NCBI RefSeq assembly: GCF_016278385.1
Contig: NZ_JADQBY010000016.1
Span: forward strand, 1-64,000
DNA: 64,000 bases
Source: Methanolobus sp.
Lineage (GTDB): Archaea > Halobacteriota > Methanosarcinia > Methanosarcinales > Methanosarcinaceae
Direction of reading: 5' to 3'
Both the position numbers and the translations under genes were made by a program. The notes under the pieces were generated by a model. It ran no database searches. It saw nothing but the letters and a program-made list of their open reading frames with translations, and was not told the origin of the DNA. This document shows positions 1 to 64,000 of the stretch, piece after piece. How positions within the stretch are numbered: position 1 is the first letter of the stretch; each line of letters starts with the position of its first letter.

Positions 1-51
1 AATTTGATCTCTACATCTGAAAACATAGTCTTAATCCCACTGAGAAGTTAA

Positions 52-148
52 TATAGAGGATTTCGATAAACCCCCACTTTCAACCAATTGCTTATAAGGA
101 GTATATATGCCGAGTTTCAAAAAATAGGGTTTTTCGAAATCCTCTATA
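52..148. repeat. 97-bp palindromic-ended element (MITE-like), copy 1
   Basis: TATAGAGGATTTCGATAAACCC ... GGGTTTTTCGAAATCCTCTATA; identical to 1552..1648 and similar to 3368..3464. Confidence 0.85.
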
Positions 149-185
149 TTCTGCTTTCTCCCCATAACCTTTGGTAGCGTCTCAT

Positions 186-601
186 ATTTGCTGTAAAATC
201 CCTATACTCCTATCTGTCCTTAATCTTCCATAGATAAATATCTATTTCCTGTGATCCATTCTTCGTTGATATCTATCAATATTGAGACTTGCAGTCTCAA
301 TAGCGACTCGTTATTAGGGAATACCCAAATGACCTTACTTCTTCTTTTGAGTTCCTTGTTAATCCTTTCTAAGATATTCGTATTCCTTATAGTTTTTCAT
401 TCATCTTTTCCTGCACCTGATTGCTGTAAAGCCTCAACTTCTATAATCTTGTTCAAGAACCAGGTTATAAGGGTTCTTACAGCATCTTCGCTATCGACAA
501 AATAATCTTCTAACTGGTCACATAGGTTCATGGTCATGTACCTTCTTAGTTAGCCTAAAACATTCTAAAAAGGTACAGGACTATCACATTTTACAGCAAA
601 T
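186..601. mobile_element. Internally deleted IS256-family (Mutator-type) derivative with 14-bp terminal inverted repeats
   Basis: ATTTGCTGTAAAAT (186-199) and its perfect inverse ATTTTACAGCAAAT (588-601) flank a minus-strand transposase relic. Confidence 0.7.
220..537 (-). pseudogene. IS256-family transposase relic: N-terminal segment joined to C-terminal segment, with an in-frame TGA
   Basis: Minus-strand reading: MTMNLCDQLEDYFVDSEDAVRTLITWFLNKIIEVEALQQSGAGKDE*KTIRNTNILERINKELKRRSKVIWVFPNNESLLRLQVSILIDINEEWITGNRYLSMED*; the second half has the IS256-type (R)TTN-LERxNKExKRR-x-V...FPNxES pattern. Confidence 0.75.
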
Positions 602-1181
602 CAGTTATGTTACCTTTTAGGCACTATAGCAAACTTATTGAAATCACAATCTATAGCTGAAATTATGAAAATAATCAATATAATAGAGACCATATCGAAG
701 TTTTATTAACTTGAACATTTGTTTGAATTTGGAGGTATTCTACAGAACCCTACTTCAATACTTCTTTTAAACATTCTCCTATTACACCGTAAAAAATGTA
801 ATATTAAGATATCATTCAAAATAAAAATTGCAGACAATGCTTTCCAAAAGACTTTTATTTAATATTTCAACATAGAACAATGGATACAAAATCCGTACAA
901 CAAATGGGGAATTACTGTGGAAGTGCAATGCCTACTCGATTCGAATATGAACCATATCGTAGAAGAGGTTGATAGAGCTATTCATTCAGAGTTGAAGATA
1001 CTCTTTAGAAAGATAGCAATCTGATATGAAAGGTTTAATGTGGTTTTCAAAGGATTATTAGATATCGCATGCTCTATGTCGTATTGGAAAAAAGTTAACC
1101 AGAAGTTTTGAAATCGGTTTCATAGAAAAACGCAGCTTGAAATATCATGCCGAACATAAATCAAAAATATGGGGAAATACA

Positions 1182-1412
1182 ATGGCAATGAAGGAAAATA
1201 AGTTAGCTGAGAATGTTGATGGTGCTTATTATGTTGATGATGACTGTATAGGCTGCCGACTTTGTGAGGGCAACGCACCTAAAAACTTCAAGATGAAGGA
1301 TGATGATTCTACAGCCTACGTATTCAAGCAACCAGAAAATGAAAAAGAGAAGCATGTTTGTGAGAATGCTCTGGATGAGTGTCCTGTAGAGGCAATTGGA
1401 AACGATGGTTGA
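1182..1412 (+). CDS. 4Fe-4S ferredoxin, single-cluster type
   Basis: CIGCRLCEGNAP ... CENALDECPVEAI; likely start is MAMKENK at 1182. Confidence 0.8.
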   Translation: MAMKENKLAENVDGAYYVDDDCIGCRLCEGNAPKNFKMKDDDSTAYVFKQPENEKEKHVCENALDECPVEAIGNDG

Positions 1413-1424
1413 GATTTGAAAATC

Positions 1425-1553
1425 GGCTGTAGAAAAACTCTAAATTCATGAGACTTATCATGTTAACAATTTTTCAAAGTACTTCAGAACATGACCATAT
1501 TTGCTCACTGTAATTGACTGGTTCCCTTTTTGAGAGGGTTTCTGCAGAGTCTA
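1425..1553. repeat. Degenerate MITE-like element with TIRs resembling those of 5714..5849
   Basis: Left GGCTGTAGAAAA, right TTTCTGCAGAGTCTA (inverse TAGACTCTGCAGAAA); compare TAGGCTCTGTAGAAA at 5714. Confidence 0.4.
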
Positions 1554-1648
1554 TAGAGGATTTCGATAAACCCCCACTTTCAACCAATTGCTTATAAGGA
1601 GTATATATGCCGAGTTTCAAAAAATAGGGTTTTTCGAAATCCTCTATA
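1552..1648. repeat. 97-bp palindromic-ended element, copy 2
   Basis: Identical over 97 bp to 52..148. Confidence 0.85.
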
Positions 1649-1755
1649 ATATATGAAGTAATATATAGAAATGGAATGAGACAGTTATTTATTCGATAAT
1701 TTATAAATTAGGGATAAATATTTTATTTGAAAAAAAGAAAATGTGGAGTGAAATA

Positions 1756-1932
1756 ATGGTAGCGATTGTAAATAGAGAACTGTGCACAGGATGTGGTCAA
1801 TGTGTTAATATCTGTCCAATGGAAGCCATTTTGCTGGACGACGAAAGCATTGCGGTTGTTGATTTAAATTCGTGTATAGACTCTGGAAATTGTGTAGATG
1901 TTTGCCCAGTTGAAGCTATTTCAATAGAGTGA
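1756..1932 (+). CDS. 2x[4Fe-4S]-type ferredoxin with modified second cluster motif
   Basis: CTGCGQCVNICP and CIDSGNCVDVCP; GGAG-type RBS precedes ATG 1756. Confidence 0.85.
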   Translation: MVAIVNRELCTGCGQCVNICPMEAILLDDESIAVVDLNSCIDSGNCVDVCPVEAISIE

Positions 1933-1984
1933 ACACCTTTTATTCGACGAATTATGAGAAATTCAGAACTGGGGATAAATAAGA

Positions 1985-2536
1985 ATGATGGGTATTGAAG
2001 ATTTGAGGCATGAACACAATGAAATAAGTTTAATGCTTGATGTTATGGGAAGGATCTGTGAACTACTCGATGCAGGGGAAAATATTGACCCGGTACACAT
2101 TAAACAGCTATATGATTTCATGGTTGTTTTTGTGGATGAGTGCCATCATGGAAAGGAAGAAGAGTTTTTGTTCCCTAAGTTGGAATCTATTAATGGCGAG
2201 GAATCTAAAAAACTAATTGGTGTGCTTATAGCAGAGCACAAAGTTGGTCGTGAATATGCAAGTATTATAGTTGAAGCTATTTCTAATCATGAAAATATAG
2301 ATTTAGAGAGTCGTTCAAAAATAATTAAGTATGGAAGGAACTATATCAAGCTCTTGACTCAACACTTTAATAAAGAAAATAAAATCCTTTTCACGATGGC
2401 TGAAAAGAAACTCTCAGATAAGGAGAATCAAGAGTTGTTTGAAGAATTTGAGATTGTGGTAAAGGAAAAGATTGGAATGAACAAATGTGAACAATTACAT
2501 GAAATGCTTCACCAACTGGCTGATATTTATCTATGA
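1985..2536 (+). CDS. Hemerythrin HHE cation-binding domain protein
   Basis: HEHNEI ... HHGKEEEFLFP ... EHKVGREY ... HFNKENKILF. Confidence 0.85.
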   Translation: MMGIEDLRHEHNEISLMLDVMGRICELLDAGENIDPVHIKQLYDFMVVFVDECHHGKEEEFLFPKLESINGEESKKLIGVLIAEHKVGREYASIIVEAISNHENIDLESRSKIIKYGRNYIKLLTQHFNKENKILFTMAEKKLSDKENQELFEEFEIVVKEKIGMNKCEQLHEMLHQLADIYL

Positions 2537-3367
2537 ACAAAGTTTGGCTCTGTTAGATAAAAGATAACCAATCAAAATAAAGATAGCTATAGGGATGCTA
2601 TTGCTATTGTATCAGAAAAAAAATCAGGTTCAATGAAAATGTTTCACTGATACTTGACGGTCAAATCAAATATATGCAATTGGCTCTATAAGATGGTTGA
2701 GGGTAGGCTCACCCGGAAGTTCACGTTTAGGAGTACAGTGCCCCTATTGAAACGAGAGCATTTATTCCTGTGGACTCCTCACACCCAACACTATTTCTTC
2801 CCACCTTTGCCAAAGAATCCCAAGCTTTCAGGACAGAGCCAGCTCAGACGGCACACAGTGAATGCATTGTTTGCAATGGATGACGAAGTTAACTGTGAAT
2901 ATGGTGTTTCAGCATTGCTTAAGGTAGTAAGCATTTCTTATTATGAAAAAGATGAGATGCTCTAAGGGTACATTACAGTATATGAAGAAGAACTCCGAAG
3001 CTGATAAACCATTTATTCTCAATAACCATGTAAAAGAAAGGTTGGAAATGCTCTTAAAAAATCAAAATTTATCGAAACTATAAATAATCAAATAAAAGGC
3101 TTTGATATCAAGAAAAAGAATATGACAATACGAACTGTAATCATGCATTCAAGTGCCTCCAAAATCGTTTATAAGCCACTGATGGATTCAGGCAGGTCAA
3201 TGTATGGACGGACACAAAATCTCCGTGTATAAACCGTCATTTTTGACCCATTCTGTCATCAAAGATGATGGTCAGTTTGAATGGGACTAAATGAAAATGT
3301 ACGATATATGCAAAGAAGGAGATGGAATGCACTCATGCTATTTTTCTTTGAGTTTGGTGTAATATAT

Positions 3368-3464
3368 TATAGAGGATTTCGATAAACCTTCGATTTTAAC
3401 CAATTGCATATAAGGGGTTTATATGCCGATACCCAGATTTCCGGGTTTATCGAAATCCTCTATA
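3368..3464. repeat. 97-bp palindromic-ended element, copy 3 (divergent)
   Basis: Perfect 21-bp terminal inverted repeat TATAGAGGATTTCGATAAACC/GGTTTATCGAAATCCTCTATA; core AACCAATTGCATATAAGGGGTTTATATGCCGA. Confidence 0.85.
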
Positions 3465-3497
3465 TTATATAATTACCATTTATATCATTGCCACTTA

Positions 3498-3890
3498 TTA
3501 CATTGCCAGAACATGCTTCCATTCAAATATTCCTATATCACCATCAAATTTGGATTCAGGATGATTGGCATACTCTATTATTGTCCTGCTAAGTTGCTTG
3601 AAATACTGAGATCCTTGCTTCATCTCTCCTGTTTCATAATCAATAAACAATTCATAATCAATCTCTTCGTATTTTATTTCCTTATACTTGGAAAGTGAGA
3701 GGTCGTAGTTATTTTCCTTGATTTCATCAAATGGAACATAGAAGCATTTACCCTTCCTGTCCTGAGGATTCTCTGTTTTCCTGTTCTTGTACCTCTCAAT
3801 TATATCAAGAATATCCCCTCTCTTATCAATTGGAGTTCTCTTGTCATCCAGAGAGTAACCGTCTGCTTCCATGTCATAGAACCAGACCAC
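3498..3890 (-). pseudogene. C-terminal fragment of a type I restriction-modification methyltransferase (HsdM-like)
   Basis: VWFYDMEADGYSLDDKRTPI ... DIIERYKNRK resembles HsdM C-termini; catalytic N-terminal part absent. Confidence 0.65.
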
Positions 3891-4000
3891 CCTTCCGCAC
3901 GCCTGCGGAAACGACCCTTTCGGATTGGACGATTTTAAGTTTTTCGTTCCGATTTTAGCGGAACTTTGGGCTTCACCAAGTTTGGCGGCAAATTCTTTTC

Positions 4001-4089
4001 ATATAACATCGGGATTTAGAGAAGTTTTTGCGAAGCAAAAATTTGGGTGAACGAGTGCAACGGAGTGAACCTCTAAATCCTTGTTATAT
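4001..4089. repeat. Cloverleaf-like nested inverted-repeat element
   Basis: Outer ATATAACA/TGTTATAT and GGATTTAGAG/CTCTAAATCC arms enclose two hairpins (AAGTTTTTGCGAAGCAAAAATT; GGTGAACGAGTGCAACGGAGTGAACC). Confidence 0.6.
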
Positions 4090-4156
4090 TCCCCGAAGGG
4101 CTAAAATATAGTGCAACGTTCCGAAGGAAAATTATAGAGTTTTATTTTTGCTTATT

Positions 4157-5435
4157 TCAGTACTTTGCTAATTTTAACAATAAATCCAAAATTACCTTTC
4201 GATAGCTTTATATGCGGCGGGAACGCCGCCATATGTCTCTTCTAGCATCCAATCCAAACACCTGTGCTAAAGTCGAATTAAGACCTAAAGAATGCATTGA
4301 TACTGTTCTAAAATCCCTTACAGATAATATCACCATTAACATCAATGGTTCACTTACCTGTAAAGACCTGTTTTATACTGCCATATGTATGGCAGTAGAG
4401 AATAGTTCGATCCATTCCATATCAAAACACTATCAACAGATTCCTTGTGAAACATCTACAAGATATCATCTCAGGAAACTGAATCTTGAAGAGCTTATCA
4501 GGATAAATAAAAAGATCCTGCTTCAAGGTCCTATTAATACTCTGAAAACAGAGAAGAAGTATGAGTTTGCTATCGATTTTACCAATGATCCTTATTATGG
4601 AAAAACGAATTCATCCAATGAAAACTATGTGATACGTAGTCAGGCCAAGAAGTCAACAAACTCATTTTATTCATACGCTTCATTATCCATAATAAACAAG
4701 AACGAGAGATTCACTATATCTGTTCTTCCAATGGAGAAAAGTAAAACAACAGTCTATTACCTCAACTATTTTCTTGATACGATAAATAATCTAAATCTAA
4801 AGATTAAGGTTCTTTGTTTGGATCGAGGATTTTATTCTGTTGATGTTTTTAAATTTTTACAAAACAAAGAGATTCCTCATATAACACCTGTAGTAAAAAG
4901 AGGAAACAAGATCAAGCTACTACTTATCGGCAGAAATGCAAGATATACTGAATATGTAATGAAGAATCCTCAGAAGAAAGAGGTTAGATTGGATATTGTA
5001 ATCGATGTCAAGTATCTGAAAGGTAAAAGAAACAAAACAGGATGTGAAAATCTTGGATTTGTAGTTTATGGACTTGAATGGAAACCTAGGAAGATCAGCA
5101 ATGTATACAGAAGACGGTTTGCTATTGAATCATCTTATCGAATGAGAAATATAGTCAAACCAAAAACATCTACAAGAGACGTTACTTTAAGGTATTTCTT
5201 TGCATTGATATCGTTCCTGCTTAGAAATACATGGCTCTACATTCAGAAAAAGCATTTCACGATTGTAAAGCAAGGTCCTCAGACAATTGATGAGGACAAG
5301 TTCAGATTTGATCGATTTATTCTGTTTGTTGGGGAATGGCTTAGAAGAAAGCTAAGGATTCAGCTAGTTGTGCAGTGTTTGAGGTAGAATGATTGCGGTA
5401 AAAGCAAAAAGGATGGAAAATTAGCAAAGTACTGA
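4157..5435 (+). mobile_element. Insertion sequence, ISH3-family-like
   Basis: Perfect 19-bp TIRs TCAGTACTTTGCTAATTTT (4157-4175) and AAAATTAGCAAAGTACTGA (5417-5435) flank an intact transposase. Confidence 0.85.
4212..5387 (+). CDS. ISH3-like DDE transposase
   Basis: 391 aa; FAIDFTNDPYYGK, LCLDRGFYSVDVFKFL, RRRFAIESSYRMRN motifs of an IS4-like DDE fold. Confidence 0.85.
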   Translation: MRRERRHMSLLASNPNTCAKVELRPKECIDTVLKSLTDNITININGSLTCKDLFYTAICMAVENSSIHSISKHYQQIPCETSTRYHLRKLNLEELIRINKKILLQGPINTLKTEKKYEFAIDFTNDPYYGKTNSSNENYVIRSQAKKSTNSFYSYASLSIINKNERFTISVLPMEKSKTTVYYLNYFLDTINNLNLKIKVLCLDRGFYSVDVFKFLQNKEIPHITPVVKRGNKIKLLLIGRNARYTEYVMKNPQKKEVRLDIVIDVKYLKGKRNKTGCENLGFVVYGLEWKPRKISNVYRRRFAIESSYRMRNIVKPKTSTRDVTLRYFFALISFLLRNTWLYIQKKHFTIVKQGPQTIDEDKFRFDRFILFVGEWLRRKLRIQLVVQCLR

Positions 5436-5598
5436 TATTATATCTATGTGTAGAAAACTCCTTAATCGGAGATCAATGCAATTATATTGTGATAAGAAGA
5501 GTCCATGCAATAATTGATAATACACTATCATCTCAATTTTTTTATTCAAAAATTTGCGTAATATCTAAACAGTTGAAAATTATTTTTTAGAAAAGTGC

Positions 5599-5635
5599 TG
5601 AAAAGTACCAATCGGTATAATAAGGGTACTTTTCA
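5599..5635. repeat. 11-bp-stem hairpin
   Basis: TGAAAAGTACC-aatcggtataataag-GGTACTTTTCA. Confidence 0.5.
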
Positions 5636-5713
5636 AGAGATTTCTATATAATTAATTTAAACTGTTCAGATGTTTCATAAAAATTTGGCAATAAAAATTG
5701 AGATTTAGATTCT

Positions 5714-5849
5714 TAGGCTCTGTAGAAATCTTCAATATTCTGATAATAACGAAAGTCGACAATTATTTTAAAAATATTCTCTGATTATGATAAAATATGC
5801 TAATTTCGTCCAGATGATGCTTATTTAGAGCTGTTTTCTACAGAGCCTA
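5714..5849. repeat. 136-bp MITE-like element with 15-bp TIRs
   Basis: TAGGCTCTGTAGAAA ... TTTCTACAGAGCCTA, no ORF inside. Confidence 0.75.
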
Positions 5850-6167
5850 ATCATTTATTGTTTTAATAGATTTTTGATTTTCATTATAATGTATAACAAA
5901 TACAAATTTGCAGAGAAAAAGAAAACTTTTTTATACTTTTATAACTACCACATTTTTGTTATTATATGCATTTGATAGCAAGCTCAGCTAAAACAAAGAT
6001 TGAAACTTGCATGTCTATTATGTGATGCTTTCAATAAAATTGGAATACAAAACAAATCAAAGATCATATTAAAAAGGTTGTTATATGGATAAAACAACAA
6101 TAAAAGAAAGCACAGATTATTTTCTCTATAATGTGTGTCCTCTAGCATCTGTAACACTGCTATTTGG

Positions 6168-6311
6168 TTATACGATACTTAGCGCTATCAATGCATTACC
6201 CTCATACTTTTCATCAATGTCTGGCAATGCTAGTATTTTCTTAACTTCATCTGGCCTTAACCATTCCTTGTGATATCTATTTGTTTTTACTTCAATTTTT
6301 ATTTTACTCAT
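6168..6311 (-). pseudogene. Truncated site-specific integrase-like fragment
   Basis: Minus-strand reading MSKIKIEVKTNRYHKEWLRPDEVKKILALPDIDEKYEGNALIALSIV*; resembles the start of a tyrosine recombinase catalytic domain. Confidence 0.4.
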
Positions 6312-7173
6312 CTTATAAAAACACAACAATTACTATCTAAAAATTGTGTGAATGTGTGGGGAGTTTTAGAAACGATGTCAATAGACCAATTTGACTTGAA
6401 GTACATCTTGCCGAAATGGAGATAATGCAACAAATGATACGAAATGTTGCATCACATTTTAAGTTTATTGATGAAAAGAGATAACGAACTTGGTACGAAT
6501 CAGTCAATTTTGTTGAAAGCGTACCAAATTATCCTTCATACAAAAAAAGGAAACTTCTATACAGGTTATGTAGTAAATATAATTAGGTAACGATTAAATA
6601 TGTTATTATAGGATACATTTTATTGTATTAATGTTGCCATAAGTTGTAACCTTGTTCATTAAGGTTTCTTTGTTTCAAGTTCGCTTTTGTAGAGATTATG
6701 AAATTAGGACTTTGTGGAAATCCTCCTGCTACAATCTCAACTGTGGGCAACTTTTGATTAGTCAACCTAAACGGAAGATTTTTTCCATAATGAAGCTATA
6801 CTTCGAAAAATCAGATTTTACATATAATGAAAAAAGCGTTTTTTAAAATGCTGTTGAAGTTTTTCCTTTAATTGGCAGCTATGGAACTCTGTGGAATATC
6901 TATTGAAATTATTTGTGCATCTCTAAAAAATGCTATTTTATACTAAAGTTTATGTCCATTAAAGTGGTTATTTATTTATAACAGTCACTTAGACCATTAA
7001 TAATGATTTATTTGTTAAACATCGAATCTATTTTTTAACTAAGATTAACTGGTGGGTAAATACTGGTACAATTTGATTATTTTTCAGAAAACAAGATAGG
7101 CAAGTGGGAAACAGAACCTTCAATCTATTCTAATAGAATAGAATTAATAAAAAAATGGACTCCAATAAAGAAT

Positions 7174-7812
7174 TTGAGTCTTATAACTAATCTTCCAGAT
7201 ATCCCTTTAAAATATCATCCTTGTCCAAAGGAGATGGAAGCCATAAAACTCTCCCTATACGTTACAAACCAAGCAACAGTTGCCACAGAATTGAGCGAAG
7301 CATTTGTCCTTCTTTGGAACAACGGATTATTCAATGCTGTTACCCTACCTATCCGAATGATATATGAAATTTGGGGGTCTGTCCATTACGCTCATAACAT
7401 AATTAAAGGAATGAATGATAATTTTGAAGTCACTCAATCAAAGACCACGCGTTTAATAACAGGGAGTCGTTCTAATATAGAGTTGCCGTGGGGAGGCACT
7501 TCTAACATAACTTCGGTTCATATTCTGGATTTTATCCGCTCTCTTAATGATATATGTCCAGAGGCAGAGGAAAATTACAATTATCTCTGTGAAGCTTGTC
7601 ATCCAAATTTTATAAGGCATGCTGAGTTGCAGATAATGGGCCCAAAGATAAACAATTGGGATAATAAAAACTTTCAGAAAAATGCTCATAAATTGGTTAA
7701 TCAGACACTTTTTATAATGGAAACTGCGCTTATTGGACTTACTTTAGATATAAATGAATCGTTGGAGTTAGCTCTATGTTATATGATAGATAATCCAAAT
7801 GTCAAACATTAG
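7174..7812 (+). CDS. Hypothetical protein
   Basis: Open frame extends upstream to 7060 without an ATG; no family recognised. Confidence 0.5.
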   Translation: MSLITNLPDIPLKYHPCPKEMEAIKLSLYVTNQATVATELSEAFVLLWNNGLFNAVTLPIRMIYEIWGSVHYAHNIIKGMNDNFEVTQSKTTRLITGSRSNIELPWGGTSNITSVHILDFIRSLNDICPEAEENYNYLCEACHPNFIRHAELQIMGPKINNWDNKNFQKNAHKLVNQTLFIMETALIGLTLDINESLELALCYMIDNPNVKH

Positions 7813-7917
7813 TTATTGTTGCATAAAAATATGAAGTTGTATAAAATTAGTCTTATCTATGGGAAATTGGAACGCTTAATCACTATATCTTAGCTCTGCA
7901 TCCTCATTTAGATTTTT

Positions 7918-8262
7918 TCAGCCCTGAAGATTTAGGGAAACTCGAAAATCCCAATTTAGTTTATTTTTATTTACAGGTGAGAATCCACATCTGACCATCG
8001 CTTCTTTAAACTGCGGATTTGCGATAAAGAAACCATCTGGTGATTCTTCAAATAAAAGTTTAAGCGCATAACTGGCGTAAGGTTTCTCTGGTGTTTTTTG
8101 GGGGAGTATATTTAACGTTATCCAATTATCCAGGGCTTCTTTTTGATTTTCGGGTAATTCGTATGCACTCTCTTTTTTTGCCATATTGATACTGAATGAT
8201 TTGGAAATATTTAATTCACATCCTTTTTCTTCAAAATAATTTTCACCAAGTATTGAGCCCAT
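7918..8262 (-). CDS. Hypothetical protein
   Basis: 114-aa ORF; ...SYALKLLFEESPDGFFIANPQFKEAMVRCGF...; no firm family. Confidence 0.45.
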   Translation of the reverse strand: MGSILGENYFEEKGCELNISKSFSINMAKKESAYELPENQKEALDNWITLNILPQKTPEKPYASYALKLLFEESPDGFFIANPQFKEAMVRCGFSPVNKNKLNWDFRVSLNLQG

Positions 8263-8653
8263 TTCTTCCAGTTTATTGTTTCCAAACTGTACAGGATCAA
8301 TTGAAAATGAAGAGAACTAACCCTCTATTTAGGGCATCATCTTCATGATCTCACTTATTTCCGTGTGAAGTATATCTGTCTGCATTCTAATCTTCTCTCC
8401 TGAAATGCACCATTTTTGAAACACCTATCTTCCTCTCCCCAAGATAATATGAGCACAGGGCATGGTGAAACGAAGTGTAACTCCCCGAAGGGTTTCAACA
8501 GCAGAAGCCATTTCGATGAATTTAGCAAGATAGAAACTACCCTGTCCTGTAACATCATTGATTGCCCGAATATAATTTACATTACTTGCTTAAATGGACT
8601 CGCACAGTTCAAGTTACATAATCTAAATATCACATAAAACCAATCTTCTCTAA

Positions 8654-9067
8654 ATGAGTTATATTATCAACAAGATAGTCCCGAAACAGCGTAAGATGTC
8701 TACAAAGGTAGGTGGGATTCTAATAATCGTAGGTGAGACTATGTTCCTTTTCTCTCTTCTGAATTTCCTGATGATAACAAGGCTTCAGTATTATAGTTCA
8801 GGGGACAGTTTCATGAGAACACTCTTTCCTCATTACCTTTTCTTCCTTGCAGCATTATTCATTGCGGCATTCATAGGCATGTGGCTGACCTATGTGTATG
8901 TGTTCCCGAGCAAACAGCGGTTTGCACAGGAACAGGCCATCAAGGATGACAGAAGTCCTCTTTTCAACAAGGTTCTGGACATCGAGAGTGAGATCGAAGA
9001 ACTAAAAACCGCTGTCATTGAGCTGTCTAAAAAGATGGATCGCATGGCTGAAAAAGACAAACATTAA
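8654..9067 (+). CDS. Membrane protein with two TM segments and C-terminal coiled coil
   Basis: Hydrophobic stretches plus SEIEELKTAVIELSKKMDRM. Confidence 0.65.
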   Translation: MSYIINKIVPKQRKMSTKVGGILIIVGETMFLFSLLNFLMITRLQYYSSGDSFMRTLFPHYLFFLAALFIAAFIGMWLTYVYVFPSKQRFAQEQAIKDDRSPLFNKVLDIESEIEELKTAVIELSKKMDRMAEKDKH

Positions 9068-9078
9068 TTTCCATTAAA

Positions 9079-9927
9079 ATGACAATAGAGATCGATCCGG
9101 TTTTTGATGAACCTGCACTTGTAGTAAACAACGAAACAAGGGCACTGGTAATTGCTGATATACACCTTGGGATAGAGTGGGATCTCTATAGAAGTGGATT
9201 CTCCATTCCAAGCCGCATGAAACAAGGTCTTGAACGAATACTCGGGTATATCGAACAGGTTTCACCCGACAGAATAATCCTGCTTGGTGATGTGAAGCAC
9301 AATGTACCTCAGATATCCTGGCAGGAACGGGATGAGATTCCCTATTTTCTTTTAATGCTTTCCGATCATGCAATGGTGGACATCTTCCCTGGGAACCACG
9401 ATGGTGGTATCGAGTACCTGCTGCCTGAAAGAAAGAATATAACAGTACATCCTGTACGTGGTTCTGTAATAGAGGGTGTGGGCTATTTCCACGGGCATAC
9501 CTGGCCAGACCCTTCTTTGCTCTGCGCAAAATACATTATTGCTGCTCACAATCATCCGACTATTCGTTTCACTGACTCTCTGGGGTATGCTACAGTAGAG
9601 CAAAGCTGGATAAGGACTCATCTGAATCTTCAGGCACTTCAGGAACATTTCACAAGTCTTGAGCTGGAAAAGGAAAATGGTAACTGGAATGACCCTGAAC
9701 TTATAATCGTGCCGTCATTCAATGAATTATGTGGTGGTGTGGCTTTTAATGAATCCCTGCATGATGATCTGCTTGGACCTCTGTTCTCATCAAAGGGTGT
9801 GGATATTGACAATGCGGAAGCCTATCTTCTGGACGGAACAAATCTCGGGAAACTGAAGAACATAAGGAAGCTGGAAGAGAGCAAGATGCGTCCCTCAAGA
9901 AGAAAAAGAAAGAGAGCTAAAAAATGA
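9079..9927 (+). CDS. Archaeal metallophosphoesterase
   Basis: [38 protein letters not shown]; overlaps the downstream helicase gene. Confidence 0.85.
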
Positions 9928-12755
9928 GTTTTGGAAATTTTTTTGATTCATTCGACCCACGGATACAAGTTGCCCTTGAAAAACAGGGATTTAAGGCTCC
10001 CACTGAACCTCAGGAACAGGTATTTCCATATATCATGAAAGGAGATCACACATTTCTTATTGCACCTACAGGTTCTGGTAAGACCGAATCAGCAGTCCTT
10101 CCCATATTCCATTCCATTCTTGCCAAGACTCAGGAACAAAGAACGGGTATATCAGTTCTCTACATCACTCCTCTGCGTGCTCTTAATCGTGATATGCTCT
10201 CACGTATCCAGTGGTGGGGGAATGAACTTGGAATTGATGTGCAGGTAAGGCATGGAGATACTTCACAGTATGAGAGGCAGAAACAATCCCGAAAGCCTCC
10301 TGATTTCCTGATAACTACTCCGGAAACTCTGCAGGCAATGTTTACAGGTTCACGCCTGCGGAAGAACCTGGAATATGTGACTCATGTTGTTGTGGATGAG
10401 ATACATGAGATGGCCTCGTCTAAAAGAGGAACCCAGCTTGCAGTGGGTCTTGAAAGGCTTGTGGAACTTTCAGGTGAATTTCAGAGAATAGGGCTTTCAG
10501 CCACAGTGGGAAATCCGGATGAGGTGGCAAAATTCCTTGCTGGCTCGGATAGGGATGTTTCCATTGTTTCTGTTTCCATGCTAAAGCTTCTGGATTTCAA
10601 AGTAGTGAGTCCACATGTGACAGATGAGGACGTAGCGATCTCAAAGAAACTGGCATGTGATGTTAACTTCGCTGCACATCTGCGTTGCGTCAGGGACATA
10701 GTTATGGATAATGTTTCCACTCTTGTTTTTGTAAATACAAGACAGAGTGCAGAGGCACTGGCAGCAGGGTTTAATATGATGGAGCTTCCTGTTGGAGTTC
10801 ACCACGGTTCTCTTTCAGTGGATTCCCGTATTGAGGCGGAAGAATCATTTAAAAACGGAGACCTTCGAGGTCTTATATGCACTTCATCAATGGAGCTGGG
10901 TATTGATATTGGCAATGTGGATCATGTGGTGCAGTACGGCTCCCCTAGACAGGTTTCAAGGCTTCTGCAACGTGTAGGGCGCGCGGGACACAGGATACAT
11001 GAGATCTCCAGAGGTACTATCATTGCCATGGATGCCGATGATATTGCAGAGAGCATGGCAATTTGCAGGCTGGCCATGGACGGTAAAGTTGAGTCGATAT
11101 CTCCTCATATGAATTCTCTTGATGTAATCGCTAACCAGCTATCCGGATTGGTGCTTGATTTTGGCGAAGTTGGAATTGACCGGATATACAGCATCTTGAA
11201 ACGTGCATATCCTTTCAAAGACCTTAAGATAGAGGTTCTCAGGAAAGTCGTCAGTCAGATACTGGAATATCGGATGGTCTGGCAGGAAGAAGGCTCGGAT
11301 TCTATCAGTCGACGGAGAAAAAGCTGGCAATATTATTACGAGAACCTCTCTATGATACCTGATGAGAGAAAGTACGAGATATTCGATATTGTTACCGGCA
11401 GGTCAGTGGGTGTTCTGGACGAGGCTTTTGTTATTAATTTTGCAACTCCCGGGGCTGTTTTCATTACCAAGGGGGATATGTGGCGGGTCATTGAGATGGT
11501 CAGTGACCGTGACAGAATAAAAGTGGAACCTGTAAGAGGTATGGGTGAAATACCAAGCTGGGTCGGTGAGGAGATTCCGGTGCCATTTGAGGTGGCTCAG
11601 GAAGTTGCCAGCATTCGTTCCTTAGTTGCGGGTACGATCCATGATGAAAAAGACGACGAGGACATTGCAAAAGAAGTATGTTCTGTTTATCCTATAGGAC
11701 CTGAAGCTCTGGAAGATTTGCTCTCTATCCTGAAGGAACATGTTGAAGGTGGTTATCCCTTGCCTGATCAGCATATGTTCGTTATAGAGAATGATGGTGA
11801 AGCTGTTCTTATAAACACCTGCCTTGGTCATAATGCGAACGAGACACTGGCAAAAGTTCTCACTTCCCTTCTCGCTGCAAGGTATGGAAGCAGTGTTGCA
11901 CAGGAAATTGATCCTTACAGGATACGAATGACACTTCCACGCAGGATAAAGGCAAAGGAGATTGAGGTTCTTTTGAGGGATATTCAGCCGGAACATATCG
12001 AACCTATTATTGAGATGACTTTGAAGAACACATCATTGATGAAATGGAAGATGGTGCATGTTGCCAGGAAGTTCGGTGCTCTTAGTAAGAATTTGGATTA
12101 TGATCGGATCAGCATGAAGAAACTCCTTGAGATATATCGTGACACTGCAATGTATGATGAGGTCATAAGGGAGATCTTTCACAATATGCTGGATGTGAAA
12201 AGGGTTACGGATATACTTACTCAAATGGCTTCAGGAAAGATTCTTATTGTTGTCAGTGGCCCAACACCATTAGGAAGTTGTGGTTTTTCCATGAAGCGTG
12301 ATCTAGTAGCTCCGGAAAAGGCAGATAGGTCTATTGTTATGGCTTTGAAAGAACGTATCATGAATGATAATGTGATACTTTTCTGTGTACATTGCAAGAA
12401 GTGGACCTCGAGAAGAATGGTAAAAAATGTTCCTGAAAAAATAATATGTCCTGTTTGTGATTCCGGTCTTGTGGCTGCCTTGAAGCCGTGGGAAGATGAA
12501 GAGATAAAGCTTGTGAAAAAACAGGATAAAGTCACTTCGAAAGAAGATATAAAACGTATAAGAAGGGTTTACAGGAATGCAAATATCGTGATGACTCATG
12601 GGAATCTGGCAGTTGTAGCACTTGCAAGCAGGGGTGTAGGGCCGGAAATGGCAACAAGGGTTATACAAAAAATGCGGCATGATGAAGAGGCATTCTATCG
12701 TGATATTTTGGTTGCTGAAAGGAACTATGCTAAAAATAAAAGATTCTGGAGCTAA
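9924..12755 (+). CDS. lhr: Lhr-type DEAD/DEAH-box helicase
   Basis: [32 protein letters not shown]; long Lhr-type C-terminus with a C-x2-C/C-x2-C zinc motif. Confidence 0.9.
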
Positions 12756-12858
12756 CATGCTTTTATTTGTAAGGCTGGTTGTATAGGTAATCTTAATATA
12801 AAAAAAGTACAGACTTTAAATGGGTAAGTATTTTTGATAGTAAATCGGGAGGTTAAGA

Positions 12859-13044
12859 ATGCAATCGTTTATAGTTGAGCATTATCTGCAAAAGAAAATT
12901 GATATCTATTGTGGTGGTCCTGACAGGTTCTATGGTGTTGTTGAAGCATGTGCTGATGGTGTTTTGACCATTAAGGACAATGATATGTATACGCATATTG
13001 CCATTAATAAGATTATTGCAATCTGGAGCGATGAGAAAAAGTAA
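12859..13044 (+). CDS. Small conserved protein, paralog of 59386..59583 (MM0924-like)
   Basis: MQSFIVEH...YCGG...G.V.AC.DGVLT...HI.I..II.I shared by both. Confidence 0.75.
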   Translation: MQSFIVEHYLQKKIDIYCGGPDRFYGVVEACADGVLTIKDNDMYTHIAINKIIAIWSDEKK

Positions 13045-13210
13045 ATGAGAAGCAACTAAAAACGAATACCTGCTTTTCAGTAATTTATTTTTCTAATGTG
13101 CTATTTTCCTAAATGTTTACTATTTAGTAGTTCTTATGAATTTCAATTTTGCCTATACTTGTAAACCAATTTGTTCATGTCTATTAATTTAGTTTTTCTA
13201 ATTTTCTGCA

Positions 13211-13284
13211 TCCCTCTGCTTCAATCCAATAGCTTTATATCTGATGTTCCCTCTGCTTCAATCCAATAGTTTTATATCTGATGT
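13211..13284 (+). promoter_or_regulatory. Two tandem 37-bp copies upstream of mtaA, each with a TATA-like TTTATAT
   Basis: TCCCTCTGCTTCAATCCAATAG(C/T)TTTATATCTGATGT twice, one difference, ending 48 bp before the mtaA ATG. Confidence 0.75.
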
Positions 13285-13332
13285 TACTCAAATCAGGGTG
13301 ACTTAAATCTACTCAACAGAGAAGGATTCATT

Positions 13333-14343
13333 ATGAACATGAAAGAAAGATTACTCAAAGCATTAAAAGGTGAAGAAGTCGACAAAGTACCTGTTTGCAC
13401 TGTAACACAGTCCGCTATTGTTGAGCTTATGGATCAGACCGGTGCAGCATGGCCAGAGGCACACACCGACGCACAGAAGATGGCAGACCTTGCAATCGCA
13501 TCATACGAAGTATGCGGTCTTGAGGGTGTAAGAGCTCCATATTGTCTCACAGTACTTGCAGAAGCAATGGGTTGTGAAGTCAACATGGGTACAAAGAACA
13601 GGCAGCCTTCAGTTACCGATCACCCATACCCAAAGGGTGTTGACAACCTTGTTATGCCAGAGAATCTCCTTACAGTAGGCAGGATTCCTGTTGTACTCGA
13701 AACAATGAAACTCATCAGGGACAAAGTAGGAGATGAAGTACCTATAATTGCAGGTATGGAAGGTCCAGTTACCCTTGCATCTGACCTTGCAAGTGTAAAG
13801 AAGTTCATGAAATGGTCCATCAAGGCACCAGCAGACTTCGACACAATTCTTGACTTCGCATGTGATGCATGTATCCAGTATGCAAACGCACTCTTCGATG
13901 CAGGCGCAGACGTTATCAGTGTACCAGACCCAGTAGCCTCACCTGACCTGATGTCACCAGACACATTTGACAAGCAGCTCAAGCCATTCCTTCAGAAGTT
14001 CGCAGATGGTGTCAAGGGCCCAATGATTCTCCACGTTTGTGGCGATGTATCACCAATCCTTGAAATGATGGCAGACTGCCACTTCCCATCCATCAGTATT
14101 GAAGAGAAGGTAAAGGATCTTGCAGGCGCAAAAGCAAAAGTAGCTGGAAAGGTCACAATCTGTGGTAACGTTTCAAGTCCTTTTGTTCTTCTTGCAGGCG
14201 ATGCAGCAACTGTCAAGGCAGCTGCAACAAAGGCTCTTGAAGACGGCGTCGATGTACTTGCACCAGGCTGTGGAATTGCACCTGACACTCCAGTTGCAAA
14301 CCTTAAAGCAATGGTCGAAGCAAGAGACGAATTCTACGCATAA
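13333..14343 (+). CDS. mtaA: Methylcobamide:CoM methyltransferase MtaA
   Basis: VDKVPVCTVTQSAIVELMD, CLTVLAEAMGCEVNMGTKNRQPSVT, ADPVASPDLMSP-type regions, HVCGDVSPILEMMADC. Confidence 0.9.
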   Translation: MNMKERLLKALKGEEVDKVPVCTVTQSAIVELMDQTGAAWPEAHTDAQKMADLAIASYEVCGLEGVRAPYCLTVLAEAMGCEVNMGTKNRQPSVTDHPYPKGVDNLVMPENLLTVGRIPVVLETMKLIRDKVGDEVPIIAGMEGPVTLASDLASVKKFMKWSIKAPADFDTILDFACDACIQYANALFDAGADVISVPDPVASPDLMSPDTFDKQLKPFLQKFADGVKGPMILHVCGDVSPILEMMADCHFPSISIEEKVKDLAGAKAKVAGKVTICGNVSSPFVLLAGDAATVKAAATKALEDGVDVLAPGCGIAPDTPVANLKAMVEARDEFYA

Positions 14344-14353
14344 ATTTTCTAAA

Positions 14354-14387
14354 CAGACATGCCATAGTTCAACTATGGTCGTGTCTG
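14354..14387 (+). terminator. Hairpin plus T-run downstream of mtaA
   Basis: CAGACAtgCCATAGTtcaACTATGGtcgTGTCTG followed by CATTTTTTTA. Confidence 0.6.
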
Positions 14388-14567
14388 CATTTTTTTATTC
14401 AGTTTCTATTAATTTTCCTTCTATTGCTTTTGTTTTCATTATTCACTGTTAACATAAATTTTTAATATAACCTAGTTGCATCTTTAATTGCTCATATGAT
14501 ATTTGGGCTACGAATTCGTCTTTTGAAAGTTAACTTTGGATTTTTAATTTCAAAATGGAGGAATATT

Positions 14568-16499
14568 ATGCACTATAGTCTGGGAATTGATGCTGGCGGT
14601 ACGTATACGGATGCTATTCTGGTAAGGGATTCAGATGCTTCTGTGGTAGATTCGAATAAATCACTTACAACATATCCTGATCTTGTTGCAGGTATCAGGA
14701 ATGCGATCGATGGACTTGATTCGCAGTATCTTAAAAATGTAAATCTCGTATCCGTTTCAACGACTCTTGCTACAAACACAGTGCTTGAAGGTACAGGAAG
14801 TCCGGTGGCTCTTATTCTTGTTGGGGAACACCCTGTAAAAGGCGATTTCCCGGCAAAATATGTTCTTTCAATTTCTGGTGGTCATGGTTTTAATGGTGAG
14901 GAAATTGAAAAACCTGATATTGGTGCGGTACGGGAATTTACTCAAAAGATTAAAGATGATGTTGCTGCTTTTGCAGTTTCATCTGTTTTCAGTATTCGAA
15001 ATCCGGAACATGAAATGGCCATTACTGATGTGATACATGAAATGACAGGATTGCCTGTAGTCTGTGGTCATGAACTTTCCCAGGATCTTGGTGCATATGA
15101 GAGAGCAGTTACTGCATCCTTGAATGCCCAGTTACTTCCAATTTCTCATAAATTTATTCTTTCTGTAATGGATGAGATAAAAAGAAAAAATATTGATGCC
15201 AGATTACTGATGCTAAAATGTGATGGTACTGTTGTAGGTTTGAAAGATGCCTTGGAAAAACCTGTAGAATCTATTTTTTCCGGTCCAGCTGCAAGTCTTG
15301 TTGGAGCATCTTTCCTTTCAGGAAAAAACACATGTGCAGTGGTGGATGTTGGTGGAACAAGCACCGATGTTTCAGCAATAACTAATGGTGTACCGGAGTT
15401 ATCTGATACAGGGGCTGTTGTGGGTGGCTGGAAAACCAAAGTTCGTGCAACAAGGATGGAAACTTCTGCGATGGGTGGTGATAGTCATGTGTGGACGTGT
15501 TCCAAAGCAATATACATTGGACCGAGGCGAGTTATTCCTCTTTGCCTTGCCTCTTCTAAATATCCGGGATTCCTGGACAAATTGAAAAAGAGTGTCGCTC
15601 CTTTAAGAAGTGTGCTTGACAGGAACATTCAACCGACCAAATTTTTCATGAGATCAGGATATGAACCCATTGGCCTTGATGAGTCGGAAACTGAAATGTT
15701 CAAAGTAATCGGTAATGAGCCAATGAGCCTGAATGAAATTGCCAGCTTGTCTAAAAAGTATCCTTCTACTGTTATGATTGACTCACTAATTCAGAAACGA
15801 TTGATACAGGCAATCGGTTTCACTCCAACGGATGCTCTTCATGTACTTGGCGATTATACTTTCTGGGATGTTGAGGCATCCAAAGTAGGAGCTGAAAAGC
15901 TTAGTAATCTTAATAAGATGACCCCCCTTGAATTCTGCAATAATGTCAAGGATATTGTAGCAAGGAACATGGCTTTTAATCTGATGTCTTATCTTCTTCC
16001 TGATGTCGAAAGGTCAGGCATCAAAAAAATAGTTGATGGGGAATTCAATGCCAGGTTCAAGGTAGATATCCCTGTAGTTTTGCTAGGTGGTCCAGTTGCA
16101 GCTTACCGGGAAAATATGGAAAGCATAATTGATGCACAAATAATTATTCCTGAACATGCGGAAGTTGGAAATGCTGCAGGAGCTCTTTTTGGAAAAGGTA
16201 TCAAAAGAATTGAGATAATCATAAGACCAATTTCTGTTGCAGATCCTGATCAGGGCTACCTTGTATTTTCTCCAATTGGAAGGAACGATTTTAAGAAATA
16301 TCGGGAAGCTGTGGAATATGCAAATAAACATGGAAAAAATATGGTTCTTGATTACATGGGTGAATGTGGTGTAAGTAAAGATAATATTGATGTCAAGATG
16401 ACTAAAAAGACTTTTTCACCAGAGGGTTGGAAGCATGCTCCTCTTGAAACCATAATTACAATTTCGGGAATAGGCTATCCTAAAAAATTCATAATGTAA
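14568..16499 (+). CDS. Hydantoinase/oxoprolinase-type ASKHA family protein
   Basis: LGIDAGGTYTDAILV, STTLATNTVLEG, CAVVDVGGTSTDVSAI, GGPVAAY; RBS GGAGGAA before ATG 14568. Confidence 0.8.
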   Translation: MHYSLGIDAGGTYTDAILVRDSDASVVDSNKSLTTYPDLVAGIRNAIDGLDSQYLKNVNLVSVSTTLATNTVLEGTGSPVALILVGEHPVKGDFPAKYVLSISGGHGFNGEEIEKPDIGAVREFTQKIKDDVAAFAVSSVFSIRNPEHEMAITDVIHEMTGLPVVCGHELSQDLGAYERAVTASLNAQLLPISHKFILSVMDEIKRKNIDARLLMLKCDGTVVGLKDALEKPVESIFSGPAASLVGASFLSGKNTCAVVDVGGTSTDVSAITNGVPELSDTGAVVGGWKTKVRATRMETSAMGGDSHVWTCSKAIYIGPRRVIPLCLASSKYPGFLDKLKKSVAPLRSVLDRNIQPTKFFMRSGYEPIGLDESETEMFKVIGNEPMSLNEIASLSKKYPSTVMIDSLIQKRLIQAIGFTPTDALHVLGDYTFWDVEASKVGAEKLSNLNKMTPLEFCNNVKDIVARNMAFNLMSYLLPDVERSGIKKIVDGEFNARFKVDIPVVLLGGPVAAYRENMESIIDAQIIIPEHAEVGNAAGALFGKGIKRIEIIIRPISVADPDQGYLVFSPIGRNDFKKYREAVEYANKHGKNMVLDYMGECGVSKDNIDVKMTKKTFSPEGWKHAPLETIITISGIGYPKKFIM

Positions 16500-16612
16500 C
16501 TCTTACATTAATATTCTATTTTTTTTTGTAAAATATCTGAAAATGAACATACTATCCAGTATGGAATATTAATCTATTAAGAAAAAAAAGAAAAAAGAAA
16601 CAAGTTCTAAAT

Positions 16613-17998
16613 TTAGAACTTGTAGTTTGCATCTGGTCTGAATACAGCGACCTCTGCCTTGTATTTCTCCATGCAGTCACTCATGAAGGTTTCGGATTCG
16701 TCGGTCATTGCGTCAAGTGATGCTTTTGCGTCCTTGAGTGCATTGATCTCGAACTTGGACATGACGAGTTTCTTGCTGTCTGCTGCGTTGAGGATGTCAA
16801 CACTTGAGATTGCTGCGTTCTTTGCACGGAGGAAAAGGTCGTCTCCGTCCTTTACGATTGCCTGTCCTACCTTGTATGCGTTGTCGTATGCAAGGACGTA
16901 TCCCTGTGGGTCTCTGTACTTGTCAGAGAGTACGAGGATGTCACGAAGCATCTTTGCGTTTCCGGTCTCTGTTGCTACGTTAAGCATTGCTGCATCGTAG
17001 TTCAGGGATTCGGACCAGCACTGTACTGAGGTACCACCGAATTCTGCATGGTATTCAACAGATTCGTTTGACCAGAGGTCACAGCACTGCATGACAAGGT
17101 TACCCATTACGTCAGAGTGAGCACAGGTTGAGGTCTTTCCTTCCTGAGCAATTGGGCATCCGGTGATGGACTTTACGATTGTGTTCTCGTATCCACAGTC
17201 CTTTCCTGGACCCTGAGCACCTGCTTCATATCCAGCGAGTGTTCTTGGTGCAGAGATTGCTCTTGCAATGATTGCAAGGGTGTGTGCAAGGTTCTTGTCG
17301 AGGAGACCACCAGCAATGAACATTGCGGTGTTTGCCTGTGCACAGTCTGTGTCACCAGCTGCAATTCTACCCTTCTTGTCTGCGATCTTCCTTATGTCAG
17401 ACCAAATCATGGTCATGTCAATTGAACCGAGGCAGCCAATTCCGTAAATGAGGCCAGGTACATCGTTTCTGAGAATTGCGTAGTCAAGAATTTCCTTACC
17501 GCCCATTGTTTCGATGGACAGGAAGTCAGCTCCTGCTTCTGCAACAGCTTCGAATGACTCCATAAGGGTGTCATATTTTGCACCAATCAGTGCAAGAAGG
17601 TCACGGTCTTCACGGATGTCACCAGGTGTGTGTCTGAGACCACATTTGATTCCGTATTCTTCGTGGTATTCTTCAAGGATTGTCTTCTGTACGTGAGCGA
17701 CTTCTCCTCCCCATGTTGGGTTGTTGGTCATCTGCTCTACGTGTTCTGTTTCCAGTGATACTGCAGGGAAACCGACCTGTACAGCTCTTGCCATGATGTC
17801 GGTTGTAAGTCTGCGGTATTCAGAAACGAGTTTCTCCTTGGAGACACCTGCTTCAGGTCTTGGTGCGTAGTTAACTTCTGCTGTTACGTATCCTGCACCT
17901 ACTTCTAAACCGAGTTCTGCCTTGACTGGGTAAACTGACTTACCGAAGATCATGTCGTCAGCAGCTTTGTATGCCATTGATGTGTATCTTTTAACCAT
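16613..17998 (-). CDS. mtaB: Methanol:corrinoid methyltransferase MtaB
   Basis: MVKRYTSMAYKAADDMIFGKSVYPVKAELGLEVGAGYVTAEVNYAPRP, directly downstream of mtaC. Confidence 0.93.
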   Translation of the reverse strand: MVKRYTSMAYKAADDMIFGKSVYPVKAELGLEVGAGYVTAEVNYAPRPEAGVSKEKLVSEYRRLTTDIMARAVQVGFPAVSLETEHVEQMTNNPTWGGEVAHVQKTILEEYHEEYGIKCGLRHTPGDIREDRDLLALIGAKYDTLMESFEAVAEAGADFLSIETMGGKEILDYAILRNDVPGLIYGIGCLGSIDMTMIWSDIRKIADKKGRIAAGDTDCAQANTAMFIAGGLLDKNLAHTLAIIARAISAPRTLAGYEAGAQGPGKDCGYENTIVKSITGCPIAQEGKTSTCAHSDVMGNLVMQCCDLWSNESVEYHAEFGGTSVQCWSESLNYDAAMLNVATETGNAKMLRDILVLSDKYRDPQGYVLAYDNAYKVGQAIVKDGDDLFLRAKNAAISSVDILNAADSKKLVMSKFEINALKDAKASLDAMTDESETFMSDCMEKYKAEVAVFRPDANYKF

Positions 17999-18010
17999 AT
18001 CTCTCACTCC

Positions 18011-18772
18011 TTAGTGTTTGTGGAAAGTCTCCTTGAGTTGTGCGAGTCCTTTTCCTGCAAGGATTGCATTTGCCATCTTTGGTGCATCTGCTGCTTCTTC
18101 TCCATATACACCAAGTTCATACTGTACTACGAAGTCCTGGTTTACTGCTCCGCCACCACACTGGAATGGTACCTTGAGACCAGATTCGAGAAGTCTGTCG
18201 TTTACTTCCTTGAATGCATACATTGTTGTTGTCATCAATGCTGTTCCGGTAAGCATCATTGGGCTTTCCTTCTTTACAGCTGCGATTACTTCATCGACTG
18301 GGCAGTCACGGCCAAGGTCAACTACTTCAAAGCCAGCTGCTCTGAGGAGTGCTGCTACGATTGTCTTTCCGATGTCGTGTACGTCACCTTCTGCTACGTG
18401 GCAGACGATCTTTCCTTTTGGTTTAGGTGCAGATCCGCCCTGTTCTTTACAGAACTCGATACCCTCGAGCATTGCATCTGCTGACATCATAACGTTTGGC
18501 AGGAAGATTGTGCCCTGGTCGTACAGGTCTGTGACGATCTTCATTCCGACCATCAGCACATCGTCGATGAGCTTAATTGCGTCTGCTCCGCCTTCGATTG
18601 CCTTCTCAAGGCCTTCGATAACGTCGTCCTCTTCTCCATCAAAGATTGCAGCACATATTGTTCTTGCTGGTTCTGCTTTAGGGAACATCTCAGCTGCTAA
18701 CTCTTCTGGTGACTGTGCTTTTTCTTTCTGCACATTGTACCTTATTAATATTTTACTTGGGTCTATATCCAT
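18011..18772 (-). CDS. mtaC: Methanol corrinoid protein MtaC
   Basis: B12-binding GDVHDIGKTIV motif; immediately upstream of mtaB. Confidence 0.93.
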   Translation of the reverse strand: MDIDPSKILIRYNVQKEKAQSPEELAAEMFPKAEPARTICAAIFDGEEDDVIEGLEKAIEGGADAIKLIDDVLMVGMKIVTDLYDQGTIFLPNVMMSADAMLEGIEFCKEQGGSAPKPKGKIVCHVAEGDVHDIGKTIVAALLRAAGFEVVDLGRDCPVDEVIAAVKKESPMMLTGTALMTTTMYAFKEVNDRLLESGLKVPFQCGGGAVNQDFVVQYELGVYGEEAADAPKMANAILAGKGLAQLKETFHKH

Positions 18773-19625
18773 CTAATTCTACCTCCTTAGATCTAGATTG
18801 CCTTCCTGCTACTTGTCATACGTTCAAGCGAAGGTATGCTGTAAAGCAGCAGATGGATATCTGTTGGTTCATGCCTCTGATTGATACAGCAAATGTCTCC
18901 ACAACAATTTGCTAACAACCTTTAGTCATTCACTAACTTCATCTTTCCACACAATTACATAATCTAAGCTGGTATTTAAACATAACGGTTTCGGTATTTT
19001 ATAATATAATTCGAATACAAATTGTATATATATTTTTCAACAGTTTCTGCTGTTTTCTTTTTTACTGGTTCTTTAATAGGCTGCAGTCTGATTATATTTA
19101 CACTGTATCGGTTGTACTTCCTTATTTATGTATATATCACGCTGATAAAATTGCATATGTGTCGGTTAACTTTAAATATAACTGGTCATTTTCACGATTT
19201 TTACGCTTGTAACTAAAGTTTGCTTGTCATAGATGTTTTCTTTTTACCACTTATATATTTATTAAACCAGTTTGAAATTCTACATGTATTCAAAATAAAA
19301 TTCATTTGTTGGGTGGGATTCTCCTGTTTTGTAATTATTTTGATGTAACTTCTCGTTTAGTGGTTTCATTGTTAACCGTTCAATTTAAGCATCGTCATAT
19401 GTCGAAGTCTACATTATAACTGTCGGTTTATTTTGTATGTGTTTGATTTCAACAGATCTGTACGTAATACTTATATAATATCTACGAATCTTACATTTTT
19501 CCTACAATCGCTGATAAACAGTTACCATTTTATTCGATAATATGAAGCGCTGGTTTGCAAGAAAAAAACGAAAATCAGTGAAAAAAAGGAGCTACAGAAC
19601 CTATTGGAATGCAGCTACATTATAA

Positions 19626-20747
19626 TCAATTGTTATTGATTAGGTTAATTGGTGTTGGGTGCCCATGCTCATGTGACCTATTGTGCTTGAAACTGATCAT
19701 TTTATCAGTCAGCTTCTCTGAAATAGTGTCATTTACTATATGTACAAGCTTTTCATGGTCGATGTTTGAAACTGCGGAGAGAATCTTGAGTCGAGGCATA
19801 TCTCCTGTTACAGTATCAATTACTTCCATTGTAATATTCTGGTCATAAGCAGTAAGGTTTGTCTTAACAGTATTTGAATCAGATTCTATGAATAATTTGA
19901 TATGTCCCACAAATTCAGAACTTAGCTTCATAACTTCTGATTTGATATCTTTCATTATGTCTTTTGCGACGATTTGGGCAAGGTCAGTTGTAATTCTCTC
20001 ATTTAGCGTGTATTCAGTAGCATAGCTGGCTATTCCAGATGCTTCAATGGAATCAAGTGTTTCTTCTATTGGTTTGCCTGTTACCTCATCGATGATCTGG
20101 GTATCGAGGCGGGTAGTTTTGAGTTCATGCTTTTCCTGATGTTCAGGAACATCGCCCATTACAAGTTTTACAAAGTTGAACCAATGGTCATCTTTTATGG
20201 ATGCGGAAAGTAATATCACCTTTGCATTAGGGTTCAGTTGCTGTACAGATGCCTCAATGATTGGGATACGAATTTCATCGATAAGGTCTATCTTATTGAT
20301 GCCCAAAATCTCAGCATCGATTATCTGACGCATGGCAAAGTTCTTTACTTCTTTCATCAGCTGCTTGAATCTACTGCCATCTATAAGCGTGACAAGAGGC
20401 TGAATAGTAGTATCCTTCAGTTCCATCAGCTCAACATCATTCCTGATGACCTGAGGGAATGCGATCCCAGTAGGTTCTACAAGTACGATATCCGGATCGT
20501 ATTCCTTCTTGAGGAGGGTCATTGTGGCTTTCATATTAACCTTAAGAGAACAACAGATACATCCGTTTGTCAGCTCGGTCATATCAAGACCGTACTTGGA
20601 GATGACATCCCCATCAAGACCTACTTCACCAATCTCATTAACAATGATTGCAACCTTCTGACCGGCATCACTGAATTCCATACCCAATCGTATAATGGTT
20701 GATGTTTTTCCGCTGCCTAAAAATCCGCCTACTATAAGAACTTTCAT
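19626..20747 (-). CDS. CobW/HypB/UreG-like G3E GTPase
   Basis: GGFLGSGKTS, NEIGEVGLDG, TNGCICCSLK, GINKIDLID; His-containing C-terminus. Confidence 0.85.
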   Translation of the reverse strand: MKVLIVGGFLGSGKTSTIIRLGMEFSDAGQKVAIIVNEIGEVGLDGDVISKYGLDMTELTNGCICCSLKVNMKATMTLLKKEYDPDIVLVEPTGIAFPQVIRNDVELMELKDTTIQPLVTLIDGSRFKQLMKEVKNFAMRQIIDAEILGINKIDLIDEIRIPIIEASVQQLNPNAKVILLSASIKDDHWFNFVKLVMGDVPEHQEKHELKTTRLDTQIIDEVTGKPIEETLDSIEASGIASYATEYTLNERITTDLAQIVAKDIMKDIKSEVMKLSSEFVGHIKLFIESDSNTVKTNLTAYDQNITMEVIDTVTGDMPRLKILSAVSNIDHEKLVHIVNDTISEKLTDKMISFKHNRSHEHGHPTPINLINNN

Positions 20748-20784
20748 ATTTCATACCTTCTTTTAAAAAAATTGAAAAAAAAGA

Positions 20785-22407
20785 TTATGCTGATTGTTCC
20801 AGCACAGTAAGGTTCTCCCACTTGAATGTATCCTTTGGACACGCATTAATGCATCTCTTACAGTTTGCACCATCACAAAGGTCGGAACTAATCATCACAA
20901 TACCTTCTTCATCGATGGTAATTGCGTCATTCGGACAGACCTTAATGCATTTTGGACATTCTGGGCAGGTGACTTTCATTGTAAGGTATGTACCTACTTG
21001 CTCAAGCACCTGAAGTCCTTCAGGACCAAGTATTGGTATGTCTTTTTGCACTGTCTTTGTAACGGTAGTGGTTTTCTCCGGCAGGTCAATCTGTGGCAGT
21101 CCCTTCTTCTTCAGGAACTTCTTCAGCATTTTGAAAGGCATTCCTTCAGTCCAGTATGATATCTCCTGGATATATGCTTCCTTGAATGCAGGGTCAGTTG
21201 CAAACATAACGTGGTTGCTTACAATCCTTGAAGCAATTTCCTGAAGCTCCCAGAGTCTCTCTTCAGAAAGGAGGATCTCCTTGGCGACGATGAGTGATGT
21301 GTTACCTATCTGTATTACCTCATCGACATTGTATGGCACCATGCCGACCTGGTGTGCTTTGACAGCATCCATGTAAGTTCCGGCAGCACCGGACATGTAT
21401 GCTTTTTTGACATCAGCAACTTCTATTCCTGCTGCATTACACAGTGCAAGGTGTCCTGCGCGGATAGCACCCATTGCGAGTCCTGCTGCTTCCACATCTT
21501 TCTCAAAGAACTTGATCTTGTCCTGCAGGTAAAGTATGTGGTCAGGAGTGTTTATTTTTGGAAGCTGGATTATTCCGTTCTTCATTCCTGCTTCTATGAT
21601 GGCAATTACACCTGTTCCGGTAATTCCCTTTGCCTTAATGGTGTCGTCTTCAATTATGTCTCCGTTGTTTGGGTTTATGAGTTTTCCCTTTACGGTATCC
21701 ATGTCCCCGTTAAGTACATAGTTGCGTATGTTACCGTTTTCAAATTCAACATCAGATATGACAAATGGTGATGCAAGTTTTCCGTATTTTATCTGCTGCC
21801 CTTCAAGTGCGGGACCAGCTGCAGCGGAACCTGTGTAAATTGTTCCTTCGTGAATAAGTGCCATCTCTGCATTTGTTCCGTAATCAGTTGCAATTGCTGT
21901 TTCCGTAGTATCCAGAAAGCCCGATTTAATAATAAGTGCAAGTGCATCGGCACCAACTTCGTGTCTGATTGCAGGTGGAACTACGAGTTTTGCATTTGGA
22001 TATACTTCAAGCCCCTTGATCTCTGAACATTCAACAATCCTGGCACTTCTGTCGGATTCTTTAATATTCAGTTTTTCTTTCTTCCTTTCGCCTGCGTATG
22101 CAAGGTCGTCTATTGGGATTCCCTGGAAAATCGATAGCTGGATGGGATTTCCACAAATTGCCATTCTCTGCAGTTCTTCCGGTTTAACACCCAATGTTTC
22201 AATAACATGCTTAACCGCATTTACATGCAGACCCTGGGCAAGGTCAAGACCATATGTGATAGCAAAATCCAGGTGGTCCATGACGTTTGCTCCTGGAAGC
22301 GGGTTACGCAAGGTAATTACCGTCTTCTGGATATCACCGGTATCAAGGTCAATTTTCTGTGCTCTGATACCACTGGTACCTATATCTATTGCAACTCCAA
22401 GTTTCAT
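20785..22407 (-). CDS. Corrinoid methyltransferase reductive activase (RamA-like)
   Basis: ASKHA-like body (IDIGTSGIRAQ, TDYGTNAEMALI) with C-terminal CPECPKCIKVCP and CDGANCKRCINACP clusters. Confidence 0.88.
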   Translation of the reverse strand: MKLGVAIDIGTSGIRAQKIDLDTGDIQKTVITLRNPLPGANVMDHLDFAITYGLDLAQGLHVNAVKHVIETLGVKPEELQRMAICGNPIQLSIFQGIPIDDLAYAGERKKEKLNIKESDRSARIVECSEIKGLEVYPNAKLVVPPAIRHEVGADALALIIKSGFLDTTETAIATDYGTNAEMALIHEGTIYTGSAAAGPALEGQQIKYGKLASPFVISDVEFENGNIRNYVLNGDMDTVKGKLINPNNGDIIEDDTIKAKGITGTGVIAIIEAGMKNGIIQLPKINTPDHILYLQDKIKFFEKDVEAAGLAMGAIRAGHLALCNAAGIEVADVKKAYMSGAAGTYMDAVKAHQVGMVPYNVDEVIQIGNTSLIVAKEILLSEERLWELQEIASRIVSNHVMFATDPAFKEAYIQEISYWTEGMPFKMLKKFLKKKGLPQIDLPEKTTTVTKTVQKDIPILGPEGLQVLEQVGTYLTMKVTCPECPKCIKVCPNDAITIDEEGIVMISSDLCDGANCKRCINACPKDTFKWENLTVLEQSA

Positions 22408-22670
22408 TTGTATCCCTTAATCCTTTTAAATTTAATAACGTAGTATCTGTGTCCGAACTTAAAAATATATGTTACGGTATATTTTGTCTCTTATCATCAT
22501 TATTTAAACTGATTGAAGTACATCCTAAAACTGCTATATTTCAACAGTACTGAAGGTGTATTTTTTATACCGTTTAGTATCTCAAAAAAAAGCAAAACAT
22601 ACTATGTTAGAGTACACTGAGTATTTTTGTTCATAAAGTTAAAGGAATACTCTCTATAGATATTGTTTCT

Positions 22671-22943
22671 TTAGATGCGGCATATTCTTTCACCCTTTTC
22701 GGTCAATTGATATGCTTTACCCTTAATATCTCTATTTTCAGTTGAGCAGGAAGACGCCGCACTGCATGAACAGCAGGCGGATGTTTTTGGCCCGGAATTG
22801 TTGCAAACCTCAGCTATATAACCCATATGTTCCAGCATAAGAAGCCTGTCCTTGATGTTACTTTGATCAACTCCTAGCTTTTCTGCTGCTTCTTGTATTG
22901 TGCAATTCTCAACAAAAAGCAAGTTCAATGTTTCCTTGATCAT
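22671..22943 (-). CDS. FeoC-like winged-helix protein with Cys-rich loop
   Basis: TIQEAAEKLGVDQSNIKDRLLMLEHMGYI ... CCSCSAASSCS; ATGA overlap with upstream gene in the feo locus. Confidence 0.65.
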   Translation of the reverse strand: MIKETLNLLFVENCTIQEAAEKLGVDQSNIKDRLLMLEHMGYIAEVCNNSGPKTSACCSCSAASSCSTENRDIKGKAYQLTEKGERICRI

Positions 22944-23443
22944 TTTAGCAATCCACCTTCTGGAACAGGTTCGAACATGTCTTTCCATTTAAAAAATGCG
23001 AATAATGGCAGAATTGCCAGGTATATTCCGGGTCTCAGGTCACTGAGTGGTGTCCAGTCTATGAAATCCTTGTTTTTGAGAAGGTATGCTTCAAGCATAT
23101 TCCCTGTGCTCACAAGCATATATATCGCTGCAAAGATGAGTGCTATCAGAATACCAACATAAGCATAGGACACACCCTCGTATATTCCGGAACGCATCTC
23201 CATAACTCCATATATGAATACCGTTCCTATCAATAGTAATACAAAAGACCCTATTACGTCGGCAGGTACGAACAATATCCCGGTCAATGGAATGCGGACA
23301 TCCGGTCCCATGAGTATCTTAGCTACTCCTGCTAATAATTGAAGTAATCCTAAAAGTATGTACAGGGAACCTGTGATCATGGAAAAGACCATTGGGATCC
23401 TTGTGTCTGGTTCATAGCTGGCATTTTCTGTGTTAATAGCCAA
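22940..23443 (-). CDS. Membrane protein of feo locus
   Basis: Four hydrophobic segments; overlaps the feoB end. Confidence 0.65.
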   Translation of the reverse strand: MAINTENASYEPDTRIPMVFSMITGSLYILLGLLQLLAGVAKILMGPDVRIPLTGILFVPADVIGSFVLLLIGTVFIYGVMEMRSGIYEGVSYAYVGILIALIFAAIYMLVSTGNMLEAYLLKNKDFIDWTPLSDLRPGIYLAILPLFAFFKWKDMFEPVPEGGLLK

Positions 23444-25430
23444 GTAATGTTCCTCCCTGGTAAATTACGAATGCTGTTATCCAGGCAACAGCAACTCCAT
23501 AGACAATTGCAAACATTGTCCATTTCCATGAACCTGTTTCCTTTTTGATCACGCCGACAGTTGCCACACATGGCATGTATAACAAACTGAAAGCCATCAG
23601 GCTAAGTGAACTTAGTGCTGTGATTCCAGGGTCGGCCAGAAGTCTCTCACTCAGGGCTTCAGAACTGTCACCTGATCCATAAAGAACTCCCATGGATGCC
23701 ACAACTATTTCTTTAGCAACCAGTCCGAATATAAGTGCAACTGATATTTTCCAGTCAAACCCAAGAGGTTTAAGTAGTGGCTCAACCGCATGACCAAGAC
23801 TACCAACGTAACTCTCCTCGCTTCCGTATTCTACGCCCCATGGGAATGATGCCATTACCCATATAACGACAACTCCGACCAATATGATGGAGCCTGCTTT
23901 CTTTATGTACATGAAACCGTTGTCCCACATGTGTATAATACTGGTCTTTAATGTCGGGAAACGATAAGGGGGCAGTTCCATTATGAATGGTGCAGGTTTT
24001 CCTTTGACAATGGTTCCCCTTAGTAATTTTGCAGATATGATTGCAATAACTATGCCCAGTACGTACATTGCAAATATGACTGTTCCTGCCTGTCTTCCAA
24101 AGAATGTGCCTGCGAACAGTACATATATAGGTAGTCGGGCTCCGCAGGAAACGAACGGTACTATAAGTATAGTAATAAGCCTGTCCTTTTCGTCCTCTAT
24201 GCTTCTTGCAGCCATAATTGCAGGGACATTGCAACCGAATCCCATTAGCATTGGTATGAAGGACTTGCCGTGCATTCCTATTTTATACATCAGCTTGTCC
24301 ATGATAAACGCAGCTCTGGCAAGGTAACCACTGCCTTCCAGTAGCGAGAGCAGGAAGAACAATATGAATATGTTAGGTACGAATACCAGTACTGCCCCGA
24401 CACCGCCGATTATCCCCTGTCCTACAAGGGATGCAAGCCATTCAGGTTGAAGGCTGGAAGATACATAGTCCGCAAACCATGTAGACGCAATGTCTATCAT
24501 ATTCATGAAAGGCGTGGCAAATGCAAACGTAAGTTCGAATGCCCCCCACATCAGTGCAAGGAAAATAGGAATTCCAAGGTATTTATTAGTGAGTACCCTG
24601 TCTATCATATCGGATTTTGTTAATGTGTCATTGGCTCTGGTACACATCTGGGGAAATATCGTATTAATTGCAAGATAACGCTTGTCAGCGATTTCAGCTT
24701 CATATTCTTCCTGGTCGATGGAATCTATTATTTCCATGACTCTGCCATATACTGGGCTGTCTGATATTTTTCTCTTTACATTGCTATCGCCTTCAAGCAG
24801 GCGTATGCTCACCCAACGCAGAGGATACCTTTTATCGCGGTTTTCATCTTCACTTAATGCTTTCTCGATTTCAAGTATCTTATCCTCTATCTCACTTCCA
24901 TATCCTATTTCATGACCATGGTGCTGTTCAACTTCTTTTTGCGCAATGACTTTGTCCAGAAGGTCACAAATACCTTTTTTCTGGGTTGCTACTGTCTTAA
25001 TAATGGGTGTTGCAAGCAGTTCCTGCATCTTTTCAATGTAGATGCGATCTCCTCTTTCTTCAGCAATGTCACACATGTTAAGGACAATTAGTATCTCTGA
25101 GCCAAGTTCCATGAGTTGCGTTGTAAGGTAGAGATTCCTTTCAAGGTTGGATGCATCCACGACCTGAATAACAACATCCGGTTTTTCCTCAATTATAAAA
25201 TCCCTTGCAACGATTTCGTCCATGGAATATGCAGTAAGGCTGTATGTGCCAGGCAGGTCTATAACTTCAATATCATATTCTTTATATGATACCCTGCCAC
25301 TTTTCTTTTCGACTGTGACACCCGGCCAGTTGCCAACATGTTGCCTGGAGCCGGTAAGTGCATTGAAAAGAGTGGTCTTACCTACATTAGGGTTTCCTGT
25401 AAGTGCTATTTTTATCTCCCTTTTTTCCAT
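23433..25430 (-). CDS. feoB: Ferrous iron transport protein B
   Basis: GNPNVGKTTLFNALTG, DLPGTYSL, GCNVPAIMAAR, FeoB-type membrane core. Confidence 0.95.
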   Translation of the reverse strand: MEKREIKIALTGNPNVGKTTLFNALTGSRQHVGNWPGVTVEKKSGRVSYKEYDIEVIDLPGTYSLTAYSMDEIVARDFIIEEKPDVVIQVVDASNLERNLYLTTQLMELGSEILIVLNMCDIAEERGDRIYIEKMQELLATPIIKTVATQKKGICDLLDKVIAQKEVEQHHGHEIGYGSEIEDKILEIEKALSEDENRDKRYPLRWVSIRLLEGDSNVKRKISDSPVYGRVMEIIDSIDQEEYEAEIADKRYLAINTIFPQMCTRANDTLTKSDMIDRVLTNKYLGIPIFLALMWGAFELTFAFATPFMNMIDIASTWFADYVSSSLQPEWLASLVGQGIIGGVGAVLVFVPNIFILFFLLSLLEGSGYLARAAFIMDKLMYKIGMHGKSFIPMLMGFGCNVPAIMAARSIEDEKDRLITILIVPFVSCGARLPIYVLFAGTFFGRQAGTVIFAMYVLGIVIAIISAKLLRGTIVKGKPAPFIMELPPYRFPTLKTSIIHMWDNGFMYIKKAGSIILVGVVVIWVMASFPWGVEYGSEESYVGSLGHAVEPLLKPLGFDWKISVALIFGLVAKEIVVASMGVLYGSGDSSEALSERLLADPGITALSSLSLMAFSLLYMPCVATVGVIKKETGSWKWTMFAIVYGVAVAWITAFVIYQGGTLLGY

Positions 25431-25506
25431 GGGACGATCCTCTGAGAATAGTTATGATAGTTATATGTGTGCCGTCATATCTAATAGATCCGGTAGATAT
25501 GTCGGC

Positions 25507-25749
25507 TTAAAGCCTGTTGATAAATATCTGACTCGCTTCTTCTTTTCTGATCGATAGGTGATAACCCTTTATCCTGTAGTCCATGGGGTCTCCGAGCGGT
25601 GCATTTCTTACAAGTTCTATGTCTGCTCCTGCAACCATTCCCATGTCAAAGAGTTTTCTTCTTGCAGCGCCTTTTACCCGTACCTTTGTAATCCTGGCCT
25701 TTTCTCCGGGTTTAAGCGTGTCAAGTGTTGTTTCCTGAATATCGAGCAA
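25507..25749 (-). CDS. feoA: FeoA-like protein
   Basis: LKPGEKARITKV...RRKLFDMGMVAGADIELVRNAPLGDPMDYRIKGYHLSIRKEEA. Confidence 0.9.
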   Translation of the reverse strand: MLDIQETTLDTLKPGEKARITKVRVKGAARRKLFDMGMVAGADIELVRNAPLGDPMDYRIKGYHLSIRKEEASQIFINRL

Positions 25750-25944
25750 GTCATTCCCTGTCCTTTATGATGATAGCACTAATCCTTTTTTTTTGTATTT
25801 AGTAATTTCGCCTTGCCTAATTTATTTTTGTATACAAAACTAAAAATCATGTAAACTCTCATTTACATGTGTTGTATTACTGGCAAATATCTTTTTTCAG
25901 AACAACAAGAGATTACACAAAATCTAAATTGGGCCTGCCAGCTT

Positions 25945-26436
25945 TTATACCTGTGTATTTTTCTTCCCATGAACCGGGCAGGTATCCTTTGCGGCAGGTG
26001 TACAGTTGATGTATTCGCCGGTTTCACAATAATGATTAAAATGGTCAAGCCAGTAAGGCCATTCTTCTCTCATATTCATGAATTCTACGAATTTAGTGAG
26101 AGTTTCAAATGTTTCAGTGGTAAGTACATGTTCTATCTTGCAGGCATCATGGTCTGCAATTTCCTCACTAAGGCCAAGAATAAGTAAAAAGTCTCTGATG
26201 ACACTATGTTTTTCCATTGTGCATTTTGCAATTTTCTCCCCTTCTGGGGTGAGGGTGACGCCACCATATTTCTCGTAGTTGATGTATCCCATCTTGGTGA
26301 GTTTCTTGAACATCCCGGTAACACTAGGTGAACTGAGCTCAAGTTCCCTTGATACGTCTTTGACCTGTGCATAGCCTTTTCTTTCAATTACCTTCTCGAT
26401 AACTTTCAGATAATCTTCGGTTCTCTCAGTTGTCAT
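25945..26436 (-). CDS. DtxR/MntR-family metal-dependent regulator
   Basis: TEDYLKVIEKVIERKGYAQVKDVSRELELSSPSVTGMFKKLTKMGYI; start likely MTTERTEDY. Confidence 0.88.
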   Translation of the reverse strand: MTTERTEDYLKVIEKVIERKGYAQVKDVSRELELSSPSVTGMFKKLTKMGYINYEKYGGVTLTPEGEKIAKCTMEKHSVIRDFLLILGLSEEIADHDACKIEHVLTTETFETLTKFVEFMNMREEWPYWLDHFNHYCETGEYINCTPAAKDTCPVHGKKNTQV

Positions 26437-26570
26437 GTAAAAACTACCTTTTTTTGGGTTGCCTATTCTTGTTAGTAAAATCAGATACATATCATATATA
26501 AAGATGCCTATCTTTTTCTGTATGCAGTACGATTAAATCTTTCGAGTGAAGCTATGATGCTCTTTTTCTT

Positions 26571-27722
26571 CTATTCACTAAGATACTTTTCCAACCTTTT
26601 CATTCCTTCTTTGATATTATCAAGGCTGTTTGCATATGAAAAACGCAGGTGCCCTTCTGCTCCGATTCCAAAATCAATACCAGGTGTAATGGCAACTCCG
26701 ATATTTTCCAGTATCTGTCTGCTCATCTCAAGTGAATCTTCTCCAAATTTACGGGCGTCGGCAAGCACGTAATATGCACCCTTTGGTTCGGTTTTTATCT
26801 CAAATCCCATCTCTTTCAGTCTTTTTATCAGGTAAAGACGCCTTTTGTTGTATGTTTCAACCATTTCCTTGACATGTTCCTGTGGTCCTTCAAGGGCGGC
26901 AATCCCTGCGTACTGGACAAAGGCGTTGGTTGAGATGAACAGGTTCTGCTGGATCTTTTGTAGTGTTCTGATATGCTCTTTTGGTGTAATCAGATATCCA
27001 AGCCTCCATCCTGTCATGGCATAGAGTTTTGAGAAGCCGTTAAGCACAAAGGCATTTTCGGTGTACTCTAATATAGTATGGTCATCACCTTCGTAAACAA
27101 GTCCCTGATATATCTCGTCAGATATTATGGGAATCTCTCCGGCAACTTCTACAATTCCCCTAAGTATTGAATCAGAGAGTACCTGACCGGTGGGGTTTGA
27201 TGGTGAATTAATGAGTATTGCCTTTGTTTTTGGGTTGATATGTGCAGCAACTTCTTTTGGTTGTAACATGAAACCATTGTCCTGGTTGGTGTAGATGTAG
27301 TCGGGTACTCCACCTGTGCTAGTTACAAAGTTTGGGTAACAGGCGTAATGGGGGTTTGACATAATGATCTCATCTTCAGGGTTAATGAGCGCAATGAAAA
27401 GCAAAAGCATAGCAGGGCTTGTGCCGGATGTTACGATTATTTGTTCAGGGGTTATATCAACATTGAATCTGTCCTTGTATTTCTTAGCGATGGCCTGCCT
27501 TAGTTCTATAAGTCCCTGACTATGGGTATATTTTGTATTGCCTGCACACATGGCTGTTGCTGCCGCATCGCATATGTGTGGGGCAGTAGGGAAATCAGGT
27601 TCACCTATTTCCAGATGGATAATACTCCTTCCCTTTTCTTCAAGCTGTTGTGCTCTTTCAAGTACTTCCATAACGTAAAAAGGTGGAATATTTGCAACTT
27701 TTTTGGATAACATGATACTCAT
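26571..27722 (-). CDS. Class I/II pyridoxal-phosphate aminotransferase
   Basis: EIGEPDFPT, NSPSNPTG, DEIYQGL, GFSKLYAMTGWRLGY. Confidence 0.9.
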   Translation of the reverse strand: MSIMLSKKVANIPPFYVMEVLERAQQLEEKGRSIIHLEIGEPDFPTAPHICDAAATAMCAGNTKYTHSQGLIELRQAIAKKYKDRFNVDITPEQIIVTSGTSPAMLLLFIALINPEDEIIMSNPHYACYPNFVTSTGGVPDYIYTNQDNGFMLQPKEVAAHINPKTKAILINSPSNPTGQVLSDSILRGIVEVAGEIPIISDEIYQGLVYEGDDHTILEYTENAFVLNGFSKLYAMTGWRLGYLITPKEHIRTLQKIQQNLFISTNAFVQYAGIAALEGPQEHVKEMVETYNKRRLYLIKRLKEMGFEIKTEPKGAYYVLADARKFGEDSLEMSRQILENIGVAITPGIDFGIGAEGHLRFSYANSLDNIKEGMKRLEKYLSE

Positions 27723-27854
27723 CGTTACTAAGGATTGTAGGTTCAGGATGAGCCAGAGCAATAAAAGATTTTTGTTCAGGGAATGATCAACGGCAAAAAA
27801 AGTTGCTGGCATTAAGGCCAGCAATGATATTGTGTCTTTTCAATTAAAGTTTAC

Positions 27855-28775
27855 TTACTTCCTGGCTTTTGCATACTCAACAAGAGCGTCCTTGATTCCC
27901 CACTTGAAAGCTACAACAACTGCGAATCCCCATGCAAGCGGACCTACAAAGATGTAGAATATGCTTGTGTCTATTAGCATTGCGTCAAGTGCAAGCATAA
28001 TTACAATGAATGCAAGGAATCCGCGAAGAGCTGGTATCCATATGTTGCTTCCTTCAACCTTCATGTTCTCAAGCATACTTCCCATATAGTCTGCAAAAAG
28101 ATCAATTGCAAGCAGACCTATCAGCAGTATTATGACACCTGCAAAGAGGTTTGGCAGATAGTTAAGTATTGATTGTACTACTCCTGCTATCATGTATAGC
28201 TTAAGGACATTAAGTGCTGCAGTGACAAATATCAGGTAACCAAATGCTCTTACAATTCCTGCAATGATCCCTGAAGTTGTCGTATTGCTTGAAGTCATTG
28301 CACTTCCAAGGCTTGTACTTGCCACACGGTCATCCAGTCCAGAGGCCACAAGTACGTTCTTTATAAGGTCTGAAAGGAAATCAACTATCAATAGCCCTAT
28401 TAAAAGTATTACTATCGCAGAGAGTATCAGTGGTATATAGAGTATTATTGTTGTGATAAAATCTGCAACTATCTGGATGTTGAGCAGATCGATAATTATA
28501 ACTGCAAAGATCAAGTAGACAAACCACCTGATTGCGGCATCAAAGAATTCCACAGTTGTTACCTGTGTTCTTGCTATCATATCTCCAATGGTCGTCTTGT
28601 CTATAAGATCATCGAGTCCTATCTTATCGAGAATCTTTGATCCAATCTTTCCCAATGCCTTTCCTACAATTGTTCCTACTATCAATAATAGTAGTACCCC
28701 TACCAATGTAGGAAGAAAAGCTATTGTCTGGTCTAACATAGTGTATATACTATCCATAATTGGCGATGCGGCCAT
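27855..28775 (-). CDS. Mechanosensitive-channel-like multi-TM protein
   Basis: Repeated TM segments with LLIGLLIVDFLSDLIKNVL and LLIGLLAIDLFADYMGSML. Confidence 0.65.
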   Translation of the reverse strand: MAASPIMDSIYTMLDQTIAFLPTLVGVLLLLIVGTIVGKALGKIGSKILDKIGLDDLIDKTTIGDMIARTQVTTVEFFDAAIRWFVYLIFAVIIIDLLNIQIVADFITTIILYIPLILSAIVILLIGLLIVDFLSDLIKNVLVASGLDDRVASTSLGSAMTSSNTTTSGIIAGIVRAFGYLIFVTAALNVLKLYMIAGVVQSILNYLPNLFAGVIILLIGLLAIDLFADYMGSMLENMKVEGSNIWIPALRGFLAFIVIMLALDAMLIDTSIFYIFVGPLAWGFAVVVAFKWGIKDALVEYAKARK

Positions 28776-29062
28776 ATTTTTAACCTCACTTTATTATTCA
28801 ATACCGGACGTCTTCCGGTGGTAAACCCGTTTTACATTAATACATCTCTCTCTAATTCTATATATAGATACTTCTCTTTATTATTTGGACAGATGTCAAT
28901 GGTTGTGTTTATATATTATATTTTTAATTTATTATTAAAAACAGTTTAAAACACAAAAAGTATATAATCCCGGGATTTAGAGCCAAAGCTAATACTAAAT
29001 ACTCAGGTATTGATATTCAATGAAGGCTAAAATTATGTTTACTTATAATGCAAGTATTATTA

Positions 29063-29170
29063 TCATATACTTACAAGTCCGGCTATAGCAACTACTGCGA
29101 CGATCATGAGCATATATAGAAAGACCATGAATCCTACTTTTTTCGCGCTGATTATTGCTTTGTTGTTCAT
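29063..29170 (-). CDS. 35-aa single-TM microprotein (candidate)
   Basis: MNNKAIISAKKVGFMVFLYMLMIVAVVAIAGLVSI*; GGAGTAGG-like RBS just upstream of ATG. Confidence 0.5.
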   Translation of the reverse strand: MNNKAIISAKKVGFMVFLYMLMIVAVVAIAGLVSI

Positions 29171-29547
29171 TTTTCCTACTCCATACTAATATATGTGCTA
29201 AATGCATATAATCATTATTTAAATATTAATTGTCTATAATTAAGGATATATTATCACAATGGAATTTCTTCTACTATATCTTTGATATAACAATTTTAGA
29301 AGTTCGCTCCAAAGAATAATTTTTATAGTCTGATAAGGATAAGAAAATCATACATAGGAATTGTCTCACCAGTGCAGGCTGTTTTTCAAAGCAGACACTT
29401 CGAATATTGGTCTGCTTATTCTGCTTGAGTAGTATAGAAAAGGGATATTAGCGATTTAGCAACAATACATTTTGATATATAATCTTTTCAAATGTTCCCA
29501 TAACATTATATTGCTTCCTATCTCACTGTTATATGGGGGCTTTAGAA

Positions 29548-30177
29548 ATGGATAAATTTGAAAGATACTTTTTTGGATTACTTGGACTTGTAATAGTGTT
29601 TCTTTTGGTGATTGTTGTTAGTATGTTAAATAATCCGCAATCTGATTACACAGATATGCCTGCTTACAATCAGCCTGGTGGTATGATGGGACAGGGATAC
29701 TATGGTGAGGGCGGCATGATGGGTTCTGGTTATTATAATGAGGATGGCATGATGGATTCAGGTTACATCTATCCTTATGGCATAGACCTGAAAACAGAGT
29801 TCAATTCCAATGGTGAAATCATCTACTATACCGGATACAATGAAAGTGGGCAAATGATTGCCTTTTCATACGGTCCTAATTGGCTTTATGTCCACGGTGG
29901 AAGCTGCGTCAATTGCCATGGTGTAGATGGAAAGGGTGGGGTTCCTATTATGATGGCATACGCAATACCTGCTGACATTACTTATGATTCTCTTACTTCC
30001 GAAGATCATGAAATGGGGGATGGCGAGGAACATGAAGTGTTCACTGCTGAGAGTATCAAGAAAGCAATAAGAGATGGTGTCGAGCCTTCGGGGAAAGAGT
30101 TGGACCTTGCTATGCCCAGATGGCATATGGCAGATGAGGATATGGATGCTGTGGTTGAGTATTTGAAAACGTTGTAA
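29548..30177 (+). CDS. Membrane-anchored class I cytochrome c-like protein with Met/Gly/Tyr repeats
   Basis: N-terminal TM, CVNCH haem c motif, C-terminal LAMPRWHMADEDMDAVVEYLKTL. Confidence 0.8.
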   Translation: MDKFERYFFGLLGLVIVFLLVIVVSMLNNPQSDYTDMPAYNQPGGMMGQGYYGEGGMMGSGYYNEDGMMDSGYIYPYGIDLKTEFNSNGEIIYYTGYNESGQMIAFSYGPNWLYVHGGSCVNCHGVDGKGGVPIMMAYAIPADITYDSLTSEDHEMGDGEEHEVFTAESIKKAIRDGVEPSGKELDLAMPRWHMADEDMDAVVEYLKTL

Positions 30178-30236
30178 AATAAGGTATTTAAGGGGTTTAT
30201 ATTCTCCTTTCCTTCTATTTATGTGATGATATCAGT

Positions 30237-30565
30237 TCAGTTTTCAGATATTCCTATATTCTCTCCGTTATCTTTTATCAGAACAAAGCCGAAATACAGT
30301 ATTGCACCTACAATATTCAGAAGGACCAAAACTACTATCCATATTAGTTTTTCATTATTCCCATTAAACAGGAACTTATTTTCACTTCACTGAAGACAAT
30401 CTATTATTGCCACTAGCCACAAAAGAAGAACAACAGAAATGCTTCCTAACAGTAGCTGTCCTATATAAGTTGCAATGGGAACAATTATCAAAATGGAAAT
30501 TCCAAGTGCTGCCAATATATTTGTTGCTCTGATGCTTTTTGATTCAAACTCATATCTCTTATCTG
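30237..30565 (-). pseudogene. Small membrane protein gene (PLDc_N-like) interrupted by TGA
   Basis: Minus-strand reading ...ATNILAALGISILIIVPIATYIGQLLLGSISVVLLLWLVAIIDCLQ*SENKFLFNGNNEKLIWIVVLVLLNIVGAILYFGFVLIKDNGENIGISEN*. Confidence 0.5.
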
Positions 30566-31239
30566 CTTGATTTTATTCTTCAATTGACTTGGATTTTCAA
30601 AGAAATCATTAATGTCTGTTATCTAAAATTTAATTCAAATAGGTGAATCTTATTTGTACTATTCTAATTGATAAAAGTTTTGTAGAAATTTGATAAATCA
30701 TGAAAAGATGCATATGGGTTCATAAGTGTGATTGCTCTTCAGCAAGCAGCCACATCATAACGGTTTCAAAAAACCTCTGGCATATATGCAATATTTGCAG
30801 GCATACCATATATTAGTTTAATAGGTTTATATCGATGCCTGCTTTTTGGTTGTAGTAAAATAGTGATCATTTTTAATAGCTACTAAATAACCTCATTGAC
30901 AATAACATCAATATTAAATAGATTAATTACTTTATTTAATATCATCTATAATATATTTTTTTAAATAGGTGCAATAAAAGTTAACTTATAATATTATTTA
31001 TATTCCTGAGTACTTTTGAATTTATTCTGGCTCATTCCTGCAAGGGGTACATATAGGCTTATAATAACTTTTCCTACATAACAGTGTGAACTATGCAAAT
31101 CAGGCAGAAAAAGTAATTGAAGCGATGTATACGGCAGTAATTTCCGTATAATCTCTACTTTTCTCAGATGGATGGGCGTTAAAGTGATATATCCATGAAC
31201 TCGTAAATGTGCATGAAGTAACACTTCAAGGAGATATAC

Positions 31240-31731
31240 ATGACTTCAAAAGATAATCTTAAAGCAGCTTTTACCGGCGAATCAATGGCAAACAGAACAT
31301 ACCTTGCATTTGCAAAGAAGGCAGATGAAGAAGGCTACTCACAAATCGCGAAACTATTCAGGGCTGCTGCTGCTGCTGAAACAGTTCATGCTCTCAATCA
31401 TCTTCAGCGCATGGGCGGCATCGGATCCACAATGGAAAATCTGAAAGAGGCCATCAATGGGGAAACATATGAATTTGAGGAGATGTATCCTAAATTTATT
31501 GAAGAAGCAAAGGCAGAAGGGGACAACAGGGCTCTCTGGAGTTTTGAAGTTGCAAATAAAGTAGAAGTAATCCACGCAGGCCTCTATGAAAAGGCATTGG
31601 CTGAAATTGGTAAAAATGAAGAGGTCGACTACTACGTATGTAGTGTTTGCGGGCATACTCATGAAGGTAAACCTGAAGGTAACTGTCCTATCTGCGGAGC
31701 ACCTGCTTCAAAGTTTGATAAAATAGATTGA
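31240..31731 (+). CDS. rbr: Rubrerythrin
   Basis: AFTGESMANRTYLAFAKKA ... CSVCGHTHEGKPEGNCPICGAP. Confidence 0.93.
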   Translation: MTSKDNLKAAFTGESMANRTYLAFAKKADEEGYSQIAKLFRAAAAAETVHALNHLQRMGGIGSTMENLKEAINGETYEFEEMYPKFIEEAKAEGDNRALWSFEVANKVEVIHAGLYEKALAEIGKNEEVDYYVCSVCGHTHEGKPEGNCPICGAPASKFDKID

Positions 31732-31866
31732 ATTTCCTATATATTATTCTGAAATTTTAAGAAAAGCTCTGAAAGTTGAAGTGTAGGATAGATCGATAAC
31801 GGTGGAGCAATCTCTAAATCCAACGTTAACGATTTTATATTCAGTTTCCTTTTTCATTTACACCTG

Positions 31867-32349
31867 TCAGATCATTTCCACATGAATATCAAGCTCATGT
31901 GCACCGGATTCTGTAGGTACAGGATTGTTCCAGGTACTATAGTAATCTCCATTTGAAAGTCTGCCATTGCCGTCTACATCTACATGTACTGAAAGTGAGT
32001 ATGTCAGTCTGTCATCTAGTTTCGGATAATAGATTATGTATTGAATTGGCTGGATATTATTTGCATCCAGGGATGTACCTTCAATGGAATCTTCTGTTAT
32101 TATGCTGGATTCGATATCCTGAAGACTTACATCCTCTAGCTTCAAGTAAATGGCAGTATTTGAAAATGATTGTACAGGTTCGTCAAAGATTATCTCCCCT
32201 TGGACACTATTCTCTCCTAAAACGGTTTCTTCATCTGCATCAATGATATCTTCAGATGTTTCTTCATTATTGCTTTCCGCGCATCCCATAGAAAATGCAG
32301 TGGCTGCTATTATTAAAAGTATCAAAGTCAATGTAAGGTATTTGTTCAT
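31867..32349 (-). CDS. Predicted lipoprotein
   Basis: Signal peptide with lipobox-like SMGCAESN. Confidence 0.65.
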   Translation of the reverse strand: MNKYLTLTLILLIIAATAFSMGCAESNNEETSEDIIDADEETVLGENSVQGEIIFDEPVQSFSNTAIYLKLEDVSLQDIESSIITEDSIEGTSLDANNIQPIQYIIYYPKLDDRLTYSLSVHVDVDGNGRLSNGDYYSTWNNPVPTESGAHELDIHVEMI

Positions 32350-32689
32350 GCTTGCTGCTCCTCTGAATCAAGTGCATGAATAAATGATGCATTAGTATAA
32401 TTATTTTGTTGGAATTATTGATAGAAATTATCAACTTGTCTCATGATTTCCTGCATTCTAATTTGCTAAGCATTTTTCCTCACCACATAATTTCCACATG
32501 AATTTGGAGGAAGAAAATCAGGTCTTATTATAAAAAAAAGAGGGCTTTAAACCAAAATTCAAATTTGATGTTTTCACCCTATATGCAGACTTTTTTAAAT
32601 CTGCAACAATGGATCAAACATCAATTGCACATGCCATAAATAGCAGAATGCTGGGCTGCCATTAGCATTAAATTGTAATATATGGGTAT

Positions 32690-33727
32690 TTATTGACTTT
32701 TAACCGGAGTCTCATATTTTTTGATATACCAGCTCAAGGTTTTTATAATACCACTTTCAAAATTCTCGTCTGCTCTCCACCCAAGTTCGTTTTCGATCTT
32801 ACTTGCATCGATTGCATATCTTCGGTCATGGCCAGCTCTATCTGTTACATAGGTGATCTGGTCTTTATAGCTGCCTTCAGATTTAGGTTCAATTTCATCC
32901 AGTATCTGGCATATTCTGCTAACTATGTAGTTATTTTCCCTTTCGTTCTTTCCACCGATATTATATGTCTCTCCTGTGTTACCTTTGTGGTATACAATAT
33001 CAATTGCTTTACAATGGTCCAGTACATATAGCCAGTCCCGGATATTCTTACCATCACCGTAAATAGGAATAGTTTTTCCCTGAAGAGCATTGCGTATAAT
33101 GGTGGGGATGAGTTTTTCATCATGTTGTTTAGGGCCATAATTGTTGGAACAATTAGTTATGACAGTGTTCATTCCGTAGGTGTGATGATAACTCCTCACT
33201 ATCATATCGCTGCTTGCCTTGCTGGCACTGTAAGGTGAGTTTGGGGCATATGGTGTCTCTTCGGTAAAGAGTCCTGTTTCGCCCAATGTCCCATATACTT
33301 CATCAGTTGATATATGGTGAAAACGGGGAAGGACCGATAATAGGTGTTCCTTATAAACAAATGGCTTTTCCATCCAGTGCTTATAAGCTACGTCAATAAG
33401 GGTATGTGTGCCGTTGATATTAGTTTTGATGAACACATCCGGGTATTTTATCGAATTATCCACATGTGATTCTGCTGCAAAGTGGATAACACCTTTAATG
33501 TCATATTCTGTGAATATGAAGTCCACCAAATCCCGGTTGCATATATCTCCCTTGATGAATTTATAGCGTGGATTATCCTTTACCTCTTCCAGGTTTCCCC
33601 GATCAGCGGCATATGTCAATAGATCAAGGTTTATAAGGTTGTATTCTGGATATTTTTCCAGAAAATACGGTACAAAGTTGCTCCCTATAAACCCTGCACA
33701 GCCTGTAACCAATATATTAGAATCCAC
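32690..33727 (-). CDS. rfbB: dTDP-glucose 4,6-dehydratase
   Basis: [33 protein letters not shown]; likely GTG start at 33727. Confidence 0.92.
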
Positions 33728-34589
33728 GTAACAAACCTTCCAGATATGTTCCATAATCATTTTTGTTGAGCAGTTTTGCTATTTTCATTATCTGCTCAGA
33801 GTCAATCCATCCATTATTGTAAGCTATCTCTTCAATGCAGGCGATCTTGTATCCCTGTCTGTGTTCTATAGTTTGAACAAACTGGCTGGCAGTGATCAGG
33901 CTGTCATGTGTACCTGTGTCAAGCCAGGCAAATCCACGTCCAAGAACCTCAACTCTTAGCTTCCCTCTTTTGAGATATTCTTCATTCACAGAAGTAATCT
34001 CCAGTTCGCCTCTGTTCGATGGTTTGATACTTTTTGCAATCTCTATAACATCATTATCATAGAAATACAGTCCAGTAACGGCAAAATATGATTTGGGGTT
34101 AGTGGGTTTTTCCTCTATTGAAATAGCTTTTCTGCTATTCTTCTCAAATTGCACGACACCGAACCTTTCAGGATCTTTGACTTGATAGCCAAAAACAACT
34201 GCTCCGTCTTGTGTTTCCGCTGCCTGTTTCAAAATGGGTGAAAATCCGGGGCCATAGAATATATTGTCACCAAGTACTAAACAAACGGTATCATCACCAA
34301 TAAATTCCTCACCCAGAATAAATGCCTGGGCAAGTCCGTCTGGAGATGGTTGTACTTTGTATGATATATTGAGTCCCCATTTAGAACCATCACCAAAAAG
34401 TTTCTCAAAGGATGGTAAATCATTTGGTGTGGAAATTATTAGTATATCCCTGATACCTGCCAACATCAGTACTGACAATGGATAATAGACCATTGGTTTA
34501 TCATATATTGGCAGAAGCTGCTTACATATTGGAAGTGTGACGGGATACAGTCTTGTTCCACTACCACCTGCTAAAATAATGCCTTTCAT
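33717..34589 (-). CDS. rfbA: Glucose-1-phosphate thymidylyltransferase
   Basis: [18 protein letters not shown] ... [10 protein letters not shown]. Confidence 0.93.
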
Positions 34590-35296
34590 TTTTTATCTCC
34601 CGATCATGAAATTAGGATGAAATATAATCTCAAATTTTTGACTCCTTCGTTTTTGCAAGATCAAATTGTTGTAAACAATGCAGATTGCATACAGGTATCA
34701 CTTTACTTAAACTTTTCAATTTATAAAAAGGATTCTACTTTTTTCTGTATGATTTTCGTGTTTATTTAATGCGATTGTCGCAGGGACTTTTCAACAAGAT
34801 ATATCTTAATATATGTATATATGTGTTGTGATGGACCTTTAAGCCATTTAAATATCTTCCATGTGGCTGGCTAAATTGATGCTTTATGGACCTACTGATA
34901 GCTGCAAGTCTTCTTTTTATTGGGTTAAGGCTTTCAATTCAGGTAAATACGGACTTTTTCTTTTAGACACATTGTAAGGGTGTGTGCACCAAAATTTAGA
35001 GTATGTGACTTTTAATTCAATTGTTGTTCCAGTTGAAATGAAGGGGTTATTATAAAAATAATTTATATATTAAAATGTTGATTGTTGAATTTCAGTTTCT
35101 TTAAATACTCGATTAAGGTGTTTATGCTGAAGTTCTAATTGGCTGCCATCAATTGAGAAGAACAAAAAAGAAAGATATTGATAAATCATATAATTTAAGA
35201 AGTGATTAATATTTGACCTTATATCTAATAAAGGAAGCTTTCAACAATTATGCTTTTGATAATATTCAACATGCCGGTTTTATAATTAAAAAAGAA

Positions 35297-35368
35297 AGCC
35301 CCCGGGGGGATTTGAACCCCCGACCTGCTGATTACGAATCAGCCGCTATACCCCTAAGCCACAGAGGC
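35297..35368 (-). tRNA. tRNA-Thr(CGU)
   Basis: Minus strand GCCTCTG...GCTGATTCGTAATCAGC...GGGGGTTCAAATCCCCC-CGGGGGC; acceptor, anticodon and T arms pair. Confidence 0.9.
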
Positions 35369-35426
35369 AATTGTGAACGACACTATAATTCTATGTAATG
35401 ATTTAACAATTTCGCTTATTATCTAG

Positions 35427-36428
35427 CTATATTACTTTCACTTCTATGCAGACGTTAAACTGATGGGGAGCGTAAGAACGGACGATTCGTGCTTCTATTA
35501 GTTCTGTTGTTCTTCCTGCTCTTTCTGCAGCCTCTTCGATGAGTTTCAGTGAACTCTCAAAAAGGTCGTCCTCATGGGTTATGTCATAATAGTGGATTAT
35601 TGCATTAGGAGCGCACAGCTTGACGGCAGCATCAAGGAACTCGTTGGCGTTGTGTGGCAGGTTCATTATCACATGGTCGGCCACTGAGGCGAACTTTTGA
35701 GCTTCAATGTTCGCATCGCCTTCTATTGCTTCCACGTTGGTGGCAGAATTGAGCTTTACATTATGGCGCAGGAATTCGACTGCATTGGGGTTCTTGTCTA
35801 TGGCGATAACCCGGATGTTGGGGCTTTTCTTTGCTATCATTATACTGTAGGGGCCAACACCTGCAAACATATCAACAACGGTTTGTCCATCCTGTATCTG
35901 CGTGAGGATGCGTGAGCGTTCAGTTGCAAGGCGGGGGGTGAAATATGCCCTCTCAAGATCGATGTAGTATCTGCAACCGTATTCCTTGTGAGTGGTTGAG
36001 GTCCTGGTTTCTCCTGCAATTGTCCTGAACCTGCGGGTTCTGAACTCTCCCTCTACAGGACTCATTGCGGCAAGCACTGTCTTAACGTTCTTTTTCACTT
36101 TCATAATAGCATCGGCCACCTTTAAAGGCTCAGGTACATCATCTTCGACAAGTGCTATATCTCCGACTACTTCAAAATGCGGTATGTCATCAAGGAGATC
36201 TTCAAGTTTAAGTTGTCCTTTCTGCTCTTTAAACTCGTTCTCGGTAAGTTCAAACTCTCCGGGCAGGTTCATTAATTGGCTTTCCTGTAGTTCTTCTGTA
36301 AGAGGTAGGTATAAATGATCATCTTCTGAAATAATGCGTGCAGAATTATCCAGAAGGTCCATTTCCAGCAGTGCCTTGCGTATGGGTTCGCCCTCTCTCT
36401 TTAAAACCTTGATGCAACTTTTTCTCAT
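35427..36428 (-). CDS. trm5: tRNA (guanine37-N1)-methyltransferase Trm5
   Basis: FTPRLATERSRI, VVDMFAGVGPYSIMIAKK, DKNPNAVEFL, MNLPHNANEFLD. Confidence 0.9.
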   Translation of the reverse strand: MRKSCIKVLKREGEPIRKALLEMDLLDNSARIISEDDHLYLPLTEELQESQLMNLPGEFELTENEFKEQKGQLKLEDLLDDIPHFEVVGDIALVEDDVPEPLKVADAIMKVKKNVKTVLAAMSPVEGEFRTRRFRTIAGETRTSTTHKEYGCRYYIDLERAYFTPRLATERSRILTQIQDGQTVVDMFAGVGPYSIMIAKKSPNIRVIAIDKNPNAVEFLRHNVKLNSATNVEAIEGDANIEAQKFASVADHVIMNLPHNANEFLDAAVKLCAPNAIIHYYDITHEDDLFESSLKLIEEAAERAGRTTELIEARIVRSYAPHQFNVCIEVKVI

Positions 36429-36430
36429 GT

Positions 36431-37042
36431 TCACGTACCTATGATAAACCATGATCCGAACAGGACAAGGAACAGACCACAAGACATCAGTACCCTTTCA
36501 TAAACTTTTGGGGACATGAGTCTCTTTCCTTTGCTGAATGATGTGGACACAACCGTAAAATAACCAAGGTCTGCAAACCAGTGTCCTATCACAAACATCG
36601 CTGCTGCAAGTATACTGATCTCAAGTCCGCGCAATACCAGTGCACTTCCGGCAGCAAGCCACCACAGCCAGAAATATGGGTTTGAGGCGGATGTGATTAT
36701 TCCGGCAAGCACAGGATTTGAGTTTGTAGTTCCATGCTCATGCATTGAACTTGCCGCACCTTTTGCATTTCTCATGGTAAGGATGCCAAATACAACAAGC
36801 GTCGCTCCTCCAAGTATGGAGATTACCAGAACTGTATTGTCGCTAACCGCTGTAATGCCAAATATTATCAGTATACAAACCAAAAGCTCCAGAATCGCAT
36901 GACCGATGAATATTTCAGGTCCTGCTCGCCATCCCTTTTTCAGAGAAGTGTCTATCGTAGCAAAGAGCATTGGTCCGGGTACTAGTGCACCCGTCATGCC
37001 CACGGCAAATCCGATTGTCAGCATCTCCAGAAGTTCTAACAT
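36431..37042 (-). CDS. LysE-family transporter
   Basis: GALVPGPMLFATIDTSLKKGWRAGPEIFIGHAILEL, multi-TM. Confidence 0.85.
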   Translation of the reverse strand: MLELLEMLTIGFAVGMTGALVPGPMLFATIDTSLKKGWRAGPEIFIGHAILELLVCILIIFGITAVSDNTVLVISILGGATLVVFGILTMRNAKGAASSMHEHGTTNSNPVLAGIITSASNPYFWLWWLAAGSALVLRGLEISILAAAMFVIGHWFADLGYFTVVSTSFSKGKRLMSPKVYERVLMSCGLFLVLFGSWFIIGT

Positions 37043-37166
37043 AGTTCACACTGGTTAATCCGGTCAAATGTTAAAAAAGATTTGGAAAAAAGTATGTGGA
37101 ACAAAGGAAGAAGTGGTGCAGTCTTCCTTTGTTTCATTGTTTTAGATCTATTATTTTTAAGCTCTC

Positions 37167-38180
37167 TTAGAGAATGATTTCAATGTCAAGCTCTTCTGCA
37201 AGCTCTTTGTACCTGTTACGGATGGTGACCTCTGTCACACCTGCAACATCTGCTACCTCACGCTGTGTACGGCGCTCTCCACAAAGAATGGATGCAATGT
37301 AAATTGCTGCTGCTGCAACACCTGTTGGTCCACGGCCACTGGTAAGCTCCTTCTCGGAGGCCTGCCTGAGAATCTCGACACCTCTGGACTGTACTTCTCC
37401 TTTAAGGTTAAGTCCTGAACAGAATCTTGGGACATAATCTATTGGTGAGGTTGGCATGAGTTTGAGGGACAGTTCCCTTGAGATGAAACGGTATGTTCTA
37501 CCGATCTCTTTCCTGCTTACCCTTGATACTTCTCCAATCTCGTCAAGTGTCCTTGGGACACTGCACTGGCGGCATGCTGCATACAATGCTGCTGCTGCAA
37601 CACCTTCAATGCTCCTTCCGCGAATGAGGTTCTTATCGACTGCTTTCCTGTATACCACAGCAGCAGTTTCACGAACAGTCCTTGGAAGACCAAGAGCTGA
37701 TGCCATACGGTCCAGTTCTGACAATGCGAAAGCAAGGTTCCTTTCCGTAGCATTGCTTACACGTATCCTACGCTGCCATTTTCTCAACCTGTACAACTGA
37801 GCTCTGTTCTTTGATGAAATGGACTTACCGTAAGAGTCACGGTTTCTCCAGTCTATCATGGTAGACAGACCTTTGTCGTGTATCGTGTACGTCATTGGTG
37901 CGCCCACACGGGAACGCTTCATCCTCTGGTCATGATCGAAAGCACGCCATTCAGGTCCTTCGTCAACGAACTCTGCATCAACAACAAGTCCACAGTCAGA
38001 ACATACGAGTTCAGCTCTCTCGTAGTCCTGTACCAGGTTACGGCTGCCACATTCAGGACACTGCACTTTAGCTTTTTCTACCTCTGCGCTCTTATCTTTC
38101 TCTTTACGCGCTTTGATCATTGCACGTATCTTCTCCCTCTCGGAAGAATCGGAATATCGTACCCTCTCTACTTCAACCAT
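37167..38180 (-). CDS. tfb: Transcription initiation factor IIB
   Basis: Zn ribbon [26 protein letters not shown] plus two cyclin-like repeats. Confidence 0.95.
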
Positions 38181-38280
38181 TCAAATCACCTTTTATAATA
38201 TTTATTTGAAATATATTTGACAAGTTTGTTCTTAGTCATCCACAGCTCACAGCGTAAATCCAATTATTAACTTCAATCTG

Positions 38281-38541
38281 TCATTGAACGTAAACCCGCT
38301 CGTTAACAAGTTTTTCCAATCCGGAAGCTACAACTCTTTTATCAGGTTTCAGAGTAAAATAGGGGTGGTCCACAGGACCAAATATGCCGGAAATCTTTCC
38401 AATAGGCCTTATGGATTTGTCCAGAGCAAAAGAGTTAATTCTCGGTAACTCTTTCATAGAGCCGGTAAAAGTCTTCCGGTCACCTCTGATAACAAGCTCA
38501 TTTTGCCTCGAAATATGCAGAATTTGGCCTAATCTTTTCAT
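38281..38541 (-). CDS. gar1: H/ACA RNP protein Gar1
   Basis: Small beta protein ...IRPIGKISGIFGPVDHPYFTLKP..., downstream of tfb. Confidence 0.85.
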   Translation of the reverse strand: MKRLGQILHISRQNELVIRGDRKTFTGSMKELPRINSFALDKSIRPIGKISGIFGPVDHPYFTLKPDKRVVASGLEKLVNERVYVQ

Positions 38542-38772
38542 ATGTCTTCGTTCTTTAAATAAAGGTTTTGTACTATAAGTAGTACCAATCGTATATAAAA
38601 CTTTCGTAAGCATTTTAATATTAGTTTTTTACAGTACAAAAACATATCTACACTTTTTCAGACCATGTCATCTATTAACAGACCACAACCTTAAAGTTAT
38701 AAAAGAACAATTGAGGCACGACTTAAATAATATCAATTGTCCATCATAATTCTTATGCATGGAGGAAATTCA

Positions 38773-41433
38773 GTGGCAGATAATAAATTCGTATATTTTT
38801 TCGGGAACGAAGAAACTGAAGGCAAAAATAGCATGAAAAATCTGCTTGGTGGTAAAGGCGCCAACCTTGCAGAGATGGCCAACCTGGGAATCCCCGTTCC
38901 GCCAGGATTTACTATAACAACGGAAGTTTGTTTACTTTATCTTGAAAATGGGGCTTATCCAACAGAGGTTATTGACCAGATAAACAACACAATAGTAAAA
39001 CTCGAAAAGGTAACTGGTAAAAAGTTTGGAGATAATGAGAATCCTTTGCTCCTTTCTGTCAGATCTGGTGCAAGGGTATCAATGCCTGGTATGATGGACA
39101 CAGTCTTGAATCTGGGTTTAAATGATGATGCCGTTGCAGGTCTTGCAAAGAAGACTGGCAATGAAAGGTTCGCGTACGATAGTTACCGCAGGTTCCTGAC
39201 TATGTTCGGTGATGTAGTACTGGATATTGAACATCATAAGTTCGAATCCTCACTGAGTGCTAAGAAAAAGGAACTGGGTGTAACTCTTGATACTGATCTT
39301 AATGTGGATGCACTTAAGGAAATAGTCGAGGAATTTAAAAATATCATCAAAAAAAGTATAGGCACTAATTTCCCTCAGGACCCGCGCAAGCAACTTCAGA
39401 TGGCAATAGATGCTGTTTTTAACTCATGGAACAACCAGCGTGCCATTACTTACAGACGTCTTAACGGTATCCCTGGTGAATGGGGCACAGCCGTTAACGT
39501 TCAGTCAATGGTTTACGGTAACATGGGTGAAACATCAGGTACCGGAGTTGCATTTACAAGGGATCCAGCAACCGGAGACAAGCACTTTTTTGGCGAGTAT
39601 CTTATTAATGCACAGGGAGAAGATGTGGTCGCAGGTATAAGAACACCTCAACCGATATCGACTCTTAGGGATACTATGCCTGAATCCTATGCTATGCTTG
39701 AAGAGATCTACAAGAAACTGGAAAACCACTTCGCGGATATGCAGGATATCGAATTTACCATCGAGGATGGAAAATTATATATGCTACAAACCAGGACTGG
39801 TAAACGCACTGCTGCAGCTGCTCTGAAAATTGCTGTTGACATGGTCAATGAAGGTCTCATTGATAAAAGAACAGCTATTACAAGGGTAACTCCCGAACAG
39901 ATTGATCGTCTTTTACATCCAACCCTTGATTCTGAAGCTGAATATGAAGTCATTGCTACTGGTTTACCTGCTTCTCCCGGGGCTGCTGTTGGTAAAGTTG
40001 TTTTCACCGCAGAGCATGCCGAAAAGATGGCAAAGATTGATGAAAAGGTTATTCTTGTCCGTACCGAAACTTCTCCAGAAGATATCGGTGGAATGGATGC
40101 CGCAGAGGGAATACTTACTGTAAGAGGTGGTATGACCTCTCACGCAGCAGTAGTTGCAAGAGGGATGGGAAAACCATGTGTTGCTGGTTGTGGTTCAGTC
40201 AGTATTGATTCAGGTGCTTGTACCTTTTCTGTATCTGATATTACAGTAAAAGAGGGAGACTATGTAACCATCGATGGTAGCACAGGAAATCTCATAATCG
40301 GCAAAGTTGACCTGATCATTCCTAGTGTAAGCGGTGAACTTGATATCCTCCTCTCATGGGCAGATGAAATAAGGGAAATGGGTGTCAGGACAAATGCAGA
40401 CACACCACACGATGCTCAGGTTGCCAGGGAATTCGGTGCAGAAGGCATCGGTCTTTGCAGAACAGAACACATGTTCTTTGGAGAGGACCGTATTCCTGCA
40501 GTAAGAGAAATGATCCTTGCAGAAGACACTGATGTAAGGCAAGCAGCTCTTAAAAAGCTTCTTCCAATGCAGAAAGAGGATTTTATAGGTCTCTTTAAAG
40601 TCATGGAAGGACTTCCTGTTACGATTCGTTTACTTGATCCTCCTTTACACGAGTTTCTTCCAAAACACGAAGAACTTGCTGACAAGCTGAGGGCACTTGA
40701 GGCAGAAGGTGGCAGTTCCAAAAACATGGATGATATCAAAAGGCTGATGGAACGTGTTGACTCCATGGTAGAGACAAACCCGATGCTCGGTCACCGTGGT
40801 TGCCGTCTAGGTATCACATATCCTGAAATTTATAAGATGCAGGTTCAGGCTATCATTGAAGCGGCATGTGAGCTTAAATCAGGTGGAATGGACATTGTTC
40901 CTGAAATAATGATTCCTTTGATATCTCACGTTAATGAACTCCGTTCTGTTAAGAAGGATCTTGTGGAAGTTGCAGAATCTGTAATGGCCAAAAAAGGTGT
41001 TAAACTGGATTATCTTGTAGGTACTATGATAGAGCTTCCAAGAGCTGCTCTGACAGCAGACCAGATAGCAGAAGAAGCTGAGTTCTTCTCATTCGGAACC
41101 AATGATCTTACACAGACTACTTTTGGCTTCAGCAGGGATGATGCAGGCAAATTCCTTCCATTCTATGTTGAGAACTCAATACTTTCAAGCGATCCATTTG
41201 CAATCCTTGATCAGGAAGGTGTTGGTGAACTTGTCAGGATAGGTATTGAGAAAGGACGTTCTACAAGACCAGACCTTAAAATAGGTATATGTGGTGAACA
41301 TGGTGGAGAACCAAGTTCTGTGAAGTTTGGATATAACATAGGACTGAACTATGTAAGTTGCTCACCTTTCCGTGTACCAATAGCAAGACTTGCAGCAGCA
41401 CAGGCTGTAATTGAAAAACAGGATAACTCCTGA
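38773..41433 (+). CDS. ppdK: Pyruvate, phosphate dikinase
   Basis: LGGKGANLAEM, GGMTSHAAVVARGMGKPCV, GTNDLTQTTFGFSRDD; GTG start after GGAGGAAA. Confidence 0.95.
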   Translation: MADNKFVYFFGNEETEGKNSMKNLLGGKGANLAEMANLGIPVPPGFTITTEVCLLYLENGAYPTEVIDQINNTIVKLEKVTGKKFGDNENPLLLSVRSGARVSMPGMMDTVLNLGLNDDAVAGLAKKTGNERFAYDSYRRFLTMFGDVVLDIEHHKFESSLSAKKKELGVTLDTDLNVDALKEIVEEFKNIIKKSIGTNFPQDPRKQLQMAIDAVFNSWNNQRAITYRRLNGIPGEWGTAVNVQSMVYGNMGETSGTGVAFTRDPATGDKHFFGEYLINAQGEDVVAGIRTPQPISTLRDTMPESYAMLEEIYKKLENHFADMQDIEFTIEDGKLYMLQTRTGKRTAAAALKIAVDMVNEGLIDKRTAITRVTPEQIDRLLHPTLDSEAEYEVIATGLPASPGAAVGKVVFTAEHAEKMAKIDEKVILVRTETSPEDIGGMDAAEGILTVRGGMTSHAAVVARGMGKPCVAGCGSVSIDSGACTFSVSDITVKEGDYVTIDGSTGNLIIGKVDLIIPSVSGELDILLSWADEIREMGVRTNADTPHDAQVAREFGAEGIGLCRTEHMFFGEDRIPAVREMILAEDTDVRQAALKKLLPMQKEDFIGLFKVMEGLPVTIRLLDPPLHEFLPKHEELADKLRALEAEGGSSKNMDDIKRLMERVDSMVETNPMLGHRGCRLGITYPEIYKMQVQAIIEAACELKSGGMDIVPEIMIPLISHVNELRSVKKDLVEVAESVMAKKGVKLDYLVGTMIELPRAALTADQIAEEAEFFSFGTNDLTQTTFGFSRDDAGKFLPFYVENSILSSDPFAILDQEGVGELVRIGIEKGRSTRPDLKIGICGEHGGEPSSVKFGYNIGLNYVSCSPFRVPIARLAAAQAVIEKQDNS

Positions 41434-41598
41434 TTTTTCAATACTTTTTCTTTTTTATTTCAATTAGCTGATACTTGAATACAACAGTTGTCAGGCGATG
41501 CTTTTGTCTGTTTATCAGGATGACATCAGCCAGTCTCAAAAGCGTAGCTCTTCATAAAAGAATTAAAACAAAAAATAAAAAGAGAAAGAAAAAACAGA

Positions 41599-42570
41599 TC
41601 AATATGATCTTGTAATCATATAATCTGCTATTGCCAGAAGTATTGTCTTTGCCTCTGAATCTTCAACAACATCAAGAAGCTCTTTACCTTTTGCCACATA
41701 CGACAATGCAAGATCTCTCACATAATCTATAGATCCTGCTTCTTTGAGCTGGCTAACTGCTTCATTGATCTCTTCAGTTGTAGCTTCTCCCTTTCCGAAA
41801 ATCTTAAGCTTAACGCCATTGTTCAGGGCGTGTATGGCTATAAGGGTCTTCTTGCCCTCCATAAGGTCACTGCCTCTTACTTTTCCGAGTATTTCTTCGG
41901 GAGTTGTCATGTCAATGACATCATCGTAGATCTGGAATGCAATACCTATCAACCTTCCACACTCGTAGAAAGCATCAGACACTTCTTCGGGGGCACCACC
42001 AAGAATAGCACCAATTTGCATTGAAGCTGCGTAGAGTACTCCGGTTTTCTTCTCGATCATTTCGAGGTATTCTTCCTTTGTAACATCTGTACGATCTTCA
42101 AATTCCACATCCATCCACTGGCCTTCACAGATATCCCTGCATGTCTTGGAAAGTATATCTATGCATTTCAGGTTTCGTTTTGGTTCTCCTGGTGCGTGTG
42201 TGAGTATCTCAAAAGCTTTTGAGTAAAGCGTATCACCAGCAAGAATGGCTCCTGCTTCTCCCCATTTGACATGGACGGCAGGCATTCCGCGGCGTATATC
42301 ATCCCTGTCCATGATATCATCATGTACCAGTGTAAAATTGTGGACTAGTTCCACAGCCACGGCAGCCGGAAGAGCGGTTTCAAGATCAGAGCCAACAGCT
42401 TCTGCTGCAAGGATCACTATTGCTGGACGAAGTCTTTTACCACCTGCGTCAGGAAGATATCTGGCTGCTTTGTAAAGTTCATACGGTTTGTCGATGGGGA
42501 GATATTCCTTTATACCCTTATCGACATGCACTGAACGGTTTTTAATCTCTTCAATCAAATCCATATGCAT
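41599..42570 (-). CDS. Polyprenyl diphosphate synthase (GGPP synthase type)
   Basis: LVHDDIMDRDDIRRG and FQIYDDVIDM aspartate-rich motifs. Confidence 0.93.
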   Translation of the reverse strand: MHMDLIEEIKNRSVHVDKGIKEYLPIDKPYELYKAARYLPDAGGKRLRPAIVILAAEAVGSDLETALPAAVAVELVHNFTLVHDDIMDRDDIRRGMPAVHVKWGEAGAILAGDTLYSKAFEILTHAPGEPKRNLKCIDILSKTCRDICEGQWMDVEFEDRTDVTKEEYLEMIEKKTGVLYAASMQIGAILGGAPEEVSDAFYECGRLIGIAFQIYDDVIDMTTPEEILGKVRGSDLMEGKKTLIAIHALNNGVKLKIFGKGEATTEEINEAVSQLKEAGSIDYVRDLALSYVAKGKELLDVVEDSEAKTILLAIADYMITRSY

Positions 42571-42586
42571 CCCCTATCCAAGCTAA

Positions 42587-43933
42587 TTACTCTTCTTCGA
42601 TATAGAGTTCTTCACCGTTTCTCAACAGATGGAGTGTATCTCCGAGTACATAGCCTGCATCTTCTGCCATCTGAATATATTCACTGTGCATTTGTATGGT
42701 TCCATGTGCAGGAATGACATGTTCTGGTTTAAGCATCCTGAGCAGTTCCCAGTGGTCTTCACGGTATGCATGTCCGGATACATGGACATTGTCATATATC
42801 CTGGCTCCACGCATCTTCAATTTTGTTTCAAGTGCATAGCGGTTTGCCTGTGTCATGGGGTTTGGAATGATGTTAGCTGAGAATATTATCCTGTCACCAC
42901 TGTCAATCTTGAATGGTGTTTCTCCGTTTGCAATTCTTCCAAGCACCGCGCCGGGTTCCCCCTGGTGTCCTGTAACAACTGGTAGGTACTTGTTTTTACC
43001 GGCTTCCATTATCCTGCCAAATGCTTTGTCTATTTCCCTGCGGTTTCCATAAATTTCCACGTTTTTAGGCAGTTCAATGTATCCCATCTTGTGGGCAGTT
43101 GCGATGTACCTCTCCATGGACCTTCCCATGAGAACTGGAATTCTCCCCATTTCCTGTGCAAATTTCACAATTGAATTCACACGGGCTACATGTGATGCAA
43201 AGGTGGTGACGATCATACCTACATCTGATTCTTCGGTTTCAATCAGTACGTCCCTGAGCATTGAATGAGCTATCATTTCAGACGGAGCTTTTCCATTGCG
43301 TCCTGCATTTGTACTTTCTGTAATCAGTGCAATGACTCCTTCTTCGCCAAGTTCTTTAAGCCTTTCAAAGTCAGGTGCCTCTCCAAGTGTAGGTGTCCTG
43401 TCAAGTTTGAAGTCACATGCGTAAACAAGAGCACCGCTTATGGTGTGGATTACAAGGAATATAGTATCTATTATGCTGTGCTGGGTGTTGACAAACTCAA
43501 TGGATATGTCCTTTGTGATATCCATGGTTTCTCCTGCGTTCATGGATACGATGTTGTTCTTAACTCCGAATTTCCTCTCTGATTCGATCTGGTGCTTAAT
43601 AAGGGCTGTTGTGTATGGAGTTCCTATTATGGGAGCTGCATATCTGTGTGCAAGTTTTGGAATTGCACCGATGTGGTCAAGGTGACCGTGTGTACATACA
43701 ATTGCACGCACATTGCCGTTTACCTCTTTCATAATGGTGTCATCAGGGATGGCTCCCATTTCGATAAGCTCAAGTGAGTGCATCTTGTCGGTCTCTACGT
43801 CCTCGTGTATCTGGACTCTGTCCAGGCGGAGGCCCATATCAACGATGATGATGTCATCATTGATCCTGATAGCAGTCATATTACGGCCCATTTCATTATA
43901 GCCGCCAACTGCAATTATTCCTATTTCAGTCAT
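42587..43933 (-). CDS. rnj: RNase J-family ribonuclease
   Basis: HGHLDHIGAIP metallo-beta-lactamase/beta-CASP motifs. Confidence 0.9.
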   Translation of the reverse strand: MTEIGIIAVGGYNEMGRNMTAIRINDDIIIVDMGLRLDRVQIHEDVETDKMHSLELIEMGAIPDDTIMKEVNGNVRAIVCTHGHLDHIGAIPKLAHRYAAPIIGTPYTTALIKHQIESERKFGVKNNIVSMNAGETMDITKDISIEFVNTQHSIIDTIFLVIHTISGALVYACDFKLDRTPTLGEAPDFERLKELGEEGVIALITESTNAGRNGKAPSEMIAHSMLRDVLIETEESDVGMIVTTFASHVARVNSIVKFAQEMGRIPVLMGRSMERYIATAHKMGYIELPKNVEIYGNRREIDKAFGRIMEAGKNKYLPVVTGHQGEPGAVLGRIANGETPFKIDSGDRIIFSANIIPNPMTQANRYALETKLKMRGARIYDNVHVSGHAYREDHWELLRMLKPEHVIPAHGTIQMHSEYIQMAEDAGYVLGDTLHLLRNGEELYIEEE

Positions 43934-43994
43934 ATATATTACTCACATATTATTAAAAATATTTTATTTAATTATTCCCTTTGATTGATGAATG

Positions 43995-45098
43995 TCAAAC
44001 TGTCTGAAAATCAGTATTCTTTGAACGCAGAGCAAGATCTTTTACATTAAAACCACGCAGTTCAAGATATTCTCTCGTCCAGCCACTTATCACAGCAGGT
44101 GCCAGGTGTAAATCGTTCATGTTCTTGCAGCCGCAAAGGAACATTGCCACCTTTAATTCGTTAAGCATGTGCTGGATGCTGTTCACTACTTCGTCCTTCC
44201 CCTTCATTGCAGGTTCTACAAAAGGTAAAGCAGCGCTTGCAACCGAGGCTCCAAGAGCAATGGACTTTGCAATATCAAGTCCACTCCGCAGACCTCCAGT
44301 TGCTATGACTGGCAAAGATACACTACATTCAACTATGCTTGGCACGGTGGGTATGCCGAAATCCCAGAATAATTCTCCCAGTAATTCAGATTCCAGGTCT
44401 TTTCTTTCCCTGGCACGATATACTTCCACACCTGACCAGCTTGTACCTCCGACACCACCTACGTCTATTGCGGATACTCCGGCTTCTTTAAGAAGGAATG
44501 CATCTTCATGTGATATTCCTGCTCCGGTTTCTTTGATAATTACAGGTACTGCCAGTGAGCATATTTCCTTAATAACTTCCAGGGCTCCTGAAGCATCCCT
44601 GTCACCTTCCGGCTGTATTGCTTCCTGAAGGAAGTTCAGGTGAACTGCAATGGCATCGGCATCGATCATTTCGATGATCCTTTCCACGCCTTCAACACCA
44701 TATTCTTGTATCTGCGCCGCACCAATGTTACCGTAAACAAAAGCTTCCGGTGCTTTATCCCTCACAACGCGGAATGATTCCTCCTGTGAAGGATCTTCAA
44801 TGGCGGCTCGCTGGCTTCCAACTCCAATTCCGATCCCAAGTTCTTCTGCAGCCTCTGCTAGTGCTGCATTCACTGACGTTGTGTCGGGATGTCCGCCAGT
44901 TATGGATGCTATCATAAAAGGTGCCTTCATATCCTTTTCCAGAAAACGCAGAGACAAGTCAATGTCATCCATGTTCATCTCCGGCAGGGCTCTGTGTACC
45001 AGCATTACATCTTTAAATCCTGGTCCTACTTTCCTTGATTCTACCGGGCTTGCAGCGCATAGCTCTAGATGTTCTATTTTTCTCCTGGAAGTACTCAT
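43995..45098 (-). CDS. fni: Type 2 isopentenyl-diphosphate isomerase
   Basis: FMIASITGGHPDT, GVGSQRAA, VHLNFLQEAIQPEGD, GGVGGTSW. Confidence 0.93.
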   Translation of the reverse strand: MSTSRRKIEHLELCAASPVESRKVGPGFKDVMLVHRALPEMNMDDIDLSLRFLEKDMKAPFMIASITGGHPDTTSVNAALAEAAEELGIGIGVGSQRAAIEDPSQEESFRVVRDKAPEAFVYGNIGAAQIQEYGVEGVERIIEMIDADAIAVHLNFLQEAIQPEGDRDASGALEVIKEICSLAVPVIIKETGAGISHEDAFLLKEAGVSAIDVGGVGGTSWSGVEVYRARERKDLESELLGELFWDFGIPTVPSIVECSVSLPVIATGGLRSGLDIAKSIALGASVASAALPFVEPAMKGKDEVVNSIQHMLNELKVAMFLCGCKNMNDLHLAPAVISGWTREYLELRGFNVKDLALRSKNTDFQTV

Positions 45099-45123
45099 AA
45101 TAATACCTTGTAGACACTTAGAT

Positions 45124-45903
45124 TTATGTTGTTTTAACACCTGAGATTGCGGTGCCTATATTTTTTCCACTCAGGAAATCAGATACGTTTCCTGCATTAC
45201 CTGCATTGAATATATAAGAAGTACTGTTTGACTGCTCACTAAGATTTAAAAGCTCAAGTACTTTTCCCAGCATACCGCCTGTTACATCAGTATTGGCAGA
45301 ACCGCCAAGACACTCCTTAATTTTATTGAAGTTATTGTTGCTGATATTGGGTATTACTTCACTGTTACTGTCAAGCACTCCTTCTTCAGCACTTCCTATT
45401 CCAATTCTTGCTGCTTTCATCTGTATTGCTAGATATGGAACTATCTGATCGCCTGAAAGGACAGAAGTCCCAAGTTCAGTGTCCATTACCATGTCTCCAT
45501 GCAAAACTGGTACAAAGTCATTAGTAAGCATTTCTTCTATTTGCTCCAGGAACATACTCTTAATTCGGCTGTTTTCAGACACTGCACATGCCATTGGATG
45601 GACTGGCAATGCATTAACTCCTGCGGAGTTAAGGGCTTCAACAACCATGGTGTTAAGTTCCCGTACGGACATATGGGTCACTATTGAGCCGATGTGGTCG
45701 AATTTTCCTGTAAGTCCGAAACGTTTAACCTGCGGATGTCCAAATGATCCGGCTCCGTGCACGATAATAAGTTTACCTTCAAAACCTGCAATCTCGCTGG
45801 CAATACGTTTAATTTCATCCTGTCTCGCAGCACCGTCATCAGCACTTTTATCGGTGATGACACTACCTCCGATCTTCAGGATGGTGATATTATTTTTATC
45901 CAT
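45124..45903 (-). CDS. Isopentenyl phosphate kinase
   Basis: Amino acid kinase fold; KIGGSVITDK, HGAGSFGHP; between mvk and fni. Confidence 0.92.
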   Translation of the reverse strand: MDKNNITILKIGGSVITDKSADDGAARQDEIKRIASEIAGFEGKLIIVHGAGSFGHPQVKRFGLTGKFDHIGSIVTHMSVRELNTMVVEALNSAGVNALPVHPMACAVSENSRIKSMFLEQIEEMLTNDFVPVLHGDMVMDTELGTSVLSGDQIVPYLAIQMKAARIGIGSAEEGVLDSNSEVIPNISNNNFNKIKECLGGSANTDVTGGMLGKVLELLNLSEQSNSTSYIFNAGNAGNVSDFLSGKNIGTAISGVKTT

Positions 45904-46813
45904 TCAATGGCTCCAGTCGTACGCCTTCTTCCGTATTTTTAGTAATAATGGCTTCTCCACCTGCATCTTCAATGGCTTTTGCAATAGTCATGGCGGTGTT
46001 ATCATCTGCGAGCGATATTATACATCCGCCACCACCAGCTCCGGTGATTTTGGCACATATGGCACCACTGTTGCGGGCGGCATAAACAAGGGACGAAAGC
46101 TCAGCACTTCCAACACCAATGGCATCAAGAAGTCCCTGATTCACATTCATGAGTTTTCCAATTGTCATGTAGTCTCCCTCATGAACGAATTTTTCAGCAA
46201 TCATGGACATCTGTCCTATATTGAAAAGGATTGATTCTATGATGGTAGGGAATTCGCTGCGAAGGTTTGCAACATTTCCAACAAGCTCCTTTGTAGAGGA
46301 GAATTGGTTCGTGTTGCCTATCACAATGGGACACTTCAGAAGTGGAAGTTGTTTTCTTTGTGGTATCATAACAACACCGCCCATGGTGCTTACATATGTG
46401 TCTGTGGGGCTTGCATTACCCTGTACCATTTTTTCGATTTCATGCCCTGTTCTTGCAATATCTTCAAGGGAAAGGCCACATTCATATAGATGGTTCAGTG
46501 CCTGGATACTGGCAACAGTAACGGCTGCAGAGGATCCGAGTCCGGAACCGACGGGAATTTCGGATTCGATTCTGATTCTGACGCCTGTTATATCTGTTAA
46601 CCGTTGCATCTTTTCAATGGCATAGGATACATACGGGTGTATCTCATAGTCTATCCCTGTGGTTCCCAGCGTTGACTCTATTAATATATCGTTGCTCTTT
46701 TCCACATGAACCTTTGTGCGAAGTTCAACAGCACAGCAAATTGCGCTTTCTCCATATACTACTGCGTGTTCACCAAAAAGGTAAATTTTTCCAGGTGCAG
46801 AACATGTAATCAC
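45896..46813 (-). CDS. mvk: Mevalonate kinase
   Basis: SAPGKIYLFGEHAVVYG, IPVGSGLGSSAAVTVA, KITGAGGGGCII. Confidence 0.95.
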   Translation of the reverse strand: MITCSAPGKIYLFGEHAVVYGESAICCAVELRTKVHVEKSNDILIESTLGTTGIDYEIHPYVSYAIEKMQRLTDITGVRIRIESEIPVGSGLGSSAAVTVASIQALNHLYECGLSLEDIARTGHEIEKMVQGNASPTDTYVSTMGGVVMIPQRKQLPLLKCPIVIGNTNQFSSTKELVGNVANLRSEFPTIIESILFNIGQMSMIAEKFVHEGDYMTIGKLMNVNQGLLDAIGVGSAELSSLVYAARNSGAICAKITGAGGGGCIISLADDNTAMTIAKAIEDAGGEAIITKNTEEGVRLEPLNG

Positions 46814-46835
46814 AGAAATCCCCTTGATATGGTTC

Positions 46836-47633
46836 TTACTCTACTACAATTGCTGCATATCCGACAACTTTCGCCATGTCTCCGCTGACGTCTCCGCTGG
46901 TCGCATATTTTAGCAACGATACGTTTTTAGCACCAAATTCTTTTGTGGCTGATAACATTGCTGCAATTGGGCCGAATCCGCATGCTGATATGTTTCGCTC
47001 TTCCCTGCGCCTGTAAAATTCAGGAATGTCCATTTCAATAATGGGTTCAATGAGGTAATGGTCATTTTCTCTGGCAACATCGGCAGGTTGGTAGTGGGTA
47101 AAATCACTTGATGCAATAAATATTACTTTCTTTCCTGTAAGCTTTGCTGCCTTTGCAACTTCTTGACCTATTTCCGATGCAGTTTCTTCATCCTGAAGTC
47201 CCATGCATATTGGAAGTATTTTAAAGTCATTGTTGGATATGTGTTGCAAAAAAGGTATTTGCACCTCAATGGAATGCTCTAAATGGTGTGCATGCTCATC
47301 AGAATCTATGATGGTGCCAGCAAGAAGTTTTCCTATTTCCCTGTCGGTTTCAACAATTCCAAGAGGAGTCATCCATGTATCCTGGGACATTGCCACAGCA
47401 GATCCATAACCTGTGTGGTTTGGTCCAAACAGTACATAGGTGTCTGCTTTAGGCAATCGGGCATATGCATGTGCTGCCACTTCTCCCGAATATATGTATC
47501 CGGCATGAGGTACGACAGCACCAAGGATGGGCATCTCTGAGATAACCACATCCTTAAAGCACCTGCTAAGTTCCTTCTTAAGGCTTTTTGGATTAAGCGG
47601 ATAAAATTGACCGGCAACGGTTGTTTGTCTCAT
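46836..47633 (-). CDS. MEMO1-family protein
   Basis: RQTTVAGQFYP, VPHAGYIYSG, FGPNHTGYG, SSDFTHY. Confidence 0.92.
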   Translation of the reverse strand: MRQTTVAGQFYPLNPKSLKKELSRCFKDVVISEMPILGAVVPHAGYIYSGEVAAHAYARLPKADTYVLFGPNHTGYGSAVAMSQDTWMTPLGIVETDREIGKLLAGTIIDSDEHAHHLEHSIEVQIPFLQHISNNDFKILPICMGLQDEETASEIGQEVAKAAKLTGKKVIFIASSDFTHYQPADVARENDHYLIEPIIEMDIPEFYRRREERNISACGFGPIAAMLSATKEFGAKNVSLLKYATSGDVSGDMAKVVGYAAIVVE

Positions 47634-47703
47634 ACTACAATTCACCCTATATTATTATACAGGTTTTTGATATATGTAGTATGCTTCACACAAGCTGTCA
47701 GTT

Positions 47704-48363
47704 TCAAACTCCTGCTTCAAAGTCTTCAAGTTCGTAAGTAAACATTGAATCATTGGCCTTTGCTATCTCTCTTGCAAGTAACCAGTATACGAGGGAGAGT
47801 GCTTTTCTTCCTTTGTTGTTGGTTGGAATTACAAAATCTACATTTGATGTCATGTTGTTGGTGTCACAGAGTGCCACAACAGGTATACCGATGTTTACGG
47901 TTTCCTTGATGACCTGTGCATCACCGGTAGGGTCGGTAACAATTACCACATCAGGCTCGCAGAATAGTTCTATTTTAGGGTTTGTAAGAAGTCCTGGAAT
48001 AAATCTTCCTACCATTGACTTAGCACCGATTGCTTTTGCGAACATTTTTGCAGGGAATTGGCCGTACTGTCTTGCAGATACTACAAGAATCCTCTGTGGT
48101 TCGTATTTTGAAAGAAATGCTGCTGCGAGTTTAATTCTCTCGTCGGTTGCCTGGATGTCAAGTACATAAAGACCGTCTGTTCTTACGCGGTAGACGAACT
48201 TCATCATGTTCTCTGTCTTCTGTTGTGTACCGATGTGTACGCCTGCTGCAAGGTACTCATCTATTGGGACAAGAGATGTGGTCTTTACTTCTTCACCTGC
48301 TTCTCCGGTCACTTCACTTTCGATATTAGTTTCAGTAATTGTAATTTCTTCTGTAGAATCCAT
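47704..48363 (-). CDS. rps2: 30S ribosomal protein uS2
   Basis: [42 protein letters not shown]; acidic N-terminal extension. Confidence 0.95.
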
Positions 48364-48367
48364 AAAA

Positions 48368-48562
48368 TCACCTAATGTTATTATTTCGTTTAACAGTAAT
48401 CGGAATTACTCCGAGTTCAAATTCCTTTTTAGCAAGGGTTAATGAGTTCATGCTTGGATCATCGATCAGCACTGGAGCCCCCATTGAAATTTGCAATGCT
48501 CTTGCACCAACGATTCTAGCTTTTTCATACCTGGTATAGTGTTCTGTAGTCAAATAGATCAC
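48368..48562 (-). CDS. rpoK: RNA polymerase subunit K
   Basis: [30 protein letters not shown]. Confidence 0.93.
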
Positions 48563-48750
48563 CTGATTAAAATCATATTGAAAATATCAATAGTCCATTT
48601 GTTGATAGCTACTCCTATTGCTTTCAAAAAGTATTCCTGTATGAATAGCCATTAATGTGGTCAATGATAACCATGATAGATATAAATGTATTCGGAATCC
48701 CTCCGAATGTGGTTGTAAACCTTTTCTGATAGTAGTGCCCTTTAATTTTA

Positions 48751-48852
48751 TGAGGCTGCTGAGATTTGAACTCAGGTTCCGGCATGTTTTGCATAGAAGA
48801 TACATCATATGTCCCGAACGCCGAAAGCTGGTTCAGGTTACTCTACAGCCCC
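48751..48852 (-). tRNA. tRNA-Pro(CGG) with ~27-nt anticodon-loop intron
   Basis: Minus strand GGGGCTG...CGGCG-TTCGGG-[ACATATGATGTATCTTCTATGCAAAAC]-A-TGCCG...CTGAGTTCAAATCTCAG-CAGCCTC-A. Confidence 0.75.
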
Positions 48853-49041
48853 TTACTGGTACGGGGCAAGTGTATCTACTAGCTCGACATGTGAGAGGAT
48901 CATTCTTCTGCAGCAGTAGCGGATGACACCAAGGTCATCCAGAACTGCAGCAGGATCTTCTCCTTCTCCGACACGCTGTTTATATTCTTCCCAACAGTTT
49001 GAGACTACTTTTCCACAGCTGAAACATCGAACTGGTAACAT
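48853..49041 (-). CDS. rpoN: RNA polymerase subunit N
   Basis: [20 protein letters not shown] ... [17 protein letters not shown]. Confidence 0.95.
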
Positions 49042-49051
49042 ATCCTTTTGC

Positions 49052-49456
49052 CTACCTGTATGATTTCTGATACCTGGCACGTGCGCCTGGTCCACCAAAC
49101 TTCTTGGTTTCCTTCTGTCTGGAGTCGTTTACCAGGAGATTACGGTCGTATGCCATATATGAATCTCTGAGATTTGTATCACTGGTCCAGTCTACAATGC
49201 CTCTTGCAATTGCAGTCCTTACAGCACTTGCCTGGCCGATAATTCCACCGCCATTGACAATAACATCTATGTCTAATCCTTCAGCAGCATCACCTGCAAG
49301 CGCAACTGCCTCAAGGATCTTGAGTTTTGCAAACTCAGGGCTGTATATTTCCAGTGGCTTCTTGTTAATGCGCACTTTTCCGTTTCCCTTCTTCACTGTT
49401 GCACGTGCAATAGCTGTCTTCTTTTTTCCAGATGAGGTTATAACCTTAATAGCCAT
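49052..49456 (-). CDS. rps9: 30S ribosomal protein uS9
   Basis: [16 protein letters not shown] ... [14 protein letters not shown]. Confidence 0.95.
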
Positions 49457-49473
49457 TATAATCTTCCTCCTTT

Positions 49474-49902
49474 TTAGAACTTAGCACCGAGTTTTTTACT
49501 GACATCGCCAAGTCTGAGGTATTTGTTTGAACTCAGGCGGTCCATGCTTGCCTCTTCGATCTTTACAGCTTCCTTGTCCTGGAATTCCATTGGTACTCCA
49601 ATGTATACCTTAAGACTGGACATTGCGCTTTTTCCTCTTGCACGTTTGTAAGGGAGCATTCCTCTTACGGTCCTTTTAAGGATTCTGTCCGGCCTCTTAG
49701 GGAAGTATGGTCCAAACTCTGGCTTACCTCTTTTTAGGGTTTGATCATACTCTCTTAATGTAGTATATTTTGAACCGGAAATGACTGCCTTTTCAGCATT
49801 GATAATATCAATTTGTTCACCAGCAAGCAATCTCTTTGCAACAGTACTTGCAAGCCTGCCCAGAATGAGTCCTTCTGCATCGATAATCGTCATCTTTTCC
49901 AC
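49474..49902 (-). CDS. rpl13: 50S ribosomal protein uL13
   Basis: [20 protein letters not shown] ... [18 protein letters not shown]. Confidence 0.95.
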
Positions 49903-50298
49903 CTACTGCAAGATCTTGATTCCAGACCCCTTGGGGTTTTCTTCCAATATCTGTTCAATTGTCAGGCATTTGCCGCCAACTTCTTCGATCTTTTCCAATG
50001 CAGTTACACTGAAATTGTATGCTGCGACAGTTACTGCCTTGCTAAGTAATCCTGAACCCAGGACTTTACCTGCAATAAGGACCGTTTCACCATCTTTTGC
50101 ATACCTGTTGATCTTGCTCAGGTTTACCTGTGCGTAGTTCTTGCCAGGCTTTTCTAACCTTTTGGCCACATCTTTCCAGATAGCGACTTCATTCTGACGT
50201 GCCTCTTCCTTTAGTGCTGCAATAAGCACAGACGTGCGAGGGTTTGTCTTTCTTTCGATTTTGACTTGTGTAGTCTTGCTCATATTGTTCCTCCGCAA
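49903..50298 (-). CDS. rpl18e: 50S ribosomal protein eL18
   Basis: KTNPRTSVLIAALKEEARQNEVAIWKDVAKRLEKP. Confidence 0.93.
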   Translation of the reverse strand: MRRNNMSKTTQVKIERKTNPRTSVLIAALKEEARQNEVAIWKDVAKRLEKPGKNYAQVNLSKINRYAKDGETVLIAGKVLGSGLLSKAVTVAAYNFSVTALEKIEEVGGKCLTIEQILEENPKGSGIKILQ

Positions 50299-50426
50299 GA
50301 GTATGTCTCACTCACGCACTATATGCGTTCGAACATCCGTAAGGTGTCAATTAAGTAAGTACATGTGAGTCTGTAGAATCAGACTGGTGTTTGAATAACA
50401 TTAATAGTACATAAAGATTATGTGGA

Positions 50427-50894
50427 TTATTCTCCGTTACTGAATACATTACTGTACACTTTGTCATATATGGGACTTATGTCACATCCAAGTTCCTTTG
50501 CAGTGAGCAGGCCAGCAACTTCAATATCAACAAGATCTTCTAGTTGTTCCTGTTTCTTATTTATGAGTGCTGTTATGTCCCTTGCACTTTTTCCGCAATT
50601 AGCAACTATCAGGGAGATTATATCTTCGATTGTAGACCTCTCCTTAAAGATAGATTCCGAGGGCTTAAAACCATGTGGTATCTCTATCTTGTCGATATCA
50701 AAATTAGGGACAAGTTCTGCCTCTTTGAATTTTAACAAACGAGCTCCTATGGCCCTGTCCCTTATTTTAGAAGCAACATCAGGTGCCATCCATTTAAGAT
50801 CAAAGGAGAGTGCGAATTCAAAGTCCTTGATTGACAGTGAATTCTTGTTATTTCGTTTAAATGGAGTTGCTGCTACAAGCATCAATTCATCCAT
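50427..50894 (-). CDS. DUF2240-like archaeal protein
   Basis: 155 aa; AATPFKRN...FDLKWM...ARLLKFKEAELVPNFD. Confidence 0.6.
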   Translation of the reverse strand: MDELMLVAATPFKRNNKNSLSIKDFEFALSFDLKWMAPDVASKIRDRAIGARLLKFKEAELVPNFDIDKIEIPHGFKPSESIFKERSTIEDIISLIVANCGKSARDITALINKKQEQLEDLVDIEVAGLLTAKELGCDISPIYDKVYSNVFSNGE

Positions 50895-51376
50895 TATGAA
50901 CCTCTGCGAAGCTCATCAATAATTGTATCGGCAACTCTGCCACATTCTGTTCGCTTCGGACCATCAATATGATTGATCTGGAGTACAAGCAATTCACTTT
51001 CAACAATAGCCCTTACCAGGTAAATATCGCCCCTGAATGGGACACGATTGTACTTTCCATCAAGGTAGCTGTATCTCAAGTGAACCCTGAAATCTATAAT
51101 TCCCTCTTTTTCCAGAGTGTCCAGTACATAATCTACAGTATCATAATTAAGTGATGAAAAATCTATGCCATTGGTGACTACCTCAATGGCTATCTCTCTT
51201 TTAGCCTGTATACGATGTCCTCTCTGGGTAACAGATTCAGTAACGAACATGCCGAACTTCCCGTCTATGTTTGCCATCACTTTCACAAAAAAAGGAAGGT
51301 CAGAATGGTAGCGATATTTCTGTTCAAACTCCACGGTCCTGTGAGGAAATCGATGATATATTCGCTTTCGCATCAT
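50894..51376 (-). CDS. Conserved archaeal protein of unknown function
   Basis: Full ORF overlapping next gene by 1 nt. Confidence 0.6.
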   Translation of the reverse strand: MMRKRIYHRFPHRTVEFEQKYRYHSDLPFFVKVMANIDGKFGMFVTESVTQRGHRIQAKREIAIEVVTNGIDFSSLNYDTVDYVLDTLEKEGIIDFRVHLRYSYLDGKYNRVPFRGDIYLVRAIVESELLVLQINHIDGPKRTECGRVADTIIDELRRGS

Positions 51377-51435
51377 TTTAAATTGCTACCATCCTTTATT
51401 TTCTAATTTTTATAATAAATGCATGTTCACTCTAT

Positions 51436-53007
51436 TTAAAGTTTGATGAGTTTGGCGTCGATTATTCCTTCAACTGCCCTCATCTCTTTAAGAATTGGCT
51501 CAGAAACTTCTGAATCAACATTGAGAGCCATAATGGTCGTTCCACCGATTTCAGCTCTTCCTACTTGCATCCCTGATATGTTGATGTTGTTCTTTCCAAG
51601 AACCATGCAGCAGGGTCCTATTACATTAGGTTTGTTGACATGTTTTGTTACTATCAGGTATCCTGATGGTATAACATCAACATGTTCTCCGTTGATATTG
51701 ATTATTTTTCCTTTGCCACCAATGACAGTTCCTGCTATTGACACTGTTTCGTTGCCCATGCTGATCTCTACTTTAATAGTAGAGCTGAATTCTTCCGTTG
51801 TATCTGATTTGCTCTCAACGACCCCTACTTTCCTTGACTTTGCAATGGTGCCTGCATTTACGTAGTTTACAGCAGATCCAAGTGCAACCTGAAGCATGCC
51901 TTTCACTGCAGCAATAGTTACTGGTCTGGTATCTTTTTCTGCAATTTCTCCGTTATATGATATCTTTATTTGATCATAATTCTTGCCAAACAACTGTGCA
52001 CATGCATCACTCATTGTTTCAGCAAGCTGGATATAAGGTGCAAGCATAGTCATTATCTCTGGTTTAACAGAAGGTATGTTGATAGCGTTCTTTGCAGTTC
52101 CGCCAGTGAGCACGGATACAACTTCTTCTGCAACTGAAACAGCCACATTGATCTGTGCTTCCTTTGTGGATGCTCCCAGGTGTGGTGTAGCTATCAGCGT
52201 CTCACAATCAAGAAGCGGACTTTCAAGAGGTGGTTCATTTACAAACACATCAATTGCAGCGCCAGCTATCTTTTTACTGTTCAATGCCTCAGCAAGTGCT
52301 TCTTCATTGATGATTCCCCCACGTGCACAATTGATGATTCTTGCATTACTTTTCATCAAAGCAAACTCTTCTGCATCGATGATGTTTCTTGTATCTTTTG
52401 TAAGAGGTGTGTGAACAGTGATGAAATCGGCCACTTTTACTATTTCATGAACTGACATCATCTTTACTCCCATTTCCTTTGCCCTTTCATCAGAAACAAA
52501 AGGATCGTACGCCAGGATCTCCATATTAAGTCCCTGTGCCCTTTTTGTCACCTCTGCACCAATGCGTCCAAGTCCTATGACACCAAGGATCTTGCCATTG
52601 ACCTCAACACCCATGAACTTGTTGCGTTCCCATTTTTTGGATTTGAGTGATGCATTTGCCTGTGGCACATTCCTTGCCAGGGACATCATCATTGCAATAG
52701 TGTGTTCTGCTGCGGAGAGCATGTTTCCTTCAGGTGCGTTGACAACGATTATTCCTTTCTCTGTAGCTGCCTCTACATCCACATTATCAATACCTACCCC
52801 TGCTCTTCCAACAATTTTCATTTTGTCGGCTGCTTCTATAACCTTTCTTGTAACCTGCGTCCCGCTTCTGATTACAAGTGCGTCATATTCAGGTATCTTC
52901 TCAACGAGTTCCTCTTCGGAAAGTCCTGTAAGGACATCAACTGTGAAATGCTGTTGAAGTATTGTTAATCCCTGTTCTGATAATGGATCACTAACTAGTA
53001 CTTTCAT
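51436..53007 (-). CDS. serA: D-3-phosphoglycerate dehydrogenase
   Basis: GKILGVIGLGRIGAEV, HTPLTKDTRNII, C-terminal ACT domain. Confidence 0.95.
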   Translation of the reverse strand: MKVLVSDPLSEQGLTILQQHFTVDVLTGLSEEELVEKIPEYDALVIRSGTQVTRKVIEAADKMKIVGRAGVGIDNVDVEAATEKGIIVVNAPEGNMLSAAEHTIAMMMSLARNVPQANASLKSKKWERNKFMGVEVNGKILGVIGLGRIGAEVTKRAQGLNMEILAYDPFVSDERAKEMGVKMMSVHEIVKVADFITVHTPLTKDTRNIIDAEEFALMKSNARIINCARGGIINEEALAEALNSKKIAGAAIDVFVNEPPLESPLLDCETLIATPHLGASTKEAQINVAVSVAEEVVSVLTGGTAKNAINIPSVKPEIMTMLAPYIQLAETMSDACAQLFGKNYDQIKISYNGEIAEKDTRPVTIAAVKGMLQVALGSAVNYVNAGTIAKSRKVGVVESKSDTTEEFSSTIKVEISMGNETVSIAGTVIGGKGKIININGEHVDVIPSGYLIVTKHVNKPNVIGPCCMVLGKNNINISGMQVGRAEIGGTTIMALNVDSEVSEPILKEMRAVEGIIDAKLIKL

Positions 53008-53314
53008 ATTATATGTCTCCGCGGATAATTGCAATATAAATGATTGCGTATTGATTTTATAGTTTTAAGGACTATGGAATTGTATCATTTTCTACATATG
53101 GCCCTATGCTTCCATAATCGCTTTCAAGCTATTTTAACTTTCTTTGAAAATACACCATTTTACATATACTTGTCTCTTTAAAAACTTAAGTGCTTACATT
53201 ATTATATTTAATTGTACTTGGATATGGTTTCTATCGCAAGATAAAATAGAAACATATATATAAAATACTCTATATTAGCTTTAAATACCGGTAACAATCA
53301 ATTCAAACATATAT

Positions 53315-55741
53315 ATGTGCCACAAAGAAGTTTTTTTTTCCATTGCAGGGTTCTATATGAGAAAAGGCGTAAGAATACTATTGATATCAATATCGTTTGG
53401 TCTTGCATTCTGGTTTATTGATACATACATAGTACATATTCTGTTCGATGCAAACATCCTGCCGTTTTCTTCATCACAAAAGGAATTTTTCCGTAATATC
53501 TATGTTAAAATTTTTGTATTCATTGGATTCATCCTATTTGGTCTGACTATTTCGAAAATGGCTCAAAAATGTGATTGTGTTGAGGGCGAGTTACTTTCGC
53601 AACTAAGGTTTGAGAATATTGTTGCAGAGATATCCTCTCATTTCATCGGAAAGAAGTCAGAGTACATAGATGAAGGAATCCATATTTCTCTCAAGAAGAT
53701 TGCTGAATTTGCGGATGCTGATCGTGGTTATCTTGTTATTTTCTCCCCTGACAAAAACCAACATGATACTATGTATCAGTGGCATGGGGAACACATAGAC
53801 AATGAGTATATTGATAGTTATCCCGGTAGGGATTTCCCCTGGTGGATGGAAAAACTTTCATCTCCTGAAATAGTCCACATTTTTGATGTATCAGAGTTGC
53901 CTTCCTCTGCAGACAAGGAAAAAGAGGCGCTTGAAAAGGCAGGTATCATGTCTGTACTTTCCATACCCTTACAATCCAATGGGTGTCTGGTAGGTTTTCT
54001 GGGTTTTGACTCTTTCAGCCAGAAAAAGGTCTGGCCATCCAATTACATCAAGTTGATGCGGGTAGTCGGTGACATTTTTGTAGACAGCATAGAAAGAAAG
54101 GAAGTTGAAGAATCGATACTGGAACACAGGGAAAGGCTGGCAAGAGCGCAGTCAATTTCGCATATAGGGAGTTGGGAGATAGACCTGCGCACAAAAACAC
54201 ATTTCTGGTCAGAGGAAATGTATCGTATCATGGGTTTTGTTCCTGATGAAATATCCATCGATAAGAATACTTATACTGAAATTATAAACCCTGATGATTG
54301 GGAAAGGTTTAATTCCTGTGTTGAAAGGGCACTTTCGACTCCGGGATACAAATTTGACATAAAGGTAAGGGTTGTGAGAAAGAGTGGCTCCGTTTGTATT
54401 CTTCATTCTCTTGGGGAGGTGATATGGGACAATGATGGCAATCAGCTATTATTCCAGGGGACTACCCAGGATATTACTAAAATATCACTTGCTGAAGAAG
54501 AACTCCATAGAAAGAATCGTAATTTGCTTATTCTCCAGTCCACGGCTCTGATAGCTGCCAGCTCACTGGAGATGGGAGAGTTCCTGAGTGATATCCTTGA
54601 AGAAATAAATGCATATGTAGGCTGCGAATACGGCTCGATTTATTTGCTCTCTCCAAAGAACAAAAGCTTTGGGCTTTGTTCATCAAATGGCATAAAAAAC
54701 GATCTGAAAAATAAAATTGATTCAATTCCTCTGGACGATCCTATATTCCAGACAATACCCAACATTCAGAACACCTGGATCACTGATAAAGTGAATGATA
54801 TTCAGGGCTGTCTGGAAGGATTTATTTCAAACGAAAATGTCGGTAAGCTTGCTTTTATTCCTATTATTTCCCGGGATGATCTTGTAGGTATTATATTATT
54901 GTTCCCTAATAAACAGACCGCAATTTCCAAAGTCGACCTCAGGATACTTGGTAATGTAGGTCGTCAGATAGGAATTACCGTGGAAAACATTCGCCTTCTG
55001 GATGAAACAAGGAACGCTTATGAAGAACTGAAGTCCCTTGACAGGATGAAGGATGAATTTGTAGCTAATATTACTCATGAACTTAAAACACCTCTTATAT
55101 CTATCAAAGGATACAGTGAGGTTATTTATGAAGGTCTTCTCGGAGAACTGGATGAAAAACAAAAAAAGTGCCTGAAAATAATTATTTCAAATTCTGAACG
55201 CCTGGAACGTCTGATAGAATCTCTACTTAACATGAATTCCCTAAATTTTGAAAAACACCATGTATTTTCGCCAGTTCATCTAAAAGATGTGCTCGACAAT
55301 GCCATTAACAGCCTTTCCATGAGGATGGAAGAAAAGAACGTAAGGGTGAAGAAGGATTATTCCATTGATATGCATCTTGTGTACGGAAATTGTGAATTCC
55401 TTAAATATCTTTTTGTATATGTTCTTGACAATGCTATTAAATTTTCACCATCGGGTTCTGAAGTATCTATATCGGTACGCGTGGATGGAAAAAATCTCCA
55501 TGCTACCGTAAGCGACCATGGAATAGGTATTCCTCAGGAATGTATGGACCGAATATTTGAAAGGTTCTATCAAATAGACGGTTCAACAACTCGTATTTAT
55601 GGGGGTAACGGACTTGGTCTTTATCTTTCAAAAAACATCGTAGAACTTCATTTCGGAACGATTGAGATTGAAAGTGAGGAGGGTGCTGGTACGGATGTAC
55701 ACATTTATGTTCCTCTTTACAATCCTGATATTCATGAATAG
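53315..55741 (+). CDS. Sensor histidine kinase (TM, GAF, PAS, GAF, HisKA, HATPase)
   Basis: FVANITHELKTPLISIKGYSE; FKYLFVYVLDNAIKFSPSGSE-type N box; GGNGLGLYLSK. Confidence 0.9.
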   Translation: MCHKEVFFSIAGFYMRKGVRILLISISFGLAFWFIDTYIVHILFDANILPFSSSQKEFFRNIYVKIFVFIGFILFGLTISKMAQKCDCVEGELLSQLRFENIVAEISSHFIGKKSEYIDEGIHISLKKIAEFADADRGYLVIFSPDKNQHDTMYQWHGEHIDNEYIDSYPGRDFPWWMEKLSSPEIVHIFDVSELPSSADKEKEALEKAGIMSVLSIPLQSNGCLVGFLGFDSFSQKKVWPSNYIKLMRVVGDIFVDSIERKEVEESILEHRERLARAQSISHIGSWEIDLRTKTHFWSEEMYRIMGFVPDEISIDKNTYTEIINPDDWERFNSCVERALSTPGYKFDIKVRVVRKSGSVCILHSLGEVIWDNDGNQLLFQGTTQDITKISLAEEELHRKNRNLLILQSTALIAASSLEMGEFLSDILEEINAYVGCEYGSIYLLSPKNKSFGLCSSNGIKNDLKNKIDSIPLDDPIFQTIPNIQNTWITDKVNDIQGCLEGFISNENVGKLAFIPIISRDDLVGIILLFPNKQTAISKVDLRILGNVGRQIGITVENIRLLDETRNAYEELKSLDRMKDEFVANITHELKTPLISIKGYSEVIYEGLLGELDEKQKKCLKIIISNSERLERLIESLLNMNSLNFEKHHVFSPVHLKDVLDNAINSLSMRMEEKNVRVKKDYSIDMHLVYGNCEFLKYLFVYVLDNAIKFSPSGSEVSISVRVDGKNLHATVSDHGIGIPQECMDRIFERFYQIDGSTTRIYGGNGLGLYLSKNIVELHFGTIEIESEEGAGTDVHIYVPLYNPDIHE

Positions 55742-55749
55742 GGTGAATA

Positions 55750-56469
55750 CTATTTCGATTCGTCCTTAAACCGGAAGTACACTCTACGGTTATTCTTTCC
55801 CTTATTTTCGGCTTTGATTATTTCTATGTGAGGGATGTCTCCTGTGTTTGCAATATGAGTTCCGCCACAGGCTTGCGTATCAACGTCAGGTATGTTTACC
55901 ACTCTGATTTCTTCTATTTCAGGAGGGAATGCATCTTTGAGTTTTACAAGAGAAGGAATCTGGAATGCTTCATCTCTTGGCATAATCTCAATACTCACCG
56001 GTATCTTGCGGTCTATTATTTCATTGACCTTCCCTTCGTATGATTTTATATGTTCCCTGTCAAAGTCCTCAAGATTGAAGTCCACACGGGTCTTTTCTTC
56101 CCCAAGCTGGTTGCCCGATATCTTTGCTCCGGTTTCTTTGTGTATTATGGCACTGAGTATATGGCAGGCAGTATGGTATTTCATGAAAAGATACCTTCTG
56201 TCCCAATTGACAATTCCCTTTACTTTATCTCCTGCCTTCAGTCCTGTAACTGTGACCTCATGACTGACATTGCCGTTGAACTTTGCGACATAGGTGATGG
56301 GGAATTCTGCTCCGTCTTCCCTCACAAAGATACCGGTGTCATGAGGCTGGCCACCGGAATTAGGATAGAATGCTGTTCTGTCAAGCACCACGAATTTGTC
56401 ATCCTTGACACTTTCAACAGTTGCATTGAATTCATTCAGATAACAGTCATTCAGGTATAGTTCATTCAT
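55750..56469 (-). CDS. alaX: Alanyl-tRNA editing protein AlaX
   Basis: DRTAFYPNSGGQPHDTG, KYHTACHILSAII, DTQACGGTHIANTGDI. Confidence 0.93.
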   Translation of the reverse strand: MNELYLNDCYLNEFNATVESVKDDKFVVLDRTAFYPNSGGQPHDTGIFVREDGAEFPITYVAKFNGNVSHEVTVTGLKAGDKVKGIVNWDRRYLFMKYHTACHILSAIIHKETGAKISGNQLGEEKTRVDFNLEDFDREHIKSYEGKVNEIIDRKIPVSIEIMPRDEAFQIPSLVKLKDAFPPEIEEIRVVNIPDVDTQACGGTHIANTGDIPHIEIIKAENKGKNNRRVYFRFKDESK

Positions 56470-56570
56470 AAATACAGGTAATAGCTCTTATTAAAATTAA
56501 TTTTTGCTATTTGGGATCAGTATGATTGCAAAATATCATATATTAGCTGCACCCTAAAATTATTAGGAAA

Positions 56571-57869
56571 ATGGCTGGCAAGGGAACAAAAGATATATCG
56601 ATCTATCCTCTTCTGATGGTTAATTTTATCGGCAGTATGGGACTCAGTTTAGTGTTGCCGTTCCTCATATTCCTTGTTGTAAGATTCGGTGGAAATGCGC
56701 TGATATATGGTATTATTTCCTCAATGTATCCTGTTTTCCAGTTGATTGGTTCTCCTTTGCTGGGGCGCTGGTCTGATATCTATGGCAGGAAAAAGGTTCT
56801 TTTTCTCAGTCAAGCAGGCACTCTTTTGTCATGGATCATCTTCTTCATCGCTCTCTTTGTACCGGTTGTTGCTTTGAAAAATATAAACTCAGGGATACTG
56901 GGAAGTTTTGTAATAACCATTCCTCTTCTTCTTCTCTTCATTGCAAGGGGATTTGACGGACTTACCGGAGGAAATGTTTCCGTTTCAAATGCTTATATTG
57001 CTGACATCACTGAAGATAAGGACAGAAGCAAAAATTTTGGAAAAATGTCAGTTTCCACAAATCTTGGTTTTATAGTGGGGCCGTCGCTTGCCGGACTTCT
57101 CAGTGTGACAATATATGGTGAAGCTCTTCCTGTGCTTGCAGCCATTCTGATATCACTGGCAGGTACTATAATGATAGTTCTCTATGTTCCCGAATCTCGT
57201 AGATGTGTTTCAAAGAGCAAAGTTCCGAAACACTTCTCAACAATGGCTGATAAGCCGGGTGGATGTGTTGACTCCACACCTTTGCAAAAGCAGAAGTTCA
57301 GGGATGTGATGAAACTGAAGCACATACCTTATATGTTCCTGATATATTTCCTCATCTTCCTTGGTTTTAATACATTCTATACGGCTTTTCCTGTACATGC
57401 AGCAAACGATCTCCAGTGGAGTATTGCAGAATTAGGTTTCTTTTTTTCTTTCCTGAGTATCCTGCTTGTGATCGTTGAAGGTCCGGTACTTTCTTACGTT
57501 TCCAAAAGATTCTCTGATCCGTTTCTTATTATCTCAGGGAGCCTGATACTTGGAAGCAATTTTGTATTGCTGGCTTTTGGTAGCACACTTCTTACTTATG
57601 TTGCAGCAATCTTTTTCGCAGTTGGCAATGGTTTTATGTGGCCTTCTATTCAGTCAATTCTGTCAAAACTTGCAGGGAAGGATAATCAGGGACTTATTCA
57701 GGGAGTTTCAGGTAGTTTTATGAGCATCGCCAGTATTCTCGGGCTTATTGGTGGTGGTTTTATCTATGAACTTATGGGGAGGGGAGCATTCATAGTATCT
57801 GCCCTTATCATCTATATTGTGTTTGTACTGGCCCTGCATCTTCGTTCTTTTGATCTCTCAGGTGAATAA
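56571..57869 (+). CDS. MFS transporter
   Basis: GRWSDIYGRKKVLFLSQ; about 12 TM segments. Confidence 0.9.
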   Translation: MAGKGTKDISIYPLLMVNFIGSMGLSLVLPFLIFLVVRFGGNALIYGIISSMYPVFQLIGSPLLGRWSDIYGRKKVLFLSQAGTLLSWIIFFIALFVPVVALKNINSGILGSFVITIPLLLLFIARGFDGLTGGNVSVSNAYIADITEDKDRSKNFGKMSVSTNLGFIVGPSLAGLLSVTIYGEALPVLAAILISLAGTIMIVLYVPESRRCVSKSKVPKHFSTMADKPGGCVDSTPLQKQKFRDVMKLKHIPYMFLIYFLIFLGFNTFYTAFPVHAANDLQWSIAELGFFFSFLSILLVIVEGPVLSYVSKRFSDPFLIISGSLILGSNFVLLAFGSTLLTYVAAIFFAVGNGFMWPSIQSILSKLAGKDNQGLIQGVSGSFMSIASILGLIGGGFIYELMGRGAFIVSALIIYIVFVLALHLRSFDLSGE

Positions 57870-57896
57870 GACTGCTACATGCCTGACAAAATACTA

Positions 57897-59243
57897 TCAT
57901 TTGAGCATATACTTCACGTCATAACTACTTGAGGGGTAGGCATACACGGCTTCTCTTACCTGTTCCGCTGTGAGTCCTGTGTTAATTGCCAGGGTGTAAA
58001 GATTGATGATATCTTCGGCATTAGGTCCGATCAAATGAGCTCCAACGATTCTTTCCGTCCCTTTTTCGATAATTATCTTGGATGCAGCATGTTCAATATT
58101 TGTTTTTCTGGCAGAGTAGAACTTGCTCATATCAGTGTATATTATCCGGTGTTTATCAGTAGCATCCTTTTCCATCAGTCCGATAGAGGCTAGTGTGGGT
58201 ATGGTAAATACAGCAGAGGCAATTTTTGTGTAATCTGCCGTATGCTTATTTCCGTCCAGTATATTGGATGCAACCACATGTGCCTGGAGGCTGGCGGTGG
58301 GGGTAAGTGCAGGTCCTGGCAGAATACAGTCTCCTGCTGCATAAACAGCTGGATTGGAGATGCTTTGCAGATATTCGTTGACTGCAATGCCACCATGCTC
58401 TATCTCAACTCCTCCATTTTCAGGTTCAAGGCCCTGTATAGCAGGAACTCTACCAAGCCCATGTACGATCATGTCACATTTATGGATTATTTTTTCCTGC
58501 TTTTTGCCGTCAAGTATTGTAAGTTCAAGATCTCCATCTTTTTTATCTATTCCTTGTAATTCCTGTCCTGTTATAATACTGATTCCTGCTTTCTCAGATG
58601 CATCTACCAGCATGTTTACAAGGTCCCTGTCAAATGTTTTAAGAAGATTCTCTCCCCTGTGGATAATTGTAACATCAGCGCCCGCTCTTGCAGCTATATG
58701 CGCAAATTCAAATGAAATATATCCGCCACCTGCAAAAATGATCTTATTCGGTAGTTCTTTGAGATCAAGGAACTCATCGCTTGTGGTGAGATATTCAGCT
58801 CCGGGTATGTCTATTGTTTTTGATGTTGCACCAACGGTGATTAGGATGTATTTTGCAGATATGAGTCTGTCTCCCACAGCCAGTGTATTGTGGTCATGGA
58901 AACTGACTTTGCCGTGGTAAGTATCTATTCCAGCACTAATGAATGCATTTTCTTTAGGATCTGTCAGTGAATACACAATTTCATCTTTAAAATCAATAAG
59001 TGACGGCCAGTCCAGATGATTACGGCATTTTGAACCCTTACCTTTCATTCTGTTTCCTGCATCTATAATTTCTGCAGCACCACTAAGTATCTTTTTAGGG
59101 ATACATCCATGAAATGCGCATATTCCTCCATACTTATCCTTATCGGCAATAGCAACTTTCATTCCTGCTTTTTTGAGTTTGTATGCAAGTGAAGAGCCTG
59201 CAACTCCAGTACCTATTACAAAAGCATCATAATATGTGTCCAT
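57897..59243 (-). CDS. Pyridine nucleotide-disulfide oxidoreductase (dihydrolipoamide dehydrogenase-like)
   Basis: GTGVAGSSLAYKLKKAG, FHGCIPKK (single Cys in place of CxxxxC), FAGGGYISFEFAHIAARAG, YAAGDC. Confidence 0.88.
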   Translation of the reverse strand: MDTYYDAFVIGTGVAGSSLAYKLKKAGMKVAIADKDKYGGICAFHGCIPKKILSGAAEIIDAGNRMKGKGSKCRNHLDWPSLIDFKDEIVYSLTDPKENAFISAGIDTYHGKVSFHDHNTLAVGDRLISAKYILITVGATSKTIDIPGAEYLTTSDEFLDLKELPNKIIFAGGGYISFEFAHIAARAGADVTIIHRGENLLKTFDRDLVNMLVDASEKAGISIITGQELQGIDKKDGDLELTILDGKKQEKIIHKCDMIVHGLGRVPAIQGLEPENGGVEIEHGGIAVNEYLQSISNPAVYAAGDCILPGPALTPTASLQAHVVASNILDGNKHTADYTKIASAVFTIPTLASIGLMEKDATDKHRIIYTDMSKFYSARKTNIEHAASKIIIEKGTERIVGAHLIGPNAEDIINLYTLAINTGLTAEQVREAVYAYPSSSYDVKYMLK

Positions 59244-59385
59244 TGATTTTACTCCCGTGACTGGTTTGATAAGAATTGGTTTGTATGACTTATAAATTAC
59301 CTTTTCGATCTATATGTTCTTGAAATAGAACTATGCAGTAAGCAAAAAACCAGTTGATTACGTAAAAAGTAAGAACAAATTGTTG

Positions 59386-59583
59386 TTAGGCATAAGAAGG
59401 GATTTCATCTGGCTTAATGGTAATAATCTGACTGATGGATATGTGTGAGTAGCGTCGCTCTGTGATCTCAAGCGTCAGAACTCCATCACTGCATGCTTTT
59501 ACGTTTCCCCTGAAAGTAAGGATTCCTCCACAGTAAACAGAAACGTCTTTTCTCATCAGATGCTCAACGATAAACGATTGCAT
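59386..59583 (-). CDS. Small conserved protein, paralog of 12859..13044
   Basis: MQSFIVEHLMRKDVSVYCGGILTFRGNVKACSDGVLTLE. Confidence 0.75.
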   Translation of the reverse strand: MQSFIVEHLMRKDVSVYCGGILTFRGNVKACSDGVLTLEITERRYSHISISQIITIKPDEIPSYA

Positions 59584-59767
59584 TTCTATCTCCGTCCATT
59601 ATGAATTATTCCTATCTTTATTGAAGACTGTTCAATTAATATATGTATTGGTTGATGTTTTCTTATTTTATACTGAGCCTCAAATAGTTCCTCGTTCCAA
59701 AAGAGTGAAATAGTTTCCAAACGACAATAGTCCAAATCCCATCTACCTATCAAAGTGGTGTATACCA

Positions 59768-60307
59768 ATGGCTGATAAAAGGAAAAAGCGAGGTTTTTTT
59801 GATGATATCTTTAGTGAAGGTAATTTCAACGATATTGAAGACATCATAGAGCACATGATGGAGAGATTTGGCTTCAACCTCGATGATTTTGAGAAACAGC
59901 CTTTCTTCTATGGATTCTCTGTGTCCGGCCATCCCGGCGAGGAACCTGAGATCAGGGAGTTTGGAAACATTTTTTCCGATGATGATGAAGATGATGATTT
60001 TGAGTCTGTGATACAGCAGGTCGGGGCAAATGAAAGAAAGCCTCTAATAGATGTGTTTGAAATTGACGATAAGGTGCACGTAATGGCTGAGTTTTGTGGT
60101 GTGGAAAAGGATGATATAAAGCTGGATGTTACCGAGACGCAACTTGAACTGAAGGCAGAGAATGAGAAAACGTCCTTTTCAGAAATTATTGAACTTCCTT
60201 CAAGTGTGGATCCGGATACAGCTAAAGCAGCTTATATCAATGGTGTTCTTGAAATTATAATGGATGCGAAAAAGTTGGGTGTAGCCCGTTCAGTTCATAT
60301 CGAATAA
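59768..60307 (+). CDS. Hsp20/alpha-crystallin family protein
   Basis: C-terminal crystallin-like domain MAEFCGVEKDDIKLDVTETQLELKAE ... AAYINGVLEIIM. Confidence 0.88.
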   Translation: MADKRKKRGFFDDIFSEGNFNDIEDIIEHMMERFGFNLDDFEKQPFFYGFSVSGHPGEEPEIREFGNIFSDDDEDDDFESVIQQVGANERKPLIDVFEIDDKVHVMAEFCGVEKDDIKLDVTETQLELKAENEKTSFSEIIELPSSVDPDTAKAAYINGVLEIIMDAKKLGVARSVHIE

Positions 60308-60427
60308 TCTTTGTATCCATCCTTTTTTTTAGTTGTTTTGTTGGATATGTTTGCCCTACCAACATGTATATATGTATGACATATAATCTATATTTTGTAT
60401 TGCAGAGTAATTGACTGGGGAGTAAAA

Positions 60428-63184
60428 ATGTCTGCTGATTCAGAAGTTAAGGATTGTAAATACAGCATGTTACCAGAGGTGCTGCAGGATATTCAGTTTG
60501 ATTTACTTTCCAGACTGGATTTTGGTATAATCTGTCTGGATAAGGACGATAAAGTTATCCATTTAAACAAAGTATTCCGGGATCTTATAGGAATTATGGA
60601 TGATGCGGCTATAGGCAGGGGTTTAAATGACCTTTCATCAACCTTGTTTAAAAATCCCTCTTCTTTTTTTAATCAGCTACTCTTTGCTAAACAACAGAGC
60701 AATTTTGAAAGACAGGGCCTTTTAAAAATAGTAAGCAATAATGGTTGTCTGAAGTACTTTTCCTGTGATTTTGTTCCATATTTTGATAACGGGACAGTTT
60801 CTAATGGAACGTTATGTCTTCTAAAAGACGAGACCGTTAAAACAGTTTGTTCGAATAGATACTTTGTCAACGATTGTGAACTGAATACCTCTCATCTTCC
60901 ATTTGTATCCTTCTTGTGGAAGGGAGATGATGTCTGGTCTGTAGAATATGTTTCAGATAATATTGTCCAGTTTGGTTATGATCCGGAAGAGTTCATATCT
61001 GGAACACTCTCATATTCAGATATTATACATCCTGATTGTCTCAGTAATCTCATGAATGAAGTTAATGTGTTCAATGGATCCAATTTCTCGCAAGAATACA
61101 TGATTTTAACTGCTCACGGTGAGCCTCGATGGGTTCTTGAAAGGTCCTATGCCATTCGTGATGATAACAATAATATAACTCACTTCCATGGTGCTATTCT
61201 TGACATTAATGACAGGAAAAAAGTTGAACATGAATTAAAATTCGTACACAGTCTGGAAAAATCCCTATCTAGATTATGGGAGAAAGCCATTTCATGCAGT
61301 GATGTAAATTCACTGATGAATTATACCGTGAAACTGGTTGCAAAAACTCTTGACATGAAATATTGCAGCATAATGGAAAAGCTTCCAGGAGATAATTTTC
61401 TTCTAAGGTATGGGCATGGATTTTCGGACTGGTGTATAGGTTCAGCCATCGTTGACAAAAATGAAGGTTCTCAGGCAGGTTTTACTATATTTTCCGGCAA
61501 ACCGCTCATCATGGAAGATATTGAAAATGAAACCCGCTTTAAAACACCTCACTTTCTTTATGAGCATGGTGTTGTAAGCGGAGCAAGTGTTATTATTGGA
61601 AGCCGGAAAGAACCATTTGGAACATTATGTGTGTATACGGACAAAAAAAGACATTTCACAGAACCTGATATCAGCTTCCTTCAATCGGCTTCAAATGTTC
61701 TTACAGAAACGTTACGATTGCGGGAATCATTCAGCTCTCTTGAGTTATACAAAAATCTGATAAACCAGTCTAATGACTATATCATGGTTCTGGATACAGT
61801 ATCCAAAAAATTCATTTATACAAGTGCCAGGGTGATTCAGGATATTGGTTACTCTGAATCTGAAATAAAGGCTCAGAATATCTTTGAGAAACATTTTTTT
61901 ATGAAATCATTCGATATACTTGATGTTATCAGAAAAGCAGCTGATGAAGGTTCTTTTCTGGTGGAGTCTGAATTCACCCGAAAGAATGGGACTTCTTTCC
62001 CGGTGGATATTAGTTTTTCATTTGTGGAAAATAAAGGTAAAATCTACCTGGTGTTGATCGGTCACGATATTACTGAAAAGAAGAAATCTCATAAAAGACT
62101 CAGCGAGTCCGAAACAAAATTGAGTGCTATCTTTGACAACGCTAGTGATCTGATATGTCTTTCTGATGTGGATGGTACTATTTTACAGATTAACAGAACC
62201 ATGGCAAATATTTTGGGATATCAGGGTCATGAGTTGCCAGGGCTATCTATTGAAGATATCGTTGCTCCGGATTTTTGTTTAGATATACCACAACTTCTTG
62301 ATGAAATAAAGATTGATGGGCTTATTACTATAGAACTTGATTTATTGAAGAAGAATGGTGATGTTTTTCCTATGGAGGTAAAAGTCCAGTCGATAGAATA
62401 TAGTGGTCAAAAGCATCTTCTTTCAATAGGTCGTGATATAAGTGATAGGAGAGTACTGGAAAAAGCAATAAGGGACTATTCTGAGCAGTTGGAGTACTCC
62501 AATGAAATTAAAAGCATTTTCGCTGATGTTACGAGTCATGATCTTGTAAGTTCTATTTCTTTTATAGAAGGGTTTGCAGAATATCTGTCTGAAATTGAAG
62601 ATGACAGGGAGAAGATAAATATTCTTTATCATATCAGGGATGGTACTGATAAGTTAAGGAAAACAATAGATTGTGCTTCAGTTTTCGCGAGAATGAGCAG
62701 TTCTGCAGATATGGATCTGCAAACATTGGACCTTGGAGCATTTTTCCGTGAGTCTCTTAAAAGGCTCTCCAATGAAATGGTTGCTGGCGACATAAAAGTA
62801 ACATTGGTCTCTCCCTCATGCTATCCTGCTTATATAAATCCTATAATAGAGGAAGTATTTTTCAATCTGTTATCCAATGCCATAAAATATTCACCCCCTG
62901 GTTCTGAGGTGATTGTGGATATAGTTAAAATTGAAGACAAGTGGAAGGTCAGTGTTTCTGATTTTGGTCCGGGCATATCCGATAAGGATAAATCAAGGAT
63001 ATTTGACCGGTTTAGCCGTGTATCCGCTTCTGGTGTAAATGGAAAAGGTCTTGGACTTGCAATAGCCAAAATGGCATTGAAATGTCATGGTGAAGAGCTT
63101 CATGTTACTGATAATGAAAATGGTAAAGGTAGCACATTCTGGTTTAATGTACGTGTTTCTAATGAGTTCGAAACTTTTCAATGA
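60428..63184 (+). CDS. Multi-PAS/GAF sensor histidine kinase
   Basis: PAS repeats, GAF, DVTSHDLVSSIS H box, NLLSNAIKYSPPGSE, DFGPGI, GKGLGLAIAK. Confidence 0.9.
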   Translation: MSADSEVKDCKYSMLPEVLQDIQFDLLSRLDFGIICLDKDDKVIHLNKVFRDLIGIMDDAAIGRGLNDLSSTLFKNPSSFFNQLLFAKQQSNFERQGLLKIVSNNGCLKYFSCDFVPYFDNGTVSNGTLCLLKDETVKTVCSNRYFVNDCELNTSHLPFVSFLWKGDDVWSVEYVSDNIVQFGYDPEEFISGTLSYSDIIHPDCLSNLMNEVNVFNGSNFSQEYMILTAHGEPRWVLERSYAIRDDNNNITHFHGAILDINDRKKVEHELKFVHSLEKSLSRLWEKAISCSDVNSLMNYTVKLVAKTLDMKYCSIMEKLPGDNFLLRYGHGFSDWCIGSAIVDKNEGSQAGFTIFSGKPLIMEDIENETRFKTPHFLYEHGVVSGASVIIGSRKEPFGTLCVYTDKKRHFTEPDISFLQSASNVLTETLRLRESFSSLELYKNLINQSNDYIMVLDTVSKKFIYTSARVIQDIGYSESEIKAQNIFEKHFFMKSFDILDVIRKAADEGSFLVESEFTRKNGTSFPVDISFSFVENKGKIYLVLIGHDITEKKKSHKRLSESETKLSAIFDNASDLICLSDVDGTILQINRTMANILGYQGHELPGLSIEDIVAPDFCLDIPQLLDEIKIDGLITIELDLLKKNGDVFPMEVKVQSIEYSGQKHLLSIGRDISDRRVLEKAIRDYSEQLEYSNEIKSIFADVTSHDLVSSISFIEGFAEYLSEIEDDREKINILYHIRDGTDKLRKTIDCASVFARMSSSADMDLQTLDLGAFFRESLKRLSNEMVAGDIKVTLVSPSCYPAYINPIIEEVFFNLLSNAIKYSPPGSEVIVDIVKIEDKWKVSVSDFGPGISDKDKSRIFDRFSRVSASGVNGKGLGLAIAKMALKCHGEELHVTDNENGKGSTFWFNVRVSNEFETFQ

Positions 63185-63339
63185 AAACTTTAATTAAGAA
63201 CCATAATTATAGATTTAGGTTCAGACTCAGTTAGTTTTTTCTGTGCATATTGTCACAAAAGGGAATTGTCATGCATACAATTACCACAAGTAATATATAG
63301 TTGCCAAAAAATTACTTTCTGGTCTTAGAGGTATATCGA

Positions 63340-64000
63340 ATGGTCAAAAAAACAATTCATGAAATCAACGGTAGAATAAGAGATGGAAGTGTCAATGTAG
63401 TTACTGCCGAAGAAATGGTTCACATCGTCGGTGAACTGGGTGCGGAAGGCGCTGCAAAGGAAGTTGATGTAGTAACTACCGGTACTTTCGGTGCAATGTG
63501 TTCATCAGGTGTCTGGTTGAACTTCGGTCATTCGGAACCACCTATTAAGATGCAGAAGGTATTCTTGAACGATGTTGAGGCTTACACGGGTGTTGCGGCT
63601 GTTGATGCTTTCATCGGAGCTACTCAATTATCCGAATCATTGGGTATGGAATATGGCGGTGCTCATGTCATAGAGGACCTGATAAGGGGAAAATCTATCC
63701 ACCTTCATGCAACATCTCACGGAACTGACTGTTATCCGCGAAAAGTGCTTGATACCACTCTATCCCTTGAAGACATGAATCAGGCCATAATGATGAATCC
63801 TCGCAATGCATATCAAAAATACAATGCTGCGACCAATGGTACTAAAAATACGATACACACTTACATGGGCTCTTTACTCCCTTCATTTGGAAACGTCACC
63901 TATTCAGGTGCCGGTGTGCTCTCACCGCTTTCCAACGATCCCGATTACATGACCATCGGTGCTGGAACGAGGATATTTCTGGGAGGTACCCAGGGATATA
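63340..64000 (+). CDS. COG1900/DUF39 protein (homocysteine biosynthesis, L-aspartate semialdehyde sulfurtransferase type), runs off window
   Basis: [30 protein letters not shown] ... [28 protein letters not shown] ... [12 protein letters not shown]. Confidence 0.85.

What the first reader, a model, noticed from the sequence alone, without database searches (positions are those of the whole stretch)
52..148. Family of 97-bp palindromic-ended elements, two copies identical
Three copies lie within 3.4 kb (52-148, 1552-1648, 3368-3464), all exactly 97 bp. The first two are identical and the third is diverged. Each is bounded by ~21-bp inverted repeats beginning TATAGAGGATTTCGA and ending CGAAATCCTCTATA, with no ORF. 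The TA at each outer end fits insertion at TA sites, as in IS630/Tc1-type MITEs (inference). Identity of two copies suggests recent movement or conversion.
Basis: partly seen in the sequence, partly recalled or inferred. Interest (0 to 1): 0.65.

Follow-up and report, generated by a model that had tools for sequence, protein, structure and literature searches.

The report
An 89-bp non-autonomous IS5-type transposon family
The three 97-bp repeats are copies of a tiny gene-less transposon (a MITE) of a methane-producing archaeon; it borrows the transposase of an IS5-family insertion sequence, and it is an ordinary kind of mobile DNA with an unusually constant length and a conserved twin TATA-like centre.

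Summary
In detail: three 97-bp copies, two identical, with inverted-repeat ends and unrelated flanks. The host genome holds 8 copies in 3 subfamilies. The "MITE" reading holds, but the family assignment does not. Each 97-bp unit is an 89-bp element (GAGGATTTCGA...TCGAAATCCTC) flanked by a 4-bp target duplication. An exact 4-bp repeat flanks 58 of 111 copies (7.4 expected from re-dealt flanks); 2- and 3-bp repeats are not enriched. The duplication is often, but not always, TATA, which produced the "TA" impression. Empty homologous sites confirm insertion of 89 bp plus 4 bp. IS630 elements in these genomes have different ends (TAGTGTC...). The matching autonomous element is an ~1.15-kb IS5-family IS with the same TIR and a 4-bp duplication. 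One degenerate full-length copy sits in this genome, further unassembled copies end at contig edges, and intact copies occur in relatives. The MITE occurs in 49 of 112 family genomes (10 of 14 genera: Methanolobus, Methanosarcina, Methanococcoides and others), mostly between genes. Its length is nearly fixed (88-90 bp), and it has a symmetric twin TATA-like centre that the IS lacks. New member of a known kind; the fixed length and centre are its only surprising features.

The parts
52..148 (+). MITE copy 1 (subfamily A): 89-bp element 56-144 plus TATA target duplications 52-55 and 145-148
1552..1648 (+). MITE copy 2 (subfamily A), identical to copy 1: element 1556-1644, TATA duplications 1552-1555 and 1645-1648
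   Evidence: self-comparison shows unrelated flanks
3368..3464 (+). MITE copy 3 (subfamily B; its sister copy at G000:C7:50897 has TTTA duplications): element 3372-3460, TATA duplications
   Evidence: the family-consensus orientation of this copy is the - strand
56..71 (+). left TIR of copy 1, GAGGATTTCGATAAAC (first 13 bases identical to the left end, all 16 to the right end, of the full IS at G000:C52:20221-21367)
129..144 (-). right TIR of copy 1 (GTTTTTCGAAATCCTC on the + strand)
92..108 (.). central twin TATA-like boxes of copy 1 (element positions 37-53, TTATA...TATA), conserved across genera and absent from the IS
1592..1608 (.). central twin TATA-like boxes of copy 2
3408..3424 (.). 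central twin TATA-like boxes of copy 3

Best explanation
The repeats are copies of a non-autonomous DNA transposon (MITE) of 89 bp. An IS5-family DDE transposase, made by ~1.15-kb insertion sequences with the same terminal repeat, binds GAGGATTTCGATA at both ends, cuts the MITE out or copies it, and inserts it with a 4-bp staggered cut (AT-rich target, often TATA) between genes. Shown here: shared ends, equal duplication length, empty sites, many copies at unrelated places, and the partner IS family in the same genome. Inferred: that this transposase acts on the MITE. Also inferred: that the near-fixed 89-bp length and the symmetric TTATA...TATAA centre are kept because only copies of that shape transpose well, for example because the short DNA must be bent, with or without a host protein, to bring its ends together.
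For: Exact 4-bp duplications in 58 of 111 copies against 7.35 expected and at most 15 in 500 re-deals; no excess at 2, 3, 5 or 6 bp. Gapless empty sites at G000:C9:230 (homologous repeats without the insert in the own genome at C47 and in G002, G012, G013, G050) and at G000:C9:9236 (G022, G021). An IS of 1147 bp in the own genome with identical 11-bp ends and a GTTT duplication, and full copies in many relatives with the same TIR type and 4-bp duplications. The transposase passes NCBIfam transpos_IS5_4 (217.5 bits, cut-off 140) and Pfam DUF772 and DDE_Tnp_1. Contig edges C10, C20, C35, C51 and C23 stop about 54 bp inside a related IS end; C23 and C10 carry a shared CAGA on the outside, as one unassembled copy with a 4-bp duplication would. 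49 of 112 family genomes carry the MITE. Insertion point inside an open frame in 7 of 104 copies against 40% of control points. 30 of 34 pattern hits, free to vary over 59-120 bp, are 87-90 bp. Conserved boxes.
Against: No transposition was observed. The assembled full-length partner in this genome has an internal stop, and the presumed intact copies are not assembled. Many MITE-bearing genomes gave no close transposase hit at E <= 1e-50, and G002 has at least 20 IS copies but no MITE, so presence of the two does not correlate simply. Only the ends are shared with the IS, so descent by internal deletion is not shown.
Confidence: 0.9

Rival explanations
1. IS630/Tc1-mariner-type MITE inserting at TA dinucleotides.
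For: The outer ends often read TATA...TATA. A published table lists an 89-bp M. mazei MITE with an IS630 partner (PMC3852290).
Against: The duplication is 4 bp and often not TATA. Multi-copy IS630 elements of two Methanosarcina genomes have TAGTGTC/TAGTGACC-type ends. A separate 88-bp family with CTAGTGTC ends exists in Methanosarcina and fits the published IS630 element better.
Confidence: 0.02
2. A mobile regulatory module: a MITE by origin, but kept because its twin TATA-like centre gives neighbouring genes divergent promoters, or its hairpin gives a terminator.
For: Symmetric TTATA/TATAA boxes at fixed positions, an intergenic bias, and a strong hairpin if transcribed (z -5.66). Copy 2 lies 92 bp upstream of a ferredoxin-like gene.
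Against: No conserved position beside particular genes was tested or seen. Intergenic bias is expected from selection against gene disruption. RNA pairing beyond the 11-bp TIR is not supported by covariation. No Rfam match.
Confidence: 0.12
3. Copies 1 and 2 are a local duplication or gene-conversion pair rather than two insertions.
For: Identical sequence 1.5 kb apart.
Against: Homology stops at the element borders. 97-98% identical copies sit on other contigs (C9, C51). Conversion of one pre-existing copy by the other remains possible.
Confidence: 0.1

Closest known systems
IS5-family insertion sequences of Methanosarcinaceae (NCBIfam NF033581 transpos_IS5_4)
   Same: Same terminal repeat GAGGATTTCGATA and same 4-bp duplication.
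   Different: 1.15 kb with a transposase of about 314 aa. Outside the ends the MITE shares no recognisable sequence, and the IS lacks the twin TATA-like centre.
Archaeal MITEs with IS5 partners listed by Kamoun et al. 2013 (PMC3852290, Table 4: 140, 147, 185 and 252 bp)
   Same: Short, gene-less, IR of 15-17 bp, in Methanosarcina/Methanococcoides, similar to the partner only at the ends.
89-bp M. mazei MITE with IS630 partner ISMma9 (PMC3852290, Table 4)
   Same: Same nominal size and IR length (89 bp, 16 bp).
   Different: Assigned to IS630. Most likely it is the separate CTAGTGTC-ended 88-bp family seen, not this one. This is an inference.

Membership tests
MITE (non-autonomous, short TIR element) | Short, no transposase gene | tested here: met
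   89 bp; only spurious frames cross it
MITE (non-autonomous, short TIR element) | Multiple copies at unrelated sites | tested here: met
   8 in own genome; 111 curated copies overall
MITE (non-autonomous, short TIR element) | Target duplication and clean empty sites | tested here: met
MITE (non-autonomous, short TIR element) | Autonomous partner with same TIR and same duplication length | tested here: met
   IS5-family IS in own genome and relatives
MITE (non-autonomous, short TIR element) | Mobilised in trans by that transposase | not testable with these tools
   needs a transposition assay
IS5 family (partner) | IS5-family transposase above the curated cut-off | tested here: met
   NF033581 217.5 bits, cut-off 140; DUF772 and DDE_Tnp_1
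IS5 family (partner) | 4-bp duplication, as in the IS5 subgroup (duplication length of the subgroup from own knowledge) | tested here: met
   GTTT, CAAG, ATTA, TATA and others
IS630/Tc1-mariner | TA target, 2-bp duplication | tested here: not met
   2-bp matches at chance level, 4-bp strongly enriched
IS630/Tc1-mariner | TIR shared with an IS630 element | tested here: not met
   IS630 ends in two Methanosarcina genomes are CTAGTGTC, TAGTGACC or similar; no convincing match in the other loci
Structured RNA family | Covarying base pairs or Rfam match | tested here: not met
   only the 11-bp TIR pairs, little covariation; only a tRNA found by Rfam in the window

The most novel reading that the evidence does not exclude
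In Methanosarcinaceae two MITE families with different ends (this IS5-type one at 89 bp and a CTAGTGTC-ended, IS630-like one at 88 bp) have nearly fixed lengths. This could mean that a host DNA-bending or wrapping factor (TBP on the twin TATA-like boxes, or archaeal histones) sets the size of a transposable mini-element.
Probability: 0.1. Interest if true: 0.65.

Novelty: new member of a known kind. Interest (0 to 1): 0.3.

Why it matters
It corrects a likely mis-filing (IS630 by a TATA border) with a duplication count and empty sites, and it links a MITE family spread over at least ten genera to its IS5 partner. If the conserved length and centre reflect a requirement for transposition, the family is a compact natural system for studying how very short elements are synapsed in archaea.

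Tried and rejected
TA/IS630 origin: rejected by 4-bp duplications and by IS630 ends. Structural RNA: no Rfam match and no covariation beyond the TIR. Segmental duplication: rejected. Descent by simple internal deletion of the known IS: no internal similarity and no central motif in five IS copies. Identity with the published 89-bp M. mazei MITE: first thought likely, then judged unlikely after finding a separate 88-bp CTAGTGTC family. Viral copies: the single pattern hit in viral contigs lacks proper ends. Pattern hits in Nitrosomonas and Paenibacillus look like chance. The key 2007 review of archaeal ISs is not in the library.

Full report
OBSERVATION. A search of the whole genome (2.88 Mb, 52 contigs; the window is contig C16) found eight full copies: C16 three, C9 two, and one each on C51, C7 and C47. 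They form three subfamilies, each with near-identical members at unrelated places: A (C16:52, C16:1552, C9:230, C51:1558), B (C16:3368, C7:50897) and C (C9:9236, C47:16833). Self-comparison shows that copies 1 and 2 share essentially nothing beyond the 97 bp.

BORDERS. The C7 copy reads TTTA-GAGG...CCTC-TTTA, which suggested that the true ends are GAGG/CCTC and that TATA is a 4-bp target duplication. Among 111 curated copies from many genomes, an exact 4-bp repeat flanks 58, against a mean of 7.35 and a maximum of 15 in 500 re-deals of the flanks. Repeats of 2, 3, 5 or 6 bp are not enriched. TATA is the commonest target (16 of 58), followed by TTTA, TGTA, TACA and TAAA; targets are AT-rich, but TGAG and CAAG also occur. 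Two own-genome insertions have empty homologous sites. C9:230 interrupts another repeat of about 130 bp whose uninterrupted copies (own C47; G002, G012, G013, G050) align without a gap across the junction once 89 bp plus one TATA are removed. C9:9236 likewise has empty relatives in G021 and G022.

PARTNER. The same TIR bounds an IS of 1138-1155 bp in relatives. Its transposase scores 217.5 bits against NCBIfam transpos_IS5_4 (cut-off 140) and matches DUF772 and DDE_Tnp_1. The IS copies are themselves flanked by 4-bp duplications (GTTT, CAAG, ATTA, TTAG, TATA and others). In the window's own genome a full-length copy at C52:20221-21367 has perfect ends and a GTTT duplication, but an internal stop in the transposase frame. 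Five contig edges end about 54 bp inside a related IS end, and two of these (C23 end, C10 start) carry the same CAGA outside, as expected of an unassembled multi-copy IS. That an intact copy exists in this genome is therefore likely but not shown.

IS630 TEST. IS630-type elements (Pfam DDE_3) were collected from eight genomes. The ends of the multi-copy ones, five sets from G101 and G096, are CTAGTGTC, TAGTGACC or similar, and none of the loci shows convincing GAGGATTTCGA ends.

SPREAD AND SHAPE. A profile of 29 copies finds the family in 49 of 112 genomes of the family, in 10 of 14 genera (at most 39 candidates per genome were scored, so counts in the richest genomes are lower bounds). Named records include Methanosarcina, Methanolobus, Methanococcoides, Methanomethylovorans and one Methanofollis MAG copy with a GATA duplication. 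Length was tested without a profile: pattern hits free to vary over 59-120 bp are 87-90 bp in 30 of 34 cases. Over 49 copies less than 85% identical, conservation is high in the TIRs, low in the arms, and high again at ATTT/AAAT boxes and at a central TTATA (37-41) / TATAA (49-53) pair, all symmetric about the middle. The IS copies lack the centre. The insertion point lies inside an open frame of at least 100 codons in 7 of 104 copies, against 40% of control points 200-250 bp away.

MECHANISM. Best reading: cut-and-paste or copying in trans by the IS5-family transposase, with a 4-bp stagger. The step from shared ends and equal duplications to actual mobilisation is inference. Keeping length and centre constant while the arms diverge is best explained by selection for transposability, perhaps through DNA bending; this is speculation, and a promoter role of the centre is not excluded.

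KNOWN OR NEW. Kamoun et al. 2013 (PMC3852290) list archaeal MITEs, including IS5-partnered ones of 140-252 bp in Methanosarcina and M. burtonii, and an 89-bp M. mazei MITE attributed to an IS630 element. A pattern search shows a separate, abundant Methanosarcina family with CTAGTGTC ends and a nearly fixed 88-bp length (61 of 75 counted). That family fits the published IS630 entry better than the present one does. I found no description of the present family in the held library, but ISfinder and the 2007 review of archaeal ISs could not be consulted.

Noticed in passing
L384 (G096:C1:56742-56823), L385 (G108:C1:362174-362261), L386, L387 and other Methanosarcina genomes: A second MITE family with CTAGTGTC...GACACTAG ends (as in local IS630 elements) is also nearly fixed in length: 88 bp in 61 of 75 counted copies, with a possible range of 73-103.
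   Followed up: partly
L090 about 1690-1820 (G000:C47) and L089 about 130-345 (G000:C9): A further repeat of about 130 bp with ends GGCTCTGTAGAAA; the C9 copy is interrupted by the 89-bp MITE, and relatives carry uninterrupted copies.
   Followed up: partly
window 4212-5387 (+): A complete-looking ISH3-family transposase gene (NF033541, 287 bits).
   Followed up: no
window 3498-3890 (-): A truncated N6 DNA methylase-like frame next to MITE copy 3.
   Followed up: no
window about 149-671: Apparent remnants of other mobile elements; stretches recur in many relatives and 618-671 resembles an end found near the C9 MITE.
   Followed up: partly
window 1137-2536: Two small ferredoxin-like genes and a hemerythrin-domain gene lie between or beside MITE copies 2 and 3 (for the second ferredoxin and the hemerythrin; the first judged from its sequence).
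   Followed up: no
G002 (complete genome, same genus): At least 20 copies with a 100% identical IS5-family transposase, yet no MITE hit: a partner-rich, MITE-free genome.
   Followed up: no
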